Source: Chloroflexota bacterium
GTDB lineage: Bacteria > Chloroflexota > Anaerolineae > UBA4142
DNA length: 64,000 bases
Direction: 5' to 3'
Assembly: GCA_016215025.1 (NCBI GenBank)
Contig: JACRMI010000131.1
Span: 1-64,000, forward strand
Shown: positions 1-64,000 of the stretch, piece by piece
Layout of the letters: the number at the start of each line of letters is the position of its first letter
Numbering within the stretch: the stretch's first letter is position 1
Program-made: the position numbers and the translations under genes
Notes under the pieces: generated by a model
The model's database searches: none
What the model saw: only the letters and a program-made list of their open reading frames with translations
What the model was told of the DNA's origin: nothing

Positions 1-29
1 ATTCGCAAGGATAAATGGTCGGTGTGGTA

Positions 30-108
30 TGGTATAATGTCTTTGGAGTTCTCATGTTTGGCCCTTTCCTTGGCAGGATAGAGCTGATTGTTCATGAGAA
101 CTCTTTTT
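30..108 (+). ncRNA. Possible small terminated transcript
   Basis: An extended -10 element (TGG then TATAAT) lies at 30-38. About 8 nt further on, GAGTTCTCATG (46-56) is inverted as CATGAGAACTC (93-103) and followed directly by five T, which is intrinsic-terminator geometry on the plus strand. The transcript would be about 65 nt. It contains a weak 18-codon ORF (54-110) with GGAG ahead of its ATG. No plus-strand gene follows; the next gene, hisD, is convergent. It could be a small RNA or a degenerate leader. No -35 box is evident, so confidence is low. Confidence 0.3.
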
Positions 109-110
109 AG

Positions 111-176
111 TCAAAAAGTGACTTTTGCTTTATTGCGTTTATTGGGATCGAGTTTGGTCTCTTTTCGTTTTGCCAT
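111..176 (-). CDS. Putative tiny basic ORF downstream of hisD
   Basis: A 21-codon ORF reads MAKRKETKLDPNKRNKAKVT followed by F and stop. It is rich in Lys and Arg, and GAGGA lies about 13 nt upstream, which is too far for a good ribosome site. The sequence resembles the charged start of a larger protein that has been interrupted, but no in-frame continuation is visible toward the window edge. It could be a decayed gene start or chance. Confidence 0.2.
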   Translation of the reverse strand: MAKRKETKLDPNKRNKAKVTF

Positions 177-194
177 ATTTTATTTGATGTCCTC

Positions 195-232
195 TATCTT
201 CCATCATCCATCTTTCGTCATCCGTCGCTTGA
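195..232. repeat. Degenerate tandem repeat at hisD 3' end
   Basis: Near-copies of the words CATCCATC and CATCCGTC run across the last codons and stop of hisD. The last residues (RRMTKDG) are encoded by it. No inverted arm is visible here, so it is a partial member of the junction array family. Confidence 0.4.
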
Positions 233-1541
233 TCGCATTCGCATGTGCGGTCAACCCCTCTGCTTCTGCAAGCGTCGCCGCAGTTCCCCCAAGTTCCCGT
301 GCTTCCGCTGCGCTCACACTAAACACACTCGTTATCTTTACAAAATCATTTACGTTCAAAGCGGAGCTAAATCTTGCCGTGCCAGCCGTTGGCATCACGT
401 GGCTCGGACCGATGACGTAATCGCCCAGCGCCTCGTTCGTCCATTCGCCGACAAACACGCCGCCTGCGTTCTCCACTTTGCCAACCCAGTTCCACGGATC
501 GCGCACAAGCAAGCACATATGCTCAGGCGCAAACGCGTTGCCTAGCTCCATCGCCTCGTCGAGATTTTCCACGACGATGATCGCGCCCTGCCCCGCCAGC
601 GATTTGGCGATGATGTCGCGACGTGAGAGATTAGAGATTTGAGATTCGAGATTTTCGGCGACTTGGTTTGCTAGTGATTGGGAAGTGGTAATCAGGATCG
701 ACGTTGCGAGTTCGTCGTGCTCGGCTTGAGCGAGCATGTCGGCGGCGCACCATGCAGGATTGGCAGAATCATCGGCGATGAGTAGCGTTTCGGTAGGACC
801 ATATAATCCATCGATGCCGACAGCGCCAAAGACCTGGCGCTTTGCCAGCGTCGTGAACAGCCCGCCCGCGCCGACAATTTTGTCGACGCGCGCAACGGTC
901 TCCGTGCCGAATGCTAACGCGGCGATGCTTTGCGCCCCGCCCATCGCATACACGCGCGATACGCCAACAATTTTTGCGGCGGCGAGTGTGGCGATTTGAA
1001 TATGCCCAGTCTTCATCGGCGGCGTCGCAACGATGATTTCACGCACGCCCGCGACCTGCGCTGGAATCGACGACATCAGCAACGACGATGGCAGCGGCGC
1101 GGTTCCACCTGGCACATACACGCCGACACGCGCGAGTGGAATAATTTTTTGCCCGAGTGCTCCCTGACCATTCCAATCGAGCCATGATTTCGGCTTTTGT
1201 TTTTCGTGGAATGCGCGCACACGACTCGCCGCCAATTCCAGCGATTCGCGCACCGCAATCGGCGTCTCGGCGTACGCCGCATCGATTTCATCTTGGCTGA
1301 CGGCAACCGTTTGCAAATCGACGCGATCCAGCTTGCGCGTCCAATCGAGCAGAGCCGCATCGCCGCGCGTGCGAACATCGGCGATGATACGTGTGACACC
1401 TTGCTCCGGCGTCAACGCTTCGCCAAACGTTTTCTGCAAGCGATCCGCCAACGCCGGCGTAATGTCAATATCAATCAATGAACGATTGCGGAGAATTTTT
1501 TCTTGCCCTGCTGTTTTGCCACCAATAATCGGCATTATCAT
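204..1541 (-). CDS. hisD: Histidinol dehydrogenase
   Basis: HisD performs the last two steps of histidine synthesis, oxidising L-histidinol to histidine with two NAD in the cytoplasm. At 445 residues it has normal length. The zinc and catalytic positions are present: QAEHDE near 272-277, APEH near 340, GDY-V-GPSH, and AH near the C-terminus. Two motifs deviate: the usual GPGN reads GAGG (about 224-227) and the AGPSE motif reads YGPTE (247-251). The start ATG has GAGG about 8 nt upstream; a second ATG lies two codons later. It is the last gene of the hisZ-hisG-hisD operon, 80 nt after hisG. Codons near 625-660 and at the 3' end are made of short degenerate repeats. Confidence 0.95.
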   Translation of the reverse strand: MIMPIIGGKTAGQEKILRNRSLIDIDITPALADRLQKTFGEALTPEQGVTRIIADVRTRGDAALLDWTRKLDRVDLQTVAVSQDEIDAAYAETPIAVRESLELAASRVRAFHEKQKPKSWLDWNGQGALGQKIIPLARVGVYVPGGTAPLPSSLLMSSIPAQVAGVREIIVATPPMKTGHIQIATLAAAKIVGVSRVYAMGGAQSIAALAFGTETVARVDKIVGAGGLFTTLAKRQVFGAVGIDGLYGPTETLLIADDSANPAWCAADMLAQAEHDELATSILITTSQSLANQVAENLESQISNLSRRDIIAKSLAGQGAIIVVENLDEAMELGNAFAPEHMCLLVRDPWNWVGKVENAGGVFVGEWTNEALGDYVIGPSHVMPTAGTARFSSALNVNDFVKITSVFSVSAAEARELGGTAATLAEAEGLTAHANAIKRRMTKDG

Positions 1542-1556
1542 TTTGGGTTTCCTCGA

Positions 1557-1640
1557 TTCGTGTTGCGTGGTACGTGTTTCGTCTCTTCACGCAACACGAA
1601 ACACGCAGCACGTTTCACGCATCACGTTTCACGCATCACG
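1557..1640. repeat. Palindromic degenerate tandem array, hisG/hisD junction
   Basis: The left arm repeats words like CGTGTTGCGT and CGTGTTTCGT. The right arm carries the inverse (ACGCAACACG, AAACACGCAG, CACGCATCACG). The right arm covers the stop codon and last codons of hisG. The transcript could fold into a hairpin between the two genes. Confidence 0.6.
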
Positions 1641-2260
1641 TTTTCAATCTTTTCAATCAACGTACGCACCTCATCCACCTTCAACGTGTGCGAAGCGCGA
1701 TTGACGATCAGTGTCGCTTGCGATCTAAAAATCTCGTCGAGTTCGATCAAGCCATTCGCTTTCAACGTGCTCCCAGTATCCACTACATCGACGATCAAAT
1801 CGGCGAGACCAACTGCTGGCGCAAGCTCAACCGAACCATAGACCTCGATGATTTCGGCAGAGAGACCGCGCGCCGAAAAATATTGTTTAGCGACGCGCGG
1901 ATATTGCGTCGCGATCCGTAGTCCCGTGAGCAAACGCCATTCCATCGTTTTGTATTCTGGCTTGCCCGCGACCATCAAACGACAATTGCCATAACCAAGC
2001 ACGGCAGGCTCGTAAACATTGACACCACTTTCGCGCAGCGCATCCTGTCCGACGATGCCCACATCCGCCGCGCCGTACTCTACATAGATGGGTACGTCCA
2101 TTGGCTTGGCCAGCAAATAGCGGACATTGTGCGCTCCATCGTCGATCACTAATTTGCGCGTTTCTTTAACCGCACGCAAATCGTAACCGATCGATTCGAG
2201 CAACTTGATGGAATCGTCCAGTAAGCGGCCCTTGGCAAGTGCGATTTTCAAGCTAGTCAT
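1622..2260 (-). CDS. hisG: ATP phosphoribosyltransferase, short form catalytic subunit
   Basis: HisG joins ATP and PRPP to begin histidine synthesis. This is the short form of 212 residues, which lacks the C-terminal regulatory domain and therefore needs HisZ; hisZ is directly upstream in the same operon. Visible signatures are the N-terminal LKIALAKGR, the GAADVGIVGQDAL segment, and the PRPP loop DLIVDVVDTGSTLKANGL. The final residues (ENVMRET) come from the repeat array at the junction. The start ATG follows a 64-nt gap holding another array. Confidence 0.93.
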   Translation of the reverse strand: MTSLKIALAKGRLLDDSIKLLESIGYDLRAVKETRKLVIDDGAHNVRYLLAKPMDVPIYVEYGAADVGIVGQDALRESGVNVYEPAVLGYGNCRLMVAGKPEYKTMEWRLLTGLRIATQYPRVAKQYFSARGLSAEIIEVYGSVELAPAVGLADLIVDVVDTGSTLKANGLIELDEIFRSQATLIVNRASHTLKVDEVRTLIEKIENVMRET

Positions 2261-2273
2261 TGAAAAATCCTAA

Positions 2274-2350
2274 ATGAGACGCGGACAAACGCGGACAAAC
2301 GCAGAAAAAATATTTTATCCGTGTTCATCCGCGTTCATCCGCGTCCAATA
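2274..2350. repeat. Palindromic degenerate tandem array, hisZ/hisG junction
   Basis: The left arm has copies of ACGCGGACAA. After an A/T-rich loop the right arm has the inverse word TTCATCCGCG repeated. The right arm overlaps the 3' end of hisZ, so the last residues DADERG are repeat-encoded. Confidence 0.65.
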
Positions 2351-3518
2351 ATTCCTTTTGCCCATCGCGCCACCAAATTTCGCCCGCGCCGCGAATGCGC
2401 GCATACTCACGCAAATCGTTTTCGTTGCGATTCAGTATATCGGTCTCGATAATTCTGCCTTCGGCGCGGGCTAGCTCGACTTTTGTTCCGTATTCTTGCG
2501 CGATCACATCCGGTGCGATGGTCGCTTTGATCGCGCCGCGCGAACGAAGCGCGATCAGAACACGTTCGATGCCGATGGCGAAACCAACGGCGGGAATGCT
2601 CGGACCGAAATGATTGATGAGATTGTCATAGCGTCCACCGCTGACAACGGCGAAACCAAGTCCATGCACAAAGCCCTCGAACATCATGCCCGTGTAATAC
2701 TCCATCCCGCGATTTTCCGCAAGATCGAGCGTGACCAAATCGGCAAAACCAAATTGCTTGAGCCGAGCCAGCACATCGTGAAGATGTTCGATGGCGGCGC
2801 GCGCATCGTCGTTCACACACTCGGCTCGATTCAACACATCGCTGCTGCCGTACAACGTCGGCAATTGCGCCAGCACGCGTTTGTGCGTCGCATCGATGTT
2901 CAATGAATCGCTCAGGCGCTTGAGCGCAGGCGAGTTCTTGCGTCGAATCGCATCATGCAACGCAGAATCGTCCGCATCGTTCAAACCTAGATCACGTGTC
3001 GTCGCAAGCAAATATGCTGCGTTGCTCAGCGTAAATCGAAAATCGGCGAGACCAATCGCCCGCAGTGCCGTCATCGCGAGCGCAATCGTTTCGGCATCCG
3101 CATCGGCAGTCGCTGCGCCAATCAATTCGATACCCCCTTGCGTGAACTCGCGGCGCATTCCTGCTTGCGGTTCTTCGTAGCGAAACACGGAACCGATGGC
3201 ATAAAATCGCAATGGCATCGCGCGATCATACAATTTTGTGCCGACAATTCGCGCGGTCGGGATCGTAAAATCGGCGCGGAGTGCCAGTGTCCGACCATCG
3301 CGATCAAAAAATCGATACATCTCTTCGCGCAGTTGTGGACCTGCTTCAGCCGCGAGCGATTCGTAATATTCAAAAGTCGGCGGAATGATTTCGGAATAGC
3401 CCCAGCGCGCGAACGTATCGGCGAGTGTACGTTCGACCGCACGTTTGCGCGCCGCATCGTTGAAAAATAAATCGGCGACGCCGTGAGGCAGTTGTTTGTC
3501 GAGCGGTTGAGAGATCAT
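2325..3518 (-). CDS. hisZ: ATP phosphoribosyltransferase regulatory subunit
   Basis: HisZ is a catalytically inactive class II histidyl-tRNA synthetase paralogue that binds the short HisG and makes it active and histidine-sensitive. The class II synthetase fold shows in motif 2 (RFYAIGSVFRYEEPQAGMRREFTQ) and in GGRYDNL followed by AVGFAIGIERVL. The chosen start (MISQPLDKQ) has GGAG about 8 nt upstream, giving 397 residues. The reading frame stays open further upstream, but that stretch contains the leader terminator, so it is taken as untranslated. First gene of the his operon. An alternative, true HisRS, is less likely given the short HisG beside it and the short C-terminal part. Confidence 0.9.
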   Translation of the reverse strand: MISQPLDKQLPHGVADLFFNDAARKRAVERTLADTFARWGYSEIIPPTFEYYESLAAEAGPQLREEMYRFFDRDGRTLALRADFTIPTARIVGTKLYDRAMPLRFYAIGSVFRYEEPQAGMRREFTQGGIELIGAATADADAETIALAMTALRAIGLADFRFTLSNAAYLLATTRDLGLNDADDSALHDAIRRKNSPALKRLSDSLNIDATHKRVLAQLPTLYGSSDVLNRAECVNDDARAAIEHLHDVLARLKQFGFADLVTLDLAENRGMEYYTGMMFEGFVHGLGFAVVSGGRYDNLINHFGPSIPAVGFAIGIERVLIALRSRGAIKATIAPDVIAQEYGTKVELARAEGRIIETDILNRNENDLREYARIRGAGEIWWRDGQKELLDADERG

Positions 3519-3534
3519 GGATGCTCCAAATAAC

Positions 3535-3564
3535 AAAAAAGACAAGTCAACGCGACTTGTCTTT
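3535..3564 (-). terminator. Intrinsic terminator (attenuator) in the his leader
   Basis: On the minus strand an 11-bp perfect stem, AAAGACAAGTC with GACTTGTCTTT, closes a 5-nt loop and runs into six U. It ends about 16 nt before the hisZ start and follows a leader peptide with three His codons, so it is read as the attenuator of the operon. Confidence 0.85.
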
Positions 3565-3615
3565 GGGGTGAGTGTGAAACGCCAAAATGGCGACTCGGTT
3601 TTACCGACCCACCCC
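3565..3615 (-). promoter_or_regulatory. Branched structure ahead of the his attenuator
   Basis: GGGGTGGGT (fwd 3607-3615) can pair with ACTCACCCC (fwd 3565-3573) over 9 bp with one G-U. It encloses two small hairpins, CGGT/ACCG and CGCCA/TGGCG. The structure abuts the terminator stem and overlaps the end of the leader ORF, so a ribosome reaching the stop codon would open it. Confidence 0.6.
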
Positions 3616-3657
3616 ATTTAGGTGATGATGCTTTGGACAAAACTCTGTTGTGAACAT
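3601..3657 (-). CDS. His operon leader peptide with three consecutive His codons
   Basis: The 18-residue peptide is MFTTEFCPKHHHLNGVGR, with codons CAT CAT CAC at 3622-3630. It lies between a consensus promoter and an intrinsic terminator, directly upstream of hisZ-hisG-hisD. In enterobacterial his operons such a peptide senses charged tRNA-His by ribosome stalling; the same role is inferred here. The ATG starts only 9 nt past the -10 box, so the message is probably leaderless and no Shine-Dalgarno is needed. Which RNA segment acts as antiterminator could not be settled by eye. Confidence 0.75.
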   Translation of the reverse strand: MFTTEFCPKHHHLNGVGR

Positions 3658-3665
3658 TTGCGGCG

Positions 3666-3694
3666 ATTATATGCGAAACGTGCTTGATTGTCAA
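3666..3694 (-). promoter_or_regulatory. Consensus sigma-70-type promoter of the his operon
   Basis: On the minus strand TTGACA (3689-3694) and TATAAT (3666-3671) are separated by exactly 17 nt. Both hexamers match consensus fully. The predicted start site falls at or next to the ATG of the leader peptide. Confidence 0.88.
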
Positions 3695-3732
3695 ACCCGC
3701 AAAGCCGATATTTAATCCGAATGGAGGAACAC

Positions 3733-4101
3733 ATGGCAAGTGTATTAACACAACATATCGAAATCACACCTGGTGTATTCGGTGGCAAACCACACATCGC
3801 AGGGCATCGAATTCGCGTAATGGACATTGTTGCTTGGCACGAAAAACGCGGACTATCCCCCGATGAAATCGTAACCCTTTATCCGAGTATCACACTTGCA
3901 GATGTTCATGCCGTACTCGTCTATTACTTCGATCACCGTGAAGAAATCGAAGCCGCATTTAAACACGAATTTCGTTCGCACGAAACGAAAACCGTGTGGT
4001 CGTTACACTCGACGATGATTTTCTCACGCTGGCAGCGAGCGGTATCGAACATTCAGGAATCACCTATTGCACCGCAACCAAGTACTCCGTCGGTGAATTG
4101 A
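3733..4101 (+). CDS. DUF433-type antitoxin with an abnormal C-terminus
   Basis: The first 75 or so residues match the DUF433 family, small helical proteins that usually act as antitoxin to a PIN-like DUF5615 toxin: ITPGVFGGKPHIAGHRIRV, then a segment ending LSPDEIVTLYP, then LADVHAVLVYYFDHREEI. The start has GGAGG 5 nt upstream. After about residue 80 the frame runs into sequence that encodes the toxin C-terminus in another frame, so the tail from about ETKTVWSLHST onward is probably nonsense. See the toxin remnant. The module is likely inactive. Confidence 0.75.
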   Translation: MASVLTQHIEITPGVFGGKPHIAGHRIRVMDIVAWHEKRGLSPDEIVTLYPSITLADVHAVLVYYFDHREEIEAAFKHEFRSHETKTVWSLHSTMIFSRWQRAVSNIQESPIAPQPSTPSVN

Positions 4102-4172
4102 TTTACGCCTTGTTACTTGTTGCGAGTGTGCTTGAATCTGCCGACATGCGCAACCAAATCGAATTTCTTTGA
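3990..4172 (+). pseudogene. DUF5615-type toxin remnant, out of frame behind the antitoxin
   Basis: Read in the frame of 3993, this stretch gives VVVTLDDDFLTLAASGIEHS, then GITYCTATKYSVGELIYALL, and ends MRNQIEFL before TGA at 4170-4172. This is the C-terminal half of the toxin usually encoded after DUF433. The N-terminal half of about 45 residues and the antitoxin stop are missing, which points to one deletion that joined the two genes out of frame. Confidence 0.72.
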
Positions 4173-4174
4173 GT

Positions 4175-4203
4175 TTGACATTGCGCGCAAGCTATGTTAT
4201 ATT
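4175..4203 (+). promoter_or_regulatory. Promoter of the arginine operon
   Basis: TTGACA (4175-4180) and TATATT (4198-4203) are separated by 17 nt. Transcription would begin near 4210, about 11 nt before the leader ORF. Confidence 0.82.
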
Positions 4204-4220
4204 CGCGCCACGTTAGCAAT

Positions 4221-4301
4221 ATGAAGATTTCAATTGCATTGCCTACTCGACCGCGTCCTACACTAGATCATGCGTCTGGTGTTTTTGGCATTGCAATCTA
4301 A
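4221..4301 (+). CDS. Putative arginine operon leader peptide
   Basis: A 26-codon ORF beginning MKISIALPTRPRPTL carries CGA at 4248-4250 and CGT at 4254-4256, between the operon promoter and an intrinsic terminator. ATTGCATTGCC (4233-4243) can pair with GGCATTGCAAT (4287-4297) with one mismatch, placing the Arg codons in the loop. In that loop GTCTGG (4274-4279) copies part of the terminator 3' arm and could pair with CCAGAC of its 5' arm as an antiterminator. There are only two Arg codons and no Shine-Dalgarno, so the peptide is less certain than the terminator. Confidence 0.5.
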   Translation: MKISIALPTRPRPTLDHASGVFGIAI

Positions 4302-4328
4302 CTGCTTGAACTAGTTATTTTTGAATGC

Positions 4329-4366
4329 AACCCAGACCACAGCTTTGTCGGTCTGGGTTTTTATTT
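4329..4366 (+). terminator. Intrinsic terminator (attenuator) in the arg leader
   Basis: AACCCAGACC (4329-4338) pairs with GGTCTGGGTT (4350-4359), with ACA/TGT extending the stem inside and TTTTTATTTT following. It lies between the operon promoter and argC, so it must be read through for expression. Confidence 0.85.
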
Positions 4367-4374
4367 TATGCGGT

Positions 4375-4499
4375 TGTCATTCTGAGCGAAGCGAAGAATC
4401 TCGCTTCCCGAGAACGAGATTCTTCGTCACAGTCCTTCGACTGCGCGACACGCTTCGCGCGTCGTTCCGCTCACGCGAAGCGTGCTCCTCAGAATGACA
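4375..4499. repeat. REP-like palindrome, TGTCATTCTGAGC family (copy 1)
   Basis: Starts TGTCATTCTGAGCGAAGCG and ends with the inverse TCAGAATGACA, with nested inverted segments (GAATCTCG/CGAGATTC and TTCGCGCGTC-type words). It separates the arg attenuator from the argC ribosome site. Confidence 0.8.
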
Positions 4500-4511
4500 T
4501 GTGGAGGAATC

Positions 4512-5519
4512 ATGATTCGAGTTGGAATTTACGGCGCGACCGGGTACACGGGCATTGAATTGGCGAAAATCTTTGCGCGACATCCAGAAGTCGAAATCAA
4601 ATTCGCCACGTCTGATTCGTACGTCGGCAAGAAACTCAGCGAAGCCTTCCCCTGCCATTTCGATATTCCCCTTGTCGCGCACGACGCCGCCCCGCTCGAC
4701 CGAATCGATGTTGCTTTCCTCGCACTTCCTCACGGTGCTTCCGCCGATTACGGCAAGCGCGTCCTCGATGCTGGCGCGAGCGTGATCGATCTCTCCGCCG
4801 ATTTCCGTTTGCACGATGCGGCGGCGTACAAAAAATGGTACGGACTCGATCATCATGCGCCCGAACTTTTGCCTCAAGCCGTCTATGGCTTACCCGAACT
4901 TCATCGTGATCAAATCAAGAAAACGAAATTGCTTGCGAACCCCGGCTGCTATCCGACGAGCGTGATCCTGGGTCTCGCTCCGATTTGGCGCGCGAATGCG
5001 ACGAACGATACCATCATCGTCGATAGCAAGTCGGGCGTGTCGGGCGCGGGGCGCAAAGCAACCGACATCGTGCATTTTGTCCAAGTGAACGAAAACCTCT
5101 CGCCGTACAACATCGGGCGCGTGCATCGCCATCTTTCCGAGATGGAACAAGAGTTGAAATTGGTCAATCCAAAAGCATCGCTGATTTTTTCTCCACATCT
5201 GCTGCCGGTGACTCGCGGCATTCTTTCGACGATGTACGTGCGCCTCACCGATGGCTGGGACGAAAATCGCTTGCGCCAACTTTACGCCGAAACGTACTGC
5301 AACGAACCATTCGTGCGCATTCTGCCGAGCGGACAATTTGCGACGCTGACGCACAGCAACTATACCAACTATTGCACGATTTCGATTCATCACGTAGCAG
5401 ACGTGAATCAAGTCATCATCTGCGCCAGCATCGACAACCTCATCAAAGGTGCGAGCGGTCAAGCGGTGCAGAACATGAATTTGATGTTTGGAATTTCCGA
5501 AACGACGGGATTACTATAA
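4512..5519 (+). CDS. argC: N-acetyl-gamma-glutamyl-phosphate reductase
   Basis: ArgC reduces N-acetylglutamyl phosphate with NADPH in arginine synthesis. The start MIRVGIYGATGYTG has GGAGG 4 nt upstream and gives 335 residues, the normal length. The nucleotide-binding loop GATGYTG is at 8-14 and the catalytic Cys at 146 in ANPGCYPTS; SGVSGAGR follows. It is the first structural gene of the operon, about 150 nt after the attenuator. An in-frame ATG 30 nt upstream lies in the repeat and is ahead of the ribosome site, so it was rejected. Confidence 0.95.
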   Translation: MIRVGIYGATGYTGIELAKIFARHPEVEIKFATSDSYVGKKLSEAFPCHFDIPLVAHDAAPLDRIDVAFLALPHGASADYGKRVLDAGASVIDLSADFRLHDAAAYKKWYGLDHHAPELLPQAVYGLPELHRDQIKKTKLLANPGCYPTSVILGLAPIWRANATNDTIIVDSKSGVSGAGRKATDIVHFVQVNENLSPYNIGRVHRHLSEMEQELKLVNPKASLIFSPHLLPVTRGILSTMYVRLTDGWDENRLRQLYAETYCNEPFVRILPSGQFATLTHSNYTNYCTISIHHVADVNQVIICASIDNLIKGASGQAVQNMNLMFGISETTGLL

Positions 5520-5521
5520 AG

Positions 5522-5571
5522 AATAAAACGTAAAACGTAATTACGATTTACTATTTACGTTTTACGCTTTC
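5522..5571. repeat. Palindromic degenerate tandem array, argC/argB junction
   Basis: The left arm has two copies of AAAACGT and the right arm is the inverse TTTACGTTTTACG. It fills nearly the whole 65-nt gap. Confidence 0.7.
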
Positions 5572-5584
5572 AAGGCGGAAAACA

Positions 5585-6328
5585 ATGTTGGTACTCAAAG
5601 TTGGCGGCAACGAAATCGACGATGCAAATTTTCTAAAAGGATTCGCGCGCGCAGTCGCAGCAATGAAAGATACACCCATTATCGTGCATGGCGGCGGCAA
5701 AGAGATTGCGGACTTGCAATTGAAATTTGGCTTGACGCCGCAATTTGTCGAAGGACTGCGCGTGACGGATGATGCATCGCTCGCCATCGCCGAGATGGTG
5801 CTGAGTGGTCGCGTGAACAAACGCATCGTCTGCGCACTGATTAACGCAGGCGCTGATGCAATGGGCATGAGCGGTATTGACCGTGGCGTGGTGCGCGTCG
5901 AAAAGATGCTGCATCCTGCGGGCGACCTCGGTCGCGTGGGCAAAGTGGTTAGCGTGCGCGGCCAAGTCCTGTGCGATTTTGTGTCGCAGAAGATCGTTCC
6001 GGTCATTTCGCCGATTTCCCTTGGCGACGAAGGTGCGTACAATGTAAACGCCGATTCGGTTGCCTGCGCGATTGCCGCGGCGCTCAATGCCGACGCGGTT
6101 GTGTTCGTCACCAACGTGGCGGGCGTGATGAAGGAAAATCAAGTTATACCCTCGCTAACACCGCGCGAAGTAGAAACGCTCATCAAAATCCAAGTCATCA
6201 GAGGCGGCATGATTCCCAAGGTCCGTGCCGCGCTCGATGCTGTATCAAACGGAGCGAAAGCCGCGCGCATAACGAATCTCGAAGGATTGATGAACGGCAG
6301 TGGAACAGTTGTTACCCGTGATGCGTGA
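5585..6328 (+). CDS. argB: Acetylglutamate kinase
   Basis: ArgB phosphorylates N-acetylglutamate. The amino acid kinase fold shows as LVLKVGGNEI at the N-terminus, VHGGGKEI, GLRVTDDASL and NVNADSVACAIA. At 247 residues it lacks the N-terminal helix used for arginine-sensitive hexamers in long ArgB proteins, so feedback by that route is not expected. The GLRVTD segment and the arginine context favour ArgB over the lysine-pathway LysZ. The ribosome site is weak (AAGGCGG). Third position of the operon reading order after the leader and argC. Confidence 0.92.
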   Translation: MLVLKVGGNEIDDANFLKGFARAVAAMKDTPIIVHGGGKEIADLQLKFGLTPQFVEGLRVTDDASLAIAEMVLSGRVNKRIVCALINAGADAMGMSGIDRGVVRVEKMLHPAGDLGRVGKVVSVRGQVLCDFVSQKIVPVISPISLGDEGAYNVNADSVACAIAAALNADAVVFVTNVAGVMKENQVIPSLTPREVETLIKIQVIRGGMIPKVRAALDAVSNGAKAARITNLEGLMNGSGTVVTRDA

Positions 6329-6330
6329 AT

Positions 6331-6361
6331 CTGACGGAACACGCGACACGCCATACGTGAA
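6331..6361. repeat. Short degenerate repeat, argB/argD junction
   Basis: Words ACACGCG, ACACGCC and ATACGTG follow the argB stop. It resembles half of a junction array; no inverted arm is present. Confidence 0.35.
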
Positions 6362-6379
6362 TAATCAAAGGAGATTGCG

Positions 6380-7567
6380 GTGAATCCTCAACAAATTATC
6401 GATGCAGAAAAAAAGTATCTCGTTCAGACGTACGCACGGCCGCCATTTGTGATTACACGCGGTGAAGGTGTTCATGTTTACGATGCTGATGGCAAGAAAT
6501 ATCTCGACATGGCAGCAGGCATCGCCGTGAACGCACTCGGCTACAATGATCCCGAACTCACCAAGGCGATTCAAAACGCCGCGACCGGCTTGCTGCACAC
6601 GTCGAATCTGTTCTACACCGAATCCCAGGTCAAACTCGCGCAGGCCCTCGTCGAAAAATCGTTTGCCGACAAGGTGTTCTTTGGCAACACCGGCACCGAA
6701 GTGATCGAAGGCGCGATGAAGTTTGCGCGCAAGTATCACGTCGAACGGGGCGACATGCAGCGGAAAAATTTCGTCGCGTTTCGCGGCAGCTTTCATGGAC
6801 GTACGATGGGCGCGCTCGCCGCAACCGATTCGGAAAAATATCAAGGACCGTTTCGCCCATTGATGCCCGGCGTGAGTTTCGCCAATTTCAACGATCTCGA
6901 TTCAGTGCGCGCGGCGGTCAACGCCGAAACCGCCGCCGTCATCATCGAACCGGTGCAAGGCGAGGGCGGCGTTTATCCGGCTAGCGATGAATTTTTGCGC
7001 AGCTTGCGCTATCTGTGCGACGAACGCGGCGCGCTCTTGATCTTTGACGAGATTCAATGCGGCGTGGGACGCACTGGAAAATTATGGGGATACGAGTGGC
7101 CAGGCGTCAAACCTGACATGATGACGGTCGCGAAACCGCTCGCAGGCGGATTGCCTATCGGCGCGCTATTGGTCACCGATGCAGTTGCGTCGTCGTTGCA
7201 TGTGGGCGAACATGGCACGACATTTGGCGGCGGACCGATGATTACGTCGGTCGCCTTGAGTGTGTTCAATCGTGTGAGTAATCCAAATTTTCTCGCGCAC
7301 GTCAACGAGACCGGCCAGTATCTGATGGAGCGATTGAGCGAAATCAATTCGCCGCACATCAAGCAAGTGCGCGGACGCGGGTTGATGATCGGCGTCGAGC
7401 TAGACATCGAAGCGGCAAAGATTCGAGCAGCGGGCTATGCGCATGGCTTGCTCTTGATTCAAGCCCGGGAAAAAGTGGTTCGATTCGTACCGCCGCTCAT
7501 CTTGCAAAAGACTCATGTCGATGAATTGGTCGAGAAATTCGGCAAGATACTGACCGAAGTCGGATAG
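6380..7567 (+). CDS. argD: Acetylornithine aminotransferase
   Basis: Class III PLP aminotransferase that converts N-acetylglutamate semialdehyde to N-acetylornithine. It has 395 residues. [12 protein letters not shown] (Asp about 223) and the Schiff-base Lys at about 252 in [13 protein letters not shown] are present, with [11 protein letters not shown] near 102-112. The start is GTG with AAAGGAG about 6 nt upstream. It could also serve succinyldiaminopimelate transamination, as many ArgD proteins do, but the operon fits arginine. Confidence 0.93.
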
Positions 7568-7602
7568 TGCCATAGTTCGATAGTGCGTTAGTTGATTGGT
7601 GG
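7564..7602. repeat. Degenerate tandem repeat, argD/GNAT junction
   Basis: Words GATAGTGCCATAG, GATAGTGCGTTAG and GTTGATTG repeat after the argD stop. Similar wording recurs at 8506 and 31709. Confidence 0.45.
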
Positions 7603-7606
7603 ATGA

Positions 7607-8500
7607 ATGTATTTAGAATTTCAAGTAGGCAGTACACTGCAAATTGCAAACGAATTGGTGCGTTGCGTCGAAGAAATATCGCTCAACGCGCTGCCTGCCC
7701 TGCAAACGATGCACCTCGACGGCTGGGTTTTGCGATTTGCAAATGGCTACACCAAGCGCGCTAACTCGATCAATCCGATTTACGATGGCGCAGATAACGT
7801 CGAAGAAAAAATTCGCTTCTGCGAAGAAATTTATCGACGCAAGCACCTGCCCGTCGTTTTCAAAATGACCAAGACAGCCCAGCCCGAAAATCTCGATTCG
7901 ATTCTTGCGGACAAGGGTTATGAAATCAATTCGCCAACCAGCGTACAAATCGCCGAGCTTGGCAATGTCGATTCATCGCTACTCAGCACTTGTCATTTCG
8001 AGCGAAGCGAGAAATCTCGGCTAATACGGGACGAGATTTCTCGTCGGCAAAACCCGCCTCCTCGAAATGACAGATTATGCAGCTACGATTCATCGCCCAA
8101 TGCGCAAGCAACTGAGACGCTGACCGAAGAATGGTTCGCGCAGTTCTGCCGCATGAATAACATCGCTGAGAAAAATAAATCGACGCTGTGGCAAATCCTC
8201 GCAAACATCGATTTACCCAAATGCTTTGTGACCGTTGGCAACGATGGCAAATCCGTTGCATGCGGGATGAGTGTGATGCAAGGACAATACATCGGTTTGT
8301 TCGATATCGTAACCGATGCATCGTTCAGAAACAAAGGTTTCGGCAAGCAGACTGTGCGCCGTTTACTTGCCTGGGGAAAAGAAAACGGCGCACGACGCGC
8401 TTATCTCCAAGTGATGGAAAACAATGCGCCCGCGCTCCAACTCTATTCACAAGTCGGATTTACTCCTGTTTACCAGTATTGGTATAGAATCAAGAATTAA
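7607..8500 (+). CDS. GNAT-family N-acetyltransferase carrying a repeat-derived insert
   Basis: A 297-residue protein. The N-terminal part has DGWVLRFANGYTKRANSINP, typical of one GNAT subfamily of unknown substrate. The C-terminal part has the acetyl-CoA site, IVTDASFRNKGFGKQTVRRL (about 235-255), and ends in a GFTP-YQYWYR segment. Residues about 129-156 are a translation of the REP-like palindrome (CHFERSEKSR ... PPPRNDR), inserted in frame between the two halves. It sits inside the arginine operon, but no arginine-pathway step can be assigned to it; the next gene is the better ArgA. Confidence 0.8.
   Translation: MYLEFQVGSTLQIANELVRCVEEISLNALPALQTMHLDGWVLRFANGYTKRANSINPIYDGADNVEEKIRFCEEIYRRKHLPVVFKMTKTAQPENLDSILADKGYEINSPTSVQIAELGNVDSSLLSTCHFERSEKSRLIRDEISRRQNPPPRNDRLCSYDSSPNAQATETLTEEWFAQFCRMNNIAEKNKSTLWQILANIDLPKCFVTVGNDGKSVACGMSVMQGQYIGLFDIVTDASFRNKGFGKQTVRRLLAWGKENGARRAYLQVMENNAPALQLYSQVGFTPVYQYWYRIKN
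7991..8072. repeat. REP-like palindrome inside a coding region (copy 2)
   Basis: Starts TGTCATTTCGAGCGAAGCG and ends in the inverse CGAAATGACA, with GAGAAATCTCG/CGAGATTTCTC inside. It is read through in frame by the GNAT gene. Confidence 0.8.
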
Positions 8501-8505
8501 AGTTG

Positions 8506-8560
8506 GATAGTGCCATAGTGCGATAGCTGCGGAAGCGCACACGCTCTCTATCGCAAACGG
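8506..8560. repeat. Degenerate array between the two GNAT genes
   Basis: GATAGTGCCATAGTGCGATAG is followed by a short loop and the partial inverse CTCTCTATCGCA. It fills most of the 84-nt gap. Confidence 0.5.
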
Positions 8561-8584
8561 CCTAAACCATGAAAGGATTTTATC

Positions 8585-9127
8585 TTGCTCGATTATTCTG
8601 TGTTTACTGTGACCTCTGTGGCTACAAATGAAATAATTATTCGCCGCGCAACCCTCGCCGACGCGCAAGCCCTTGCCGATCTCGTGAATCTCGGTGAACG
8701 TGAAGGTCAATTGATTCCGCGCACCATCGATTCCATTCGCAACACGATTGACGATTGGATGATCGCCGACAGTGATGGTCGGGTGATCGGCGTCGGTTCG
8801 CTCGTTGAAATGGGTCCCACGTTGAGCGAAGTTCGTTCGCTCGCGGTCGCGCCTGACTATCGCAAGTTCGGCATTGGCGCAAAGATCGTTGCCGCGCTGA
8901 TCGACCTCGCGCGCGAGCGTGAAATCCCAACCGTATTTGCGCTCACGCGCGCGGTTCCGTTTTTCGAGAAGCAAGGTTTTAGTGTAACGACGAAAAATGA
9001 CTTTCCCGAAAAAGTCTGGCGTGATTGTATTGTCTGTCCCGTGCGCAACGCGTGTGATGAAGTTGCTGTCGTGAAATCAGTCGCCAGTATTCAGTCGTCA
9101 GTCGTCAGACGAGGTCTCATTTCCTAA
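8585..9127 (+). CDS. argA: Short-form N-acetylglutamate synthase (ArgA-like GNAT)
   Basis: It would acetylate glutamate to start or replenish the arginine cycle. The GNAT core covers residues about 18-130: IIRRATLADAQALADL, the acetyl-CoA loop VAPDYRKFGIGAKIV, then VPFFEKQGF. The segment FPEKVWRDCIVCPVRNACDE with its Cys residues is characteristic of the single-domain ArgA type. The start is taken as TTG with AAAGGA upstream; a GTG 8 codons later is possible. The last 15 residues or so come from a CAGTCGTC-type repeat and are not family sequence. Because argJ follows, ArgA may be mainly anaplerotic. Confidence 0.8.
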   Translation: MLDYSVFTVTSVATNEIIIRRATLADAQALADLVNLGEREGQLIPRTIDSIRNTIDDWMIADSDGRVIGVGSLVEMGPTLSEVRSLAVAPDYRKFGIGAKIVAALIDLAREREIPTVFALTRAVPFFEKQGFSVTTKNDFPEKVWRDCIVCPVRNACDEVAVVKSVASIQSSVVRRGLIS

Positions 9128-9176
9128 TTCGCAATTTGCAAACTGAGATTTGAAATCTGAAATCATAAATCCTAAC
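9071..9176. repeat. Degenerate tandem array over the argA 3' end and argA/argG gap
   Basis: First CAGTCGCCAGTATTCAGTCG-like words inside the end of argA, then TTCGCAATTTGC, GAGATTTGAAATC and GAAATCATAAATC words in the gap. Two different word sets are joined here. Confidence 0.5.
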
Positions 9177-9188
9177 AAGGGGGTTTAC

Positions 9189-10451
9189 ATGGAAAAGAAA
9201 AAAGCTGGCAAAGTCGTACTCGCGTACTCGGGCGGACTCGACACGTCGGTGATTGTGCCGTGGCTCAAAGAAAACTACGATTGCGAGGTCATTTGCGTTT
9301 GCGCCAACATTGGACAAGGCGATGACTTGTCCGGCGTCGAAGCCAAGGCGATTGCGAGTGGCGCAGTCAAGTGCTACGTACAAGATTTGCGTGAAGAATT
9401 TATCACCAATTACATTTATCCAACGATTCAAGCAGGCGCAATCTACGAACGCAAATATTTGCTCGGCACATCGTTCGCGCGACCGTTGATCGCCAAAGCC
9501 CAGGTCGAAATCGCGGAGCAAGAAGGTGCGGATGCGGTCGCGCACGGTGCAACTGGTAAAGGCAATGATCAAGTTCGATTTGAGTTGACGTATCAGGCAT
9601 TGAATCCAAAGCTCAAAGTGATTGCCCCCTGGCGCGAATGGTCGATTCGCTCGCGCGAAGATGCGATTGCATATGCCAAAGCACATAACGTCCCGGTGAG
9701 CGCAACGCTCAAATCGATTTACTCGCGCGATTGGAATATTTATCATCTGTCACACGAAGGCGGCATCCTTGAAGACCCCTGGCAAGAACCCGAAGATGCG
9801 ATGTATCAACTATCGGTTTCGCCGGAGCAAGCGCCCGACGAACCCGAATACATCGAAATCGATTTTGAAAAAGGCGTGCCGCGCAAAATCAACGGCTGCG
9901 CGATGGGCGCAATCGAAATTCTCACGACGCTGAATCAGATCGGAGCCAAGCACGGCGTCGGTCGCATCGATTTGGTTGAAAATCGCTTGGTTGGAATGAA
10001 ATCGCACGGCGTGTACGAAACACCCGGCGGCACGATTCTCATCGAAGCGCACGATGCGCTGGAACAGATTTGTCTCGACCGCGAGACGCTGCATTACAAA
10101 CAAGTCCTCGCGCTGCGCTACGCCGACCTGGTTTACAACGGTCAGTGGTTCGTGCCCCTGCGCGAAGCCCTCGATGCGTTCGTGCATGAAACGCAAAAGA
10201 CAATGACAGGCGCAGTGCGATTGAAACTCTACAAAGGCAACCTCATTCTCGTCGGTCGCAAATCGCCGTTCAGTTTGTATCGCGAAGATTACGCCACGTT
10301 TGGTCAGGAAGATGTGTATAACCAAAAGGACGCAGAAGGTTTTATTCGCTTGTTCGGTTTGCCGCTCAAAGTGCGCGCCTTGATCGACATTGAGCGGCAT
10401 GGCAAAAGCACGTACGCCGCGCCGGATTATTCTAAATTCAAGAGAGACTAG
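9189..10451 (+). CDS. argG: Argininosuccinate synthase
   Basis: ArgG joins citrulline and aspartate using ATP. The P-loop-like motif AYSGGLDTS is at about 11-19, followed by [23 protein letters not shown] and [13 protein letters not shown]. It has 420 residues. The start has AAGGGGG about 6 nt upstream; an earlier in-frame start lies in the repeat. ArgF, which supplies citrulline, is not in this window. Confidence 0.95.
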
Positions 10452-10455
10452 ATCA

Positions 10456-10488
10456 GTGGGAAATAAGGGAAATGAAGGAACTGAGGGA
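10456..10488. repeat. Direct repeat copy 1 at argJ start
   Basis: AAATAAGGGAAATGAAGGAA then CTGAGGGAAT. A near-copy lies inside argJ at 11196-11233. Confidence 0.6.
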
Positions 10489-11670
10489 ATGCAAACTGGT
10501 GTAACAACTCCAAAAGGTTTTCGCGCGAGCGGAGTCGCGTGTGGATTGAAAAAGACTGGCGATCTTGATCTTGCGCTCGTCGCGAGTGACAGCGATTGCG
10601 TGTGCGCGGCAATGTTCACGACGAATCGCGTGCAAGCTGCGCCCGTGCTGTACGATAAAGAGGTCGTCGCCAAAAATCCCAGCACGATTCGCGCCGTCAT
10701 CGCCAACAGCGGCTGCGCGAATGCGTGTACCGGCGATGCAGGTTTCTCCGATACTTGTGCTACTGCCGAAGCAACTGCAAACGCACTCGGCATTCGCGCC
10801 GATCAAGTGCTGGTGCTTTCGACCGGCGTGATCGGTCAACGCTTGCCGATGGAAAAATTGCAAGCAGGCATTCCACAAGCTGCGAAAAATTTATCGCCTC
10901 ACGGTGGAAGCGATGCCTCGCACGCCATCATGACGACGGATACCAAACCCAAAGTTTTTGCAATCAGCCATCAGCAATACACCATCGGCGGTATGTGCAA
11001 GGGTGCTGGCATGATTCATCCCAACATGGCGACCATGCTCGCAGTTATTACAACCGATGCCAAGATCGCGCCGAACTTGCTCGATCAAACGCTGCGATCC
11101 GCTGTGAGCAAAAGTTTCAATCGCATCAGCGTCGATGGCGATATGAGCACGAACGACACTATTCTTTTATTGGCGAATGGCGCGTCGGACAAGGAAATAA
11201 AGGAAATAGAGGAACTGAGGGAATTTGAGGATACTTTGAGCAAAGTCTGCACAAACCTGGCGAAGCAGCTTGTGCGCGATGGCGAGGGCTCGACCAAGTT
11301 TGTTGAAATCGCGATCACCAGCGCGCACGATGAAGCCGAAGCCGTGCGCGTTGCCAAAGCGATTGCCAATTCGCCGCTGACCAAGACTGCCATTTACGGC
11401 GGCGATGCAAACTGGGGACGCGTCGTTTGCGCAGCGGGTTATAGCGGTGTCGAGGTTGAGCCAGCCAAAATGAAATTGTGGTTCGGCGATGTCAACGTAT
11501 TTGCAAATGGCATGCCGACCAATTTCGACGAAGCCGATTCGACGGCGGCGCTCGCGGGCAACGAAGTTTTCATCCGACTTGATCTAGGGCAAGGCGACGC
11601 CAGCACAACGGTCTGGACGTGTGACCTGTCGCATGAATATGTGACGATCAACGGAAAATATAGAACCTAA
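10489..11670 (+). CDS. argJ: Bifunctional ornithine acetyltransferase / N-acetylglutamate synthase
   Basis: ArgJ moves the acetyl group from N-acetylornithine to glutamate, recycling it. It is an Ntn-type enzyme that cleaves itself before Thr: KGAGMIHPNMATMLA places the nucleophile at about Thr182. The oxyanion segment STGVIG is near 111-116. The ATG start has AAGGAA and GAGGG upstream and gives 393 residues; a GTG 11 codons earlier (10456) would add repeat-encoded residues GNKGNEGTEG. Residues about 237-248 (KEIKEIEELREF) match a repeat copy inside the gene. Confidence 0.93.
   Translation: MQTGVTTPKGFRASGVACGLKKTGDLDLALVASDSDCVCAAMFTTNRVQAAPVLYDKEVVAKNPSTIRAVIANSGCANACTGDAGFSDTCATAEATANALGIRADQVLVLSTGVIGQRLPMEKLQAGIPQAAKNLSPHGGSDASHAIMTTDTKPKVFAISHQQYTIGGMCKGAGMIHPNMATMLAVITTDAKIAPNLLDQTLRSAVSKSFNRISVDGDMSTNDTILLLANGASDKEIKEIEELREFEDTLSKVCTNLAKQLVRDGEGSTKFVEIAITSAHDEAEAVRVAKAIANSPLTKTAIYGGDANWGRVVCAAGYSGVEVEPAKMKLWFGDVNVFANGMPTNFDEADSTAALAGNEVFIRLDLGQGDASTTVWTCDLSHEYVTINGKYRT
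11196..11233. repeat. Direct repeat copy 2 inside argJ
   Basis: GGAAATAAAGGAAATAGAGG followed by AACTGAGGGAAT closely matches 10456-10488. It encodes KEIKEIEELREF in frame in a variable loop of ArgJ. Confidence 0.6.
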
Positions 11671-11744
11671 TTCGATTTTCGATTTTCGATTGCTGATTTC
11701 TGATTGGTAAATCGAAAATCGAAAATCAGAAATCGGAAATTGGA
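11671..11744. repeat. Palindromic degenerate tandem array, argJ/argH junction
   Basis: The left arm TTCGATTTTCGATTTTCGAT (11671-) and CTGATTTCTGATT is inverted as AAATCGAAAATCGAAAATC then AGAAATCGGAAATT (11709-11741). A 3-nt loop would make a hairpin of about 35 bp. It leaves only a GGAAATTGG stretch as ribosome site for argH. Confidence 0.8.
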
Positions 11745-13106
11745 ATGTGGGGCGGCAGATTCTCTAAATCCATCGACGACAAATTCGCATACCTCAACGC
11801 ATCGTTCCGTTTCGATTGGCGATTGTATGACGCCGACATTCGCGGAAGCATTGCGTACGCCAAAGCATTAGCACGATCGGGCATCATCACCGAGGCGGAA
11901 CGCGACGCGCTGATCGTCGGCTTGCAACGCGTCAAGCAAGAATTCGATCTGCACACATTCGAGTCCAAGTCCACTGACGAAGACATTCACACTGCCGTCG
12001 AAAGACGACTCGGCGAATTGGTTGGCACAGTCGCAGGCAAGTTGCATACAGGACGCAGCCGCAACGATCAAGTCGCAACTGACACTCGTCTCTTCGTGCT
12101 GGATGCCATTCGCAATTTGCAATCTGCAATCCGCAATCTGCAATCTGTAATCGTCGAAAAATCCGAAGCGCATATCGACATTCTCATGCCCGGCTATACC
12201 CACGTTCAGCGCGCGCAGCCGATTATTTTTTCGCATTGGCTCATGTCGTATTTTTGGATGTTGCAGCGCGACCATGAACGCTTTTCCAATTGCGCCACTC
12301 GCGCCTCCATCATGCCGCTCGGCGCGGGAGCGATTGCGGGCAACGCACTCGGCATCGACCGCGAATTTTTGGCGCACGAGCTAGGATTTGCGCGCATGAG
12401 CCAGAACAGCATCGACGCAGTCAGCGACCGTGATTTCATCGCCGAGTTTCTGTTCGCTGCGGCACTCATCGGTGTGCATCTCTCGCGACTGGGTGAAGAT
12501 TTGGTGTACTATTCGTCCGCCGAGTTTGGTTTTATCACGATGGACGACGCGTACGCCACGGGGTCGAGTCTAATGCCACAAAAGAAAAATCCTGACGCGA
12601 TGGAACTCGCGCGCGGAAAATCGGGGCGATTGATTGGCGACTTAACAACGCTGCTCACCGTCCTCAAAGGTCTGCCTTCCTCGTACGACAAAGATTTGCA
12701 GGAAGACAAGGAGCCGCTGTTCGATGCTGTCGATACACTGGATGCACTCTTGCCCGTCGTCGCCGGTGTGATTCGCACCATGCGCGTGAACGCAGATTCA
12801 ATGCGCGCCGCACTTGATACGCCGATGCTGGCAACCGATCTTGCGGATTACCTCGTACGAAAAGGAATGCCATTTCGCGAAGCACATCGCAAAGCGGGCG
12901 AAGCGGTCAAGCTGGCAGAATCGCGTGGCGTGGCACTATCGGAATTATCGACTGAGGATTTCAAAATCATTGCAACAGAATTCGATGCAGACGTGAATGA
13001 CATTTTCGATTTTAATAAATCCGTCGCAGCGCGGGACGTGCTCGGTGGGACAGCACCGCATGCGGTGAAAGAGCAAATTGCAGAGGCGCGAGCGTTGATG
13101 GAATAG
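11745..13106 (+). CDS. argH: Argininosuccinate lyase
   Basis: ArgH splits argininosuccinate to arginine and fumarate, the last step. It has 453 residues. The fumarase/aspartase signature GSSLMPQKKNPD is at 273-284 and YTHVQ, with the catalytic His, is near 151-155. HTGRSRNDQVATD is at 101-113. Codons 121-136 (RNLQSAIRNLQSVI) are built from GCAATCTGCAATC-type words like those of the junction arrays, yet length and helix are preserved. Last gene of the operon, followed by a strong terminator. Confidence 0.95.
   Translation: MWGGRFSKSIDDKFAYLNASFRFDWRLYDADIRGSIAYAKALARSGIITEAERDALIVGLQRVKQEFDLHTFESKSTDEDIHTAVERRLGELVGTVAGKLHTGRSRNDQVATDTRLFVLDAIRNLQSAIRNLQSVIVEKSEAHIDILMPGYTHVQRAQPIIFSHWLMSYFWMLQRDHERFSNCATRASIMPLGAGAIAGNALGIDREFLAHELGFARMSQNSIDAVSDRDFIAEFLFAAALIGVHLSRLGEDLVYYSSAEFGFITMDDAYATGSSLMPQKKNPDAMELARGKSGRLIGDLTTLLTVLKGLPSSYDKDLQEDKEPLFDAVDTLDALLPVVAGVIRTMRVNADSMRAALDTPMLATDLADYLVRKGMPFREAHRKAGEAVKLAESRGVALSELSTEDFKIIATEFDADVNDIFDFNKSVAARDVLGGTAPHAVKEQIAEARALME
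12107..12151. repeat. Degenerate tandem repeat inside argH
   Basis: TTCGCAATTTGCAATCTGC followed by AATCCGCAATCTGCAATCTG. It encodes two copies of RNLQS in frame. Confidence 0.55.
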
Positions 13107-13125
13107 ATTAAGCTGTTTGAAGAAA

Positions 13126-13164
13126 AAAACATGCGCCACACTGGCTGGGTGTGGTGCATGTTTT
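13126..13164. terminator. Bidirectional terminator between argH and the beta-helix genes
   Basis: A 16-bp stem, AAAACATGCGCCACAC with GTGTGGTGCATGTTTT (one G-U), closes a 7-nt loop. A-runs before and T-runs after make it work for both converging operons. Confidence 0.85.
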
Positions 13165-13204
13165 CGCAAGTACCCATTATCATAAGTTGATTCTCACGGA
13201 TCGG

Positions 13205-14119
13205 TCATTTCTTATGCAACCAGCCATTCCTTTTCGCCCAGGGAAGATTATCCTGTATGGCACATCCTGTTGTGGGGATTGAACAACTCACTCTCAGCAC
13301 GAATGGGGTATCACAAAAATCATCGTTATTCAGGTCCTTGCAACCTTGAGCACGCGTGTGATAATTGCTCCAATAGTTGCCGCCAGTCGGCGCCGGACGA
13401 CTAAAGACGCCTCCCCAGGCTCCCGAATTAGCCTCCAGTGGATGATCATTATCGATGAAATTGTTGTTGTAAATCACAGTGCCGTCATCATCCCAAAACC
13501 TGAATAATGTCGCGTTCTTCATAAACAGGTTGTTGGTTATTACGGCTCCCTCAGGTCCAATATCTTCGGTACTTACGGCAAGCGTGTTGTTGGAAATTGT
13601 GTTGTTGCTAAACGTATGTTGTCCGTGGGTAGTATTGATCCCGACCTGGTTGTTGAGTATTTGGTTGTGGTCGACAGGTCCATAGCTTCTTTGAAGACTG
13701 AGTCCCGTTCCATTTTTCGATATCGTATTGTCGATGATAGTAGCGAACAAATCGATATCGACCCAGATTCCCACCCCAAATCCGTTGATCTTTAGGTTCT
13801 TGATTGTGCTTGGACCAAGATAATAACCAGGAGCGCTCATAGTAACGCCGACAACACTACCGCTACTGGTGAGCTTGTGTCCGTGACCATCCAAAGTGAT
13901 ACCCGCACCACCCTTATCGCCAATCACTATTGAGCCGGTTAAATCCATTTTCAGCGTGCATGTCTTGTTGGCAAGATCCCACTTGCCGATTGAAGTACAA
14001 TCGCCACCTGTCGCATCATCGCGAATGTACTTGGTTCCAGAAGCCGCCTGCGCCGTTCCTGCACCGAGCAGACCCAGCAACAAGATTGCCAGAAGCATGC
14101 TTGTGGTTCGCCATTTCAT
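13205..14119 (-). CDS. Secreted right-handed beta-helix protein, NosD-like (paralogue 1)
   Basis: A 304-residue exported protein. Residues 1-26 form a signal peptide (MKWRTTSMLLAILLLGLLGA ... AQA). The middle is a parallel beta-helix with repeats such as NQILNNQVGI and NNTISNNTLAV. Near the end GGNYWSNYHTRAQGCKDLNN with a following D-x-x-D is a calcium-loop-like NosD signature. The N-terminal block (IRDDATGGDCTS) and the C-terminal block (QDNLPW...NGWL) are shared with the gene at 15272. GGAGG precedes the ATG. A periplasmic or surface polysaccharide role is possible; no catalytic site is visible. Confidence 0.8.
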   Translation of the reverse strand: MKWRTTSMLLAILLLGLLGAGTAQAASGTKYIRDDATGGDCTSIGKWDLANKTCTLKMDLTGSIVIGDKGGAGITLDGHGHKLTSSGSVVGVTMSAPGYYLGPSTIKNLKINGFGVGIWVDIDLFATIIDNTISKNGTGLSLQRSYGPVDHNQILNNQVGINTTHGQHTFSNNTISNNTLAVSTEDIGPEGAVITNNLFMKNATLFRFWDDDGTVIYNNNFIDNDHPLEANSGAWGGVFSRPAPTGGNYWSNYHTRAQGCKDLNNDDFCDTPFVLRVSCSIPTTGCAIQDNLPWAKRNGWLHKK

Positions 14120-14137
14120 AGTTTGCCTCCTTTGTCA

Positions 14138-14160
14138 AAGCGTATGAATTCCGTTTGGTC
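14138..14160 (-). promoter_or_regulatory. Conserved upstream element, beta-helix gene 1
   Basis: On the minus strand GACCAAACGGAATTCATACG lies about 20 nt ahead of the ATG. Related elements sit at the same place before the other two tandem genes (15148-15168 and 16236-16256). Confidence 0.45.
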
Positions 14161-14254
14161 ATTGGTACCAAAAAACAAATCCCGCAAACAAAAGCGCCAA
14201 TGCGCATGCCGAGTTTCTGTTGTTACTAGGCGCGCGTTCTTGCCCTGTGAGCAA

Positions 14255-15127
14255 TCACGGATATATATTGTCCGGCGTGTTATCGGTGATGATGCTCTTT
14301 GTGACAGTAAGAGTACCTCCGTTGTAGATGCCGCCGCCGAAGAAACCGGCCGTATTGCCAGTGATATTACTGTGCTCCAATGTCAGTGCGCCGTTGTTAG
14401 AGATGCCGCCACCGCTACCGCTGGAGGCCGTGTTGCCGCTGATAGTACTGTGCTGCACGGTCATCTTACCCCCATTATAGATGCCGCCGCCATGGAAACC
14501 GGCTGTATTGCCACTGATCGTGCTATTTCTCACGGTTAGCATGCCGGAATCGTTACGGATGCCTCCATTGGCGATAGCTGTGTTATTGGAGATGGCGCTG
14601 TTATCGATGGTCAGCGTGCCGTGATTGTTGACAATGCCGCCGCCTTGCTCAGCCCTGTTGCCGTCGATGGTGCTATTCTTTACCGTTACGGTGCCCGCAA
14701 GGTTGTAAATGCCTCCTCCATCGTTTGGACCTCTGTTATTGGAGACGAGGCAGTTCTCGACGGTCAACATGCCGTAATTGAGGATACCGCCACCGGAGCC
14801 GCCTTGACCGTTCGTAATTGTCATGCCCTGAAGGGCGACCGTACCGCTGTTAATGAAGAAGACCGTTCCCATGCTGCCACCATCAACGACGGTTTTATGG
14901 CTTTTTCCTCTAATCGTGACGTTACGGTTAATAGTAACATTTTCGTAGAATGTCCCGATCGGAACGTCGACGCGGCTGCAAGCTGGGTCGTTGACCGCGG
15001 ATTGAATCGTAGAGTACGGAGCTTGGCCTGCAGTAACCTTACAGTTGACTTTCGCTTCCGCCACTCCGGTGCCAAGCAACCCCAGCAACAAGATTGCCAG
15101 GACTTGGCTTGGTATTCGCCACTTCAT
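14255..15127 (-). CDS. Secreted right-handed beta-helix protein (paralogue 2)
   Basis: A 290-residue exported protein with a signal peptide (MKWRIPSQVLAILLLGLLGT ... AEA). The body is a run of about 22-24-residue coils of the type STISGNTAGFHGGGIYNGG, close to Pmp-like adhesin repeats. The signal peptide is nearly identical to that of its downstream neighbour. Unlike paralogues 1 and 3 it lacks the NosD block and the NGWL end. GGAGGCAATC precedes the ATG. Probably a surface or matrix structural protein. Confidence 0.78.
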   Translation of the reverse strand: MKWRIPSQVLAILLLGLLGTGVAEAKVNCKVTAGQAPYSTIQSAVNDPACSRVDVPIGTFYENVTINRNVTIRGKSHKTVVDGGSMGTVFFINSGTVALQGMTITNGQGGSGGGILNYGMLTVENCLVSNNRGPNDGGGIYNLAGTVTVKNSTIDGNRAEQGGGIVNNHGTLTIDNSAISNNTAIANGGIRNDSGMLTVRNSTISGNTAGFHGGGIYNGGKMTVQHSTISGNTASSGSGGGISNNGALTLEHSNITGNTAGFFGGGIYNGGTLTVTKSIITDNTPDNIYP

Positions 15128-15147
15128 GATTGCCTCCTTCGTTTCTA

Positions 15148-15168
15148 CCGCATGAATTGCGGTTGGTC
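15148..15168 (-). promoter_or_regulatory. Conserved upstream element, beta-helix gene 2
   Basis: GACCAACCGCAATTCATGCG on the minus strand, about 20 nt before the ATG. CCGCA/TGCGG forms a small inverted repeat around ATTCA. Confidence 0.45.
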
Positions 15169-15271
15169 TTCATTCCCAAAGAAAAAAAACACCTCACCCA
15201 TAGATGATTCTCATGGACCTTTACTCCTTCAAGAGCCAACGATTCCCTTCGATCCACGTGAGATTGTCCTA

Positions 15272-16216
15272 TTAATTGCGCCCCTCCTCTCGATTGTCAT
15301 CATCCTTGCCTAGCCAACCGTTCTTATGCACCCAAGGGAGATTGTCCTGCCCGCCTGGAAATACATAAGGTGCATCACACAAGCTATCGTGGTTCAGATC
15401 CTTGCATCCCTGAGGCCGCGTGTGATAGTTACTCCAGTAGTTTCCAACTATCAGTACATCTTGGTTGAAAACTGCACCTTCACTGCTTTGAACCTGCGGA
15501 CTGGGGTTGCCGATAAAGTTGTTGTTGTAAATCTCAATGTGCTGTAAATCAGCGAACACGACTGAAATACCAATTGTCCGGTTGTGCGAAATCGTATTGT
15601 TTTTGACGAAGTTGTTGAACCCACGGATAGAAATGCCACAGTCGTTGTGCGACACAATGTTGTCAGTAATATTGACACCATTGGCACTTGTCTTGAAACT
15701 GATTCCACACCCCTGATTGTTCAGAATTCTATTGTTGGCAATTAAGGCACCGGCAACATGCCCAAGCACAATCCCCATGGCGTTATTCGAGAGGACATTC
15801 TTTGTAAAAGAAAAGTTACTACCTCCCTGTGCAAGAAGCGCCAAACCATTTTCAGTGAATGAGCTATCCATTACGGTAAGGGGACCCCATATTCCAAGAC
15901 TACATTGTGTCACCCTTAGGTTTTTGACTGTTCCCCCTCCTTGAATGCAACCGAGAGAGGGATCGGTGCCTTTGGAAATTGAGTGTCCATTACCGTCGAG
16001 CGTAATGTTGTTATCCGCAATCACGATAGAGTCAGTTAGATCCATTGTCAACATACACGTTTTGGTGGCAAGATTCCACTTGCCCATAGATGTGCAGTCG
16101 CCGCCTGTCGCATCGTCACGAATTGTCTTGGTTCCTGGGGCGGATCGCGCCACTCCAGAGCCAAGCAGACTCAACAACAAGATTGCTAGGACTAGGGATG
16201 TGAATGGCTTTTTCAT
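15272..16216 (-). CDS. Secreted right-handed beta-helix protein, NosD-like (paralogue 3)
   Basis: A 314-residue exported protein, first of the tandem set. The signal peptide is MKKPFTSLVLAILLLSLLGS plus a short tail. It shares with paralogue 1 the block TIRDDATGGDCTSMGKW, the NosD-type GNYWSNYHTRPQGCKDLNHD, and the end QDNLPW..KNGWL. The central coils differ in sequence (ENGLALLAQ, NNAMGIVLG, NNRILNNQGCGI). An acidic tail (DDDNREEGRN) follows. GGAGGCAATC precedes the ATG. Confidence 0.8.
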   Translation of the reverse strand: MKKPFTSLVLAILLLSLLGSGVARSAPGTKTIRDDATGGDCTSMGKWNLATKTCMLTMDLTDSIVIADNNITLDGNGHSISKGTDPSLGCIQGGGTVKNLRVTQCSLGIWGPLTVMDSSFTENGLALLAQGGSNFSFTKNVLSNNAMGIVLGHVAGALIANNRILNNQGCGISFKTSANGVNITDNIVSHNDCGISIRGFNNFVKNNTISHNRTIGISVVFADLQHIEIYNNNFIGNPSPQVQSSEGAVFNQDVLIVGNYWSNYHTRPQGCKDLNHDSLCDAPYVFPGGQDNLPWVHKNGWLGKDDDNREEGRN

Positions 16217-16235
16217 GATTGCCTCCTCTTCTCAG

Positions 16236-16256
16236 CCACATGAATCACATTTGCTC
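16236..16256 (-). promoter_or_regulatory. Conserved upstream element, beta-helix gene 3
   Basis: GAGCAAATGTGATTCATGTG on the minus strand at the same spacing before the ATG as in the other two genes. Shared core: ATTCAT with G/C on both sides. Confidence 0.4.
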
Positions 16257-16264
16257 AAAATGAA

Positions 16265-16296
16265 AAACCGACCGGCAGAACACATGCGGTCGGTTT
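16265..16296 (-). terminator. Intrinsic terminator in the beta-helix operon leader
   Basis: On the minus strand AAACCGACCG pairs with CGGTCGGTTT over 10 bp around a 12-nt loop, with five U following. It lies about 50 nt before the first beta-helix gene and about 300 nt after the predicted promoter, so it suggests attenuation or a riboswitch-like leader. Confidence 0.7.
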
Positions 16297-16311
16297 CGCC
16301 ACTTGCTCCCT

Positions 16312-16458
16312 CTAGTCGCTGGCGTCCAAATGTCGGAGAGTTCCCGACTGACCGGAGATCAACGCATCCGCTGGATCAATGTTTGACATCTGCCGTATCA
16401 AGTCTCTGCAAAGCATATGACAAATGTCGGAGATCTCAATCTTAAATGCTTGGTCCAC
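16312..16458 (-). CDS. Putative 48-codon ORF in the beta-helix leader
   Basis: Starting at GTG it begins VDQAFKIEISDICHMLCRDL and ends LRHLDASD. The composition looks protein-like and amphipathic, and the strong AGGAGG lies directly against the GTG, which is too close for normal initiation. The leader terminator follows its stop. It could be a small regulatory protein, a leader ORF, or chance inside a structured RNA. No homologue is recognised. Confidence 0.3.
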   Translation of the reverse strand: MDQAFKIEISDICHMLCRDLIRQMSNIDPADALISGQSGTLRHLDASD

Positions 16459-16589
16459 CTCCTCTCAAAACAAAACGCCAACACCCTTGCATCCAGAATA
16501 AGGATATTGGCGAAATCTAAATCGATTGGCGAGAGCGATTTGGTACAGCTACTTCAAAACTGATGGGTACGCAATCACCGCGCGTGTAT
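16459..16589 (-). other. 5' part of the beta-helix leader, unexplained
   Basis: No gene is seen. CGCCAACACC and the inverse-like GATATTGGCG (around 16485-16521) could form a long hairpin. CAAATGTCGGAGA occurs twice in the leader, at 16326-16338 and 16421-16433. Confidence 0.4.
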
Positions 16590-16619
16590 AATGTAACACC
16601 CGTTGTCCTAGTTTGTCAA
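16590..16619 (-). promoter_or_regulatory. Promoter of the beta-helix operon
   Basis: On the minus strand TTGACA (16614-16619) and TACATT (16590-16595) are 18 nt apart. It gives a leader of roughly 360 nt. Confidence 0.55.
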
Positions 16620-16736
16620 TCCCTACGCACGCGCGTTCTACCAATCGCCAATAAAGTTATTAGGCAAAACGCACAACATCGGGGCATTCGTAGAAAGGTT
16701 GGTGTAGCTTGAAAAAGTCAAAGAAAATTGCGAGCG

Positions 16737-16745
16737 TGGTATAAT
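16737..16745 (+). promoter_or_regulatory. Extended -10 promoter of the MATE gene
   Basis: TGG followed by TATAAT. No good -35 hexamer is at the right distance, which is usual for extended -10 promoters. Confidence 0.55.
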
Positions 16746-16755
16746 ATGCCAACCG

Positions 16756-16797
16756 AGAAACCCGGTTTCTCATTTGGGAAACCCGGTTTCTTTTTGG
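16756..16797 (+). terminator. Leader hairpin and T-run ahead of the MATE gene
   Basis: AGAAACCCGGTTTCT (16756-16770) recurs as GGAAACCCGGTTTCT (16777-16791). Each is itself a palindrome and the two copies can pair with each other, followed by TTTTT. It lies between the promoter and the start codon. The GAAACCGGGTTTC word is a common dispersed repeat in other bacteria. Confidence 0.65.
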
Positions 16798-16806
16798 ATA
16801 CCATCT

Positions 16807-18180
16807 ATGCATAAATTTTTCGACGACAAGGATTTTTTCTCCACCTTTTTCCGTCTCTGGATGCCCATCGCATCGCAGCAGTTGATTTTTGCGCTGCTCA
16901 ACTTTGTCAGCACGATGATGGTCGGACAACTGGGTGAAACGTCGGTCGCGGCGTTTAGTCTTGCCAATCAAATCATTTTTTTGCTGCAACTGTTCATGTT
17001 CGGGATCGGCAGCGGCGCAGCCATCTTCGTCGCGCAGTTCTGGGGCAAACGCGACGTGCCAAACATTCGCCGCGTGCTGGGGATTTCGCTCATCATCGGA
17101 CTCGCCGGCGCGGGCATCTTCTCCATCATTGCGCTCGTTTTCCCAGCGCAGACACTCGCCATTTATTCTTCCGATCCTGCCGTCATTGCATTGGGCAGCG
17201 ATTTTTTGCGCATCGTTGGACTCGGATACCTCGCCGTTCCTATCACCAACAGTTTCACAGTTGCGTTGCGGAGTACCGGCAACGTTCGCGCGCCGGTGGT
17301 GCTTAGCATTATTTCATGGAGTTTATGCGCGGTCATGAATTACGCGCTGATCTTTGGACAGTTCGGAATGCCCGCCCTCGGCATTCATGGCAGCGCGATT
17401 GCTTCGACCATTGCGCGCGGACTCGAATGCGTTTCGCTAGTCGCCTTTGCGTACCTGACCCATTCGGTGGCGGCTGCGCGCCCGCGCGAATTACTCGCCT
17501 TTGATCGACCGTTCATCTTGAGTGTTATCAAAACGATGCTGCCCGTCGTCGTCAATGAAATTCTCTGGTCGACCGGTATCTCACTGTACAGTTTGATCTA
17601 CGGTCGAATCGGAACAGAATCGGTTGCCGCGGTCAGCATCGCCGCGAGCGTAGAGAACCTCGCCTTTGTGCCGTTCATCGCCGTCGCCAATTCCGCCGCG
17701 ATCATGATCGGTAATCGCATTGGCGCAGACGAAGAACACAAAGCGATGACGTACGCCAAACAATTTCTGACGATGAATCTGGTGATTAGCACGCTGCTTG
17801 GCGCGATTATTTTCTTTAGCGCCGACCTTATTCTACGCTTCTATCAAATCGATGCGATCACGCACGAGTACGCGCGCAACGTGTTAACGATCATGGCATT
17901 CGCCCTCATCATAAAAGCGTCGAATATGCTGATCATCGTCGGCGTACTGCGCGCGGGGGGTGATTCGCGCGTCAGCGCGCTAATCGACGTGAGTCCGTTG
18001 TGGCTTGTGGGCTTGCCTGCGGCGGCGCTGGGCGCATTCGTATTCGGTTGGCCGGTGTACTGGGTGTACTTGCTGACGATCACCGACGAAGCGTGCAAGT
18101 TGACCCTGGCGCTGTGGCGCATGATTTCGAAACGCTGGATCAATAATCTGGCGCAACAACATCCTGTGACCGAACCGTAA
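16807..18180 (+). CDS. MATE-family multidrug/Na+ efflux transporter
   Basis: A 457-residue inner-membrane protein with about 12 hydrophobic segments arranged in two similar halves, as in the MATE family that exports cationic compounds in exchange for Na+ or H+. N-terminal features include FRLWMPIASQQLIFALLNFV, MMVGQLGE and FWGKRD. The start MHKFFDDKDFF was chosen because the in-frame ATG 11 codons earlier lies in the leader hairpin. The substrate cannot be predicted. Confidence 0.88.
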   Translation: MHKFFDDKDFFSTFFRLWMPIASQQLIFALLNFVSTMMVGQLGETSVAAFSLANQIIFLLQLFMFGIGSGAAIFVAQFWGKRDVPNIRRVLGISLIIGLAGAGIFSIIALVFPAQTLAIYSSDPAVIALGSDFLRIVGLGYLAVPITNSFTVALRSTGNVRAPVVLSIISWSLCAVMNYALIFGQFGMPALGIHGSAIASTIARGLECVSLVAFAYLTHSVAAARPRELLAFDRPFILSVIKTMLPVVVNEILWSTGISLYSLIYGRIGTESVAAVSIAASVENLAFVPFIAVANSAAIMIGNRIGADEEHKAMTYAKQFLTMNLVISTLLGAIIFFSADLILRFYQIDAITHEYARNVLTIMAFALIIKASNMLIIVGVLRAGGDSRVSALIDVSPLWLVGLPAAALGAFVFGWPVYWVYLLTITDEACKLTLALWRMISKRWINNLAQQHPVTEP

Positions 18181-18207
18181 AGCAAACGCATACCACAGCC
18201 AGCCATC

Positions 18208-18402
18208 TTGCAATTGGTCGAAGATGATATTTATCTTCGCGTTAATCCTGACACCCAACAAATCGTCTCCGCAACGATTATGAATGCCAGTCAATATCTC
18301 GGTCGCCTCGCTCATGCGTTTGCGCTGAAAGAATTCGATGATCCGGACGTGCGATTCTTTCTCGAACGGCGAATCGAGTCGCTTGCAAAAGTAAAAATAT
18401 AG
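18208..18402 (+). CDS. Small hypothetical ORF after the MATE gene
   Basis: 64 codons from a TTG start, reading MQLVEDDIYLRVNPDTQQIV and ending RRIESLAKVKI. The pattern (two short strands, then FALKEFDDPDVRFFLERRI) resembles small DUF2283-like proteins, but this is not secure. There is no Shine-Dalgarno, and the frame is open back to the MATE stop, so it may be the remnant of a gene whose start was lost. Confidence 0.4.
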   Translation: MQLVEDDIYLRVNPDTQQIVSATIMNASQYLGRLAHAFALKEFDDPDVRFFLERRIESLAKVKI

Positions 18403-18412
18403 ACGATGAAAC

Positions 18413-18444
18413 ACAACGCCCGACGGAAAACCGTCGGGTGTTGT
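18413..18444. terminator. Bidirectional terminator
   Basis: ACAACGCCCGACGG and CCGTCGGGTGTTGT form a 14-bp stem with AAAA loop between the plus-strand small ORF and the convergent methyltransferase gene. Confidence 0.75.
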
Positions 18445-18446
18445 TG

Positions 18447-19400
18447 TTATACGTTCGATTTGAGTTTGCGCAATTTCGCGATGTAGAATCCCTCCATCAC
18501 TTCCGATGGGATCACGCGCAGCGTTCGCCGAATCTCCGGCGCAAATTCATTTTTCCCCCAGCGACTCAATCCCTCTTGCAAACCATCAAGTGGCAAATTG
18601 ATCGATTCGATTTCAACCACGCCCGGTTCTTTGTCCAATAACCAATCGATCACTTGCTCATTCTCCTCCGGCGATAATGTGCACGTCGAATAGACGATCA
18701 CGCCGCCGGGTTTTGTTGCCGATACTGCCGAACGAAGCAAATGCTGCTGATGCACGCTGAGTATTTGCACTTTGCGCAGCGACCAATCGCGGTACGACTT
18801 TGGATTCTTGACATCAAAGCGCCCTTCCAAACTGCACGGCACATCGACGAGTGTCTTGTCGAAATATTCGGGGAAGCGTTTCCAAAGTGCCTCGCCTTCT
18901 GCCAGACTCGTGCGCACGTTCGAGACGCCTTGTAATTTCAAGTTCGCGACGAGCTTGAAGAGCCGAATCTTGCTGCGGTCGTTGGCGACGATTTCACCGT
19001 TGTTATTCATTATCGCTGCCATTTGAGTTGTCTTGCTTCCGGGCGCAGCGGCCACATCGGCGATTTTTTCGCCCGGCTTCGGATCAAGCACCAATGGCGG
19101 AACCATGCTCGATAGACCTTGCACATACATCTCGCCATTTTGGTATGCGGGCGTGTCGATCAACTCTTGCTTCGATTTGTTGCGCAGAACGAACGCATCA
19201 CCGTACCAATCAACCGACTCGACTTGAAAACCTTGCTCGGCTAGTTTTGCTAATAGCGTCGCGCGACCCGACTTCAACGTGTTGACGCGAAACGTCGTCG
19301 GTCGGCGAATGAACGATTCGCGCACCGCAACGATTTGGTCGGGCGGAATAATTTCCAGCAATCGTTCGAGAAATTTTTCGGGCAAGACGGATTGATTCAT
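18447..19400 (-). CDS. RsmB/RsmF (NOL1/NOP2/Sun)-family RNA m5C methyltransferase
   Basis: A SAM-dependent RNA cytosine-5 methyltransferase of 317 residues. Motif I is IADVAAAPGSKTTQMA (about 113-128). Catalytic motif IV DVPCS has Cys189 and motif VI STCTLS has Cys240, the two-cysteine pair of the NSUN family. There is no NusB-like N-terminal domain as in RsmB, so it is closer to RsmF or a tRNA enzyme; the target cannot be fixed. The start MNQSVLPEKF lies 5 nt after the stop of the upstream secreted protein. A longer frame upstream overlaps that gene and was rejected. Confidence 0.87.
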   Translation of the reverse strand: MNQSVLPEKFLERLLEIIPPDQIVAVRESFIRRPTTFRVNTLKSGRATLLAKLAEQGFQVESVDWYGDAFVLRNKSKQELIDTPAYQNGEMYVQGLSSMVPPLVLDPKPGEKIADVAAAPGSKTTQMAAIMNNNGEIVANDRSKIRLFKLVANLKLQGVSNVRTSLAEGEALWKRFPEYFDKTLVDVPCSLEGRFDVKNPKSYRDWSLRKVQILSVHQQHLLRSAVSATKPGGVIVYSTCTLSPEENEQVIDWLLDKEPGVVEIESINLPLDGLQEGLSRWGKNEFAPEIRRTLRVIPSEVMEGFYIAKLRKLKSNV

Positions 19401-19405
19401 TGTGT

Positions 19406-20047
19406 TTATCCGCCGGGTGTCGGCGTCACCGTTGGAGTAAGCGTATCGGTAAATATGGGTGTGGGAGTAAAAGTGAGTGTGGGAGTGGCTGGAACAGGTG
19501 CAAACGAACTGCCTTGGAATGCGTGCAGCGTGAGCGTGTACGCACTGTTGCCACAATCGTGTCGCCCACCCAGTTCCGTCGCGCGCACGTAAACCCATCG
19601 CTCGCTACCAGTGTTCCACCACCAAACTTCGGCGTTGTTGTTGAAATAGTGATCGTTCTGCGCGGTCAAGACCTCGTCGGCGTAAAGATCGAGATGGGGT
19701 TCGGTTGGATAATTCCACGGTGGCTCAGCACGAATCTGATAGACCGTATCGGACTTGGCTTTGAATCTAACCCAATCTTCGTCGCCACCCTGACAAAAGT
19801 TGAGCAACATCGGACCGGTAAGCACATGCGCGAGCAATGGACAATCGTCTGGCTCGTACCCATCTTCGCCATTCTCTTGCATCGCGGCAAGTTCTTCATC
19901 GTCGTAATTGTTTTCGCAACGACGCAACAGATCGCTGGGAGATTGCGCTGGTGTATGAATCGTATTCGCAGATGCAAGGGTAGCCGTAAGCGCAAAAAAT
20001 GACATGGTGATAACGCCAAGCATTATAAACCATCGAACCCTCATCAT
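19406..20047 (-). CDS. Secreted protein with PPC-like domain and Thr/Pro tail
   Basis: A 213-residue exported protein with a signal peptide (VRWFIMLGVITMSFFALTAT). Residues about 65-165 fit a bacterial pre-peptidase C-terminal (PPC) beta-sandwich: DGYEPDDCP, FCQGGDEDWVRFKA, LDLYADEV. It ends in a TPTLTFTPTP-type linker with nothing after it. Two ATGs are adjacent; the second (20044) is better spaced from AGAGG. It is co-transcribed with the methyltransferase gene, with no obvious functional link. Confidence 0.7.
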   Translation of the reverse strand: MMRVRWFIMLGVITMSFFALTATLASANTIHTPAQSPSDLLRRCENNYDDEELAAMQENGEDGYEPDDCPLLAHVLTGPMLLNFCQGGDEDWVRFKAKSDTVYQIRAEPPWNYPTEPHLDLYADEVLTAQNDHYFNNNAEVWWWNTGSERWVYVRATELGGRHDCGNSAYTLTLHAFQGSSFAPVPATPTLTFTPTPIFTDTLTPTVTPTPGG

Positions 20048-20141
20048 TCACCTCTTGGTTGGCATTCTATCACGAATCGACAAGACATCAAATTGCGCCA
20101 ACATTCCATAATAAGGTTTAAAAACCTTTACCCAAAAAGTA

Positions 20142-20171
20142 TTGACTCGCAAATCAAAGTTGTCTTATACT
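20142..20171 (+). promoter_or_regulatory. Promoter of the lipoprotein gene
   Basis: TTGACT (20142-20147) and TATACT (20166-20171) with an 18-nt spacer. It implies a 5' leader of about 360 nt. Confidence 0.65.
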
Positions 20172-20541
20172 CAGCGCAACATTGGCTGTCGTGATGGACG
20201 CGAAAGCCAACGAGTCCTGATGTGGCTACCTCTCTTTCAACGCGCCCATAGACCTGGGAAACACCAACACTCTGTCTAGCATGGGGTGTTGGTATTTTGT
20301 TGCCTGCTTGTGGCGGAACTCAATTTGCTCAACTGCGAATTGGACGATCATTCAACGCTATTGGCCCTGGCGTATTGGTGATGCCGCGACGATGATCGAT
20401 TCGCCGTCGTGTAAAACGCCAACCTTTTGGAATGGCGAGTAAATTTACCGGGAGGAATGACGAACAAATCAAAAACGCTAAATCATGTTGACAACGATCT
20501 ACGTGCCATTACGAATTAATCTAATCTCAAGGAGGAGCAAG
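20172..20541 (+). other. Long structured leader of the lipoprotein gene
   Basis: No convincing gene is seen. TTGGCT and AGCCAA, interleaved with GGAC and GTCC (about 20186-20218), could form an H-type pseudoknot. A terminator-like hairpin follows at 20261-20300. Two tiny ORFs overlap by TGATG near 20220, without ribosome sites. It may be a regulatory RNA. Confidence 0.35.
20261..20300 (+). terminator. Terminator-like hairpin in the lipoprotein leader
   Basis: ACACCAACAC pairs with GTGTTGGT across a 15-nt loop and is followed by ATTTTGTT. The T-run is imperfect. Confidence 0.5.
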
Positions 20542-21636
20542 ATGCTCAAGCGAATTGCAATTTACATCTGTTTGATTGTTCTAGTCATGGTAATCGTCGG
20601 ATGTTCATCGCCCACGCCAACTGCAACGCCCATCCCGCCCACGGCGACTGCCGTCCCAACGAACACAGCGACGCCGTTATCTACATCTACGCCGACCCAG
20701 GTTCCATCGCCGACGGCCACTGCCGTCCCGACCAACACGCCGACGCCACTACCGACAGCAACATTCACGAGCACGCCAAAGCCAACCGCAACATCAACAC
20801 CGGCGACCGAAACCAGTGTGATTCTCACTGACAATTTCGATTCAAAATGTCTCCTAACGGTATCCGACACAGCCGACCGCACACTCGGTTGTCAAGGCGG
20901 TGAGTATGTGATGACGAACAAAGTTGCGAACAAATTGTGGAGCGCGTATTACCCCGAATCGTACGATGATTTTGTCGCCGAATTTGACGCGCGTGTGATG
21001 GGAGCTAACACGCCGGTTGAATTTGGCTTATGGTTCCGAAGCACCGCCAATCGAGCCTACATGTTATACTTTTTCTCTCAAGGCGGCTATGGCTTTGGTG
21101 TCAACTTCAACTCAGATTGGACGGACCTGATTGAGGCGGTCAAAAGTGACGCCGTTAAGAGCGGTTTTGAAAAGAATCATGTCAAGGTCATTGCCCAAGG
21201 CAATCAAATAGCGCTGTTTGCCAACGGACAACATCTCGATACGATCACCGACACCACCTCACCTACCGGCCGGATCGGCTTTTTCGTGTGGAGCAAGGAC
21301 CCGAATGGGCAAGTTGCAATTGACAACTTGACGGTGTCAAAGATCAATCGACCTCTAACGTTGCCTGCAGGAAAACCACAAGCCGCCAAGCCAACGCCAA
21401 TGCCGACAATTCCTGCCGGAATGGGCGGATTGATGGTGACCAATTTCTACGGTAATGAAATCAATTATGAAATCGGAGGCAAACTGCACAAAATTCCGGC
21501 GAATGGCACTCAGATCATTTTGCTCGCCCCCGGCAAGTATCCTTTTTCCGCTGACATTCCCGCCAAGGGTCGCGCTGGTGGCACAATCGAAATTCAGGCG
21601 GGCGTGTACACGACGCAAGCTTGGGCAGACCGTTAA
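20542..21636 (+). CDS. Lipoprotein with Thr/Pro linker and LamG-like domain
   Basis: A 364-residue protein. The signal peptide ends in the lipobox VIVGC (about residues 16-20), so the mature protein should be lipid-anchored. A linker of [11 protein letters not shown] repeats spans about 24-95. A concanavalin/LamG-like jelly roll follows: DNFDS..., [45 protein letters not shown]. Last comes a small C-terminal beta domain ([19 protein letters not shown]). AAGGAGG sits 6 nt before the chosen ATG. Likely ligand-binding at the cell surface; the ligand is unknown. Confidence 0.78.
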
Positions 21637-21660
21637 GTTCTGATCTTTAGCACGGTAATA

Positions 21661-21697
21661 AAAATCTCCGGCAGAGTGATTCTCTGCCGGAGATTTT
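21661..21697. terminator. Bidirectional terminator
   Basis: A perfect 16-bp stem, AAAATCTCCGGCAGAG with CTCTGCCGGAGATTTT, and a 5-nt loop between two convergent genes. Confidence 0.88.
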
Positions 21698-21709
21698 CTG
21701 TAACCTCGA

Positions 21710-22630
21710 TCATCGTTCCGCTTCCTCGCCGGTTACGCGGATGAGGAGCACCGGCGCTTGCGATTGCGTCAATACTTTCGGCGTTACACTCCCCGACCAA
21801 AACGCATCCAGCGACGAACGACCATGCGTCGCCAGCACCACTAGATCAGCGTCAGCACGTTTGGCAGCGTCGAGTATCGCAGCGGCAATATCACCCCGCG
21901 CCACTTGGGCCGTCGCTCGAATGGTCTCGTCACTCAACTCGCGCATTTTGCCTTGCAAATAATCGACCGCTTCTTCCTGTGACAATTCCAAAATCTTGGA
22001 CATGGTCGATGGCAAAAGCATTCCAGTCCCCGCGCGTTCCGGCGACAAGGTACTTCGTGTCGGGACGACGTTAATCAGATGCAACGTCGCTCCGAACACG
22101 CGCGCGATTTCTTTCGCCGCTGGAAAAGCTGGCTCGTGATACGGAGTCACGTCGAGCGGCAACAGAATATTGCGGCAAGCATATTCGGATACCGTGACAT
22201 TTTCTTCGTGATTCAAGCAAACGACCGGAGTTTTTCCGAACGAGATCACTTGCTGCGCGATATTGCCCACAAATCGATCTCGCCAACCACCGTGACCGTG
22301 CGCGCACAGTATCACCAAATCGGCTTGATGCTCAAGCGCATGATCGATAATCGAACGCGCAATGTCGGAGCGCACAATGGCCGTATGAACATGCTTGGTC
22401 ACGACGACGTTGGGGCGCGCAAGCCGCACCGCAAGTTCGTCGAGATACGCTTCGGCTTCGTTCACTGCCACGAGATGCCGTTCGCCATGAACCGTATCGG
22501 GCGCATCCTGCTCAATCGCATGAAAGAGCAAAATCTCCGCGCCGAATTTTTCTGCCATGTACGATGTGACCGGCAAGATCGCTTCGGCAAGTTTTGAACC
22601 ATCGAGTGGAACAAGCAAACGTTTGAACAT
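21710..22630 (-). CDS. Tandem universal stress protein
   Basis: A 306-residue cytoplasmic protein with two UspA domains: the first opens FKRLLVPLDGSKLAEAILP (about 2-20), the second NILLPLDVTPYHEPAFPAAK (about 154-173). The second domain keeps the ATP-binding pattern near its end, ATHGRSSLDAFWSGSVTPKVL. The first has AHGHGGWRDRFVGNIAQQVI. Its start overlaps the mntH end region (1 nt gap), so it is translationally coupled to the NRAMP gene as the last gene of the metal operon. A role in stress linked to metal levels is inferred. Confidence 0.88.
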   Translation of the reverse strand: MFKRLLVPLDGSKLAEAILPVTSYMAEKFGAEILLFHAIEQDAPDTVHGERHLVAVNEAEAYLDELAVRLARPNVVVTKHVHTAIVRSDIARSIIDHALEHQADLVILCAHGHGGWRDRFVGNIAQQVISFGKTPVVCLNHEENVTVSEYACRNILLPLDVTPYHEPAFPAAKEIARVFGATLHLINVVPTRSTLSPERAGTGMLLPSTMSKILELSQEEAVDYLQGKMRELSDETIRATAQVARGDIAAAILDAAKRADADLVVLATHGRSSLDAFWSGSVTPKVLTQSQAPVLLIRVTGEEAER

Positions 22631-22631
22631 T

Positions 22632-23969
22632 TCATTCTCCGCCGAAGAGGGTTTGATATAACAAAAACATGTTCAACGCGACAATGAGTGCTGCGACGAC
22701 GCTGGCAACTAACGTCGTAACACGATGATTGACCAAGGTTATCATAATCTCTTTTTTCGACGTGAAGTAAACGAGCGGAATCACGGCAAACGGCAGACCG
22801 AAACTCAACACGACCTGGCTGATGACCAGCGTCCGCGTGGGATCCAATCCAATCGCAATGACGATGAGCGACGGAATCATGGTCACGAGTCGGCGCAGCC
22901 ACGGCGGGATATGTCGCCGCAGAAATCCTTGCATGATGACCTGTCCCGCCATCGTGCCAACTGTCGCCGACGAAAGGCCGGACGCCAAAAGCGAAACCGC
23001 AAAAATCCAACTCGACGCCGAACCCAGTAACGGCGTAAGCGTGCGATGCGCTTCTTCAATCGAGCCGACATTGGTGAGTCCTTCCGCATAAAACGTCGAG
23101 GCCGCGACGATGAGCATCGCCATGTTGATGAGTCCGGCTGCGCCCATTGCAATCACCACGTCGAGCAGCTCAAATCGAAAAAGGCGGCGCAATTGTCCGG
23201 GGTCGCGGGTAACGATGCGCCCCTGGGTCAACGCCGAATGCAAAAAGATCACATGCGGCATAACCGTCGCGCCGAGAATGCCACTCGCCAAGAGAACGCT
23301 TTCTGTACCACTGAATTGCGGTACAACCGCATGATACCCAATCTGTCCCCAATCGGGTCTGCCCATAATCATTTCGGCAAGATACGACAGCGCGATGACG
23401 CCCACAAACGCGGTGATGACCGCTTCGAGTGGACGAAAGCCGTAGCGTTCCAGACCCAGGATGACAAACGTGATGATCGCGGTGAGAATTCCAGCGGCGA
23501 GCAAGGGAATGTGAAACAGCAGATTGAAACCCAGCGCCGCGCCAAGAAATTCCGCGAGGTCGGTCGCCATCGCGACGATCTCCATGAGCGCCCACATGAT
23601 CCAGACGAGCCATGGCGGAAAACGTTCGCGACAGTGTTCCGCCAGGTTCAGTCCGGTCGCAATCCCAAGTTTTGCCGACAGCGATTGGATCAGCATCGCC
23701 ATCAAGTTGCTGGCGACGATCACCCACAGCAGCATGTATCCAAACTGCGCGCCGCCTTGAATGTTGGTTGCGAAATTTCCTGGGTCCATGTAGGCGACGG
23801 ATGCAATAAAAGCAGGACCTAGGAAGGGCAGGAGGCGCGCAAAAAATCCCTTCTTGCTTTTGCCTTGCAAGACTTGGATTGCAACTGTCGCCGTATCGGA
23901 TTTTGTGGTCACTTGACCAACGTCTTGCTGTTCGATTGGAGTGATCGCCGAGCCAGATGATTTGGACAT
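22632..23969 (-). CDS. mntH: NRAMP-family divalent metal (Mn2+) transporter
   Basis: MntH imports Mn2+ or Fe2+ with protons. A 445-residue membrane protein with about 11 segments. The family metal-binding motifs are visible: MDPGNFATN in the first transmembrane segment and ATVMPHVIFLHS in the sixth. An unusual hydrophilic N-terminal extension of about 45 residues precedes LLPFLGPAFIAS. It lies 135 nt after the ZIP gene, separated by a REP-like palindrome, and is followed at once by the stress-protein gene. No clear Shine-Dalgarno is visible. Confidence 0.9.
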   Translation of the reverse strand: MSKSSGSAITPIEQQDVGQVTTKSDTATVAIQVLQGKSKKGFFARLLPFLGPAFIASVAYMDPGNFATNIQGGAQFGYMLLWVIVASNLMAMLIQSLSAKLGIATGLNLAEHCRERFPPWLVWIMWALMEIVAMATDLAEFLGAALGFNLLFHIPLLAAGILTAIITFVILGLERYGFRPLEAVITAFVGVIALSYLAEMIMGRPDWGQIGYHAVVPQFSGTESVLLASGILGATVMPHVIFLHSALTQGRIVTRDPGQLRRLFRFELLDVVIAMGAAGLINMAMLIVAASTFYAEGLTNVGSIEEAHRTLTPLLGSASSWIFAVSLLASGLSSATVGTMAGQVIMQGFLRRHIPPWLRRLVTMIPSLIVIAIGLDPTRTLVISQVVLSFGLPFAVIPLVYFTSKKEIMITLVNHRVTTLVASVVAALIVALNMFLLYQTLFGGE

Positions 23970-23989
23970 AGTTTCAGTTCGTTGGGGAC

Positions 23990-24089
23990 CCTAACAAAAT
24001 GAACCTAATTGTCACCCTGAGCGAAGCGAAGGGTCTCATTTTGCGGAGAACGCGATGCTTGGCTCCGCTCAGCATGACATTTTGTTAGG
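23990..24089. repeat. REP-like palindrome (copy 3) nested in a larger inverted repeat
   Basis: The core (24010-24079) begins TGTCACCCTGAGCGAAGCG and ends GCTCAGCATGACA. It is bounded by CCTAACAAAATG (23990-24001) and its exact inverse CATTTTGTTAGG (24078-24089). It lies between the ZIP and mntH genes. Confidence 0.75.
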
Positions 24090-24104
24090 CACTTGGGGTC
24101 TGAA

Positions 24105-25292
24105 TTATTTGATGAATAACCCCGTCACATACAGCATCAACATTCCGACCGTTACGCCAACAAAAATCGTTAGCGGCATTGGATGTTTGGCATTGTCTTT
24201 TTGAATTAGCTTGGCGATCTCATACACCACCTCGAACACCGCGCCTGCGCCAATCGCCAGAAATACGACCGCGAGTGGTTGTGAGAAACTCAAGCCACCG
24301 ACCCAGGCCCCAGCAATCGCAGGCGCGCCGCCGATTAATCCCATCAATGCCAGACTCGAAAACGAAGGGCGATCTTTCAATACCGGTGCGATGATACCCA
24401 AACCTTCGGTGATGTTTTGGATGATGAATCCGACGACGAGAAAGGTGCCGAGCGCCGCCGCGCCGATATTGTACGCTGCGCCAATCGCCAGTCCTTCGCC
24501 CAGATTGTGCAAACCGATACCGATCGCGATCATCAGCGCCAACGTCAAACGCTGCGCCGCTTCGCTGCGCCCAACACTGACTTGGCGACGCGTAATCGCA
24601 TCGAGCAAGAGGAACGTCGCGACGATACCGATGCCGACCAGACCAACACCTTGGAACGGTCCCTGCAATTCGGCTGCAATCTCCAACGCTTCGCTCGTTG
24701 CATCAATGCCAAGATAGATCAACAAGCCAGCGGTGACCGCCATCAAAAACATGATCCAACGCGACCCCAGTCGCCGCAGGGCAGGAAACCACAACATTCC
24801 CAGGAACACCGGAATGACGCCGACATATAAACCGATCAAGGTAAAACTCAAGAGTGTGCCGCTCGACGCGGTCGCCGTTTCAGCGGCGACGGGAATCTCC
24901 ATCCGAAACGGAACCGCGTTCGATGTAAACAGCGCAATGTTAATGACCGTCGCTCTCGTCCACGGATATTTTAGTGTGACGACGGCTTGTCCCATGCGCG
25001 GCAAGACTTTGCTGGGCGATGCCGTAAACTGCCACACCGCATCGTTGACAATCGCTTGAGCAATTTGGATTTCTTGTGGACTCGTGTTGCGCACGTGCAA
25101 CTCGATCACGCCGGGCCGCATGATCGTTCGTTCGAATTGGAGCGCCTCCACCGGCGCGGCCGGTTCGACGTTCAGCCCGGCACCATTGGAGAAAACAAAC
25201 AGCGAAATCACACCGATCAATAAAACGATCGGCACGAGTAGCCAGAGCCAGACTCGGTTGGTTTCAGATCGAGGTTGAATGGTCGTTTCCAT
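24105..25292 (-). CDS. ZIP-family metal transporter with N-terminal extracytoplasmic domain
   Basis: A 395-residue protein. One membrane segment (about 14-33) is followed by a beta-rich domain of about 100 residues (HVRNTSPQEIQIAQAIV, then WQFTASPSKVLPRMGQ), then about eight transmembrane segments of the ZIP fold. The metal motif of segment IV is GIGLHNLGEGLAIGAAY and that of segment V is QNITEGLGI. ZIP proteins carry Zn, Mn or Fe into the cytoplasm. GGAGG precedes the chosen ATG. The gene overlaps the oxidase gene context with 2 nt between stop and start, so the two are coupled. Confidence 0.87.
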   Translation of the reverse strand: METTIQPRSETNRVWLWLLVPIVLLIGVISLFVFSNGAGLNVEPAAPVEALQFERTIMRPGVIELHVRNTSPQEIQIAQAIVNDAVWQFTASPSKVLPRMGQAVVTLKYPWTRATVINIALFTSNAVPFRMEIPVAAETATASSGTLLSFTLIGLYVGVIPVFLGMLWFPALRRLGSRWIMFLMAVTAGLLIYLGIDATSEALEIAAELQGPFQGVGLVGIGIVATFLLLDAITRRQVSVGRSEAAQRLTLALMIAIGIGLHNLGEGLAIGAAYNIGAAALGTFLVVGFIIQNITEGLGIIAPVLKDRPSFSSLALMGLIGGAPAIAGAWVGGLSFSQPLAVVFLAIGAGAVFEVVYEIAKLIQKDNAKHPMPLTIFVGVTVGMLMLYVTGLFIK

Positions 25293-25294
25293 TT

Positions 25295-26377
25295 TTATGC
25301 CTCCACCTCGAACAAGCCCGTCCAACCCAGTTCGGCAAATTCGGTCTTGTGCGCATGAAACATGTACTTGCCCGGAAACTTGTAGCGAAATTCCAAGATG
25401 CCGCGCTGCGCTTGCATTTGCGCAATCGTATCGGTGAACTCCGCGGGGGTGAGACTGGTTCCGGTCGGATAGTAGTTAAAAAAGTTGGCGTGCAAGTGAA
25501 AGGAATTGATCGGGTCGAATTCCAATAGATTGACAAGATAGACCCTGACGAAATCGCCGACTTTGATCTTGATCGGATGGCGGTCGTAATGGAAGGGAAT
25601 AAAGTTCACAGCATACACGTCGTTCTCTTGATCGAAATCCAGATCGGTCCCCGTCATCACCATCACCATCTCGTGATCGGCGCGCGGACGACCTTGCTTC
25701 GGGTCGATGATGAACGCGCCGTACAAACCGCGCGTGATATGTTCCGCCAGTGGAAACGCGTGGCAATGGTACAAATGCAATCCGAACGGCTCGGCATCGA
25801 ATTCGTACGTAAATGTGCCGCCAGACTGAACCATTTCAAACACGCCGTCCATGTTGCCGGGGTGAATGCCATGAAAGTGCATCGTATGCGGATGACCGGT
25901 TCCGTTCGTGAACTTGATCCGAATGCGATCACCTTCCACACAGCGAAAGGTCGGACCTGGGACACGCCCGTTATAAGTCCACGCTTCGTACTGAATCCCC
26001 GGCATCACCTCGACCATTTTTACGGCGGCGAAGACATCGTACTCGCGCAACGTTTGACCGTTCGGTAAGGTGCTAACCCTGCCGTATTCAAAATCGGTGA
26101 GAATGTCGGTCGGATCAAACCCATTCGCCGCATGATCGATATCGCCTTCATAACCCGGCATCAACACGCCTTCGGCATGTCCTTGTGAGTTTGATGGCGG
26201 CATGTTATGCGCCATCGGGGTCGGAATTATCGGTGCCGCTGTCGAAACAGGATTGCAGGAAGCAAGTGCTCCGGCTGCTGTAGCAGCCAATGCACCACCG
26301 AGTGAGAATTTTATAAAGTCCCGTCGAGAGAGATTATGTAGTCGGCTCAGGAACTGGATGTCATTTTGCTTGTCCAT
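25295..26377 (-). CDS. Two-domain multicopper oxidase, Tat-exported
   Basis: A 360-residue copper oxidase. A twin-arginine signal (SRRDFIKFSLGGALA, about 17-32) is followed by a possible lipobox (ALASC). The first cupredoxin domain has HTMHFHG and HLYHCHAFPLAEH, so the type 1 Cys is here. The second has INSFHLHANFF and YMFHAHKTEF, with HAH and no Cys. This fits two-domain oxidases with type 1 copper only in domain 1. GGAGG precedes the ATG. In an operon with a MntR-type regulator and two metal importers, oxidation of Mn(II), Fe(II) or Cu(I) outside the membrane is plausible; a nitrite reductase-like role is the alternative. Confidence 0.85.
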   Translation of the reverse strand: MDKQNDIQFLSRLHNLSRRDFIKFSLGGALAATAAGALASCNPVSTAAPIIPTPMAHNMPPSNSQGHAEGVLMPGYEGDIDHAANGFDPTDILTDFEYGRVSTLPNGQTLREYDVFAAVKMVEVMPGIQYEAWTYNGRVPGPTFRCVEGDRIRIKFTNGTGHPHTMHFHGIHPGNMDGVFEMVQSGGTFTYEFDAEPFGLHLYHCHAFPLAEHITRGLYGAFIIDPKQGRPRADHEMVMVMTGTDLDFDQENDVYAVNFIPFHYDRHPIKIKVGDFVRVYLVNLLEFDPINSFHLHANFFNYYPTGTSLTPAEFTDTIAQMQAQRGILEFRYKFPGKYMFHAHKTEFAELGWTGLFEVEA

Positions 26378-26398
26378 GAGTTCCTCCGGATAAGTGAA

Positions 26399-27124
26399 TC
26401 AGGTTGTATTTCTTTTTTCTTTCTTGTTTCTGGCTTCTCGTCGCCGCGTCGGCTTGCCGCCTTGGATCACCCAAATTTGGCGAGCCAGTTGACGGTCCAA
26501 GATATGCTCTTGCGCCCCTAAGCGCACGCGCATGGGACCATCAAACGGTGCCGATTCGATCAGACTAACGGTCGCATTCGGCACGAGTCCTAAATCGCTG
26601 AGATAGCGGAGATGCGCTGGGTCTTGATCGCTCACGCGTCGGATCTGCGCTGGCGTGCCCGGCGCAAGCTCGGCGAGCGCTTGTTGCGACTCGATTGCGA
26701 CAACACCCGCTTTGGTAGGGATGGGATCGCCGTGCGGGTCCTCTTTCGGGTCGCCGAGAAAATCCGCGATGTGGTCTTCCAAATTATCGGACAAGACATG
26801 CTCAAGCTTATGTGCTTCATCGTGAACTTCGTCCCACGAAAGACCTAACGCTTCGTGAAGAAATAGCTCGATCAGACGATGATGGCGCACAATCTCCAAA
26901 GCGATTTTTTTGCCCGCAGGCGTCAACTCGACCCCACGATACGGCGAGTGAATCACCAACTTCATCCGCGCCAATTTCTTGATCATGTTCGTCGTGGACG
27001 CCGCCGAGATGGACAACTCTTCTGCCAATGCGGTCGTCGTCACGGCTTGGTCTTGTTCTTGGAGTTGATAGATCGCTTTGAGATAGTCCTCGATTGAGGA
27101 GCTGAGCAGGTTTTTATTTTTCAT
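26399..27124 (-). CDS. mntR: DtxR/MntR-family metal-dependent repressor
   Basis: A 241-residue regulator. The N-terminal winged helix is SSIEDYLKAIYQLQEQDQAV ... ELSISAASTTNMIKKLARMKL. The dimerisation and metal domain has HHRLIELFLHEALGLSWDEV and HDEAHKLEH with the usual Glu/His ligands. A C-terminal FeoA/SH3-like domain covers about 150-220. A basic tail (RRREARNKKEKR) ends it. The ATG at 27124 is taken; a TTG two codons earlier is possible. It is the first gene of the metal operon and probably represses itself through the palindrome at 27135-27154. Confidence 0.9.
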   Translation of the reverse strand: MKNKNLLSSSIEDYLKAIYQLQEQDQAVTTTALAEELSISAASTTNMIKKLARMKLVIHSPYRGVELTPAGKKIALEIVRHHRLIELFLHEALGLSWDEVHDEAHKLEHVLSDNLEDHIADFLGDPKEDPHGDPIPTKAGVVAIESQQALAELAPGTPAQIRRVSDQDPAHLRYLSDLGLVPNATVSLIESAPFDGPMRVRLGAQEHILDRQLARQIWVIQGGKPTRRREARNKKEKRNTT

Positions 27125-27134
27125 AGGCAATTCA

Positions 27135-27154
27135 TAATTTAGTCGTGGCTAAAT
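27135..27154. promoter_or_regulatory. Putative MntR/DtxR-type operator
   Basis: A 20-bp inverted repeat, AATTTAGTCGTGGCTAAATT, overlaps the -10 box and precedes the regulator gene. Length, position and TTTAG..CTAAA arms fit DtxR/MntR-family operators. Confidence 0.72.
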
Positions 27155-27181
27155 TATAGACCAAGACATGCAACTTTGTCA
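27152..27181 (-). promoter_or_regulatory. Promoter of the metal operon
   Basis: On the minus strand TTGACA (27176-27181) and TATAAT (27152-27157), both perfect, with an 18-nt spacer. The operator covers the -10. Confidence 0.83.
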
Positions 27182-27361
27182 ATCGGGATTTTTCCGACGT
27201 GAAAGGAGACGAAAGAACGCGAAAGACGAAATGTAGAAAGTGGCGCGAGCGGACTCGGCACCAAAGGTGCTGCGCTCGCGAAATTCAGGGCAAGTGGAGT
27301 GTAGCGCCTCGTGCGCGTGTTGGGGGTGTCGCCCACAAGGGGCTAAGCTACGGAAGGGAGA
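27182..27361. repeat. Gap with hairpins and GTAGC-GCCT repeat (copy A)
   Basis: No gene is seen. CGCGAGCGG... and CCGCTCGCG-type arms (27243-27281) form a hairpin around GCACCAAAGGTGC. TGTAGCGCCTCGTGCGCGTG (27300-27319) and the inverse-like CACAAGGGGCTAAGCTAC (27334-27351) match elements at 32631-32680 and 43191-43216. Confidence 0.5.
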
Positions 27362-27784
27362 CTAGCTCAAATCTGTCGGTGCGCGGCGCATGGACTTGAC
27401 GGAGGCGCGCCGTTTCTTGCTTTCTATGCGGCGTTGTTTTGCCGCCAGTGAGGGCTTGGTCTTGCGACGGGTCTTGGGCGGAATAGTCGCTTGGCGTATC
27501 AGTTCGATCAGGCGGGTGCGGGCGTCTGCGCGATTCTGCTCTTGCGTGCGATGGCGCTGCGCTTCGATGAGCAACACGCCATCGGCATTCACGCGCTTGC
27601 CTGCAAGCCGAATCAAGCGCGCGCGCACATCGTCGGGCAACGACGGCGAATGCTGCACGTCAAACATAAGCCGTACCGCCGTCGAGACCTTGTTGACATT
27701 CTGCCCGCCCGGTCCCGACGCGCGAATGAATTCTTCTTGGATTTCATTTTCGTCGATAGCGATAGTTGAAGTAATTGGAATCAT
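27362..27784 (-). CDS. arfB: Peptidyl-tRNA hydrolase ArfB (ribosome rescue)
   Basis: ArfB frees stalled ribosomes by hydrolysing peptidyl-tRNA. The 140-residue protein has the release-factor motif GPGGQ at about 24-28 in FIRASGPGGQNVNK, and the Lys/Arg-rich C-terminal tail that enters the mRNA channel (TRRKTKPSLAAKQRRIESKK). No stop-codon recognition domain is present, which separates it from RF1/RF2. The start MIPITSTIAI is chosen; longer frames pass through a repeat. No good ribosome site is visible. Confidence 0.9.
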   Translation of the reverse strand: MIPITSTIAIDENEIQEEFIRASGPGGQNVNKVSTAVRLMFDVQHSPSLPDDVRARLIRLAGKRVNADGVLLIEAQRHRTQEQNRADARTRLIELIRQATIPPKTRRKTKPSLAAKQRRIESKKRRASVKSMRRAPTDLS

Positions 27785-27822
27785 GTTTTGTGACGTGTTG
27801 CGTATTGCGTGTTGCGTCAATC
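27785..27822. repeat. Degenerate tandem array, methyltransferase/arfB junction
   Basis: CGTGTTGCGTATTGCGTGTT with GCGTCAA. The same words as in the hisG/hisD array occur here, with only one arm. Confidence 0.5.
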
Positions 27823-28695
27823 CTTGACTGCCCAAAGATAAGCCACAGCTGACCGACTTGTTCCTTTTTTAGTTTCCACCAGTGGACGTAAATGGGCAAC
27901 GAATGCTTCTCTCTCTTCGGGCGTCAACGCTTGCTGCATCGCCTCTTCAAGCGGTGGAATCCTTGGATTGCCTGCGGTTTGCATGAAGGATTCCCAATTG
28001 GCGTCCATGGGCAAACTGATTTCAGCTTGCAAATCGAGATGAATTTCGTTGAACCCAGCTTTCTCGGCAAAGGCAATCAAATCGCGTTCGTCAAAATCGA
28101 GCATCGGGTCGCGGTCCGGCGGCTGGAGCTGAAGATAGACCGCTTTGATCTTGTCCGCTAGCGCGCGAACAGGAGCTACATCATAACCCCAAAACAAGCC
28201 CGGCGGCTCTGGATAACAAAACCGATTGATTGGCTCGAAAATCGAAAGCCGCCCTTTCGGTCTAAGAACGCGGAGAAACTCGCTGAAAGCTTGTTGCTTG
28301 GCAGCAACATAGATCAACACAGAGCGCGTTGTCACAACATCCACCGCAGCATCACGAATCGCAGAAAGGTCATCGGCTGAGGCGCACAGAAATTCGCAAC
28401 GATTCATCACTTGCATTTGCCGCGCCAAGTTTTGCGTGTGGTTCAACAAATCCTGGGATATGTCGCTGAAAATCACATGGCTGGTTTTGATCTGATCCAA
28501 CGCGCCGAAAGCAATCAAGCCATCGCCACAACCCACGTCAAGAAGAATTTCTCCTTCGCCCAAATTGGCGTGATTCAAAACTTGATCTCGAACTGGATAC
28601 AGAAAATCGATGAGAGCTTTCATTCTCTGAGGGTCGCCAGCAAATCGTCGATGCAAAAGCCATTGACTCCACATGTCCTGGATTGATTCTGCCAT
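27817..28695 (-). CDS. Class I SAM-dependent methyltransferase
   Basis: A 292-residue cytoplasmic methyltransferase. Motif I is LLDVGCGDGLIAFG (about 51-64), the acidic motif II region FSDIS follows, then FLCASADDL and VVTTRSVLIYV. The C-terminal part (about 170-290), with YLQLQPPDRDPMLDFDERDL, may bind substrate. Weak similarity to small-molecule methyltransferases of the UbiE/arsenite type is all that can be said; the substrate is unknown. It lies between ppc and arfB on the same strand. Confidence 0.75.
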   Translation of the reverse strand: MAESIQDMWSQWLLHRRFAGDPQRMKALIDFLYPVRDQVLNHANLGEGEILLDVGCGDGLIAFGALDQIKTSHVIFSDISQDLLNHTQNLARQMQVMNRCEFLCASADDLSAIRDAAVDVVTTRSVLIYVAAKQQAFSEFLRVLRPKGRLSIFEPINRFCYPEPPGLFWGYDVAPVRALADKIKAVYLQLQPPDRDPMLDFDERDLIAFAEKAGFNEIHLDLQAEISLPMDANWESFMQTAGNPRIPPLEEAMQQALTPEEREAFVAHLRPLVETKKGTSRSAVAYLWAVKD

Positions 28696-28714
28696 AATAA
28701 TTCCTTGACTCGTC

Positions 28715-28781
28715 GAACGCTTCGGCGAGCATTAACAACGCTCCCACTGTCTTACTGTTCACTGTTGACTGCTCACTGTCA
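28715..28781. repeat. Dispersed repeat and tandem words at ppc 3' end
   Basis: GAACGCTTCGGCGAGCATT (28715-28733) recurs as GAACGCTGCGGCGAGCATT at 41542-41560. It is followed by ACTGTTCACTGTTGACTGCT words that run into the ppc stop codon. Confidence 0.55.
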
Positions 28782-31514
28782 CCCGGTATTCCGCAGCCCC
28801 GCCGCAATGCCGTTAATCGTCACGTTAATCACTTGGCGCAGCGATTCCGCTTCGGCGGAGGTCTGATCGGGCAGCGCGCGCAAACGGCGAAGCATTTCCA
28901 CTTGCAAGTAATTCAATGGATCGACGTACGGATTGCGCAGTTGCACGGAGCGTTGAATGATCGGGTCTGAATCGAAAAGTTCGGCGTGTTCCGTGATCGC
29001 CAGAATCGCATCGCGCGCGCCAGCATATTCGCTGCGAATGCGCGCAAAAATTTGCTGCGCCATTTCGCGATCAGGCACCAGATCGACGTAGAGCGCGGCA
29101 ATGTCCATGTCGGCTTTGAGCAGCGACATCTCGGCGTTGTCGAGCAACGTTTGAAAGAACGACCAGTACCGATACATTTCCCGCAACAGTTTCAACCCGT
29201 TCGGCTGCACCATCTGATGATCGAGCGCCGCGCCCAAGCCGTACCAACCGGGCAAATCAAAGCGCGCTTGCATCCAGGAAAAGACCCACGGTATCGCGCG
29301 CACCCGCGTGATCTGAATATCGCCGCCACTGCGCGCCGCCGGACGCGATCCAATCGTCAGATGGCGAATTTCATCGAAGGGTGTCGCCGCGCGCCAAAAA
29401 TCCGTAAAGCCCGATGTGCCATAAACAAGAGCGCGATACGAATCGTGTGCCGTCGCCGACATCGCCATCATCGCCACGCGCCACTCATCCCGAACATTCA
29501 AATCGGCTGAATTCGGATCGACTATCGATGAGAGCAGCACCGCGCTTACCATTTGCTCCAGATGGCGATGCGCAAGATCGAGATTGGAATAATGCGCGGC
29601 GATCATCTCACCTTGCTCCGTCATGCGGAAGCGACCATCGACGGTACCGGGCGGCTGCGCGCGAATCGCGCGATTGGCAGGACCGCCGCCTCGCGCAATC
29701 GTTCCACCGCGTCCGTGAAAAAGCGTGAGCTTGATGCCATTCTCATCGCAAACCCGCGCGCATTGTTCTTGTGCGCGATAGAGCGCCCAGTTCGCCGCGA
29801 GATAGCCCGCGTCCTTGTTGCTGTCCGAATAACCGATCATCACGATCTGCTCAGTGCGACACGATTCGAGATGCGCGCGATAAACGTCGAGTCGGAACAA
29901 ATCGGTGAGCACGCGCGGCGCCGCGTCCAGATCGTCGATGGTTTCAAAGAGCGGAACGATGGGCAGTCCATCATCGCAACCTGCCCAACGCGCGAGCAAT
30001 AGCACGGTCAACAAATCGGCGGGACCGCGCGTCATCGAAACGATGAACGGACCAAAAAGTTGACGACCATAGACTTCGCGCGCGCGCGTCAACAAGCGAA
30101 AGAGCGCCCAGGTTTCTGCGGTCTCCGCGGTCACGCCAGGATTTTTTGCCAGACCCGCAGGACGCGTTGGGTAATCCTTGAATAGCTTTAGCAAAATGCG
30201 CGTGCGCGCTGAATTGCTTTCGCCTTCGAACGATGGAAAGATATTCAGCCCGCGCAAGATTTCGCCGAGTGCCGATGCCAATCGTGATGAATCTTCGCGC
30301 ACGTCCAAGCGTGCCGCGTGCAGACCAAAAATTTCGAGCTGGCGTTGCACCGTTTTCAATTCGTCGTCGGCGATGCGTTCAGGAATCGCGCGCGCGATCA
30401 AATCAAGCGGCTCGGCAACATCGGCAAGTTGGATGCGCGCCGTGTGCGGCGTCTCTTCGAGCAAACGCGCGGTCATATCATTTTGCGATGCGATCTCAAG
30501 TTCGGATGCAATCAGCGAGGGAACCAAGCGATACGGTTCGCCTTCGTAGCGCTTTTCGAGGAATGCGACGTGAGCAGGCAACGGTCGCCGCGAATCGAGC
30601 CAGGCAGCCAATTCGCGCGAGAGCGGAACGCGCTGCTCATTCATGCTCAAGCGCCGCGACAATTCCTGCATCGCGCCGCGATGATGTTGGATTGCCAAGC
30701 CGCGATGCAACCGCAACGTCTCGGCGGTCACAAGTGCCGTCACATTCGGATTGCCATCGCGGTCGCCGCCAATCCACGACGCGAGCGTGAGCCAACGCTT
30801 GGGCATCTCGAGTTCGGGGTAATGTTTCGCTAGCGCAGATTCAAGCTCGGCATAAATGCGCGGCAACGCTTGCCAAAAAATACTGCTGACGAAATACAAG
30901 CCCGTACGAACTTCATCGGTGACGGCAGGACGCGCCGTACGCGAGCGATGCGTGAGCCATAGCGCCGTAATCTCCGAAGTCAACGATGCATCGAACGCGG
31001 CACGCTCGCGCGGCAAAGGATCGGAATCGTACAGCACACGCACGATTTTGGAAATGCGACCCAGCATGGAAAGAATTGTCCGGCGCTTGGCTTCGGTCGG
31101 ATGTGCGGTCAAGACCAATTCGATGCGAAGCTGATTCAACAAGCGCGAAATTTCTTCCGCCGATACGCCCCGCTCTTTCAGCGATGCAATCGCCCACGCA
31201 ATCGATTCGCCGATGGGCGCGGGATATTGCGCGCGTTCCCGTTCGCGCAGTGCGGCGACGCGTTGTGTTTCTTCGGCGAGATTCACCAAATCAAAGTAAA
31301 GCGTAAATGCTGATGCGATCACGCGCGCGCGATCTGTCGATAGCGCGGCGATGAGCACGGCAAGTTGATTCGTCGCCGCCGCGTCACCCGCCCGGCGCGC
31401 TTTGGCTTGCGTGCGAATGCATTCTTCGATGCCAAAAAATTCAGGCGATTCCTGTTCGCTGATAACACGTCCCAGGATTTCGCCGAGATAACGAATGGTT
31501 GCTGATAAATCCAT
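28779..31514 (-). CDS. ppc: Phosphoenolpyruvate carboxylase
   Basis: PEPC carboxylates PEP to oxaloacetate, refilling the TCA cycle. It has 911 residues, normal length. The catalytic His is in LTAHPTEAKRRT (His about 138). Other signatures are GYSDSNKDAGY, FHGRGGTIARGGGPA, and the C-terminal LRNPYVDPLNYLQVEMLRR with the usual ending NTG. The codons are high in GC and show no frameshift. Its own promoter lies at 31549-31576. With the aldolase and phosphofructokinases nearby it marks a central-carbon neighbourhood. Confidence 0.96.
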   Translation of the reverse strand: MDLSATIRYLGEILGRVISEQESPEFFGIEECIRTQAKARRAGDAAATNQLAVLIAALSTDRARVIASAFTLYFDLVNLAEETQRVAALRERERAQYPAPIGESIAWAIASLKERGVSAEEISRLLNQLRIELVLTAHPTEAKRRTILSMLGRISKIVRVLYDSDPLPRERAAFDASLTSEITALWLTHRSRTARPAVTDEVRTGLYFVSSIFWQALPRIYAELESALAKHYPELEMPKRWLTLASWIGGDRDGNPNVTALVTAETLRLHRGLAIQHHRGAMQELSRRLSMNEQRVPLSRELAAWLDSRRPLPAHVAFLEKRYEGEPYRLVPSLIASELEIASQNDMTARLLEETPHTARIQLADVAEPLDLIARAIPERIADDELKTVQRQLEIFGLHAARLDVREDSSRLASALGEILRGLNIFPSFEGESNSARTRILLKLFKDYPTRPAGLAKNPGVTAETAETWALFRLLTRAREVYGRQLFGPFIVSMTRGPADLLTVLLLARWAGCDDGLPIVPLFETIDDLDAAPRVLTDLFRLDVYRAHLESCRTEQIVMIGYSDSNKDAGYLAANWALYRAQEQCARVCDENGIKLTLFHGRGGTIARGGGPANRAIRAQPPGTVDGRFRMTEQGEMIAAHYSNLDLAHRHLEQMVSAVLLSSIVDPNSADLNVRDEWRVAMMAMSATAHDSYRALVYGTSGFTDFWRAATPFDEIRHLTIGSRPAARSGGDIQITRVRAIPWVFSWMQARFDLPGWYGLGAALDHQMVQPNGLKLLREMYRYWSFFQTLLDNAEMSLLKADMDIAALYVDLVPDREMAQQIFARIRSEYAGARDAILAITEHAELFDSDPIIQRSVQLRNPYVDPLNYLQVEMLRRLRALPDQTSAEAESLRQVINVTINGIAAGLRNTG

Positions 31515-31548
31515 GATTGAATTCTATCATCGATTAGGGGAAAAACAA

Positions 31549-31576
31549 AGTATAGTACGCTGGTGATTACCCACAA
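31549..31576 (-). promoter_or_regulatory. Possible promoter of ppc
   Basis: On the minus strand TTGTGG (31571-31576) and TATACT (31549-31554) with a 16-nt spacer. The -35 lies in the inverted repeat that flanks the REP-like element. Confidence 0.45.
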
Positions 31577-31708
31577 GTCGGTTTGTCATTCTGAGCGGAG
31601 CGAACTTTGCGGAGCGAAGAATCTCATTCTCGGAAAACGAGATGCTTCGCAGAGCGCAGCCCCCCTTGCGGGAAAACGGCTCAGCATGATAGTTGTGGGT
31701 AATCACCA
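31561..31708. repeat. REP-like palindrome (copy 4) nested in a 16-bp inverted repeat
   Basis: The core (31584-31691) begins TGTCATTCTGAGCGGAGCG and ends GCTCAGCATGATA. It is bounded by TGGTGATTACCCACAA (31561-31576) and its exact inverse (31693-31708). Confidence 0.8.
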
Positions 31709-31801
31709 GATAGTTACGATAGTGCGGTAGTGAGATAGTGCGTTAGTTGCGGCGTTGGTTCGTTTCAACTATCTCACTATCGCACCATCTCACTATTCCA
31801 C
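31709..31801. repeat. Palindromic degenerate tandem array upstream of ppc
   Basis: The left arm GATAGTGCGGTAGTGAGATA then GTGCGTTAGTTG (31718-31749) is inverted as CAACTATCTCACTATCGCAC then CATCTCACTATT (31767-31798). The arms are degenerate copies of a GATAGTGNG word. Confidence 0.75.
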
Positions 31802-31806
31802 TAGTA

Positions 31807-32424
31807 TTACGGATACGCTTCGATGATCGCCAAGAGGAGTTGGTCTAGAAACGCGCTGACGCGTTGGAAAAGTCGCGCGTCTTCTTCGTCGCCGGTGCGC
31901 GAGCCGAGACTCACTTCGAGCACCGTTTTCAGAATCAATTGTCGAAAATGAATCGTCGCGCGTGCCGCATTGCCCGCCGATACGCCGCTGGTCATTAACA
32001 TGCGACCATACTCGCGCGCCGTCCGTCGCCCTTCGTCGAGGAATCGATCATGCTGGTCCGGCTGTTCGACAAAGCCGACGACGCAGGCAAGCAAATGCTG
32101 CCCGAACTCACGTTGCTTGACGCGGTCTTGCTCGCTCGACGTTGATTTGACTTGCAGCCAATCGGCGTGCGGATGCGCACGCAAATCTTGACGCAAACGA
32201 CTCAAGACCTGTTCGGTTTGAGAGGGAGAATTTTGAGCGGACACGCGTTGTTGGTCAAGAAATTTATCGAGATCGCTTTTCAAATAGCGGCGATGTCCAC
32301 CGGGGGTACGATAACTGGGCACGGTGCCGGCGTTCGTCCACTCCCGCACCGTGCTAATATGCACGCCTAGTAGTTGACTGGCTTGACGGATCGACAGCCA
32401 ATCGCTCGATCTAGCCTTCCTCAC
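31807..32424 (-). CDS. MerR/excisionase-type HTH regulator with RsbRD-like sensor domain
   Basis: A 206-residue protein. The N-terminal helix-turn-helix is of the MerR/excisionase type: LSIRQASQLLGVHISTVREW and SYRTPGGHRRYLKSDLDKFL. The helical C-terminal domain (about 85-205; HLLACVVGFVEQPDQHDRFL, EGRRTAREYGRMLMTSGVSA) looks like the N-terminal sensor domain of RsbR-type stress proteins. GTG at 32424 has a strong GGGGG upstream and follows an extended -10 (TGG TAAAAT); an upstream GTG (32472) would lie inside the promoter. The target is unknown; ppc is downstream on the same strand. Confidence 0.75.
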   Translation of the reverse strand: MRKARSSDWLSIRQASQLLGVHISTVREWTNAGTVPSYRTPGGHRRYLKSDLDKFLDQQRVSAQNSPSQTEQVLSRLRQDLRAHPHADWLQVKSTSSEQDRVKQREFGQHLLACVVGFVEQPDQHDRFLDEGRRTAREYGRMLMTSGVSAGNAARATIHFRQLILKTVLEVSLGSRTGDEEDARLFQRVSAFLDQLLLAIIEAYP

Positions 32425-32590
32425 CCAACCCCCTCGTCCAGAAAATTCAATGAATCCGCTCGATTTTACCACAATTCAGGTCTGCGAGCAGTCTCAATCT
32501 GTATAAATCTACCTGCCGAATCGTGAAGTCTTGCAGAGCAAGCCAAGCGTATTTCATGTGTGGTTGACTGTGCAGGATTACTTTGGCTGT

Positions 32591-32713
32591 ACTAGTACGT
32601 CGTCACACTAGTGTTGACTGGTAGCCAAACCCCTTGTGCGTTGTACGCTACTGAAAACGCGCACAAGGCGCTATGCTACGTCCCTCATTATCAGTTTGAC
32701 AGAGTACTAGTAC
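32591..32713. repeat. Region between two TACTAGTAC words, with GTAGC-GCCT repeat (copy B)
   Basis: TACTAGTAC stands at 32591-32599 and 32705-32713. Between them, CCCCTTGTGCGTTGTACGCT and CGCGCACAAGGCGCTATGCT form a partly inverted unit related to the elements at 27300 and 43191. The rest of the 32473-32895 gap holds only the LysM promoter and leader. Confidence 0.4.
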
Positions 32714-32734
32714 TAATGACCTTGAAATTGACCA

Positions 32735-32762
32735 TTGAAAAAATCGAAACGTGTTGTATAAT
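32735..32762 (+). promoter_or_regulatory. Promoter of the LysM gene
   Basis: TTGAAA (32735-32740) and TATAAT (32757-32762) with a 16-nt spacer. The leader is about 130 nt. Confidence 0.7.
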
Positions 32763-32895
32763 GTCTTATGTAGCCATTGCAAGACTCGGTGTGATTTGAC
32801 AATCTGTGCCTGGAAACCCTGTCGTGATTTCAACCGCTCACGCATGTGACCGATGCGATGGGCGAAACTGAAAAATCAAAATCCAAGGAGGCATC

Positions 32896-33351
32896 ATGCG
32901 AAAACTTTTGCTCGTGGTCATCGCACTTGTTCTATCGGTGGTCTTGCTCACTGCCGCTCAACCTGCTCCAGCAGCGGCGATGGGACCCGCGTATCACATT
33001 GTTCGTCCGGGCGACACCCTCTCGTCGATTGCGTGGCATTACGGATTGAGCACATGGGCGATTGCCAATGCCAACCACCTGTGGAATCCGAACTACATTT
33101 ACGTCGGTCAAGTGCTCGTGATTCCCTACTATCCCCGTCCGATCCCAGGACCCATTCCTGGCCCCATCCCCGGACCCTATCCGCATCCGGCTTGTTCCGT
33201 CCGCGTAAACTATGGCGACACGCTCAGCGCCATCGCCTGGCGACTCCGAGTGGACGTGTGGACCTTGGCGCGCGTGAACGGTATCTACAACCTGAATTGG
33301 ATTTACGCCGGTCAGTGGTTGCGTGTTCCCAATTGTGGTTACGTGTATTAG
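32896..33351 (+). CDS. Secreted protein with two LysM domains
   Basis: A 151-residue exported protein. The signal peptide is about 1-28 (LLLVVIALVLSVVLLTAAQP). LysM 1 is about 33-79 (YHIVRPGDTLSSIAWHYGLS ... YVGQVLVIP). A Pro-Gly linker of PGPI units follows, then LysM 2 (VNYGDTLSAIAWRLRVDVWT ... AGQWLRVPNC) with one Cys at each end that could form a disulfide. LysM binds peptidoglycan or other N-acetylhexosamine polymers. No catalytic domain is attached. AAGGAGG lies 5 nt before the ATG. Confidence 0.88.
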   Translation: MRKLLLVVIALVLSVVLLTAAQPAPAAAMGPAYHIVRPGDTLSSIAWHYGLSTWAIANANHLWNPNYIYVGQVLVIPYYPRPIPGPIPGPIPGPYPHPACSVRVNYGDTLSAIAWRLRVDVWTLARVNGIYNLNWIYAGQWLRVPNCGYVY

Positions 33352-33372
33352 ATGAATTCTCGCTTGAATTAG

Positions 33373-33402
33373 AATGGGCGACTCGAATCCGAGTCGCCCA
33401 TT
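33373..33402. terminator. Bidirectional terminator
   Basis: A perfect 13-bp stem, AATGGGCGACTCG with CGAGTCGCCCATT, with 4-nt loop and AATTTTATT following. It separates the LysM gene from the convergent deformylase gene. Confidence 0.82.
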
Positions 33403-33454
33403 AATTTTATTGAACGGTGCAAAGAGCCAAGGAATTCTCGACTCTAGAAACGAA

Positions 33455-34048
33455 TTAAGATGCCGTTGTCGCCTTAACCCGCTCCGTCGTGCCGCCTTGA
33501 AAGGCTGGCACATGTCCCTCTTCAGTCACACGCAATAAATGCTCGGGCTTTTCCAAACGATCGGTGAACAGCACACCGTCGAGATGATCGATCTCGTGCT
33601 GAAGCGCGCGCGCCAACAATCCTTCGCCTTTGACCTTGACTTCTTTGCCTCTGCGATCCAGCCCCTTGACAGTGACCTTCATCGCACGGCGGACCAAGCC
33701 AACGTAACCCGGAATCGAAAGACAACCTTCTTCGCCAAATTGCTCGCCTTCCGTTTTGATAATTTCGGGGTTGACGAGCGCGTACTTTTCGGTGCTGTAT
33801 TTCACGCGGCGCTTGTCTTCCGGCAACGCTTCTACCGCGTCGTCGGTATCATCCTCCGGCATTTCGATGACGAGCACGCGCAAACCGACACCGATTTGCG
33901 GCGCGGCAAGCCCCAGTCCGTGCGCATCCCGCATCGATTCAAACATATCGTCGATCAATTTTTGCGTCGAGCTATCGACGCGTTTTACTTTTTTAGCTTT
34001 TTGTCGAAGCGCCGGATGTTCCGACGTTAATATCTCTCTAAGCGCCAT
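33455..34048 (-). CDS. def: Peptide deformylase
   Basis: Removes the formyl group from new proteins. The three family motifs are present: GLAAPQIG (46-53), EEGCLSIPG with metal ligand Cys109, and QHEIDHLDG with His151, Glu152 and His155. It has 197 residues; an acidic insert (EDDTDDAVEALPEDKRR, about 65-81) and a C-terminal extension of about 25 residues make it a little long. The genes at 34072 and 34843 precede it on the same strand. Confidence 0.94.
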   Translation of the reverse strand: MALREILTSEHPALRQKAKKVKRVDSSTQKLIDDMFESMRDAHGLGLAAPQIGVGLRVLVIEMPEDDTDDAVEALPEDKRRVKYSTEKYALVNPEIIKTEGEQFGEEGCLSIPGYVGLVRRAMKVTVKGLDRRGKEVKVKGEGLLARALQHEIDHLDGVLFTDRLEKPEHLLRVTEEGHVPAFQGGTTERVKATTAS

Positions 34049-34071
34049 CTTTTTCCTTCCACTCTTGGCGA

Positions 34072-34809
34072 CTAGGCCATTTTCTCAACCAACGCCCGCA
34101 GCGAATCGAGCGCATTCATCGGTAATGCTTCAAACCCTTGGATATGCAAATCATCTAAAATAGGTTTGCCGTGCGCATCATTTTGCATTCCGCACAAAAT
34201 TTCTCGCAATTGCTCGCGCCGATCCAGCCATTCGGGCGCGACACAAAAACAATGATACGCCAGTTGGCTGGACGATTCGGCGACCACACGGAGTTGTTGT
34301 CGTGTGCTTTCCGTCAGACCATGCCAGGTCTCACTGAAAACGAAACCCAAATCAAACTCGCCATCGGCTACGACTTGGACTGTTCTTAAATGCGTGCCCA
34401 CAAACGTAAAATCGCACTGTTCGCGTAGAATATTCTGCTGCTCAAGCACCGCCAGTCCCAGATCGTACACGATGAGCATGTCTGTTGCCGTCGCAATCTT
34501 GATGCGGCCGCTGGGCAGATCAGCGTCTCGCCGCGCAATCATCACAGTCTCATCGAAAACGCCGATAGGTTTAGCGATTGGAATGAAACCCAACTCGGCA
34601 TTGAAAATGAGCGCGCTATACGGATTCGTGTAAACAAGATGGTAAGCGTTGCTCAAGACATTGCCGCGCTCTTCGATGAACGTGTGGCAGGGTTCAAAGT
34701 GCAGCGCGCAACCGGTCTTGCGTTGAAGATAGGTATTGAGCAAGAACCAACCGAACAAATTCTTTGCCGTGTCGTGAGGGCAAACTGACAATCTGTGAAT
34801 CGAATCCAT
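34072..34809 (-). CDS. PhnD/transferrin-type binding protein without signal peptide
   Basis: 245 residues with the fold signature of PhnD-like substrate-binding proteins: LVYTNPYSALIFNAELGFIP, a MIARRDADLPSG hinge, TDMLIVYDLGLAVLEQQNIL, VVADGEFDLGFVFSE. Members of this family are normally secreted partners of phosphonate or phosphite ABC transporters. Here no signal peptide or lipobox is present and no transporter gene is near, so it may work in the cytoplasm as a sensor, or an N-terminal part has been lost. The real ligand is unknown. Confidence 0.65.
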   Translation of the reverse strand: MDSIHRLSVCPHDTAKNLFGWFLLNTYLQRKTGCALHFEPCHTFIEERGNVLSNAYHLVYTNPYSALIFNAELGFIPIAKPIGVFDETVMIARRDADLPSGRIKIATATDMLIVYDLGLAVLEQQNILREQCDFTFVGTHLRTVQVVADGEFDLGFVFSETWHGLTESTRQQLRVVAESSSQLAYHCFCVAPEWLDRREQLREILCGMQNDAHGKPILDDLHIQGFEALPMNALDSLRALVEKMA

Positions 34810-34842
34810 TACACGGACATCCTAGCCGCGATGCGCTGCTGC

Positions 34843-35331
34843 TCAGCCCGGTTTAAACGGCGGCGCGCCATCGTTCTCTGGCGCAACCGTTTCGACGACG
34901 ACATCCAAGCGCGCCGCAATCGTCTGCGCGACGCGATTGAATCCCGCTTTATCGAACGCGACAACTCGATCAATGATTTTGCCGGTCGATTCGATCAAAA
35001 ACAGCGTCGGCACAAAATCGGGATCATACAGTTTGGACACGTGCCAGTTCGCGTCGATCAAAATCGGAAACGTGCTGCCATTGTTCGATGCAAACTCGGC
35101 GGAACGCTTGGCGTCGTGCTGCGATATACCCCATACGGCGAAGCCTGCTTTTTGATACGCCTGATGCAATCGTTCGATGTACTTCCAAGCAAGCTGGCAC
35201 GTTGGACAAGTCGTTTTAAAAAACACGATGGCAGTGATGAGCGCGGGGTCTTTATACAACGTATAAGATTTATCGTCAAGCCCCTTGAGCGAAAACGCCG
35301 GGGCATTCGCATTAATCGTCAAGGTTGTCAT
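34843..35331 (-). CDS. Thioredoxin-fold redoxin (TlpA/AhpC-TSA-like)
   Basis: A 162-residue protein with a redoxin domain: APAFSLKGLDDKSYTLY, the active-site CxxC in FFKTTCPTCQLAW (Cys42 and Cys45), VWGISQHDAKRSAEFA, and the cis-Pro loop VPTLFLIE. There is no signal peptide, so a cytoplasmic thiol reductant or peroxidase partner is likely. The ATG at 35331 is chosen over a TTG three codons upstream. It follows nuoI after a hairpin. Confidence 0.82.
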   Translation of the reverse strand: MTTLTINANAPAFSLKGLDDKSYTLYKDPALITAIVFFKTTCPTCQLAWKYIERLHQAYQKAGFAVWGISQHDAKRSAEFASNNGSTFPILIDANWHVSKLYDPDFVPTLFLIESTGKIIDRVVAFDKAGFNRVAQTIAARLDVVVETVAPENDGAPPFKPG

Positions 35332-35340
35332 AGTAGTCAA

Positions 35341-35362
35341 AGGGGCGAGTTACCTCGCCCCT
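35341..35362. terminator. Hairpin between nuoI and redoxin genes
   Basis: AGGGGCGAG and CTCGCCCCT form a 9-bp GC-rich stem with TTAC loop. Only three U follow on the minus strand, so it is a weak terminator or a processing site. Confidence 0.5.
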
Positions 35363-35367
35363 CCTCA

Positions 35368-36054
35368 TTACTTGTTTGGTGTGGGTGTTGCCGGTGCTGC
35401 GGGTGCGGCGGCGGCGGCAGCTTTCTTCGCCTTGGCGGCTTCTTTCGCCTTACGATCTGCCTCTTCACGCGCGACATCCAGCGGATGAAGTTTCGCGTGA
35501 TAAGTCGCTGACTTGAGCAACTTTGGATAATCGTAGATGTGGCTCACCGAACGTTCATAGTTCGCCAATTCGTAATCATGATCCATCTTGATCGCATCGA
35601 ACGGGCAGTACTCGGCGCACATGCCACAGTTCATGCAAACGTCGATGTCGATATAGAACTCGGCGGGTTCGGGTTTGGGCTTGCCTTCCGGCGTGCTGCC
35701 GCGCACAATCCAAATGCATTGCGGGGGGCAAACTTTGGCGCAGATACCGCACGAGGTGCAGCGTTCGTAGCCAATTTCTTCTTTCCCAGTCTTGGGATCG
35801 ACGATGGGGTTGCCGTTCGCGTCGCGTTTCGGATCATAAACCAAAAACGGAATAAACCGAAACGCTTCGGGCGTGGGCAGTTTTTCTTCGGGGTATTGCA
35901 CCGTGATAATGCCGTCACCCTTGATGCTTTGCCGTCGTTCAAATTCTTTTTTGTCATAGGGACGTCCGAGGTGTCGGAAATCGCCCGTAAATGTCTTAAT
36001 CACACGGCTCAGCGTATACCGCAAGCCGTTGAGCATTCCTAATCCTAAAGCCAT
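35368..36054 (-). CDS. nuoI: NADH-quinone oxidoreductase subunit I
   Basis: NuoI carries two [4Fe-4S] clusters in the electron path of complex I. Both ferredoxin motifs are present: CTSCGICAKVCPPQC and CMNCGMCAEYCPFDA. At 228 residues it is longer than usual because of a low-complexity tail of Ala, Lys and Pro (KEAAKAKKAAAAAAPAAPAT). An insert between the N-terminal helix and the first motif has DPKRDANGNPIVDPKTGKEE. It is the last gene of nuoB-nuoCD-nuoI. Confidence 0.92.
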   Translation of the reverse strand: MALGLGMLNGLRYTLSRVIKTFTGDFRHLGRPYDKKEFERRQSIKGDGIITVQYPEEKLPTPEAFRFIPFLVYDPKRDANGNPIVDPKTGKEEIGYERCTSCGICAKVCPPQCIWIVRGSTPEGKPKPEPAEFYIDIDVCMNCGMCAEYCPFDAIKMDHDYELANYERSVSHIYDYPKLLKSATYHAKLHPLDVAREEADRKAKEAAKAKKAAAAAAPAAPATPTPNK

Positions 36055-36075
36055 TTTATTCTCCTCCGCGACTTC

Positions 36076-36167
36076 ATTGTCTGGTAGTCGAGTAGTCGGA
36101 TAGTCATATAGTCAAATTTGACCACATGACTACTTGACTATAAGACTAAGCGACTATCTGTCTACTT
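36076..36167. repeat. Palindromic degenerate tandem array, nuoCD/nuoI junction
   Basis: The left arm TAGTCGAGTAGTCGGATAGT then CATATAGTCAA is inverted as GACTACTTGACTATAAGACT then AAGCGACTAT. It begins immediately at the nuoCD stop codon and fills the gap. Confidence 0.75.
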
Positions 36168-37914
36168 CGCCCATGACGACGTCGATCGAACCTTGGATGA
36201 TGATCATGTCGGCCACTTTGTATCCCTTTGCCATTTCGTTCAACGCGCCCAAATTGATGAACGCCGGAGCGCGCACATGGTAGCGATAAGGATTCGGGCT
36301 GCCATCGCTCACGACAAAGAATCCAAGCTCGCCCTTTGGGTTTTCGCCGCGACCGTACACTTCGCCCTTGGGCACGCGGATCTGATAATTCTTTTTGCCG
36401 GTCATGATTTCGCCGGGCGGAAGTTGCTTGAGGGCTTGTTTCAAAATCTTGACGCTCTCGCGCATTTCGGCGAGACGCACAATAAAGCGGTCATAGACAT
36501 CGCCGGTGGTGCCCGTCGGAATATCGAATTCAAAGCGGTCGTAGATCGAATAAGGCTCGGCGCGCCGCACATCGTACTTGACACCCGAGGCACGCAGGAC
36601 TGGACCGGCGGTGCTGTAGCTAATCGCCATTTCGCGCGTCAAGATGCCGACATTTTTCGTGCGCGCCAGGAACAATTCATTCTTGCTAAGGTAACTTTCC
36701 AATTCGTCCGTGATCTTGGGCAGGCGCGTATCGACCAGGTATTGAACCTTGTCAACGAATCCCTCTGGGACGTCGCGCGCGAGTCCGCCGAAGCGCATAT
36801 AGTTGCACATCATGCGCGAACCGGACGCCGCTTCGAACAAGTCCAAGATCATTTCTCGCTCTTCCAAACTGTAAATCAACGGCGTGTAGAACGCGCCCAA
36901 GTCATTGTAGAAAAAACCCAGCGCCACAATATGGGAAAGCCAACGAGTGAGTTCCGCCATGATAATGCGAATGTATTCTGCGCGTTCTGGCGGCTTGATG
37001 TTCATCAATTTTTCGACGCCGATCACATAATGAAAATTGTTTGACATCGACGTGAAATAATCGAGTCGATCCGTGTACGGAATGTTCTGCAAGTACGTAT
37101 TGCGCTCGCCGATTTTTTCGTGCTGGCGATGCAGATAACCGAGCACCGGTTCGACGGAGACAATCGTTTCGCCGTTGAGAACTGTCCGCAGGCGCAGCAC
37201 ACCATGCGTCGATGGGTGCTGCGGTCCGATGTTGATCATAAGCTCATCGGTGCGCAGCTTCGTCGTTGCCGCTTGCTCTGCTTCCAGAACAGGGAGCAAC
37301 TCACGCGTCGGCTTGTATGACATCGCGTCAAAGTTCGCGGGATACTTGACGTTATCGTGCCAGGGATTGCGGTCTTCGGCGATGACGTGATGTCCCTTGT
37401 CCCAGCGCGTGCCGAACGGTTTGTGATCGTCTTCCCAGTACGGCTCTTTGTAAGATTTCCGGAGCGGATAATCGCCGAAACCTTCCCACATCAAAATGCG
37501 GCGCAAGTCCGGATGTCCCGTAAACTTGATGCCCATCATGTCGTACACTTCGCGCTCTTGGAAATTCGCACCGCGATAAACGGGCACGAGCGAAGGCACG
37601 GTGGGATCCTGGTGATCGGCGTTTGCCTTTAATGTAAGCGGTGCGCCGCCGCGTTGGAGCGAGGTGAGATGATAGACAACTTCGAACCGGTCAAGGTAAT
37701 CGACACTGGTCACGTTATTGAGGTAATCGAAGCCGAGTCCGTCATGGAGATAACGCACGACGTCGAGCAACTTGTCGTTCTTGATAACGATGCCTTGCGC
37801 GCTGACCGATTCAACGCCATCGGGAATAGTGGCTTTGATCTTTTCGGCGACAAGCTGAGGATCGTTTAGTTTTTCTTTAGTTTCTGGTGGAGCGGGTGGT
37901 GGTGTGACAGCCAT
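36154..37914 (-). CDS. nuoCD: NADH-quinone oxidoreductase fused subunits C and D
   Basis: A 586-residue fusion of the 30-kDa (NuoC, about 20-195) and 49-kDa (NuoD, about 205-586) subunits. The NuoC part ends in the region [20 protein letters not shown]; the NuoD part has [20 protein letters not shown] and [20 protein letters not shown] near the quinone site, and ends GEVDR as expected. The start [10 protein letters not shown] has GGAG 9 nt upstream. Fused NuoCD is known in several bacterial groups. It lies between nuoB and nuoI. Confidence 0.93.
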
Positions 37915-37957
37915 TGTCAAAACTCCTAAACTATGCAATCCAAATTGATTTATGCAC

Positions 37958-38000
37958 TGTCATTCTGAGCGGAGCGTTCTTCGCTCCGCTCAGAATGACA
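37958..38000. repeat. REP-like palindrome (copy 5), minimal form
   Basis: TGTCATTCTGAGCGGAGCG is joined directly to its inverse CGCTCCGCTCAGAATGACA around GTTCTT. It lies between nuoB and nuoCD. Confidence 0.82.
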
Positions 38001-38010
38001 AACTGAGTAG

Positions 38011-38793
38011 TTACGCTTTAGCTTTTTCAGTTGGAACCGTAGGCATAATGGGTGGCTTGGGAGCCGCTTCTTTTTTCTCCGCCTTTTGTTCCAACTTGGT
38101 TTGAACCTTCACTGCGCGCGCTTCGAGCTTGGCTGGATCGGCGGAGAGTTCGGTGATTTCTTCCACACGGCGCACGTCGAAAATATCGGGGCCAAGCACC
38201 GGTTCGGGCACGCCTTCCGCATCGCCCTTGCGATACCACGCGACATCCCGGATCGATTGTTTGTCGATTTTCTTTTGGAGTTGGATCAAACCATTCAACA
38301 GTGCTTGCGGGGTCGGAGGACAGCCCGGAACGTAAACATCGACCGGCAGGAATTTATCAACTCCGGATACAACATTGTAACCTTCTTTGAAAGGTCCTCC
38401 CGCTGTCGCACATGCGCCCATCGCAAGTACATATTTAGGCTCTGCCATTTGATTGTAAAGACGAACGATGGCAGGAACCATTTTCTTGGTCACCGTACCC
38501 GAGACAATCATCAGATCGGCTTGGCGCGGCGAAGCACGAAACAATTCCATTCCAAAGCGCGAAATGTCAAAACGACTCGCGCTGGTGCAGATCATTTCAA
38601 TCGCGCAACATGCAAGACCAAAGCCCATGGGCCAAACGGAATTGCGTCGACCCCAGTTGTAAATCTTGTCGACCAGGTCAACCACCTTGTCCATTGGCGC
38701 AATCCATACGCTGCGTCGGACTTGATCTTCGAGCCATTCATCTTCCGTATTGGAAATTTGAATGGGCTGCTGTTCTTTTTGTTCTTCTGACAT
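38011..38793 (-). CDS. nuoB: NADH-quinone oxidoreductase subunit B
   Basis: NuoB holds cluster N2 of complex I. The ligands are Cys62 and Cys63 ([10 protein letters not shown]), Cys128 ([10 protein letters not shown]) and Cys158 ([12 protein letters not shown]). It has 260 residues, longer than the usual 160-220, with a C-terminal tail rich in Lys, Glu and Pro ([20 protein letters not shown]). The start MSEEQKEQQ has AAGGAG 6 nt upstream; the in-frame ATG before it lies upstream of that site. First gene of the short nuo operon. Confidence 0.93.
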
Positions 38794-38834
38794 ACAATTC
38801 TCCTTCATTGGAGTTAAACGATGACATCTTTTAT

Positions 38835-38863
38835 ATTATATCATCCTTTGATTATATCGGCAA
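38835..38863 (-). promoter_or_regulatory. Promoter of the nuoB operon
   Basis: On the minus strand TTGCCG (38858-38863) and TATAAT (38835-38840) with a 17-nt spacer. A second TATAAT lies just upstream. Confidence 0.6.
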
Positions 38864-38942
38864 AATCGCTAAATAATTATCAAAACTTGCGGGCAAGGAA
38901 TAAGAAGAATGATAAACTCGTTATAAAAATATCGCTGCAAAC

Positions 38943-38982
38943 AAAATCTCGCAAGCATCGATATCAACGCTTGCGAGATTTT
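38943..38982. terminator. Terminator after the aldolase gene
   Basis: A 13-bp stem, AAATCTCGCAAGC with GCTTGCGAGATTT, with A/T-rich flanks on both sides and a 12-nt loop. Confidence 0.78.
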
Positions 38983-38993
38983 ACTTTTGATTC

Positions 38994-39914
38994 TTATGCT
39001 TTGCCAGCGTAAATGTCCATGACTTGATTGAGGAACACTAACGCTTTGTCTTTGGGTCGCTGGAAGGAATTGCGACCGATGATCGATCCGAATCCACCAC
39101 CGTCGCGGATGCCGCGCAATTCTTCAAACACGGCTGCATCATCTTTCGACGCGCCGCCGGAGAAGATGACGATGCGATGTCCGTCGAAGGCGCTTTGCAC
39201 GACGTGTCGAATTCGGTCGGGCAAGGTACTGATCGGAATCTGATATTTCTCGTACACTTTTTTCGCTTCGGCTAATTCGACGTGGGCGGTTGGCGGTTTG
39301 ACCTTGATGACGTCGGCGCCCATCTGCGCCGCAATTTGCGCCGCGTAAGCCGACACATCAACTGCGGTCTCGCCTTCCTTGCTCATCGTCGAACCGCGCG
39401 GGTACGACCACACGATCACGGCGAGTCCATACGATTTGGCTTCTTCGGTGACGGCGCGCAATTGCTCGTACATCATTCGAAAATTCGCCGAGCCGGGATA
39501 AATCGTAAACCCAACCGCCGCGCAGCCCATGCGCAAAGCATCACGCGGACTGGACGTTAACGCGGGCATTGGGTCTTTTTCGTCGTACAAGACTTCGTGA
39601 TTGTTGATCTTTAAAATCAACGGAATCTCTGAAGCGTACTTGGGTGCGACCGATTCGATAAATCCGAGCGGCGCGGCATACGCATTGCATCCAGCGTCAA
39701 TTGCCAATTGAACATGATATTCCGGATTGTAGCCCGCTGGATTTGCCGCAAAGCTGCGCGCGGGACCGTGCTCAAATCCTTGATCGACTGGCAGAATGAC
39801 GAGCTTGCCTGTGCCACCCAACTTGCCATGATTGAGCAATCGCGCAAGATTGGCACGCACGCCTGGATTTTCGTGTTCGTACCAACTCAAGATTTCACAA
39901 ATTCTTGGTTTCAT
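38994..39914 (-). CDS. Class I fructose-bisphosphate aldolase (DhnA/archaeal type)
   Basis: Cleaves fructose 1,6-bisphosphate or joins triose phosphates. A 306-residue TIM barrel. The Schiff-base Lys is expected at about 204 in GADVIKVKPPT. Other family marks are LVILPVDQGFEHGP, TIYPGSANF, and FSGGASKDD near the phosphate site. GAGGAGG precedes the chosen ATG; a longer frame upstream has no ribosome site and overlaps the promoter leader. It is divergent from the first phosphofructokinase gene. Confidence 0.9.
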   Translation of the reverse strand: MKPRICEILSWYEHENPGVRANLARLLNHGKLGGTGKLVILPVDQGFEHGPARSFAANPAGYNPEYHVQLAIDAGCNAYAAPLGFIESVAPKYASEIPLILKINNHEVLYDEKDPMPALTSSPRDALRMGCAAVGFTIYPGSANFRMMYEQLRAVTEEAKSYGLAVIVWSYPRGSTMSKEGETAVDVSAYAAQIAAQMGADVIKVKPPTAHVELAEAKKVYEKYQIPISTLPDRIRHVVQSAFDGHRIVIFSGGASKDDAAVFEELRGIRDGGGFGSIIGRNSFQRPKDKALVFLNQVMDIYAGKA

Positions 39915-39960
39915 CAATTCCTCCTCTACGAGACCAAATTGGTTAACGATAACAAGAATA

Positions 39961-39989
39961 ATTTTAGCACTGCAACGCCAATCCGTCAA
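39961..39989 (-). promoter_or_regulatory. Promoter of the aldolase gene
   Basis: On the minus strand TTGACG (39984-39989) and TAAAAT (39961-39966) with a 17-nt spacer. Confidence 0.75.
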
Positions 39990-40021
39990 AACTATTCTGC
40001 GATTCATTTTCTACATTCTTT

Positions 40022-40050
40022 TTGACATGCCCAGTTTTCCGCCGTATAAT
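40022..40050 (+). promoter_or_regulatory. Consensus promoter of the first phosphofructokinase gene
   Basis: TTGACA (40022-40027) and TATAAT (40045-40050), both perfect, with a 17-nt spacer. Confidence 0.85.
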
Positions 40051-40083
40051 TTGGATGGACTGACATTGCGAGCGATGCATGCA

Positions 40084-40119
40084 AAGCAATTCCCAAGACA
40101 ATAGGGGTTGCTTTTTTTT
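40084..40119 (+). terminator. Promoter-proximal intrinsic terminator
   Basis: AAGCAATTCCC pairs with GGGGTTGCTT (one bulge) and runs into eight T. It ends a transcript of only about 60 nt from the promoter at 40022-40050, well before the phosphofructokinase start. Confidence 0.7.
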
Positions 40120-40120
40120 A

Positions 40121-40215
40121 CCTCACCCCCATCCCCGCCCTTCGGGCACCCCTTCCCCCTCTCCTAACAAAGTTCGTTAGGAGAGGGGGAAGGGTTTGGG
40201 GGTTAGGGGTGAGGT
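40121..40215. repeat. CCTCACCCCC palindrome
   Basis: CCTCACCCCC ... CCCTTCCCCCTCTCCTAAC is followed by AAAGTTC and the inverse GTTAGGAGAGGGGGAAGGG ... GGGGTGAGG. A 19-bp perfect inner stem. This is a widespread class of genomic palindrome in bacteria. It lies between the attenuator-like hairpin and the ribosome site. Confidence 0.8.
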
Positions 40216-40229
40216 CAGGAGAAGAAAAT

Positions 40230-41432
40230 ATGGCAAACGTCAAAACGAAAAAAGGCGTCATTGGAATTTTGACTGGCGGCGGTGACGTACCTGGGTTGAA
40301 TCCCGCCATTCGCGCCGTCACGATTCGCGCGCTGCGAGAGGGCTACCAAGTCATTGGCATTCGCCGGGGCTGGGCAGGCGCGATCAGCATTCTGCGCGAA
40401 GAAAAAGCTGACAACAGCGAAAACTATCAAATTCTCACGGAAGAAATCGTCAATCGCGCAGGACGAACCGGCGGCACGTTCTTGCACACGTCGCGCACGA
40501 ATCCCAGCTCAATCGCCAAGTCAAGCGTGCCGGTGCATTTGCAAGACAAGTACCAAAATGAAAAGAACGATCTCACCGATGAGGTCGTCAAGAATCTCGA
40601 TTTTCTCGGCATCGATTATATTATTCCCATCGGCGGCGACGACACCTTAAGCTTCGGCGTCAAGCTGTACAAAAAAGGCGTACGCGTCATCGCGATTCCA
40701 AAGACGATGGACAACGATGTGCCCGGCACCGATTACTGCATCGGCTTTAGCACCTGCGTGAGTCGCACCATCGAAATGACGAATCGCTTGCGCACGAGCG
40801 CCGGGTCGCATGAACGATTTTTGGTGCTCGAAGTTTTCGGTCGCTACGCCGGCTTTACCGCAATGCTGCCCACGATGGCAGGCGCAGCCAATCGCTGCGT
40901 GATTCCAGAATATAAATTCAACATGGAATGTCTCACCGAACTGATGGTCGCCGACCGTAACAAAAATCCAAGCAAGTACTCCGTCGTGCTAGTCTCCGAA
41001 GGCGCTATGTTCGAGGGCGGCGAAATGATTTTTCAAACGGCGACGACGGATGCGTTCGGTCACGCCAAACTGGGCGGCATTGGCGATGTGGTCTCGGCAG
41101 AAATCAAGGACCTATCGGCGAAATATAATAATGGCAAGACGATCAACGTTGTGAATCAGCGCCTGGGCTACCTGGTGCGCGGCGGCGATCCGGACGCTAT
41201 CGATTCGATCGTGCCGATGGCGTACGGCAATCTCGCGCTCGATTTGATTTTGCAGGGAATTCATGGACGACTCGTCGTGCTGAAAAACGGTCGATACGAT
41301 AATCTGCCGCTCGACGTCGTGACCGCATCAAAAAAGACGGTGAACATCGACAGGTATTACAATAGAGAACGACTGCGCCCCAATTACGAAAGCTTCGAAA
41401 TGCGCCCGCTGTTTATCATGACGAGCGAGTAG
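40230..41432 (+). CDS. 6-phosphofructokinase, pyrophosphate-type active site
   Basis: Phosphorylates fructose 6-phosphate. A 400-residue group II/III-like PFK. Two positions that separate donor use read as the pyrophosphate type: GGDDT at 135-139 (Asp where ATP enzymes have Gly) and PKTMDND at 157-163 (Lys where ATP enzymes have Gly). The N-terminal GILTGGGDVPGLNPAIR is normal for the family. A reversible PPi-dependent enzyme is therefore inferred. GGAG lies 8 nt before the ATG. Strong promoter, terminator-like leader hairpin and a long palindrome precede it. Confidence 0.88.
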   Translation: MANVKTKKGVIGILTGGGDVPGLNPAIRAVTIRALREGYQVIGIRRGWAGAISILREEKADNSENYQILTEEIVNRAGRTGGTFLHTSRTNPSSIAKSSVPVHLQDKYQNEKNDLTDEVVKNLDFLGIDYIIPIGGDDTLSFGVKLYKKGVRVIAIPKTMDNDVPGTDYCIGFSTCVSRTIEMTNRLRTSAGSHERFLVLEVFGRYAGFTAMLPTMAGAANRCVIPEYKFNMECLTELMVADRNKNPSKYSVVLVSEGAMFEGGEMIFQTATTDAFGHAKLGGIGDVVSAEIKDLSAKYNNGKTINVVNQRLGYLVRGGDPDAIDSIVPMAYGNLALDLILQGIHGRLVVLKNGRYDNLPLDVVTASKKTVNIDRYYNRERLRPNYESFEMRPLFIMTSE

Positions 41433-41436
41433 AACG

Positions 41437-41475
41437 AAGACCTTCCAGGTCTTGGAGACCTGGAAGGTCTTTTTT
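41437..41475 (+). terminator. Intrinsic terminator after the first phosphofructokinase gene
   Basis: A 16-bp perfect stem, AAGACCTTCCAGGTCT with AGACCTGGAAGGTCTT, and 3-nt loop followed by six T. Confidence 0.9.
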
Positions 41476-41541
41476 GGGTAAAATGTGTCCTATTATCCCA
41501 TATCTTGTTGTGAATGCGAGTGTTATATTATCGAAAGCAGT

Positions 41542-41590
41542 GAACGCTGCGGCGAGCATTCATTGCCCCACGTTCCAACTGTTCACTATT
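41542..41590. repeat. Dispersed repeat, second copy
   Basis: GAACGCTGCGGCGAGCATT and a later ACTGTTCACT match 28715-28733 and the words after it. Confidence 0.5.
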
Positions 41591-41591
41591 T

Positions 41592-41619
41592 TTGACACGG
41601 TACCGGGTCGGCGTATAAT
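41592..41619 (+). promoter_or_regulatory. Promoter of the YbaK-like gene
   Basis: TTGACA (41592-41597) and TATAAT (41614-41619), both perfect, with a 16-nt spacer. Confidence 0.82.
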
Positions 41620-41644
41620 CCCACACTTGTAGGAGATTATATTG

Positions 41645-42115
41645 ATGCGATCCGTAGACCGCGTGCGCGAATATTTTAACCAACGCAACTTGCCCATCGA
41701 AATCAAAGAACTCGCCGCGAGCACTCGCACAGCGCAGCTTGCCGCCGATGCGGTCGGCACGTCGTTGGGCAGCATTGTCAAATCGCTCATCTTTATCACG
41801 GCGGACGACCGCACGATCCTCGCGTTGGTGGCTGGCGATCAGCGCGGCGATGCGGAAAAAATCGCGTTGTGCGTCAACTCGCCGAGCGTGCGGATGGCGA
41901 ACGGCGAACAAGTTCGCGCGCGCACAAGCTTTGCGATTGGCGGCGTTCCTCCGGTGGCGCATCCTATCCTGATGGAAACCTTGGTCGATCAAACTTTGCT
42001 ACGATTTGAAACGGTCTGGGCTGCTGCTGGCTCGCCCTTTGCATTATTCGCAATTGATTTAACAACACTTTTACAACTCACGCAAGGACGCGTGGCAGAC
42101 ATTGTCGTCGGATGA
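41645..42115 (+). CDS. YbaK/ProX-family aminoacyl-tRNA deacylase
   Basis: A 156-residue editing-domain protein that would hydrolyse mischarged tRNA in trans, such as Cys- or Ala-tRNA-Pro. Family marks: TAQLAADAVGTSLGSIVKSL with the invariant Lys, FITADDRTILALVAGDQRGD, and AIGGVPPVAHP in the C-terminal half. GGAG lies upstream of the ATG; a TTG one codon earlier is possible. Which mischarged tRNA it corrects cannot be read from the sequence. It is co-oriented with the second phosphofructokinase gene, 13 nt apart. Confidence 0.85.
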   Translation: MRSVDRVREYFNQRNLPIEIKELAASTRTAQLAADAVGTSLGSIVKSLIFITADDRTILALVAGDQRGDAEKIALCVNSPSVRMANGEQVRARTSFAIGGVPPVAHPILMETLVDQTLLRFETVWAAAGSPFALFAIDLTTLLQLTQGRVADIVVG

Positions 42116-42128
42116 AAGGCAAGTAAAA

Positions 42129-43184
42129 ATGAGTATGAAACGAATTGCCGTCCTCACGAGTGGGGGCGACGCGCCGGGCATGAATCCCGCTATCCGCGCC
42201 GTCGTGCGCATGGCTGCCGCCAACAACATCGAAGTGGTTGGCATCGAGCGCGGCTACCAAGGTCTGATCGAAGCTGATTTCCATCCGCTGCGGATTCGCG
42301 ACATCGGCGGAATCCTGGGACGCGGCGGAACGATGCTGCAAAGTGCACGCACCGAAGAATTCAAGACCGATGCCGGACGTCGCCGCGCCATTCACAACCT
42401 CAACAAAGCCGCCATCGATGGACTGATTATCATCGGCGGCAACGGCACGCATCAAGGCGCGCACCTCTTGTCGCAAATGGGTTTCCCCATCGTCACCATC
42501 CCCAGCACAATCGACAATGATTTGTGTTATACCGATTTTACGCTCGGCGTGTATACCACGCTCAACACCGTCCTCGACGCTATCGATAAAATCCGCGATA
42601 CCGCTTCCAGTCACCAACGCGCCTTTCTCATCGAAACGATGGGACGCAATTCCGGTTATCTTGCATTGATGGCGGGCATCGCCGGTGGCGCAGAAGTTAT
42701 TTTGATTCCTGAAGCGCCGATGACACCGGAAGAAGTCTTGGAAGCGATTCAAACGCAGTACGCGCTCGGCAAACCGCATAGCATTATCTTGGTCGCCGAA
42801 GGATACAAGCCCGGCACGATGGCGGTCTATAATTATCTTCACGAACGCGAAAAGGAAATCGGCTTTACCGTTCGCATGACGATTCTGGGACACATCCAGC
42901 GCGGCGGTCGTCCGACCGCGCACGAGCGTATCCTTGCCACGCGATTCGGCGTTGCCGCCGTTGAGCATCTGATCGCCGGCAATTGTGGCGTGATGGTCGG
43001 CATCATGGAAAACAAGATTCAGACGACGGAATTATCTAAGGTAGTTAGCTGTCACAAAGGCGCAGACCTCGAAATGTACAAACTCGCGCAGATGCTCGAA
43101 TTTGGTCACGGCAAGTTTGCGGCGAACGGTCATCCTGCGCTCAACTTGAAAACGCATTGGCCCCGGTTCGCCACGGGCGATTAA
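42129..43184 (+). CDS. pfkA: 6-phosphofructokinase, ATP-type active site
   Basis: A 351-residue phosphofructokinase. GGNGT at 103-107 keeps the Gly found in ATP-dependent enzymes, and PSTIDND at 125-131 has Ser instead of the Gly of the E. coli enzyme but not the Lys of PPi enzymes. MGRNSGYLALMAGIAGGAE and GHIQRGGRPTAHER bind the sugar phosphate. ATP use is inferred. The ATG has AAAGG about 9 nt upstream. With the PPi-type paralogue 1 kb upstream this gives two donors for one step. Confidence 0.9.
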   Translation: MSMKRIAVLTSGGDAPGMNPAIRAVVRMAAANNIEVVGIERGYQGLIEADFHPLRIRDIGGILGRGGTMLQSARTEEFKTDAGRRRAIHNLNKAAIDGLIIIGGNGTHQGAHLLSQMGFPIVTIPSTIDNDLCYTDFTLGVYTTLNTVLDAIDKIRDTASSHQRAFLIETMGRNSGYLALMAGIAGGAEVILIPEAPMTPEEVLEAIQTQYALGKPHSIILVAEGYKPGTMAVYNYLHEREKEIGFTVRMTILGHIQRGGRPTAHERILATRFGVAAVEHLIAGNCGVMVGIMENKIQTTELSKVVSCHKGADLEMYKLAQMLEFGHGKFAANGHPALNLKTHWPRFATGD

Positions 43185-43190
43185 TAAGTG

Positions 43191-43216
43191 CATGTAGCAT
43201 AGCGCCTCGTGTGCGT
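43191..43216. repeat. GTAGC-GCCT repeat (copy C)
   Basis: TGTAGCATAGCGCCTCGTGT then GCG matches the units at 27300-27319 and the inverse of 32659-32680. Confidence 0.5.
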
Positions 43217-43257
43217 TTCAGTGGCTCTTGCATCGTTTAGGTAATTCATCGATTCTC

Positions 43258-43266
43258 TGTTATAAT
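43258..43266 (+). promoter_or_regulatory. Extended -10 promoter abutting a start codon
   Basis: TGT followed by TATAAT, with the ATG 7 nt further on. Transcription should begin at or within a base or two of the ATG. Confidence 0.6.
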
Positions 43267-43273
43267 GTCAGCG

Positions 43274-44992
43274 ATGTCGTTCCCAAGCACGCAGTCCGCT
43301 TCCGCTTCCGCTGAACAAACCACCGACACAACCCTCACCCACCGCGCGGCACGCCTAGCGTCGTCCCGCGCGGTGTTTTTCACCGCCATCGGCTTGATCT
43401 ACGCGATTGTGATCGTCGTCGCCACGCTTGCGCTCAATCCCTACTTTTCGCAAACGTGGGACGTGAACACGTTCATTCAAGCCGCGCATCGCTTCCTCGA
43501 CGGCGGAAACCCATTCGACCTGTACGCCCAATCGCGCACGGCGCAAACCTGGCCCTACGCTTATCCTCCGCTCCACGCCTTTGTTACCGCCATTGCGCTT
43601 TTCGTCGGCAACATCGTCCCCATTCTACCCGAATACGTTGGGGCGCGCATGCCAACCATACTTGCCGATATTGGCGTCGCGATGGTTCTCTACGACATCG
43701 TGAAGCGCCAAGTCAACGATGAAACCGTTGCGCGCGTTGCGGCGCTGCTGTGGCTGTTCAATCCAATTACGTTTTACAATACCGCGGTGCAAGGTCACTT
43801 TGAAAGCGAATGGCTCTTGTTTGTGCTGCTGGCGTATCGCTGGTTCGACACATCGCGCAATATTTTTCTTGCGACCATTGCACTGGCAATTGCGGTCCTG
43901 TTCAAGCAAACGGCGATTGTGTTTGCGGTACCAATATACGTTGGTTCGTTGGTTCGTTGGTTCGTTAGTTGGTTGGATAGTCGCGCTGACACACAAACGA
44001 TTCAACGATCGACCGATCCAACGATCCAACTAACAAACGTGCTTACTTCCGCAATCCTCTTTGCGTTCGTTATTATCATTGTTTGTTTACCCTATTTGCT
44101 CTACTCCGACGATTTCGCTTACATGAACCTGACGTACGTCGAAAACGTGCCAGTGCAGACGCAATCGTGGTTGGTTGCATTGTTGGGTATAACACGCGCG
44201 ACGCCTACCGCCATGACGAGCGATTTTTTCCTGTTTCGCTATCAAACCATCGTGACGATGCTCGCCACTGTGGTCATTGCGTTCTTGGGCGCGCGGCGCA
44301 ACTGGAGTCTGTATCTCACCGCGACACTTGTCGCCATTGTGTTTTTTCTCACGTCGAGAAAAGTGATGGGCTATTACTATGTCATGCTCTTTCCATTTCT
44401 CATCGCCGAACTGTTATCCAAGCGGCGTTACACCCTACTCACGATTACGACGTTCGCGGTGACGTACATCTCGTTGTCGCCGTACTATGCGTCGTGGACG
44501 AATCACAATCATTGGTGGATTTACGCGGCGTTGGGAACGCTAAATAGTGCGTTCTTTGTATGGCTGTTTTTGAGAATGACCGCCGACCGCAGACGGACGA
44601 CCGCAGATCCTTCGACGCCACTTCACTCCGCTCAGGATGACACGGTCAGCGGTCAGCGATCAGCGGTCGTAGTAATACTCGGTTTGTTTGCGGGCGCGGC
44701 TGGCGCAGCGATTCTGCAGCCGCTCATTTCCAACAATGGCAGCCCCATTCGTGCGCCGATTATTACCGCAGGATTAGAATCAAATGCGTTGATTGCATTC
44801 GCCGCATTGATTATTTTCATCGCGATTGTCATATTTATTGCCTATCGTGCGACGAAAAATATAGTTGAAGCGTCGCCACGCATGACATTCGTTCTAATCC
44901 TTCTTTTTGCGCCATTGTTCTTTTCGGTTTATACTCTGACTAAAGAATCGACTGCTGTACTAGAATGGGTGCTCAAAGCCGCAGGAGTGTAG
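43274..44992 (+). CDS. Polytopic GT-C-type glycosyltransferase (GT87/mannosyltransferase-like)
   Basis: A 572-residue membrane protein with about 12 or 13 hydrophobic segments. The first extracytoplasmic loop has an acidic motif, SQTWDVNTFIQAAHRFLDGG, and YAYPPLHAF, as in polyprenyl-phosphate-sugar-dependent transferases. Two hydrophilic stretches are repeat-derived: about residues 225-256 (VRWFVSWLDSRADTQTIQRS) and about 435-465 (TADRRRTTADPSTPLHSAQD). They lie between membrane segments and keep frame. The ATG at 43274 is chosen because the earlier ATG overlaps the -10 box. It probably adds sugars to a lipid-linked or surface glycan. Confidence 0.78.
   Translation: MSFPSTQSASASAEQTTDTTLTHRAARLASSRAVFFTAIGLIYAIVIVVATLALNPYFSQTWDVNTFIQAAHRFLDGGNPFDLYAQSRTAQTWPYAYPPLHAFVTAIALFVGNIVPILPEYVGARMPTILADIGVAMVLYDIVKRQVNDETVARVAALLWLFNPITFYNTAVQGHFESEWLLFVLLAYRWFDTSRNIFLATIALAIAVLFKQTAIVFAVPIYVGSLVRWFVSWLDSRADTQTIQRSTDPTIQLTNVLTSAILFAFVIIIVCLPYLLYSDDFAYMNLTYVENVPVQTQSWLVALLGITRATPTAMTSDFFLFRYQTIVTMLATVVIAFLGARRNWSLYLTATLVAIVFFLTSRKVMGYYYVMLFPFLIAELLSKRRYTLLTITTFAVTYISLSPYYASWTNHNHWWIYAALGTLNSAFFVWLFLRMTADRRRTTADPSTPLHSAQDDTVSGQRSAVVVILGLFAGAAGAAILQPLISNNGSPIRAPIITAGLESNALIAFAALIIFIAIVIFIAYRATKNIVEASPRMTFVLILLFAPLFFSVYTLTKESTAVLEWVLKAAGV
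43938..44043. repeat. Palindromic degenerate tandem array inside a coding region
   Basis: The left arm TTGGTTCGTTGGTTCGTTGG then TTCGTTAGTTGGTTGG is inverted as CAACGATCGACCGATCCAAC then GATCCAACTAACAAACG. It is read in frame by the GT-C gene. Confidence 0.75.
44578..44670. repeat. Palindromic array with half REP-like core inside a coding region
   Basis: CCGCCGACCGCAGACGGACG on the left and CGGTCAGCGGTCAGCGATCA on the right are inverse words. Between them CTCCGCTCAGGATGACA is the 3' half of the TGTCATTCTGAGC family (copy 6). In frame in the GT-C gene. Confidence 0.7.
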
Positions 44993-44997
44993 TCGGC

Positions 44998-45030
44998 GTT
45001 GCCTCGTCACCCGTCTCTCGTCACTCGTTA
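44998..45030. repeat. Degenerate tandem repeat before the GT2 gene
   Basis: CGTCACCCGTCTCTCGTCAC then TCGTTAC. One arm only. Confidence 0.45.
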
Positions 45031-45048
45031 CATTTTCAGGGAGTTTGA

Positions 45049-46056
45049 ATGACCGTTCGCTGTAGTGTGGGAATTACCGCATATAACGAAGAAGCCAACA
45101 TCGGCAAACTGCTCGCCGCGATGCTGACTCAAGAACTCAAACAAGTCGAAATCACCGAGATCATCGTCGTCGCCAGCGGCTGCGCCGATAACACCGTATC
45201 CATCATCCAAGACTACGTCGCCAAAGATGCGCGCATCCAAATGATCGTTCAAGAAAACCGTGAAGGCAAGACCTCGGCGATCAATCGCTTTCTCGCAGTG
45301 GCGCAAGAGGACATCTGCGTGCTGCAAAGCGGTGATACGCTGCCGCGTTACGACAGCATCGAAAATCTGGTCAAGCCTTTTGAAAATCCCAAGGTCGGCA
45401 TGACGGGCGCGCAAAAAATTCCCGTCAACGTTCCCGAACACATCGTCGGTTACATGTCGCACTTGCGCTTGCAGATGGAGCACCAACTCTGTCTGGAAAT
45501 CCCGCGGCTCGGCGAGTTGATCGCGTTTCGCAAAGTGTTCAATCAACTGCCGCCCGATGTCGCGATGGACGAAGCCTTCGTCGAGGCGATTGTCATCAAG
45601 CGCGGCTTGGATGTCCACTACGCGCCTGATGCGGTCGTTTACAACATGGGACCAGAGACACTCGGCGAATTTATTTTGCAGCGCCGACGCAACTATGCGG
45701 GACACTTGCATCTCGTCCACAAATACGGTTATCGCGTTTCCAGCTTGGAATCCGGGCGCGTCGCGCGCATCGCTCTCGACGAAATTTGGAAAGCATTGCG
45801 TTTGATCTTTACCTTGGTTTGGCTCGCGCTGGTGGAAGGATTTGCGCGGATGCTCGGTGCGTACGATTACTATGTGCATGGCAAAAAGCATGTCGTGTGG
45901 GACATGGCATGGACGACGAAAAAAGTTACAAGTCCCAAGTCCCAAGTCGCAAGTTCCACGTCACAGGTCACAAGCGGCAAGCTACAGGTCTCAAACCCAA
46001 AGTCACAAGCCACAAATTCAGAATCCAAAGTCGAAGACCTAAGATCTGGCACATGA
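45049..46056 (+). CDS. Family 2 glycosyltransferase
   Basis: A 335-residue GT2 with GT-A fold. SVGITAYNEEANIGKLLAAM opens the nucleotide-sugar site, VVASGCADNT follows, and LQSGDTLPRY takes the place of the DxD region. A hydrophobic segment near 255-280 suggests membrane attachment. The last 40 residues (SPKSQVASSTSQVTSGKLQV and on) are encoded by the array at 45928-46120 and are unlikely to be functional. Sits between a GT-C gene and a flippase-like gene, so it probably builds or extends a lipid-linked glycan. Confidence 0.83.
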   Translation: MTVRCSVGITAYNEEANIGKLLAAMLTQELKQVEITEIIVVASGCADNTVSIIQDYVAKDARIQMIVQENREGKTSAINRFLAVAQEDICVLQSGDTLPRYDSIENLVKPFENPKVGMTGAQKIPVNVPEHIVGYMSHLRLQMEHQLCLEIPRLGELIAFRKVFNQLPPDVAMDEAFVEAIVIKRGLDVHYAPDAVVYNMGPETLGEFILQRRRNYAGHLHLVHKYGYRVSSLESGRVARIALDEIWKALRLIFTLVWLALVEGFARMLGAYDYYVHGKKHVVWDMAWTTKKVTSPKSQVASSTSQVTSGKLQVSNPKSQATNSESKVEDLRSGT

Positions 46057-46120
46057 GACTTGCAACCTGCGGCTTTGACTTGGACCTGCATCCTGCATTC
46101 TGTGACATGAGACCTGCGAC
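45928..46120. repeat. Long palindromic degenerate array over the GT2 3' end
   Basis: The left arm has CAAGTCCCAAGTCCCAAGTC, CAAGTTCCACGTCACAGGTC and more. The right arm has the inverse words GACTTGCAACCTGCGG, GACTTGGACCTGCATCCTGC, GAGACCTGCGAC. It reaches the ATG of the flippase-like gene. The longest array in the window. Confidence 0.7.
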
Positions 46121-47116
46121 ATGAAAAGTATAACCTGGAATATTCTCAAAATCGGCGTGACGCTTGCGATTATCGTGTTCCTCTTTTCGCGCGTCGATCT
46201 CGCCTTAATGGTGCAGCATCTCGCCCGCGCCAATCCCTGGCTTTTGCTCATCGCGCTCTTGTTGTATTTTCTCGCAATCGCCATTGGCGCATTCAAGTGG
46301 CAAGTTCTTGTCAACGCGCAAAACTTGACGGGATCGTTTAGCGAGTTACTCACCTACTCGTTCGTCGGTTTGTTCTTTGGTAACCTGTTACCCACTAACG
46401 TCGGCGGTGATGTGGTGCGCGCGTACGGACTCGTGCGTGCCTCAGGACGCGCGGAAGCCGCCGCCATTTCGGTACTCGTCGACCGGCTGATGGGCTTGGT
46501 CGCATTCTTGGGGGCAGCCGTTGTGATGGCATCGCTCGCCACGGCCACCTTAACGCGTGGAAATGAATTGGAACAAATCGAAATCGCGACGGTAGTAGCG
46601 GCAACGTTGCTCATTTTGGGAGCTGCGCTGATGTTCAGTCGCCGCGTTGGACAGCGTATCAAATCGATTTTCGATCTTGCGCCGCTGCGTCGGCTTCAGC
46701 CGATGGCGCAACGCGTGTACCATGCGCTCCAAGTCTATCGGCACAGCTATCGTGCGCTGGCGTTGAACTTGATGCTGTCGGCAAGCATCGTCATTGTGAC
46801 GACGTTCGTATGGTATGCTGTCGCATTGGCACTCGACGTGAACATATCGATATTTTATTTCTTCCTGTTCAATCCACTCATCGCCTTCGTGCTGTTGATT
46901 CCGATTTCCTTCAACGGCTTGGGAGCAAAAGAAGCGACCGCCTTTTTCTTCTTTGGACTCGTGGGCGTGCCTGGCGAACTAGCTATATCGATGTCGCTGA
47001 TTTTTCATCTCATCGTCGTGTTGACTAGCTTGCCCGGCGGTGCATTGTGGTGGCGCGAACGGTCCCTAGCTCCGGCGAAAACTGTCGCCGAATCGCCGCT
47101 CCAAATCGAAAACTAG
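46121..47116 (+). CDS. Flippase-like integral membrane protein (UPF0104/LPG synthase TM type)
   Basis: A 331-residue protein with about eight membrane segments. The family motif NLLPTNVGGDVVRAYGLVRA (about 88-108) and PISFNGLGAKEATAFFFFGL (about 265-285) match the AglD/lysylphosphatidylglycerol synthase transmembrane family, thought to move lipids or lipid-linked sugars. There is no soluble transferase domain. It directly follows the GT2 gene. No Shine-Dalgarno is visible because the repeat array runs up to the start. Confidence 0.82.
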   Translation: MKSITWNILKIGVTLAIIVFLFSRVDLALMVQHLARANPWLLLIALLLYFLAIAIGAFKWQVLVNAQNLTGSFSELLTYSFVGLFFGNLLPTNVGGDVVRAYGLVRASGRAEAAAISVLVDRLMGLVAFLGAAVVMASLATATLTRGNELEQIEIATVVAATLLILGAALMFSRRVGQRIKSIFDLAPLRRLQPMAQRVYHALQVYRHSYRALALNLMLSASIVIVTTFVWYAVALALDVNISIFYFFLFNPLIAFVLLIPISFNGLGAKEATAFFFFGLVGVPGELAISMSLIFHLIVVLTSLPGGALWWRERSLAPAKTVAESPLQIEN

Positions 47117-47129
47117 TACAACTGGTTTG

Positions 47130-47158
47130 TTGACGATATATAAAACTATGGGTATAAT
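47130..47158 (+). promoter_or_regulatory. Promoter of the DUF4388-GTPase-V4R genes
   Basis: TTGACG (47130-47135) and TATAAT (47153-47158) with a 17-nt spacer. Confidence 0.78.
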
Positions 47159-47185
47159 GGCAACTAAATAGGTCAGGTTGGACAC

Positions 47186-48001
47186 ATGGCTCTTAAAGGC
47201 AATCTCAAAGACGTAGGATTGAATCAGCTTCTCAACCTCATCTACCTCGCGCGAAAGACAGGCGCGCTCACCGTGCAAAGTGATGGCGGCGGTGGTAGCG
47301 CGCACCTTTTTTTCCGCGAGGGTAAGCTCATTCAAGCATCGATGGGCAGTCAAGTGACACGTTTGACTGACATTATGATGAAAGTGGGAAAGCTGACCGC
47401 CGATCAAGCCAAAGCTGTGCGCGCGCGTTCGCAAGTCGATACCGATAAAGAACTGGGACTCTTGATGATTCAAAGTGGGATGCTGAATCAGAACGACATC
47501 ATTCAGGGCGTCAAGAGTTATCTCCTGGAATCGGTCTATCAATTGTTCACGTGGCGTAACGGTGCATTTCGGTTTGATGCGAATGTGCTTCCGCCGGAAG
47601 AGCGCATTACCGTCGCGGTCAGTCTGGATCATTTGATTATCGAAGGCAGCCGCCGCGTGCAAGAGTGGGAACAATTGCGGGATGAGTTGCCGGACTTGGA
47701 CGTTCCCCTGCGCTTTGTCGAACGACCTGAGACGAACCTGCGCAACATCAACCTCAGCGTTGAACAATGGAAAGTCATTTCTTTTATCAACGCCCGTAAT
47801 ACCATCCGCCAAATCGCTAATTTTCTAAAGATCGATGAATTTCAAATTCGTCGTGTTGTATATGGACTGCAATCTGCTGGCTTGGTCGAAGTGATGGCAA
47901 CGGCAGGCGGCGGTCCGGTTGCGCCCCTACCTCCTCCCCCTCCGCCACCCGTCGGGCGCAGCGTGCTTCTCCGAGTCATCGATCGTTTGCGCAAAATATA
48001 A
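47186..48001 (+). CDS. DUF4388 (PATAN-type) protein
   Basis: A 271-residue cytoplasmic protein. The N-terminal domain reads MALKGNLKDVGLNQLLNLIY, then GALTVQSDGGGGSAHLFFRE and GKLIQASMG, the DUF4388 pattern found in signalling proteins of gliding and multicellular bacteria. A winged-helix-like region (about 185-235; SFINARNTIRQIANFLKIDE) follows, then an eight-Pro run and a short basic end. The next two genes encode a small GTPase and a V4R protein, a recurring trio for polarity or regulatory signalling. Confidence 0.8.
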   Translation: MALKGNLKDVGLNQLLNLIYLARKTGALTVQSDGGGGSAHLFFREGKLIQASMGSQVTRLTDIMMKVGKLTADQAKAVRARSQVDTDKELGLLMIQSGMLNQNDIIQGVKSYLLESVYQLFTWRNGAFRFDANVLPPEERITVAVSLDHLIIEGSRRVQEWEQLRDELPDLDVPLRFVERPETNLRNINLSVEQWKVISFINARNTIRQIANFLKIDEFQIRRVVYGLQSAGLVEVMATAGGGPVAPLPPPPPPPVGRSVLLRVIDRLRKI

Positions 48002-48040
48002 TTTCCGAGCCGTTCGTATTCGTTTTCGTTTGGACTAGTC

Positions 48041-48595
48041 ATGCAAACAGTTAAAATGGTGGTGACGGGACCCTTTAGTTCCGGCAAAACCTCCTTCATC
48101 GGAAGCGTCAGCGAGATTCCCGTTGTGCGCACCGAACGCAAAATCACAGATGCCACGCGCAACGTCAAGGAACAAACCACCGTGGCGATGGACTTTGGGC
48201 GCATCACCATCGACAAAGATTTGGCGCTCTATCTTTTTGGTACGCCTGGGCAAAAGCGTTTTGATTTCATGTGGGAGATTCTCTCCGAAGGCATGCTGGG
48301 CTTTGTTGTCCTGGTCGACAGCGCGCGCCCAGAAACTTTTCGGGAAGCTCGTCGCATTTTGGATACGTTTCGCAGCTATAGCAATACCCCGTTTGTCATC
48401 GCCGCCAACAAGCAAGACGATGAAGACGCTTGGCCCCCTGAGGATCTGAAAATTGCACTGGGATTGGATGCCGAAGTCAAAGTGTTGCCCTGTGTGGCAC
48501 ACGATAAGGACAGTGTCCGAAATATTCTATTGGAATTGCTCTACGTGATTTTGGAGAACGCCGCCGACGAGCCAATCTCACATCGTGCCAAGTAA
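48041..48595 (+). CDS. Small Ras-like GTPase (MglA/Rup family)
   Basis: A 184-residue GTPase. G1 is GPFSSGKTSFI (about 10-20), G2 TTVAMDFG (about 46-53), G3 GTPGQKRFDFMW (about 67-78) with the GTPG variant seen in prokaryotic Ras-like proteins, and G4 ANKQD (about 121-125). No membrane anchor is visible. It follows DUF4388 by 39 nt. Partner proteins of the Roadblock or DUF4388 type often act as its regulators; here DUF4388 is the likely partner. Confidence 0.87.
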   Translation: MQTVKMVVTGPFSSGKTSFIGSVSEIPVVRTERKITDATRNVKEQTTVAMDFGRITIDKDLALYLFGTPGQKRFDFMWEILSEGMLGFVVLVDSARPETFREARRILDTFRSYSNTPFVIAANKQDDEDAWPPEDLKIALGLDAEVKVLPCVAHDKDSVRNILLELLYVILENAADEPISHRAK

Positions 48596-48650
48596 TTATT
48601 CACGCACAGTTTGACTGCCCATAGGTAACGGACAGAAAGGACTTGATTCC

Positions 48651-49271
48651 ATGCCTGAAGATCGAATGATGCCTAATGATGCGCTGCGATTACTTTTCTT
48701 CTCCATCGAAGAGGTCATGGGCAAAGACGGTATGAAAGCGGCATTACGTGGCGCAAAGCTAGAGCAATACATCGACAATTATCCGCCCAAGAACCTGAGT
48801 CTTGACGTGAGATTTAGTGAGTATGCACACACCGAGCAAGCCGTGGAAGATTTCTACGGGCCGCGCGGAGCCAAGGCAATGTTGCTTCGCGTCGGGCGCG
48901 CGACGTTCAACTATGGGATGAAAGAACAATCGGCGGTGCTGGGTTTGGCGGGACAGGCGCTCAAGTTGATGCCGTTGCCGATGACGAGCAAGATGAAATT
49001 GTTGCTCGAGCAAATGGTCGCCGCAGCGAACAAAACGGTAAATCAACCCACTCGCCTCGAAGAGGATGCTGATTCCTTTACCATGATCGTCGATTTTTGC
49101 ATGTGCCAATTTCGACCGAAACATCAATCGCCATGCTGCTATGTTACCGTGGGCGCATTGACTGAAGCCATGCGTTGGCTCACCGACAAAACGTTTGCGA
49201 TTCAAGAACTGACCTGCATGAATTTGGGAGCCGACTGTTGTCGGTACCGAATTCCGAAAACACCGGAATAA
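48651..49271 (+). CDS. V4R-domain protein
   Basis: A 206-residue protein. The C-terminal half has the V4R (4-vinyl reductase) small-molecule-binding pattern with Cys residues that could bind zinc: FCMCQFRPKHQSPCCYVTVG, TDKTFAIQELTCMNLGADCC. The N-terminal half, with YGPRGAKAMLLRVGRATFNY, fits the same family. V4R domains bind hydrophobic ligands in regulators and enzymes. AAAGGA precedes the ATG. It is the third gene of the signalling trio. Confidence 0.77.
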   Translation: MPEDRMMPNDALRLLFFSIEEVMGKDGMKAALRGAKLEQYIDNYPPKNLSLDVRFSEYAHTEQAVEDFYGPRGAKAMLLRVGRATFNYGMKEQSAVLGLAGQALKLMPLPMTSKMKLLLEQMVAAANKTVNQPTRLEEDADSFTMIVDFCMCQFRPKHQSPCCYVTVGALTEAMRWLTDKTFAIQELTCMNLGADCCRYRIPKTPE

Positions 49272-49277
49272 AAAACG

Positions 49278-49310
49278 AACGGCGGGATGAATTTCCCGCC
49301 GTTTATATTT
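49278..49310. terminator. Bidirectional terminator
   Basis: AACGGCGGG and CCCGCCGTT form a 9-bp stem with A-rich and T-rich flanks between convergent genes. Confidence 0.8.
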
Positions 49311-49330
49311 TGCGTCGCCGCCAATGTTAT

Positions 49331-51532
49331 TCATTTGCAAGGAACCATCGGATCGGCTTGATACGGCACACGCGGATCGACTTGGATCAATCGTATCCCA
49401 TCAACCCACAAAGTGCCAAACGTGTTGAACAATCCTACTTTGACGAAGAGTCGTTTCGTCGTTGGGAGCGTTGTGATTGTGCCGCGAAATAGTTGCCAAC
49501 CGTGCGTTTCGTCCATGATCTCAATATCGGTCGAGCGCTTATCCTCCCAATTGCCATTATCCTCAATAAGGGTCACCACACCATAGCCCGTTCCATAAAT
49601 CGAAGAACTCTTTAGCCAGCCAGACAATTCGTATTGCATCTTCGGATTGACTTGAATCGGACTAGAAGTAACGATGGCTGTGGCATTTTGGTCGGTTAAC
49701 GTACTAAAGCGCATTGAAGGACTAGCGCCAATCACCTCCACCGGATCATTTTCGATCTTGACGGTGCCGGTGATATCGGTCCAACTCATGTAATCCTCTA
49801 TTTGAAGCTGCGTTCCTTTTGCTAGTGGAGCGAACTGACTGATGCGTGTTGTCGCCTCATGTTGAAAAGTTGTTCCCCAGTCCAGTGCCATCTCATACAA
49901 CACGACTGCCTTACACGTTTCCCCGGCCCCTGAATAATTTTGAGCAGCATTCAAGCGCACATTTCCTTTGGCAGTTAGAATTCGCGAGTAAGGGACAACG
50001 ATCCAAGCTACGAAGCCGCCTAGCACAACCAAGCTGAACAGAATTAAAAAAACAGCATTGATCGGGTAGGACGGTTTCGTTGGCGTGAAACCTTGTGCCC
50101 AAATGAAAACTGCCAGCAGCAAGATTATTCCAATGAGCAAGATACCAAACGGATTTACCTGAACAAGCGGAGCGGTCGGCGAAAAATAGATCACCAAGGA
50201 ATCGATCAAGCCATGCGCGAGAAAATCAAGCTGTCTAGCCAGAGTAGATGCGCCGCCAACAATATTTAGAGCATCCCGTTCACTGGTAAATGCGCCAACG
50301 ATCTGAATCCAAACGCCAATCGCAAAGAGAGCGCCAAAGGCAAGCCGAAACCATTTCTGATTTGCACTAAACGATGCTTGCAACAGACTGCCGACGCCAA
50401 GCATACACAATGGAACAATTTGAACTAGATAGCGAGGTCCCCACCACGAACCGCCATCCCAATCCGGTCGAAGAACAACTTCCACAAATTCAACGACAAC
50501 AAGTACGCCAATGACCGCCGCTTCCAATGGCTGACGCCGAAGCCAGTAGAACCAGCCAAGCACAAAAAGCACGATAATGGGTGAGTATAAAAGGAGACTT
50601 TTTTCTTGAGAAAAGAGCAGTCCAATTGTCGCAGTGAGTGGCTCGCTCAATGTCACCAGTTGGAGGACCCAATCGACCGGATTGAATTTGGTTCCAGCAA
50701 ATCCGATATAGACATTTTGAAAACGTGCCCATGAATAAAGCGCTTGGGCTACGCCGAAAAACAAAATCGGAGACAAAAATATAAAAACGTACTGCAACAA
50801 CCCAACGATGCGAGTGGATGTGCTCACGCCTGAACGCTTTTGTTTTTGATAAGTAATAATCAAGATATAGATCAGAATAATCGGGATGACCACCCCGTGA
50901 ATAAACTTTGAGAAGGCAAGATAACCAGACGCCAATCCCGCAATCCATATCCATCGGTTGAGTTGCGTCTTTTTGAAAAGATAAGCTGAATAAAATGATG
51001 CCAAAATCAACAACGCCAATAACGGTTCGCGCGTATAACTGCGCGAGTAGGGCCAAGCAATCGTGCCTAGTCCAAAAGCAAGCGTAACCCATAGTGCAGT
51101 TTTGCGTTGATAATCCAGCCCTAGGCAGGTATGGTAAAGTACGACACAAGTTAAGGCGGTGAGAATCGGATTGAGCAGCCCGACAAAAAGCATCGCAATC
51201 CAATTGGCATCCACTGTCGGATAGATTGAATAAGCAACTTTGCCAATTGCATAAAAAGGAATTTCGAGGATGGTTTGTCCCAATTCATAAATGGAATAGG
51301 TCCTACCGCCTACCCCCGCTTCATTCCGAGTCGCCGTCGGGCGAAACGAAAATTGTTGGCGCTCGACAATACTCTGTGCAACGCGATACTTTTCGATCTC
51401 ATCACCGAATTGGATCCGTCCGGACATGGTGAAAGCATAAATCGAAAAGAAAAACAAGAAAAGGAGCGCGCTCATCGAAATGCGCTGCCCCCCTGCTTGA
51501 AATAATTGCACTGCACGCGCAACTTGCCGCAC
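49331..51532 (-). CDS. Large GT-C-type membrane glycosyltransferase with C-terminal beta domain
   Basis: A 733-residue protein. An N-terminal membrane region of about 12 segments (20-540) has the acidic motif QFGDEIEKYRVAQSI after the first segment, as in GT39/ArnT-like enzymes that use polyprenyl-phosphate sugars. The C-terminal part (about 590-733) is a soluble beta-sandwich with carbohydrate-binding character: YELSGWLKSSS, GWQLFRGTITTLPTTKRLFV. It starts at GTG, whose G is the last base of the previous stop TAG, with GAGGGG upstream. Last gene of the exopolysaccharide operon. Confidence 0.8.
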   Translation of the reverse strand: MRQVARAVQLFQAGGQRISMSALLFLFFFSIYAFTMSGRIQFGDEIEKYRVAQSIVERQQFSFRPTATRNEAGVGGRTYSIYELGQTILEIPFYAIGKVAYSIYPTVDANWIAMLFVGLLNPILTALTCVVLYHTCLGLDYQRKTALWVTLAFGLGTIAWPYSRSYTREPLLALLILASFYSAYLFKKTQLNRWIWIAGLASGYLAFSKFIHGVVIPIILIYILIITYQKQKRSGVSTSTRIVGLLQYVFIFLSPILFFGVAQALYSWARFQNVYIGFAGTKFNPVDWVLQLVTLSEPLTATIGLLFSQEKSLLLYSPIIVLFVLGWFYWLRRQPLEAAVIGVLVVVEFVEVVLRPDWDGGSWWGPRYLVQIVPLCMLGVGSLLQASFSANQKWFRLAFGALFAIGVWIQIVGAFTSERDALNIVGGASTLARQLDFLAHGLIDSLVIYFSPTAPLVQVNPFGILLIGIILLLAVFIWAQGFTPTKPSYPINAVFLILFSLVVLGGFVAWIVVPYSRILTAKGNVRLNAAQNYSGAGETCKAVVLYEMALDWGTTFQHEATTRISQFAPLAKGTQLQIEDYMSWTDITGTVKIENDPVEVIGASPSMRFSTLTDQNATAIVTSSPIQVNPKMQYELSGWLKSSSIYGTGYGVVTLIEDNGNWEDKRSTDIEIMDETHGWQLFRGTITTLPTTKRLFVKVGLFNTFGTLWVDGIRLIQVDPRVPYQADPMVPCK

Positions 51533-52947
51533 TATCTACCCCTCAATGCCAACATATCGCCCATCGTTCTTAAGAGGATAATGAGATCCAACCACAACGA
51601 TTGATGCTTGATGTAGTACAAATCATACTGCAGCCGAATCTTGGCGTCATCAACGCTTTCGACGTAACCATGATTGACCACGGCCCAGCCCGCCATCCCC
51701 GGCTTGACCGAATTGCGCAAGCGATGAAACGGAATCACCCGATCTAACTCGGCAAGGTGTTCTGGACGTTCTGGCCGCGGACCCACCGCGCTCATATCGC
51801 CTTTCAAAACGTTGAGCAATTGCGGCATCTCATCTAGACGGGCTTTGCGCAACAAACCACCCACGCGCGTGATACGCGGATCGCGTTCTTGCGCGCGCAC
51901 CGCTTGCCCATCCGCTTCGGCGTTCGCGACCATCGTGCGTAGCTTGAGCAATTGAAAGACCCGGCCACCTTTGCCCACGCGCTCTTGCGAATAAAAAATC
52001 GGACCGCGTGAATCAACTCGAATTGCAATCGCAATAAACGGAAAAATTAGCGCATACAACACTAGCCCAACGGATGCACTTGTAATATCAAACACTCGCT
52101 TCGCCGCCGGGTAGAATCCGCTTGCTTCCGCCGAGTCGAGCGGCAAAGCAATATTCCAATAATCGCCAATGTGTTCGATGGGGATACGCCCGGTCAATTG
52201 CTCGAACAATTCCGACATGAGCGTGACTTGGATGCCGCGTTCTTTGCATTCGAGCAATGCACGGAAAAGCAAAGGCCGCGTCTCATGCGAAATTGCCAAG
52301 ATCACTTCAGGAATATTTTGCTCTTGGACAATTCGGACCAAATCCCTTGCCGTTCCGAGAATTGGAAAATCGACCTTCGATTCTTCTAGTCGGACACATT
52401 GCCCAATTTTGTTGGGATCATCGTCGATGAAACCCAGGATGCGATAATGGATACTCGCATAATCTTGAATCGTCTGAGCGATGGTCTCGCCTGCCCAGCC
52501 CGCCCCGACGATGATGATCTTGCGTGCAAAGACAGGACGTTGAATCACTTGCACATAAGCGAGACGCCACAATCCAATCAAAATAAAACTGGCGACACCC
52601 TGATAACCGACGATACCGCGCGGAAGCGTACCAGGCGTTGCGAAGAAAAAGTAGATAACGACATAGACAATGACGACGAAAGCCACCGCGCGCACAAGCG
52701 CACCTATCGCCGTCGAGAGGTCGGTGATTTTTTGCGGATCATAAAAGCCCGTGATCAGCGCCGAGAAAAACCACAAAGCCGGTAAGAAAATAAACCAACC
52801 GGCTTGATCGACGAGATATTCAAGGTCAAACACCCATCCGGCGCGGAATGCCATGATCCAAAACGCCAAAACGGTTGTCAATTCGACGATGATTAGATCG
52901 ATGACAACCAGAAGTGTTTTACGCTCGGCAAGACGAAAGGAAAACAT
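51532..52947 (-). CDS. Polyprenyl-phosphate sugar-1-phosphate transferase (WbaP/WcaJ-like)
   Basis: Starts a glycan by moving a sugar phosphate from UDP-sugar to undecaprenyl phosphate. A 471-residue protein. Four N-terminal membrane segments and a Rossmann-like CoA-binding domain ([18 protein letters not shown], about 143-160) are followed by the bacterial sugar transferase domain: [40 protein letters not shown], and the catalytic [20 protein letters not shown] with GPRPE. It lies 8 nt after the GT2 gene and overlaps the next gene by one base. Confidence 0.92.
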
Positions 52948-52955
52948 GGGAAGAG

Positions 52956-53852
52956 TTAGGGCTTGCGACTACCTGCAAATTTTTCTTTCCGAAACAAGTT
53001 CACCAAAAGCGCCACTCCAAGCTTGATCGCCATGACAAGATAGTAAAACCAGTTGAATAAAAAGATATAACGGGACGCCAAGTTTTTTCGGTAATAGAGA
53101 AAGTACGAGCGATGCCATTCAAAAATCGAACGATAGGGATTGACGCGCGAGCCACCGTGACTGGCGTAATGAATGATCTGGGCTGGCGGATAATAGTAGA
53201 TTTGCCAACCTGCCCGTTTTGCACGAAAACAAAAATCGGCGTCCTCTTGATAAGCAAAAAATCGTTCGTCGAAAAGTCCAATTTGATCGAGCACCGCGCG
53301 GCGAATCAACATGCACGAGCCAGAGATGGCATCGGCGGCATGAATTTCGTTTTCGCCTTTGTAGGTCATCAAGTAGCGCGCAAAGAGCGAACTCTTGGGG
53401 AAAATGGTCGCTAGACCTGAAAAATAGCAAAACAAATCCCAGGGCGTCGCGAAACTGCGGCGGCATTGCTTTTGCAGCGACCCATCGCGATTGAGGACCT
53501 TGGGTCCGCAGATTCCAATCTCTGGATGGGCATCGGCGTACGCAATCAACTGATCGAGCGCATTCTCCAAAACGAGTGTGTCGTTGTTCAGGAGTAGAAC
53601 GTAGCGCCCTTGACTGCGTTGAATCGCTTGATTAACGGGTTTGGCAAATCCAAAGTTTGAAGCGTTTGCGATCAAACAAACACTTGGAAACTCGGACCGC
53701 AACATCTCGATCGTGCCGTCTTGCGAATTGTTATCAACGACGATGATTTCGAACTGGGCGGTGTGAGTATGGGCATCGATGGACTGCAAACATTCGCGGA
53801 GAAGCGTCTTGGCTTGAAGAGTTGGAATACAAATGGAAAGGTCAAGCATCAT
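52956..53852 (-). CDS. Family 2 glycosyltransferase (rhamnosyltransferase-like)
   Basis: A 298-residue GT2. LSICIPTLQAKTLLRECLQS, VVDNNSQDGT, NFGFAKPVNQAI and LLLNNDTLV (the DxD equivalent) are followed by GSCMLIRRAVLDQIGLFDERFF and EDADFCFRAKRAGW. A C-terminal membrane segment lies near 270-285. The start ATG overlaps the stop of the preceding GT4 gene as ATGA. The acceptor is unknown; the family often makes rhamnan or O-antigen-like polymers. Confidence 0.88.
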   Translation of the reverse strand: MMLDLSICIPTLQAKTLLRECLQSIDAHTHTAQFEIIVVDNNSQDGTIEMLRSEFPSVCLIANASNFGFAKPVNQAIQRSQGRYVLLLNNDTLVLENALDQLIAYADAHPEIGICGPKVLNRDGSLQKQCRRSFATPWDLFCYFSGLATIFPKSSLFARYLMTYKGENEIHAADAISGSCMLIRRAVLDQIGLFDERFFAYQEDADFCFRAKRAGWQIYYYPPAQIIHYASHGGSRVNPYRSIFEWHRSYFLYYRKNLASRYIFLFNWFYYLVMAIKLGVALLVNLFRKEKFAGSRKP

Positions 53853-54970
53853 CGGTTTCTGAATGACTGTTCGTAAACTGCCAAGGTTTCTCTCGCCGTA
53901 CGCTCCCAAGAGAACGATTGCGCCCGCTTCAAACCTTTCTGCGCTAATGTAACACGCAGTTCACTATCTGTCAAAGCACGCTGCAATGCAACCGTCAATT
54001 CATCGATGCTATTCGGATTAATCAAGAGACCGGCATCACCGGCAACCTCCGGCATCGACGAAACATTCGATGTGATGACCGGAGTTCCACAGGCCATGGC
54101 TTCAAGAACCGGCAAACCAAATCCCTCGTAAAGCGAAGGATAAACGAACACGCGACTGGCTTGATAAATCAAAGGCAATTCGTCCTGGGTCACATAACCG
54201 AGAAAATGCACGCGATCAGAAATTCCTAATTCGGATAACGTCGTGAAAACTGCATCATCTTTCCATCCACGCGAACCGACGAGAACAAGGGAATGTGGCA
54301 AGCCCTGATGGACTAGACGAGCAAATGCCTGAAGCAGAATAGGCAAATTTTTTCTTGGTTCTAGATTTCCCACGTACAAAGCAAATTCAGCCGGAAGATT
54401 ATATTTGTGCCGCGCCTCATCGAGGCGATTGCAATTCTCAGTTAGATGGAATTGCGATGAAATTCCATACGACACCTGATTAACCTTTTCGGATGGTGTC
54501 TTCAATAACCGCAGAATATCCTGGCGCGTGCTCTCGGAAATAGCAATAATCGATGTGGCGCGACGTGCGGCGAGCGGAATCATCGTACGGAAGAATATTC
54601 GTTTGTATAGCAAATGAGCTTGCGGGTAAAGAAAAAAAGTCATATCGTGAAATGTGACGACCGTAGCGCAAGGCGCAGCGAGGGGAAGCGAATAATGCGG
54701 CGAATGCAACACGTCGAGTTTGTACTGGCGTGCCAGAATCGGCAACGCTGTTTGCTCCCAGGCGATTCGCAGCGTGCGCATTGGAAGCGCGACTTGAATT
54801 GTTCGCGCTCGTTGCAGCGTTTTAAAAAGCGAAGCATGGAATGGTTTAACGAACACAACGTATTCATTCGGCGTATCAAGTCGTGACAACGCCGCGATTA
54901 GATTGACGATATAATTTCCCGCGCCAAACAAACGCTCTGGCAGAGCCGTGGCATCTATGCCAATATGCAT
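53849..54970 (-). CDS. Family 4 glycosyltransferase
   Basis: A 373-residue GT-B enzyme. The start MHIGIDATALPERLFGAGNY has GGAA upstream; an earlier in-frame start lacks a ribosome site. The C-terminal domain keeps the retaining GT4 signature, YVGNLEPRKNLPILLQAFAR and FVYPSLYEGFGLPVLEAMAC then GTPVITSNVSSMPEV. It shares the ATGA overlap with the GT2 gene downstream. First gene of the tightly coupled four-gene set GT4-GT2-sugar transferase-GT-C. Confidence 0.9.
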   Translation of the reverse strand: MHIGIDATALPERLFGAGNYIVNLIAALSRLDTPNEYVVFVKPFHASLFKTLQRARTIQVALPMRTLRIAWEQTALPILARQYKLDVLHSPHYSLPLAAPCATVVTFHDMTFFLYPQAHLLYKRIFFRTMIPLAARRATSIIAISESTRQDILRLLKTPSEKVNQVSYGISSQFHLTENCNRLDEARHKYNLPAEFALYVGNLEPRKNLPILLQAFARLVHQGLPHSLVLVGSRGWKDDAVFTTLSELGISDRVHFLGYVTQDELPLIYQASRVFVYPSLYEGFGLPVLEAMACGTPVITSNVSSMPEVAGDAGLLINPNSIDELTVALQRALTDSELRVTLAQKGLKRAQSFSWERTARETLAVYEQSFRNR

Positions 54971-55052
54971 TGGATTCCTATTCCCAGAATATCCGAATTG
55001 TTGTGTGTGAACTGCCACTATTTTACTCTCACACGCGAAAGCGACAAAATCA

Positions 55053-55080
55053 AACCCGGCAGCCGTACGACCGCCGGGTT
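55053..55080 (-). terminator. Terminator after the PqqD-GT2 gene
   Basis: On the minus strand AACCCGGC and GCCGGGTT form an 8-bp GC-rich stem followed by TGATTTTGTC. Confidence 0.65.
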
Positions 55081-55104
55081 GATCCTTTTATCGATGCTGG
55101 AAAT

Positions 55105-56595
55105 TTAGATTTGTGCCAATCGCCACTGAACGTATTTCACGATTCGATGCACGAGAGCTTGCGATCCTTCATTGCGCCAGATCAAGCGAACGCGTACCCA
55201 CCAATTTGATCTAAGCTCTACCTTCGCAAATTCGACATCAGCAAATTCTGGAAGTGTGCGAGTTTTGCCAGAAAGAATCAGAGGTAGATAATAGTGCTGA
55301 ATCAAATCCCAAGTTAGTACCGGCAAGCCATGCCAGATCAATGGTGGTGGAACTTGTTTCTGCCAAGTAAAAAGTTCGCGGTCACTTTGTCTCCGTTCAA
55401 CTTGCACAATTCTTCGCTCACTCAACAACTCGGGCAGATGTCGCATCAAATTACGCCAGGCACTCCGATAGGCTCGCAGCGCCCCAGTCTTCAACTGTAA
55501 TAAAGCAACAACAAAACCAAGCAAGTCTTCCAAAGTATATGATAATAGGAAACGTAAGAGAAAGGGCCGGCTGAGAAGCTTAATCGCAAAACGCAGGCGA
55601 CCATAGACGACATTCTCTAACTTACTTGGGCTCATCCCCTTTTTAGTTCCATCAGGAACTCGACCACTAAATGCGTGATAGACAATGGCTTTGGGAGCAG
55701 CACGAATCGTGTACCCCATCAAGCGTGCGCGATAGCACCATTCGTTATCCTCATAGTAAAGTGGAAATTTCTCATCCAACTTGCCAACCTTCTCCCATGC
55801 TGAACGAGAAATTAACGTGGCGGCAAAACATGCGGACGAAATGGTATCCCAATGATCGAACTGCCCCAAATCGAGGTAACCTAATCCGTTATCTGCTCCC
55901 CAAGCAAATGCGCCAACATGATTGCCAATTCCGTTCAAAAAAGCAGGAGCCCACATGAATTTGAGTTTCGCCGCAACGGCAGCGCAGGTTGGATCGCTTT
56001 GTGCCACCTGCACCATTTGAGCAATTGCATCCGGTTCAAGTCGCGTATCCGGATTGAGAATCAAAAAATATCGGCCCGACGCGGCGGCAATGCCGTCGTT
56101 AATAGTGAAAGCAAGAGATTGGCGATCATTTGATCGAATAAGTCGAACCTGAGGAGCATGAGCAAAAACCCACTCGGCCGAATCATCGGAAGACGCATTA
56201 TCAACAAGAATGATTTCAAGAGGTGAATAATTTTGGGTGGAGAGCGAGGTAATGCAATCTGGCAACCATTTACGGCTATTATACCCTACGACGATGACAG
56301 AAACCAAGTCACCGACCATTCCTGGTGCCGCGGCAGGCAAATATTTTTCGCCTTCACGAATTAGGAAACCCGCTTCAGCAAGACAGGCAAGCGCAGCGTC
56401 ACAAATAGTGTACGCCGCGCTATCTGAGCAAAAATCTTGAACGATTGCGGTCAATCGGCGCGCCTTAGCTTGTTGCCAAAGCGAAAGGAGAATGGAATCG
56501 ATGCCAATCCTGCCACCTTCTTTGATGGAAAGATAGAGAAGCGAAGATTTGCCAAGTTCAAGGACAGTGGAAGCGTGATCGTAACGGATGGTCAT
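55105..56595 (-). CDS. Family 2 glycosyltransferase with N-terminal PqqD/winged-helix-like domain
   Basis: A 496-residue protein of three parts. Residues about 1-90 look like a PqqD-type winged helix: LELGKSSLLYLSIKEGGRIG, LLSLWQQAKARRLTAIVQDF, ALACLAEAGFL. Residues about 95-330 are a GT2 domain: VSVIVVGYNSRKWLPDCITS, LVDNASSDDSAEW, LILNPDTRL, ISRSAWEKVGKLDEKFPLYY. The end has a membrane-near region and a tail, LIWRNEGSQALVHRIVKYVQ, that resembles the tail of the radical SAM protein two genes upstream. The ATG (MTIRYDH) is chosen; a TTG upstream overlaps the methyltransferase stop. Confidence 0.82.
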   Translation of the reverse strand: MTIRYDHASTVLELGKSSLLYLSIKEGGRIGIDSILLSLWQQAKARRLTAIVQDFCSDSAAYTICDAALACLAEAGFLIREGEKYLPAAAPGMVGDLVSVIVVGYNSRKWLPDCITSLSTQNYSPLEIILVDNASSDDSAEWVFAHAPQVRLIRSNDRQSLAFTINDGIAAASGRYFLILNPDTRLEPDAIAQMVQVAQSDPTCAAVAAKLKFMWAPAFLNGIGNHVGAFAWGADNGLGYLDLGQFDHWDTISSACFAATLISRSAWEKVGKLDEKFPLYYEDNEWCYRARLMGYTIRAAPKAIVYHAFSGRVPDGTKKGMSPSKLENVVYGRLRFAIKLLSRPFLLRFLLSYTLEDLLGFVVALLQLKTGALRAYRSAWRNLMRHLPELLSERRIVQVERRQSDRELFTWQKQVPPPLIWHGLPVLTWDLIQHYYLPLILSGKTRTLPEFADVEFAKVELRSNWWVRVRLIWRNEGSQALVHRIVKYVQWRLAQI

Positions 56596-56618
56596 CAACG
56601 AATTGCTCGATGAGCCAA

Positions 56619-57491
56619 TCAATCAAGAGCTCTTAAATTGAACCTCGAGTCACTTTTCTTGCTGGCAATTAGAATCAAACGTCTCTCCATCACATAAACC
56701 GGAGCAGAGAAATACTTAAAGCCTGCAGTACGCAACATTCCTATCACGCATTCAGTATCTGGGACCCACCAATTGGATGGATCGCCATTCAATTCGTCAC
56801 CTTCGATAAATTTCATAAAGCCCTTGTGACAGGCGGTCACGCGAATACCTTTATATGTACCCTGCCCGACATACAAACAATTTCGAGGGTCTTCAGGTAT
56901 AATTTCAGTTTCCACCCAAATGGTATCTTCGCACAAGCGCCCCATTTGTTCCAAGACTTGTAAGGGATTCTTAAGGTGATAAAGTACGCCAGCAAATATC
57001 ACCAGATCGAATTTCTCTTGCATCGTATCAAGCGAATGCGCATCCTGAAGTCGATAATCAATATCCACATTCCAAATCTTTTTGCACCATTCGGCTTGCT
57101 TATAGTAATCTTCCCAAGATTCGATGCCAACCACTTTGCCTGCGCCGAGCAGCTTGAGTTGGATCGAAAAGAAACCAGCATTGCAGCCGACATCCAAAAC
57201 CGACATTCCATCAAGCGCGCGCGGTAAACTGGGACACAATTTTTGCCACACTACCTCATGGAGTGCCGGATTATCCAGGGTGTAAATGCCATTCCCCACA
57301 TAAATCCGATGATACCAAAAAGGGAAGGAGCGAATAAGAGAAAGGGTTTCTTCGCGACTGAGCGCATTGGGCGGCTCCGCCAAGCTGCCTAACTGCTTAC
57401 TAGCAGATTCTTCTTTTGTTACATTCACACTTGTGGTCGTAGCTGGAGCAGACGTTTTGAAAGTTCCAAATAACCTTTTGGTGAACTGCAT
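56619..57491 (-). CDS. CmoB-like (DUF1698) SAM methyltransferase
   Basis: A 290-residue methyltransferase. LIRSFPFWYHRIYVGNGIYT matches the start of the CmoB/DUF1698 core, then motif I, VLDVGCNAGFFSIQLKLLGA, and FAGVLYHLKNPLQVLEQM. CmoB itself modifies tRNA U34, but relatives in sugar clusters methylate or carboxymethylate glycans. Here it sits between a radical SAM gene and a GT2 gene, so a glycan or lipid target is more likely. GGAGG lies before the chosen ATG; the first 60 residues are low complexity. Confidence 0.8.
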   Translation of the reverse strand: MQFTKRLFGTFKTSAPATTTSVNVTKEESASKQLGSLAEPPNALSREETLSLIRSFPFWYHRIYVGNGIYTLDNPALHEVVWQKLCPSLPRALDGMSVLDVGCNAGFFSIQLKLLGAGKVVGIESWEDYYKQAEWCKKIWNVDIDYRLQDAHSLDTMQEKFDLVIFAGVLYHLKNPLQVLEQMGRLCEDTIWVETEIIPEDPRNCLYVGQGTYKGIRVTACHKGFMKFIEGDELNGDPSNWWVPDTECVIGMLRTAGFKYFSAPVYVMERRLILIASKKSDSRFNLRALD

Positions 57492-57532
57492 GCATTCCTC
57501 CAATATTTTATTTGTCTTATCGCAAACAAGAT

Positions 57533-58906
57533 TTATTTTTGGATAGTTCTTCCGATATACTGCCACGTTCGATGAATCAGCACCCCTAATCCCTTTTCAC
57601 GCCAAATTTGTAGCGCTTGGTTCAGCCAGGTTTTACTAAATGGCAAACGGAACACCGAATTCGATGTTTCTGCACGATTCAACTTGGGAGAATTATCCTG
57701 GTTACGAAAAGTTACCAGGACGGGAGCTGTAGCAAAGTTATCGATTGAGTTAGCTTGAAAGAATTCGGTGAATGCTTGCGGATTCTCAAGCAAACTAAAC
57801 GCTCGATACAATAGAGGTTCAGTGTCCTGATAAACATCGAGAAAGCGCTGTCGCACTTGATCATCGTTAAAGGAGTATTGGTTTTGTATATCGTGCCCAT
57901 AAGGACAGCGCAGGCAAAGTGTATCCAGTTTCTCCAATCCTTTGACTCGCTTACCCGCAAAAGCCCCACGGGATTTTCGATACAGATTATTATTCCAAAT
58001 ATCCGTGAAACCGATTTGCCCAGGTTGAATCAACCCAAAGTCATGTTTTTGTTCCCATGGCGCACAACAAGGCGAGATGGAACCATTTGCATTGACCATC
58101 GAGTAATTATAATGCCAGGCACAAGGAGTCGTTATCCGCTTTTGAGTTGCAGCATTTTCAGAGGCAGTTGGGACGGTTGGGTTGGGATCCAATTCACCTT
58201 TTCTGTAACTGGGCAGCCATTCTGGTCGATCGATAAATGCTTCGCGCCGGTTAAACGTAATGCCAATTTGCTCACAATATTTTCGAGTCGATTCAATATC
58301 ATGTTCATTGAAACTGAACACCAGAAAATTCCAAATGATATTCGTTTTCAGCCCCAGCCGATCGCGCGCTTTGGCTAATCGCTCGATATTGTTTTTGGCA
58401 AGTTCAAAGTTTCCTCCGCGACGATAAGTTTGATACGTCGCTTGCGAGAACCCATCCAGAGAAGCTGCAACATCGTCAATCCCGGAATTGAGCAAGTCAT
58501 CGATAAATGGGTCGGTCAAAGGGAGGGATAGATTGGTGTGAATTTCGGTCGCAATATCGAACGACTTGGCTTTTCTTATCATTGCAGGCAACTCTTTATT
58601 TAAAAGAGGTTCGCCCCAGTTGTAAAACATGACCAAGAAAAGATATTCGCCCAGTTCGTCAATAAGGGAATCAAAGATTTCCAGGTTCAAAAATGTCCTC
58701 TCGCGAAAAGATATGGAACGTCCGGACTTTTTTTCATCATTTTCGACACCGGTTGGGCAGAGAGGGCAACGTAGTTGGCAAATGGAAGAGGGATCGATTC
58801 CCATATAGGAGGGATGGGTTCTGACTAAAACTTCGCCAGTCCACATCTCGTATTTCGATCTGAGGAAGTTTACAAAGGCAGATCGATTGGATTTCGGAAA
58901 ATACAT
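57533..58906 (-). CDS. Radical SAM/SPASM protein
   Basis: A 457-residue enzyme. The SAM-binding [4Fe-4S] motif is Cys43, Cys47 and Cys50 in SSICQLRCPLCPTG. FYNWGEPLLNKEL and TEIHTNLSLPL continue the barrel. A SPASM-type region has SPCCAPWEQ and CLRCPYG for an auxiliary cluster. The C-terminal 100 residues are extra and end IWREKGLGVLIHRTWQYIGR, like the tail of the GT2 protein downstream. Such proteins in surface polysaccharide clusters are mostly uncharacterised; the substrate is unknown. Own promoter at 58971-58999. Confidence 0.85.
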   Translation of the reverse strand: MYFPKSNRSAFVNFLRSKYEMWTGEVLVRTHPSYMGIDPSSICQLRCPLCPTGVENDEKKSGRSISFRERTFLNLEIFDSLIDELGEYLFLVMFYNWGEPLLNKELPAMIRKAKSFDIATEIHTNLSLPLTDPFIDDLLNSGIDDVAASLDGFSQATYQTYRRGGNFELAKNNIERLAKARDRLGLKTNIIWNFLVFSFNEHDIESTRKYCEQIGITFNRREAFIDRPEWLPSYRKGELDPNPTVPTASENAATQKRITTPCAWHYNYSMVNANGSISPCCAPWEQKHDFGLIQPGQIGFTDIWNNNLYRKSRGAFAGKRVKGLEKLDTLCLRCPYGHDIQNQYSFNDDQVRQRFLDVYQDTEPLLYRAFSLLENPQAFTEFFQANSIDNFATAPVLVTFRNQDNSPKLNRAETSNSVFRLPFSKTWLNQALQIWREKGLGVLIHRTWQYIGRTIQK

Positions 58907-58970
58907 AATGAGCGATTTTTCCCTTCGTTAGAGACAAAGGTTAATTCTAATTCCAAAGGTAGGCGCAAGC

Positions 58971-58999
58971 ATTATCGCACTATCCATTGAATCGCGCAA
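58971..58999 (-). promoter_or_regulatory. Promoter of the radical SAM gene
   Basis: On the minus strand TTGCGC (58994-58999) and GATAAT (58971-58976) with a 17-nt spacer. Confidence 0.45.
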
Positions 59000-59071
59000 A
59001 TCGGATATGCATCTAATGCGCCGTCATTCATTTGACATCTGAAATTGCCAAATTGAAATTGAAAATAAAAA

Positions 59072-59098
59072 TGCGATGCATTATATCGATGCATCGCA
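59072..59098 (-). terminator. Terminator after the large beta-helix gene
   Basis: On the minus strand TGCGATGCAT and ATGCATCGCA form a 10-bp stem, 7-nt loop, followed by TTTTTATTTTC. The rest of the 58907-59149 gap holds the radical SAM promoter and nothing else recognisable. Confidence 0.82.
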
Positions 59099-59149
59099 CA
59101 TCTCAAATAAACAATCAAGGTCTGTAGCTTTCAGCAAAATCAAAAACAC

Positions 59150-61024
59150 CTATCGCAGAACGAGCGGTAAATGTAGCGAGTAAACTGTTGCTGGCCAATA
59201 CTCACTTGCCCCCAAATCAGGGATAAGGTTATAAGGCCGGCTTGCCCCGTACACATCAGTTGATACAGTACTACCTGTCGCTTTGTCCACAGCCGGCGAA
59301 GTAGCAAGTAAGCGATAATTGTAATTGGGCACCCCCGGCGATACAAATCCTGCTGACGACGCAGACAACATTGTGTTTAACCCATTAAAAGTGCCAGGCA
59401 ACGATGGAGACCCGCTCACGTTTGTGTCTTTAGTGTTTCCAGCGAATAATCCTTTGTTGAAGGTTATCGAGTTATTCTGTTGAACTAGTACAGCAGAGGC
59501 ACCCCCGCCGCCCGTAGTATGTTCCGCAATGATGCTATAATTCACAGTGGCTGAACTGGTAGGTACAACATTGGAGCCAAGGACAAGTAATCCTTGACCA
59601 GAAACAAGTGTGGGACCCAGACGATTTCGAGCAATTGTGGTTTGATTAAATGTCGCCTGAAGACCTTGAACAGCTACACCACCACCACCACCGCTCATGG
59701 TATAACCTATGCTTCCTGCGGTCGCTAAATTGTCAGCTACTAGTGTGTTCACGACAGTGGCTAGTGGCATTCCAAAAATTTGTGACCAAAAATAAATACC
59801 TCCACCTATTGCGCCACCCGCAACGCTGCTATTAGTCGAATTGCCTCCTGTGGCTGTGTTTGCGATAACGCGCATACGAACAAGATTCGTTGACGAATCC
59901 GCGATGAGTAACCCGCCACCACCTGCAGTTCCGCCGGTTGTGCCACGTCCTCCTGTGCCTACGTTTCCACTGACATAACAATCGGTCATTGCAATAGAAG
60001 TTGCACCCTCTGAATATAAACCAGCCCCCCAGGCACCCCCACCGATTGAAGTAGCATTTCCACCTGCAATGGAGTTCCCGGTAATAGTCACATTTTGCAT
60101 GGTGATGACAGAGTAAAATTCAATCCCTATCCCACCGCCCAATGCGTCTGAATTTAATCCGTCGGAACCTAATCCAGATCCCGATCCGTTACCAGCGATT
60201 GCCTGATTGTTTGTAAAAGCAGAATCGCGGATATCAACTGCTGCGCTATAAATAAAGAGCGCGCCAAACGCCAATCCTCCTCGATCTACCCCGGTACCGC
60301 CATAAGATTTATTATTCGTAAAAGTTACACGTTGGATGAGCGAGCTGGTTCCTTGTGGAGAAGATTCTATTCGCAACGCCGCCCCAACTCCAGCACCACC
60401 TGCGCCTGAGCTTGTATTGGCTCCAAAAACCTGGTTATCTTTGAAAATCAAGTCTCTTAATGTGACTGTAGCTTTTTGCACCCACATACCACCACCAATT
60501 CCACTCGGATCGTATGGCGATAGGTAGGTTGGACCTAGGGCATACCCTTTCTGGATGGTAAATCCTTCCAAATCTAGATTAGCAGTTGTTGTGTTGTAAC
60601 CAATTACCGCAACACCACGATAAGCATTTTGCCCATCAATAACGGTCAAGTTTACAGACGGATTGGCAACTGACCAGTTACTAGTGGTATATCCACCTAA
60701 GATTTTAAGAATTTTGTCCACATAACAAACAACAGCGCGTGTTTGGAGGAAATTGCATGGATCGACAGAAGCTCTGTAATTATAAGTGCCTTGAGCAACT
60801 AAAATTGTGTCGCCGGAGGTCGATTGATTCACAGCATACTGAATGGTGCGACAGGGTACGGCAGATGACAAACAATTGCCAGTATCTGCGCCAGAGGTAG
60901 CCACGTAACGGGTTACTCCGTCTGTCATGGCTTTGGCAGAATTGGTGTTAACGATAACAGTTAATCCAAGTATCATCAATATGATGGCTAGCTGTAAACT
61001 CTTGCGGAAGATTTGTGCGATCAT
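59150..61024 (-). CDS. Large secreted beta-helix protein with LPLVLR end
   Basis: A 624-residue exported protein. The signal peptide is about 1-32 (IFRKSLQLAIILMILGLTVI ... NSAKA). The body starts with a Q-type pectate-lyase-like opening, TRYVATSGADTGNCLSSAVP and CRTIQYAV, and continues with many Gly/Asn-rich beta-helix coils (FTNNQAIAGNGSGSG, GGGIGIEFYS). A choice-of-anchor segment, DVYGASRPYNLIPDLGASEY, leads to the terminal VYSLHLPLVLR. Cell-surface attachment or sorting by the C-terminus is inferred. The start is the ATG at 61024; longer frames have no ribosome site. Confidence 0.82.
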   Translation of the reverse strand: MIAQIFRKSLQLAIILMILGLTVIVNTNSAKAMTDGVTRYVATSGADTGNCLSSAVPCRTIQYAVNQSTSGDTILVAQGTYNYRASVDPCNFLQTRAVVCYVDKILKILGGYTTSNWSVANPSVNLTVIDGQNAYRGVAVIGYNTTTANLDLEGFTIQKGYALGPTYLSPYDPSGIGGGMWVQKATVTLRDLIFKDNQVFGANTSSGAGGAGVGAALRIESSPQGTSSLIQRVTFTNNKSYGGTGVDRGGLAFGALFIYSAAVDIRDSAFTNNQAIAGNGSGSGLGSDGLNSDALGGGIGIEFYSVITMQNVTITGNSIAGGNATSIGGGAWGAGLYSEGATSIAMTDCYVSGNVGTGGRGTTGGTAGGGGLLIADSSTNLVRMRVIANTATGGNSTNSSVAGGAIGGGIYFWSQIFGMPLATVVNTLVADNLATAGSIGYTMSGGGGGVAVQGLQATFNQTTIARNRLGPTLVSGQGLLVLGSNVVPTSSATVNYSIIAEHTTGGGGASAVLVQQNNSITFNKGLFAGNTKDTNVSGSPSLPGTFNGLNTMLSASSAGFVSPGVPNYNYRLLATSPAVDKATGSTVSTDVYGASRPYNLIPDLGASEYWPATVYSLHLPLVLR

Positions 61025-61192
61025 GTTCTTGGCTCTTTCATTTAGTACATCACACCTTGGATGAACCAAATCGCTAATAGTTTCCCTAAAATGATCTGAC
61101 GTAGATTGAACCGTCAATCATATTTTATTGTGGAACAAGATGAGCGTCTATGGCACTTTTGGGGGATACATTAACTTTTAATATTGAACAAA

Positions 61193-62746
61193 TTAGGAAA
61201 TACCAATTTGATCAAGCAAAGTTTCCAAATGAGTATTGAAATGCGCCCGGTCATAGAGTTTGCTATCCGCAATAGCACTAAGTGCCAATCTTTGCCTAAG
61301 TGTATCATCGTTGACCAGTTGTCGTGTTTGCTCTATCAATTCGTTGACGGTATGCCACAAAAATCCATTATGCGCATTTTTGACAATCTCTGTTTGCCCT
61401 CCTTTTCCAAGTACCACCGGCACACAACCTGACGCCATCGCTTCTACCGTGGTTATGCCAAAATGTTCAAACTTGATTGGTTCTTGATCTTCATTCTCAC
61501 CAAAACCACCCGCATGCCAGTAAATAGCACTTGAACTATAGAGATGCTGTAACCGCTCAAACGGAATATCCGTATGAATTACAATAGGATAGCTCTTTGC
61601 TTCCGCAAACAATTGGGCCAAATAGTTTTGATGTTCCTGCCCCGGTGATGTACCACCTACAAGATGCAATTCCCACCCTGTCAATCCTTGCTCGATCATC
61701 ATTTTGAACGCAGCAATCATTACATCATGCTTTTTATTGTGACTGCCAGCAAAAAAACGCCCAACGCTAAGAATTTGTTTGAGCTTGTTAGCTGGATGAA
61801 ACTGGTCCACGTCAACCGGCGGATAGAGCAAACTGCTAGGTCGATTCCAGTAATTGGTTACCCAACGTTTGGTAAATTGAGAAATCGACCAAATTACTTG
61901 GTAAGTATCAACGGAATCCAAGATGGGTGCCATCCGATAAGGTGTCCGATGAAGTCGAATACCCCAGTTTTTCAACCAGCGTTCAAACAAGAATTGATAT
62001 ATTGAGTATCGCGGATGAACAATTGCAAAGTTATTCAGTGCCAATTTGATAGGCAAATCATGCCGTGACGAATCATCAAAACACGCCTGAATTGACAGCA
62101 TCGCCGGTAGAGTACCGGTCATTCCAGGAATTTTACCTTTATAGCTAACAAAACCCTGGTCAACCGGCAAAGCAAGTGTTTCCACAGATCGCCCATTTAG
62201 TTGAATAGCCGCCGCGCATACATTGGGTTCTTTGGAAGCCAAATCAAATCGGACCCAATATCCTTCTCGGGAGTAAGGTAACTCAATCTTGATTCGAGAA
62301 CCAGTGAGACGCATCTGAGAATTCTCATATGCTTGATTATCCAAAACTCCCATAAATGAAGGAACCATCAAAAGCCGCTTGAGAATCCGTCCACCCCAGG
62401 CATATATACGTTTCGTGCGATTGACACTCAGGGGAATTGGGAAATAAACTACAAGAGCACTATGTCTTGCGAAGGAGGAAAACATATCCAGGAATGAAGC
62501 ATTGATGAAAAAATCAAAGTCGGCTGTGATAGAAGCCAACTCAACGGTCGGACGATCAGGAATGGTAACGAACTCGACATTTGCTAAATCAAGATTCAGG
62601 CGTTCAGAAGCGAGTGCATTAGATACTGGACGGTGGCTAATGACTTGGACTGCATGATTCCGTGCCAGGAATTCAGCAATTGCTAAGGAATATTTTTCTC
62701 CACCGCCCAATGTTGCTAACCAACGGTTATAGATGCCTACTCGCAT
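61193..62746 (-). CDS. Family 4 glycosyltransferase with inserted beta domain
   Basis: A 517-residue GT-B enzyme. The N-terminal domain opens MRVGIYNRWLATLGGGEKYS; the C-terminal domain has ILSVGRFFAGSHNKKHDVMI, HLVGGTSPGQEHQNYLAQLF and FEHFGITTVEAMASGCVPVV. Residues about 145-240 (IKIELPYSREGYWVRFDLAS, then AAIQLNGRSVETLAL) do not belong to the GT fold and look like a beta-sandwich. The ATG follows the upstream GT2 stop by 6 nt, so the two are coupled. Confidence 0.85.
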   Translation of the reverse strand: MRVGIYNRWLATLGGGEKYSLAIAEFLARNHAVQVISHRPVSNALASERLNLDLANVEFVTIPDRPTVELASITADFDFFINASFLDMFSSFARHSALVVYFPIPLSVNRTKRIYAWGGRILKRLLMVPSFMGVLDNQAYENSQMRLTGSRIKIELPYSREGYWVRFDLASKEPNVCAAAIQLNGRSVETLALPVDQGFVSYKGKIPGMTGTLPAMLSIQACFDDSSRHDLPIKLALNNFAIVHPRYSIYQFLFERWLKNWGIRLHRTPYRMAPILDSVDTYQVIWSISQFTKRWVTNYWNRPSSLLYPPVDVDQFHPANKLKQILSVGRFFAGSHNKKHDVMIAAFKMMIEQGLTGWELHLVGGTSPGQEHQNYLAQLFAEAKSYPIVIHTDIPFERLQHLYSSSAIYWHAGGFGENEDQEPIKFEHFGITTVEAMASGCVPVVLGKGGQTEIVKNAHNGFLWHTVNELIEQTRQLVNDDTLRQRLALSAIADSKLYDRAHFNTHLETLLDQIGIS

Positions 62747-62752
62747 ATGAAT

Positions 62753-64000
62753 CTATTCCACAAACCATTTTTGAATAGCATCCGCTGAGACCCGGCGCCT
62801 GCTTTGGATCACACGACGCTTGCGATATAGTTTTGGAAGCCATAAGATCAATTTACCCATCACTCGATACTGAATGGATTGAGTTTTCATTTGGCTCTTC
62901 CAATTCACCTTTCCTTGCAAGCTCAAGATCAAATTGTCGAATGTGTTCTTTAGTGTTCTTCCCAGGTATTTACACCAAGCTATTACAATTTCACGTATCT
63001 CCGCGTTTTTAAACAACATGGCTAGTCGATTTCGATCGGCATGATAGACAAAAGATGGAGACCATTCTATTGATGAGCCACAATGAATATGTCGCACGAT
63101 TGCCTTAGGAGCATACAAGATTTTCCAACCGCGTAGCCTTGCTTGCCACGAAAGGTCCGTATCCTCGTAATACATGAAAAAATCATCATCGAATAAACCG
63201 ACATCATCCAACAGAGCGCGGCGAATAAGCATATTGGCACCACAAGCTGCAAACACTTCTTCTACTCGATCGTACTGATGCTTATCGACCTCATAAAAAA
63301 CTTCGGCACCGCGCACAAAAGTTCCGCGATCTCGTCCTGCGCCGCTTGAAAATATGACCGAGCCAGCATTCTGTACTAGCGGAGTTGCCAAAGCACGTTT
63401 TGATTCAGGCAATTCGACTGTATAGAGAGTAGGACTAGACCCTAACAATTCCCATTGGGCTAACACCTCATCGCCAAGTAAGACTTGGGCATGCACTGGA
63501 GAATTGATCGGACGAGAAGCCGCCAAACAAAATTGAATTCGCTGCAAGTTTTTATTATGAGGAAGAGGCACGCCAAGAATAGCGCGCCCCTTCGTCCAGC
63601 GAAAATACTGTCCCTCAAAAAATTCACGCCCATAGAATCCGTCCAGATGCTGAACAACTCCCCTTTGGGCTCCGGTATCCACACCAAAGACCTGAATTCC
63701 TAATGTGCGCCCGTCATTAATGGGAATAATCGTTTCGGATTCGATAACCAACTCTAGCTGATCGTAGAACAACTGCAGGTGTCCAGTGATTATACCTGCC
63801 TCAGGATTATTTTCAGCTAAAGTCACAAGACTTGCCAGCCACTGAGCAGTAGGCGCTGTGTCGTTATTCAGAAGTACAACATATTGTCCTTGCGCTTGCT
63901 TAATCCCTACATTATTTCCCGAAGCAAAACCGAGATTACATTGATTATCTATAACCTTTACCCAAGGATAACTGGTTTGTAGTAATTCTAGGGAACCATC
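62753..64000 (-). CDS. Family 2 glycosyltransferase, 5' end outside the window, split by a beta domain
   Basis: The frame is open to the right edge; about 416 codons are visible and the first 45 or so residues are missing. NLGFASGNNVGIKQAQGQYV and VLLNNDTAP are the GT2 start of the acceptor region, and GANMLIRRALLDDVGLFDDD with YYEDTDLSWQARLRG is the later catalytic part. Between them about 160 residues (LGIQVFGVDTGAQRGVVQHL, GFYGREFFEGQYFRWTKGRA) form an inserted beta-rich domain. It is followed directly by the GT4 gene. Confidence 0.85.
   Translation of the reverse strand, partial: DGSLELLQTSYPWVKVIDNQCNLGFASGNNVGIKQAQGQYVVLLNNDTAPTAQWLASLVTLAENNPEAGIITGHLQLFYDQLELVIESETIIPINDGRTLGIQVFGVDTGAQRGVVQHLDGFYGREFFEGQYFRWTKGRAILGVPLPHNKNLQRIQFCLAASRPINSPVHAQVLLGDEVLAQWELLGSSPTLYTVELPESKRALATPLVQNAGSVIFSSGAGRDRGTFVRGAEVFYEVDKHQYDRVEEVFAACGANMLIRRALLDDVGLFDDDFFMYYEDTDLSWQARLRGWKILYAPKAIVRHIHCGSSIEWSPSFVYHADRNRLAMLFKNAEIREIVIAWCKYLGRTLKNTFDNLILSLQGKVNWKSQMKTQSIQYRVMGKLILWLPKLYRKRRVIQSRRRVSADAIQKWFVE

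Follow-up and report, generated by a model that had tools for sequence, protein, structure and literature searches.

Upstream of hisZ, the 64,000-nt stretch of Chloroflexota DNA analysed here (the window) carries a promoter, a short histidine-rich open reading frame (ORF) and a terminator. This arrangement raises the question of whether ribosome-mediated attenuation controls histidine synthesis in this lineage and, if so, how a ribosome stalled on the leader could be coupled to termination. As the overall explanation, we favor an attenuator that senses charged tRNA-His and controls hisZ-hisG-hisD, to which we assign a probability of about 0.7. Ribosome-mediated histidine attenuation is well supported by the comparison of leader sequences, and its use for histidine sensing is very probable.

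The hisZ leader and its occurrence in related genomes

The initial annotation had described a TTGACA-17-TATAAT promoter, an 18-codon ORF with CAT CAT CAC, a branched hairpin, a six-U terminator, a GGAG and the genes hisZ-hisG-hisD, and every one of these elements is present in the sequence (Table 1). The three proteins match their NCBIfam models above the curated cut-offs. The branched hairpin, P1, contains two inner hairpins in the minimum free energy (MFE) fold, and the leader region reaches -46.8 kcal/mol (z = -3.66), with 0 of 200 shuffles equally stable. No Rfam family was found at the leader; in particular, neither the enterobacterial His_leader (RF00514) nor the T-box covariance model matched at gathering score, or within 3480-3720 at E up to 10. 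Elsewhere in the window, a divergent small gene that by eye resembles a DUF433-type antitoxin starts just upstream of the his promoter and is followed by an apparently frame-disrupted partner (3732-4170, plus strand), and a c-di-GMP-II-GAG riboswitch (RF03169, 49.6 bits) lies at 16279-16378 on the minus strand.

Table 1. Features of the his locus and of the neighboring argC leader, with window coordinates.
Feature	Position	Strand	Basis or remark
-35 hexamer TTGACA	3694-3689	-	sequence; relatives mostly consensus or one mismatch
-10 hexamer TATAAT	3671-3666	-	sequence; 17-nt spacer to -35
8-nt stretch CGCCGCAA between -10 and leader ATG		-	sequence
Leader ATG	3657-3655	-	sequence
Leader ORF MFTTEFCPKHHHLNGVGR, 18 codons, probably leaderless	3657-3601	-	similar ORFs (KHHHxxGVxR) in the window's family
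His control codons CAT CAT CAC (n = 3)	3630-3622	-	at least two consecutive His codons in 51/53 leaders
Leader ORF stop TAA	3603-3601	-	sequence
P1 5' arm (B) UGGGGUGGGU, overlaps the leader ORF at its 3' end	3616-3607	-	fold and comparison
B', part of B able to pair alternatively with segment C	3603-3613	-	local fold without D
Segment C, alternative partner of B and competitor of D	3589-3599	-	cognate pairing in the window's family
P1 3' arm (D) ACUCACCCCA, directly adjoining the terminator	3573-3564	-	comparison; adjacency also from unconstrained search
Intrinsic terminator hairpin AAAGACAAGUCG-CGU-UGACUUGUCUUU	3538-3564	-	fold and alignment
Terminator arms AAAGACAAGTCG / TGACTTGTCTTT, loop CGT	3564-3553 and 3549-3538	-	sequence
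Terminator U tract, six U	3540-3535	-	sequence
GGAG, likely Shine-Dalgarno of hisZ	3527-3524	-	sequence
hisZ, ATP phosphoribosyltransferase regulatory subunit, ATG at 3518	2325-3518	-	NCBIfam TIGR00443
hisG (short form)	1622-2260	-	NCBIfam TIGR00070
hisD	204-1541	-	NCBIfam TIGR00069
argC leader, arginine attenuator candidate: TTGACA-17-TATATT, ORF MKISIALPTRPRPTLDHASGVFGIAI*	4175-4359	+	

To follow the leader through related genomes, HisZ was searched for in 99 relatives and the upstream DNA was then read. The same layout precedes hisZ in 10/10 usable members of the window's family, in six members of a sister family of the same order (which retains a mid-stem mismatch) and in many other families of the class, and in two genomes (L082 and L083) it precedes hisD instead. 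Reading the upstream DNA also revealed hisZ loci of the class without the layout (e.g., L026 and L031-L033). A covariance model of the layout (R1), run on 298 genomes of the class, matches in 62 at E <= 0.01. About 50 of these matches precede his genes, while the roughly ten weakest are not his leaders; the weak matches L097-L104 and L106 (E above 2e-4), which are terminators after tRNAs or other genes, were left out. Beyond the class, the layout was found in one genome of another class (L143/L188), and none of the clostridial hisZ loci scanned carries it.

The conserved order is promoter, short ORF, two to five His codons, about 7 nt, the long hairpin P1, 0-3 nt, and terminator. Among 53 his-operon leaders, the His run typically stops 5-9 nt ahead of P1, and in 52 of them the stop codon is placed -9 to +25 nt from the P1 start. 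When the best helix was sought anywhere (free search), the distance between the P1 end and the terminator was -2 to +7 nt in 49 of the 53. L082, a second copy of the His leader that precedes hisD (G012:C102:24212-24317), has AAG TAT CAT TTT, with a single His codon, in place of the His run, and keeps P1 and the terminator intact.

The initial annotation had proposed a histidine attenuator outside the enterobacteria, to be examined by aligning the DNA upstream of hisZ in relatives, and had named loss of the His codons where the terminator is kept as the pattern that would speak against it. In relatives, the His codons are conserved and the P1 and terminator stems covary; the three elements persist jointly from family to family, so this objection falls away.

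Start of the leader ORF

The leader peptide had also been described as probably leaderless, its start lying 9 nt past the -10 box, and this distance holds for the window, where 8 nt intervene and the ATG begins at the ninth. The ATG follows the -10 element by 7-9 nt in 11/11 copies of the window's family. In the sister family, two tabulated leaders have 8-9 nt between the two and three more read by eye agree, so that the distance is short in every readable case of both families. Many leaders of other lineages have 14-30 nt between -10 and ATG, often with a Shine-Dalgarno sequence. Within the window's own genome, the pattern TTGACA-N16-18-TANAAT-N6-9-ATG has 24 matches, compared with none for the reversed pattern, and several of the 24 start long ORFs (e.g., MutS-like and RsmI-like proteins, named by eye). 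According to a published survey (PMC3160421), leaderless genes are predicted to make up a modest fraction in Chloroflexi. These promoter-to-ATG distances make a leaderless start likely in the window's family.

The same genome contains a leaderless ORF with Cys codons, MLSNLFSFALIICCICPGRGHAAASDGWTLHAD*, upstream of cysK (G000:C156 near 34,500; L207 and L213), in a leader that also carries a terminator and elements of the sequences GGGCGGGGGC/GCCCCCGC. In relatives, the G-rich RNA and a motif of the type CxC(P/T)GRG recur upstream of cysK at L214, L216, L217, L218, L225 and L226, and more loosely at L221. No Rfam family matched the cysK leaders; a SAM riboswitch (RF00162) lies near the cysK locus of one relative (L225, 921-1076).

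Helices of the leader and the search for an antiterminator

Pairing was scored on a MAFFT alignment that had been built without structure. In this alignment, 92.6% of P1 and terminator cells pair, compared with 35-56% in slid controls, and the two helices contain 40 two-sided changes against a shuffle mean of 13. Both P1 and the terminator covary. A cognate test, in which the duplex energy of a leader's own segments was compared with that of the same segment paired with segments of other families, favored cognate partners for the P1 arms (B:D, p = 1.6e-10) and the terminator arms (E:F, p = 1.2e-10), although these p-values are optimistic and the test partly circular, the arms having been selected by their ability to pair; the structure-free alignment and the free helix search are less affected by this circularity. 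Every other segment pair in that test was not significant, including the region upstream of the His codons, or D, with the terminator. Cognate B:C pairing was better in 11/11 members of the window's family (p = 0.0005) and not significant in other families, and a B:C hairpin was accordingly rejected as a general feature, its support being confined to the window's family.

In the enterobacterial his attenuator, one strand of the terminator also belongs to the antiterminator. The initial annotation had supposed that the same principle works here and had remarked that the antiterminator pairing is not obvious by eye. Attenuation through His codons is retained from this proposal, while the shared-strand antiterminator is not, since the P1 loop, the upstream region, B and D show no pairing with either terminator arm above controls, in 27 and then in 53 leaders. 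The families resemble one another in their terminator arms, which makes the non-cognate control weak when taken alone; the shuffle control is free of that weakness. An antiterminator or pseudoknot in which the P1 loop pairs with the 5' arm of the terminator was suggestive by eye in several leaders and was rejected, as no enrichment appeared over the 27 or the 53.

As a positive control for the duplex search, we used the argC leader, which comes from the same window and the same family. Its GGUCUGG pairs with the terminator 5' arm CCAGACC (window core GUCUGG / CCAGAC), and in six relatives the ORFs upstream of argC have PRPR(R/S/K) Arg codons together with GGTCTGG; a literature search on arginine leader peptides in front of argC gave no relevant result. 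The same search gave a mean z of -2.4 for the argC leader across seven genomes, including one (L228) whose terminator the script miscalled, against +0.45 for the His leaders. Most argC-leader copies have a classical antiterminator by this search, whereas the His leaders, taken as a group, show none. For the His leaders, the matter goes beyond a pairing that is not obvious by eye, since the search does detect the one at argC.

It is therefore rather unlikely that these are classical attenuators in which a leader segment, such as a P1-loop pseudoknot, pairs with the terminator 5' arm when the ribosome stalls and was simply missed. Two order-level leaders do have long possible pairings between the P1 loop and this arm (L016, z = -2.2; L013, z = -1.55), the arm sequences are unusually conserved, and the exact motif AAGACTAGT..ACTAGTCTTTTTT occurs solely in his leaders among 120 genomes; the lack of enrichment against both non-cognate partners and shuffles, and the success of the same search at argC, argue in the other direction. 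We consider it comparably improbable that P1 is a pause hairpin, like hairpin 1:2 of trp and his leaders, that halts the polymerase inside the terminator until the ribosome comes, so that timing sets termination. As read from the sequence, about 10-12 nt separate the end of P1 from the terminator loop downstream of it, which is the distance of a hairpin-stabilized pause, but this distance differs between families, and a pause hairpin gives no cause for readthrough in starvation unless an antiterminator is added.

The conservation of the terminator arms themselves calls for comment. Each arm tends to the near-palindrome GACnnGTC (3538-3564 in the window, and relatives), often as ACTAGT. The pattern AAGACTAGTN{3,9}ACTAGTCTTTTTT occurs five times in 120 genomes, always in his leaders, and a generic ACTAGT-stem terminator was rejected on these counts. 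The arms might instead form an operator for a TrpR/HisR-type repressor, with the hairpin incidental, and ACTAGT does resemble a half-site of the TrpR operator motif in PMC9413887. This explanation is largely refuted and is very improbable, given that arm spacing varies from 11 to 17 nt, that a U tract always follows, that the arms covary, and that the Trp_repressor family (PF01371), present in the E. coli control, is absent from 25 relatives, in which no repressor was found to account for the ACTAGT arms. Finally, single short ORFs with three identical codons do arise by chance, but a chance combination of small ORF, His codons and terminator is refuted by the R1 matches across dozens of class genomes, the covariation and the fixed spacing, which together indicate that the layout is more than chance.

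A model of control and its relation to known attenuators

Comparison shows that the leaders share His codons, P1 and terminator, with the distances between them and the placing of the stop codon, and the mechanism that we favor, attenuation by a ribosome sensing charged tRNA-His, would act on these elements as follows. The head of the short, probably leaderless mRNA would be translated during its synthesis. With ample histidine, the ribosome would pass the His codons, reach the stop and cover B, so that P1 is blocked and the terminator releases RNA polymerase; because the stop codon is near the P1 start, a terminating ribosome would lie on B. When charged tRNA-His is scarce, the ribosome would halt at the first His codons with its leading edge just short of B, leaving B free to pair with D and form P1. 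The size of the ribosome footprint is such that an A site at the first or second His codon leaves the P1 5' arm free. Given the positions in the 53 leaders and a general ribosome footprint, this arm would be covered by a ribosome at the stop codon and left open by one at the first His codons. A local B:C hairpin would compete with P1 in the window's family.

Since the operon is biosynthetic and P1 would form in starvation, P1 would have to oppose termination, and since it shares no strand with the terminator, physical hindrance is the simplest reading. We tentatively propose that P1 may act as an antiterminator by abutment rather than by strand sharing: ending at the terminator base, it would hinder completion of the terminator, and transcription would go on. 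The terminator base, deep in the RNA exit channel, would need a single-stranded neighbor, and a rigid helix directly 5' of it would not fit. Still more tentatively, the leaders might represent a class of attenuator in which a stall-state helix abuts the terminator base without strand competition, coupled in the window's family to a leaderless start and hence to an mRNA with no untranslated 5' end. RNA folding of the alternatives, which the initial annotation had suggested, predicts the terminator in every ribosome state (ViennaRNA); folding was thus uninformative about the switch, and readthrough would have to rest on a steric or kinetic effect outside equilibrium folding. P1 is also the most stable fold in the absence of a ribosome. 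Readthrough would therefore be expected of a transcript that is not translated, barring a kinetic effect of B:C, and this is unlike superattenuation in E. coli. In some leaders of one family (f38), the gap between P1 and terminator reaches 4-6 nt, and among the weak R1 matches a few place a tRNA about 5 nt ahead of a presumably functional terminator; both observations count against abutment.

The leaders have sequence features that mark an amino-acid attenuator, namely clustered codons for the product amino acid, a terminator before the first gene and a conserved helix whose formation would depend on ribosome position; the shared-strand antiterminator that marks trp and his leaders of enterobacteria was not found in them. 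With the enterobacterial his attenuator (RF00514) they have in common a run of His codons in a short ORF, a stop codon followed by alternative structures, and a terminator. They differ in that the stall-state helix merely adjoins the terminator, and in usually having three His codons, often a probably leaderless ORF, and hisZ as the first gene. His attenuators of Firmicutes (Bacillus cereus group, Peptostreptococcaceae and Erysipelotrichales), predicted by comparison only, likewise have three to five consecutive His codons immediately upstream of the attenuator structures, but belong to a different phylum and are reported with alternative antiterminator hairpins, whereas hisZ is the first gene behind the Chloroflexota leader (PMC9413887); a location outside the enterobacteria is therefore not new in itself. 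The polycysteine attenuators of mycobacteria (Canestrari et al. 2020, cited in PMC9031893) are leaderless, as is probable for the Chloroflexota leader, and their short ORF likewise strings together codons for the amino acid that is sensed, but they sense cysteine and are described as controlling the translation of downstream genes, while the Chloroflexota leader has an intrinsic terminator; mycobacterial cys leaders are without conserved terminator hairpins (PMC1262725). The argC leader of the window likewise combines a short ORF with control codons and an intrinsic terminator before a biosynthetic operon, and differs in its classical shared-strand antiterminator. Our literature search returned no report of such a leader for Chloroflexota, although journals outside the search may contain one. 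Histidine attenuators are known and leaderless attenuators are known; the Chloroflexota form is apparently undescribed.

Textbook attenuation needs strand exchange between antiterminator and terminator. A conserved leader family that has control codons, hairpin and terminator and yet lacks a shared strand would amount to a second means of linking the ribosome to termination. For the organisms themselves, the leader is a likely control of histidine synthesis in Chloroflexota, in which the search of relatives found no TrpR/HisR-family repressor and, together with the arg and cys leaders, it suggests that attenuation may be a common device of these uncultured bacteria, acting in part on leaderless mRNAs.

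Follow-up and report, generated by a model that had tools for sequence, protein, structure and literature searches.

A probable arginine leader-peptide attenuator upstream of argC in the Anaerolineae, a class of Chloroflexota

The arg operon near the left end of the 64,000-nt stretch of Chloroflexota DNA analysed here (the window) is preceded by a short ORF with Arg codons and by a terminator. Two key questions raised by this arrangement are: (i) whether a ribosome reading those codons controls the operon; and (ii) whether such control is shared by related genomes. A preliminary description had proposed a leader-peptide attenuator in which a copy of GTCTGG acts as antiterminator, and the conservation of the leader in relatives and the absence of ArgR both support that proposal. 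Computation reveals the parts of such a device, their conservation, the conservation of Arg at the amino-acid level, mutually exclusive pairings and the lack of ArgR. On sequence comparison and modelled folding, the window leader is very probably a transcription attenuator, mediated by the ribosome and sensing charged tRNA-Arg, that governs the whole arg operon.

Leader-peptide attenuators have been described mainly in Proteobacteria (PMC3766115, PMC2965389), and according to Naville and Gautheret (2010), leader peptides had been shown only in Proteobacteria and Actinobacteria before their his case in Firmicutes (PMC2965389). The known specificities are His, Leu, Thr and Trp, plus Ile/Val and Phe, in a survey centred on gammaproteobacteria (PMC3766115), and no arginine leader peptide was found in Actinobacteria (PMC1262725). 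The literature we searched, mainly open-access papers, describes no leader peptide for an arginine operon, although one may have been reported before in a subscription journal. An Rfam search of the leader returned no leader or T-box family, including the amino-acid leaders and the speF leader, either at the gathering score or up to E = 1.

The features of the leader and the first gene of the operon, all on the + strand, are as follows.

4175..4203, + strand: sigma-70-type promoter, TTGACA (4175-4180), 17-nt spacer, TATATT (4198-4203); 11/12 match to consensus
4221..4301, + strand: leader peptide ORF of 26 codons, MKISIALPTRPRPTLDHASGVFGIAI-stop; homologous ORFs in six same-family genomes
4233..4243, + strand: 5′ arm of the outer stem around the Arg codons, ATTGCATTGCC; relaxed fold
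4248..4256, + strand: regulatory codons CGA-CCG-CGT (Arg-Pro-Arg); Arg cluster conserved across the class
4260..4268, + strand: region 1, 5′ arm of the inner stem, ACACTAGAT, partner of region 2; from the fold and from 1:2 pairing in 62 leaders
4274..4282, + strand: region 2, 3′ arm of the inner stem, GTCTGGTGT, whose GTCTGG is the predicted antiterminator strand; from the fold and the alignment
4287..4297, + strand: 3′ arm of the outer stem, GGCATTGCAAT; relaxed fold
4329..4338, + strand: region 3, 5′ arm of the terminator, AACCCAGACC, whose CCAGAC pairs with GTCTGG of region 2; from pairing and the folding walk
4350..4367, + strand: region 4, 3′ arm of the terminator (4350-4359), GGTCTGGGTT, with the T-run of an intrinsic terminator; from the fold, kept in relatives
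4512..5519, + strand: argC, first gene of the operon (NCBIfam TIGR01850, 397 bits)

The promoter, the 26-codon ORF with its CGA (4248-4250) and CGT (4254-4256), the stem and the repeat of GTCTGG in the 3′ arm of the terminator are all where the preliminary description had placed them; small corrections to it are the start of argC at 4512 and a repeat-like element between terminator and gene. In the relaxed fold, the outer and inner stems combine into a single long hairpin around the Arg codons, and the terminator follows it. The stem around the codons is the outer part of an anti-antiterminator hairpin. GTCTGG (4274-4279) is also complementary to CCAGAC (4332-4337). The folding of the window leader beats dinucleotide shuffles with z = -3.3. 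Counting against an attenuator, this copy carries just two Arg codons and an antiterminator of 6 bp.

The operon downstream has the order argC-argB-argD-GNAT-GNAT-argG-argJ-argH and reaches 13106, with argB, argD, argG, argJ and argH also identified. The first GNAT protein (7607-8500) is named from the appearance of its sequence, while the second (8585-9127) is similar to amino-acid N-acetyltransferases at a score under the curated cut-offs. An inverted repeat-like element at about 4377-4500 (CATTCTGAGCGAAGCGAAGAATCTCG.. / ..CTCCTCAGAATGACA) separates the terminator from argC. This spot seems to tolerate insertion, because relatives carry other, unrelated stretches there. Further away, a c-di-GMP-II-GAG riboswitch aptamer lies at 16279-16378 on the - strand (Rfam RF03169, 49.6 bits).

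The proposed mechanism is as follows. RNA polymerase would start at about 4210, with a ribosome following on the leader ORF. When arginine is ample, the ribosome would pass the Arg codons and region 1 would pair with the GTCTGG of region 2, leaving region 3 free for region 4, and transcription would end before argC. If Arg-tRNA ran short, a stall on the Arg codons would leave the ribosome covering region 1; GTCTGG would then pair with CCAGAC of region 3, no terminator would form and the operon would be transcribed. We infer that ribosomes translate the ORF and stall on it, that arginine affects termination, and that the signal sensed is charged tRNA rather than free arginine.

A short ORF rich in codons for the product lies before a biosynthetic operon, and an intrinsic terminator lies between that ORF and the first gene. 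The leader has the computable defining features of his and trp attenuators and is predicted to work like them. It shares with the his, trp, leu, thr, ilv and phe attenuators of Proteobacteria a promoter directly upstream of a short ORF with codons for the operon's product, and an antiterminator that is mutually exclusive with an intrinsic terminator. It differs from them in its arginine specificity, its occurrence in Chloroflexota, the lack of an Rfam match, the identity of region 2 with the 3′ arm of the terminator (GTCTGG), and a stop codon that often comes after region 2, unlike in trp, a point that speaks against the attenuator reading.

Among close relatives, the leader is readily recognized. 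A DNA search of 60 relatives gave clear matches in six genomes of the same family (E 1e-12 to 2e-3), all six immediately upstream of argC, whereas the weaker of the 25 matches in that search are at chance level. The TTGACA and -10 elements are kept in these relatives (L002-L007), and the peptides read ..PRPRRTPA.RSG.FGV.L-stop or close variants. Recurrence of the same ORF with its hairpin and terminator right before argC in relatives puts the window leader above chance. One relative (L006) uses a different frame after intact Arg codons and has a TAG inside the loop of the 1:2 hairpin, with GCATCAGAC/GTCTGGTGC still forming a perfect stem; selection therefore acts on the Arg codons and the RNA, not on the peptide tail. 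A covariance model, R1, built from seven leaders and searched over 249 class genomes, had matches at argC in seven genomes of family f37 (E 9e-12 to 8e-5) and in one f6 genome (E 5e-4).

To look across the class, where homologous leaders are more diverged, 96 argC upstream regions from 26 families were fetched, from an ArgC sampling list that was ranked by score and is not a random draw. An Arg cluster was taken as an ATG ORF of at most 60 codons with at least three Arg in six codons, and 67 of the 89 regions of at least 600 nt have one, compared with a mean of 23.2 in dinucleotide shuffles (maximum 34 in 40 runs) and 24 on the antisense strand. With a threshold of four Arg, the count is 27 against 3.5 in shuffles (n=89). 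No other amino acid is clearly above shuffles in the same 89 upstreams. Arg clusters are at chance in the upstreams of lysY-type paralogs from the same class (7 versus 8.1 expected, n=20), and likewise in the argC upstreams of 40 Chloroflexota genomes outside it (9 versus 11.6). Base composition as the source of the clusters is ruled out by the shuffles, the antisense strand, the lysY paralogs and the other classes. About a quarter of the class upstreams lack a cluster at these thresholds, some of them because the window or contig is short. Typical peptides are ..RSPRSPRRMQPDRWSG-stop, ..YPRRPRMVAPDDVSG-stop, ..RFPRIRRPETLPG.., ..VRRIRRRQTNGLVFSVV-stop and MINFLSRPRRRLF-stop. A scored terminator accompanies the Arg cluster in 72 leaders from 22 families, and the median distance from the last Arg codon to the start of the terminator is 69 nt.

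The spelling of Arg differs between families, with CGN used in some and AGG in others, and it is therefore the amino acid that is conserved. Of the Arg codons in leaders, 26% are AGG, versus 3% in argC N-termini; among the 33 leaders with AGG, it accounts for 66/113 Arg codons versus 2/55 in argC of the same genomes, and the window's own his and arg genes have AGG at 0/197 Arg codons. As judged from this codon usage, selection acts at the level of the amino acid, and many lineages prefer a rare codon.

The codon data bear on a scenario in which the same RNA switch is driven by an arrest peptide, with arginine itself sensed in the exit tunnel of the ribosome. This is reminiscent of the fungal arginine attenuator peptide (CPA1/arg-2 uORF), an upstream peptide that also regulates arginine synthesis, but which is eukaryotic, acts on translation and stalls at abundant arginine. 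The nascent chain of the leaders is indeed Arg-rich, and in some families the neighbours are conserved (P-R-P-R-R, R-S-P-R-R). However, the peptide outside the Arg residues varies freely between families, the enrichment of rare AGG fits sensing of tRNA, and in this anatomy biosynthesis would be turned on only by stalling on scarce arginine; we consider an arrest peptide very improbable.

Returning to ribosome-mediated attenuation, the RNA side of the switch also has a common layout across families. Arg codons are followed by CCAGAC (region 1) and GTCTGG (region 2), often by an immediate stop codon (GTCTGGATAG), and then by TTGCGCTTGGGC, about 45 nt and the terminator, with CCAGAC (region 3) in its 5′ arm or at the border of arm and loop. 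The Arg codons appear to be enclosed by back-pairing of TTGCGCTTGGGC, and an outer stem like that of the window was seen by eye in several other leaders. GTCTGG occurs 40-130 nt before the end of the terminator in 53/89 leaders versus 3/179 background windows. In a 62-leader alignment, 1:2 pairing is possible in 93.3% of pair cells and 2:3 pairing in 97.6%, falling to 12-50% when the strands are slid. Families f12 and f5 have other mutually complementary sets, GGGTCCGG/CCGGGCTC and GCCGTGTGTC/GACACACGGC. The comparison of argC upstreams suggested in the preliminary description finds that related genomes conserve the Arg codons, the terminator and the pairing of GTCTGG with CCAGAC, with modest covariation. 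Covariation in the core helix is modest because GTCTGG, near-invariant in leader alignment A5, hardly varies, as one would expect where a single strand has to match two partners; covariation is weak as a main proof with so invariant a core, and the argument is carried by the other tests. In L055, L056, L059-L061 and other leaders of the class, GTCTGG is nearly invariant and the TAGTTGCGCTTGGGC that follows is conserved too. The invariance over many families seems to exceed what pairing with two partners requires.

Many families also conserve nucleotides that lie outside the helices (GTCTGGATAGTTGCGCTTGGGC), and this, together with a terminator downstream, is what might be seen with an RNA aptamer for arginine or a related metabolite, in which case the ORF would be incidental. 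Such a riboswitch is very unlikely: Arg is the sole clearly enriched residue and its codons differ by family (AGG or CGN), which an aptamer would not need, the surroundings of the hairpin differ among families f1, f5, f12, f33 and f37, and there is no match to any Rfam family.

The switching expected of an attenuator was followed with a folding walk through 79 leaders, each cut before the 3′ arm of the terminator, with kinetics ignored. Free RNA has 3.0 expected antiterminator pairs; with the ribosome edge 11 nt beyond the last Arg codon the number rises to 12.1, and it then falls to 4.3 at +35 and to 2.4 at +47; with shuffled spacers the values are 3.1 (free), 6.2 (+11), 4.8 (+35) and 3.2 (+47). 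The window leader has 6.2 pairs when free, 13.6 at +5 and 1.8 at +35. In computed folding, the antiterminator excludes the terminator and is favoured by a ribosome sitting over the regulatory codons. The idea that the terminator is constitutive and belongs to an upstream transcript, or that this is a structured leader with no regulatory role, the Arg cluster stemming from GC-rich composition, can be set aside as scarcely credible, for although GC-rich genomes often yield Arg-rich ORFs (23/89 in shuffles), the cluster is observed in 67/89, and the 69-nt median spacing between Arg codon and terminator, the conservation of GTCTGG/CCAGAC and the ribosome-dependent folding all stand against it.

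Among known arginine-responsive devices, the nearest that uses Arg codons is the speF leader (orf34/speFL), known from Salmonella and other gammaproteobacteria, where arginine is sensed through ribosome pausing at consecutive Arg codons (PMC6386406). It controls ornithine decarboxylase rather than an arginine biosynthesis operon (PMC6386406), works through Rho, RNase G and translation instead of an intrinsic terminator, and is not matched by the arg leader in Rfam. Arg-specific T-box riboswitches of Firmicutes likewise sense the charging of tRNA-Arg and control arginine genes (PMC1262725), but bind uncharged tRNA directly without translation, and the arg leader has no T-box match. ArgR provides arginine feedback on arg operons as well, but is a DNA-binding protein and is absent from the class genomes searched.

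The search for argR that the preliminary description had called for found none in the window's own genome or in the class genomes tested. The ArgR N-terminal domain (PF01316) has 0 matches in the window's own genome, and the C-terminal domain (PF02863) has matches in 0/249 class genomes, while control genomes do match. In a sample of the phylum, ArgR is found in 40/201 genomes, all outside the class. The attenuator probably stands in for ArgR and controls arginine synthesis throughout the class. A scan for ArgC in named genomes yielded few Chloroflexota; the leader is present in Anaerolinea sp. CH6 (L148), Caldilineales DTUCFX11 (L149), Anaerolineaceae BD1 (L151) and Anaerolineae bin10092 (L152), and none is found at argC of Chloroflexus islandicus (L150) or of a Dehalococcoidia MAG (L200). 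Three of the 40 outside-class argC upstreams (L261, L262 and L265) resemble genuine arg leaders and may come from Chloroflexia. A plasmid search for spread of the leader gave no match.

It had also been suggested that attenuation is a general habit of this organism, for which there is partial support. A His leader next door, with a KHHH peptide kept in a relative, agrees with this, but no leader was seen upstream of trpE or ilvB in the window's genome. The His leader (3538-3694, - strand) belongs to the divergent hisZ-hisG-hisD operon, and consists of a perfect promoter (3694-3666), an ORF (3657-3601, MFTTEFCPKHHHLNGVGR-stop) and a terminator (3564-3538), all on the - strand. The relative, G005 (L005), has its homologous KHHH leader in the same place beside its arg leader. 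The interval that separates the his operon from the arg operon has small ORFs at 3688-4170; by eye, the first of them (3688-4101) resembles a DUF433-type antitoxin.

Finally, we offer a more tentative extension. It is possible, though rather doubtful, that attenuation at Arg codons is ancestral and class-wide in Anaerolineae and replaced ArgR there, that the leaders in L261, L262 and L265 are related to it, and that GTCTGG is held by a further constraint beyond pairing, for instance a role as a pause signal for polymerase or the action of a factor in trans. If the attenuator is as we propose, arginine would be a new specificity for classic leader-peptide attenuation, over a whole class of Chloroflexota, and the leader would be a new RNA family, missing from Rfam. 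The choice between AGG and CGN in the leaders is a natural experiment on which the selective-charging theory of attenuator codons could be tested (PMC1183508). The leader would also account for how arginine synthesis is controlled in a large environmental group that has no ArgR.
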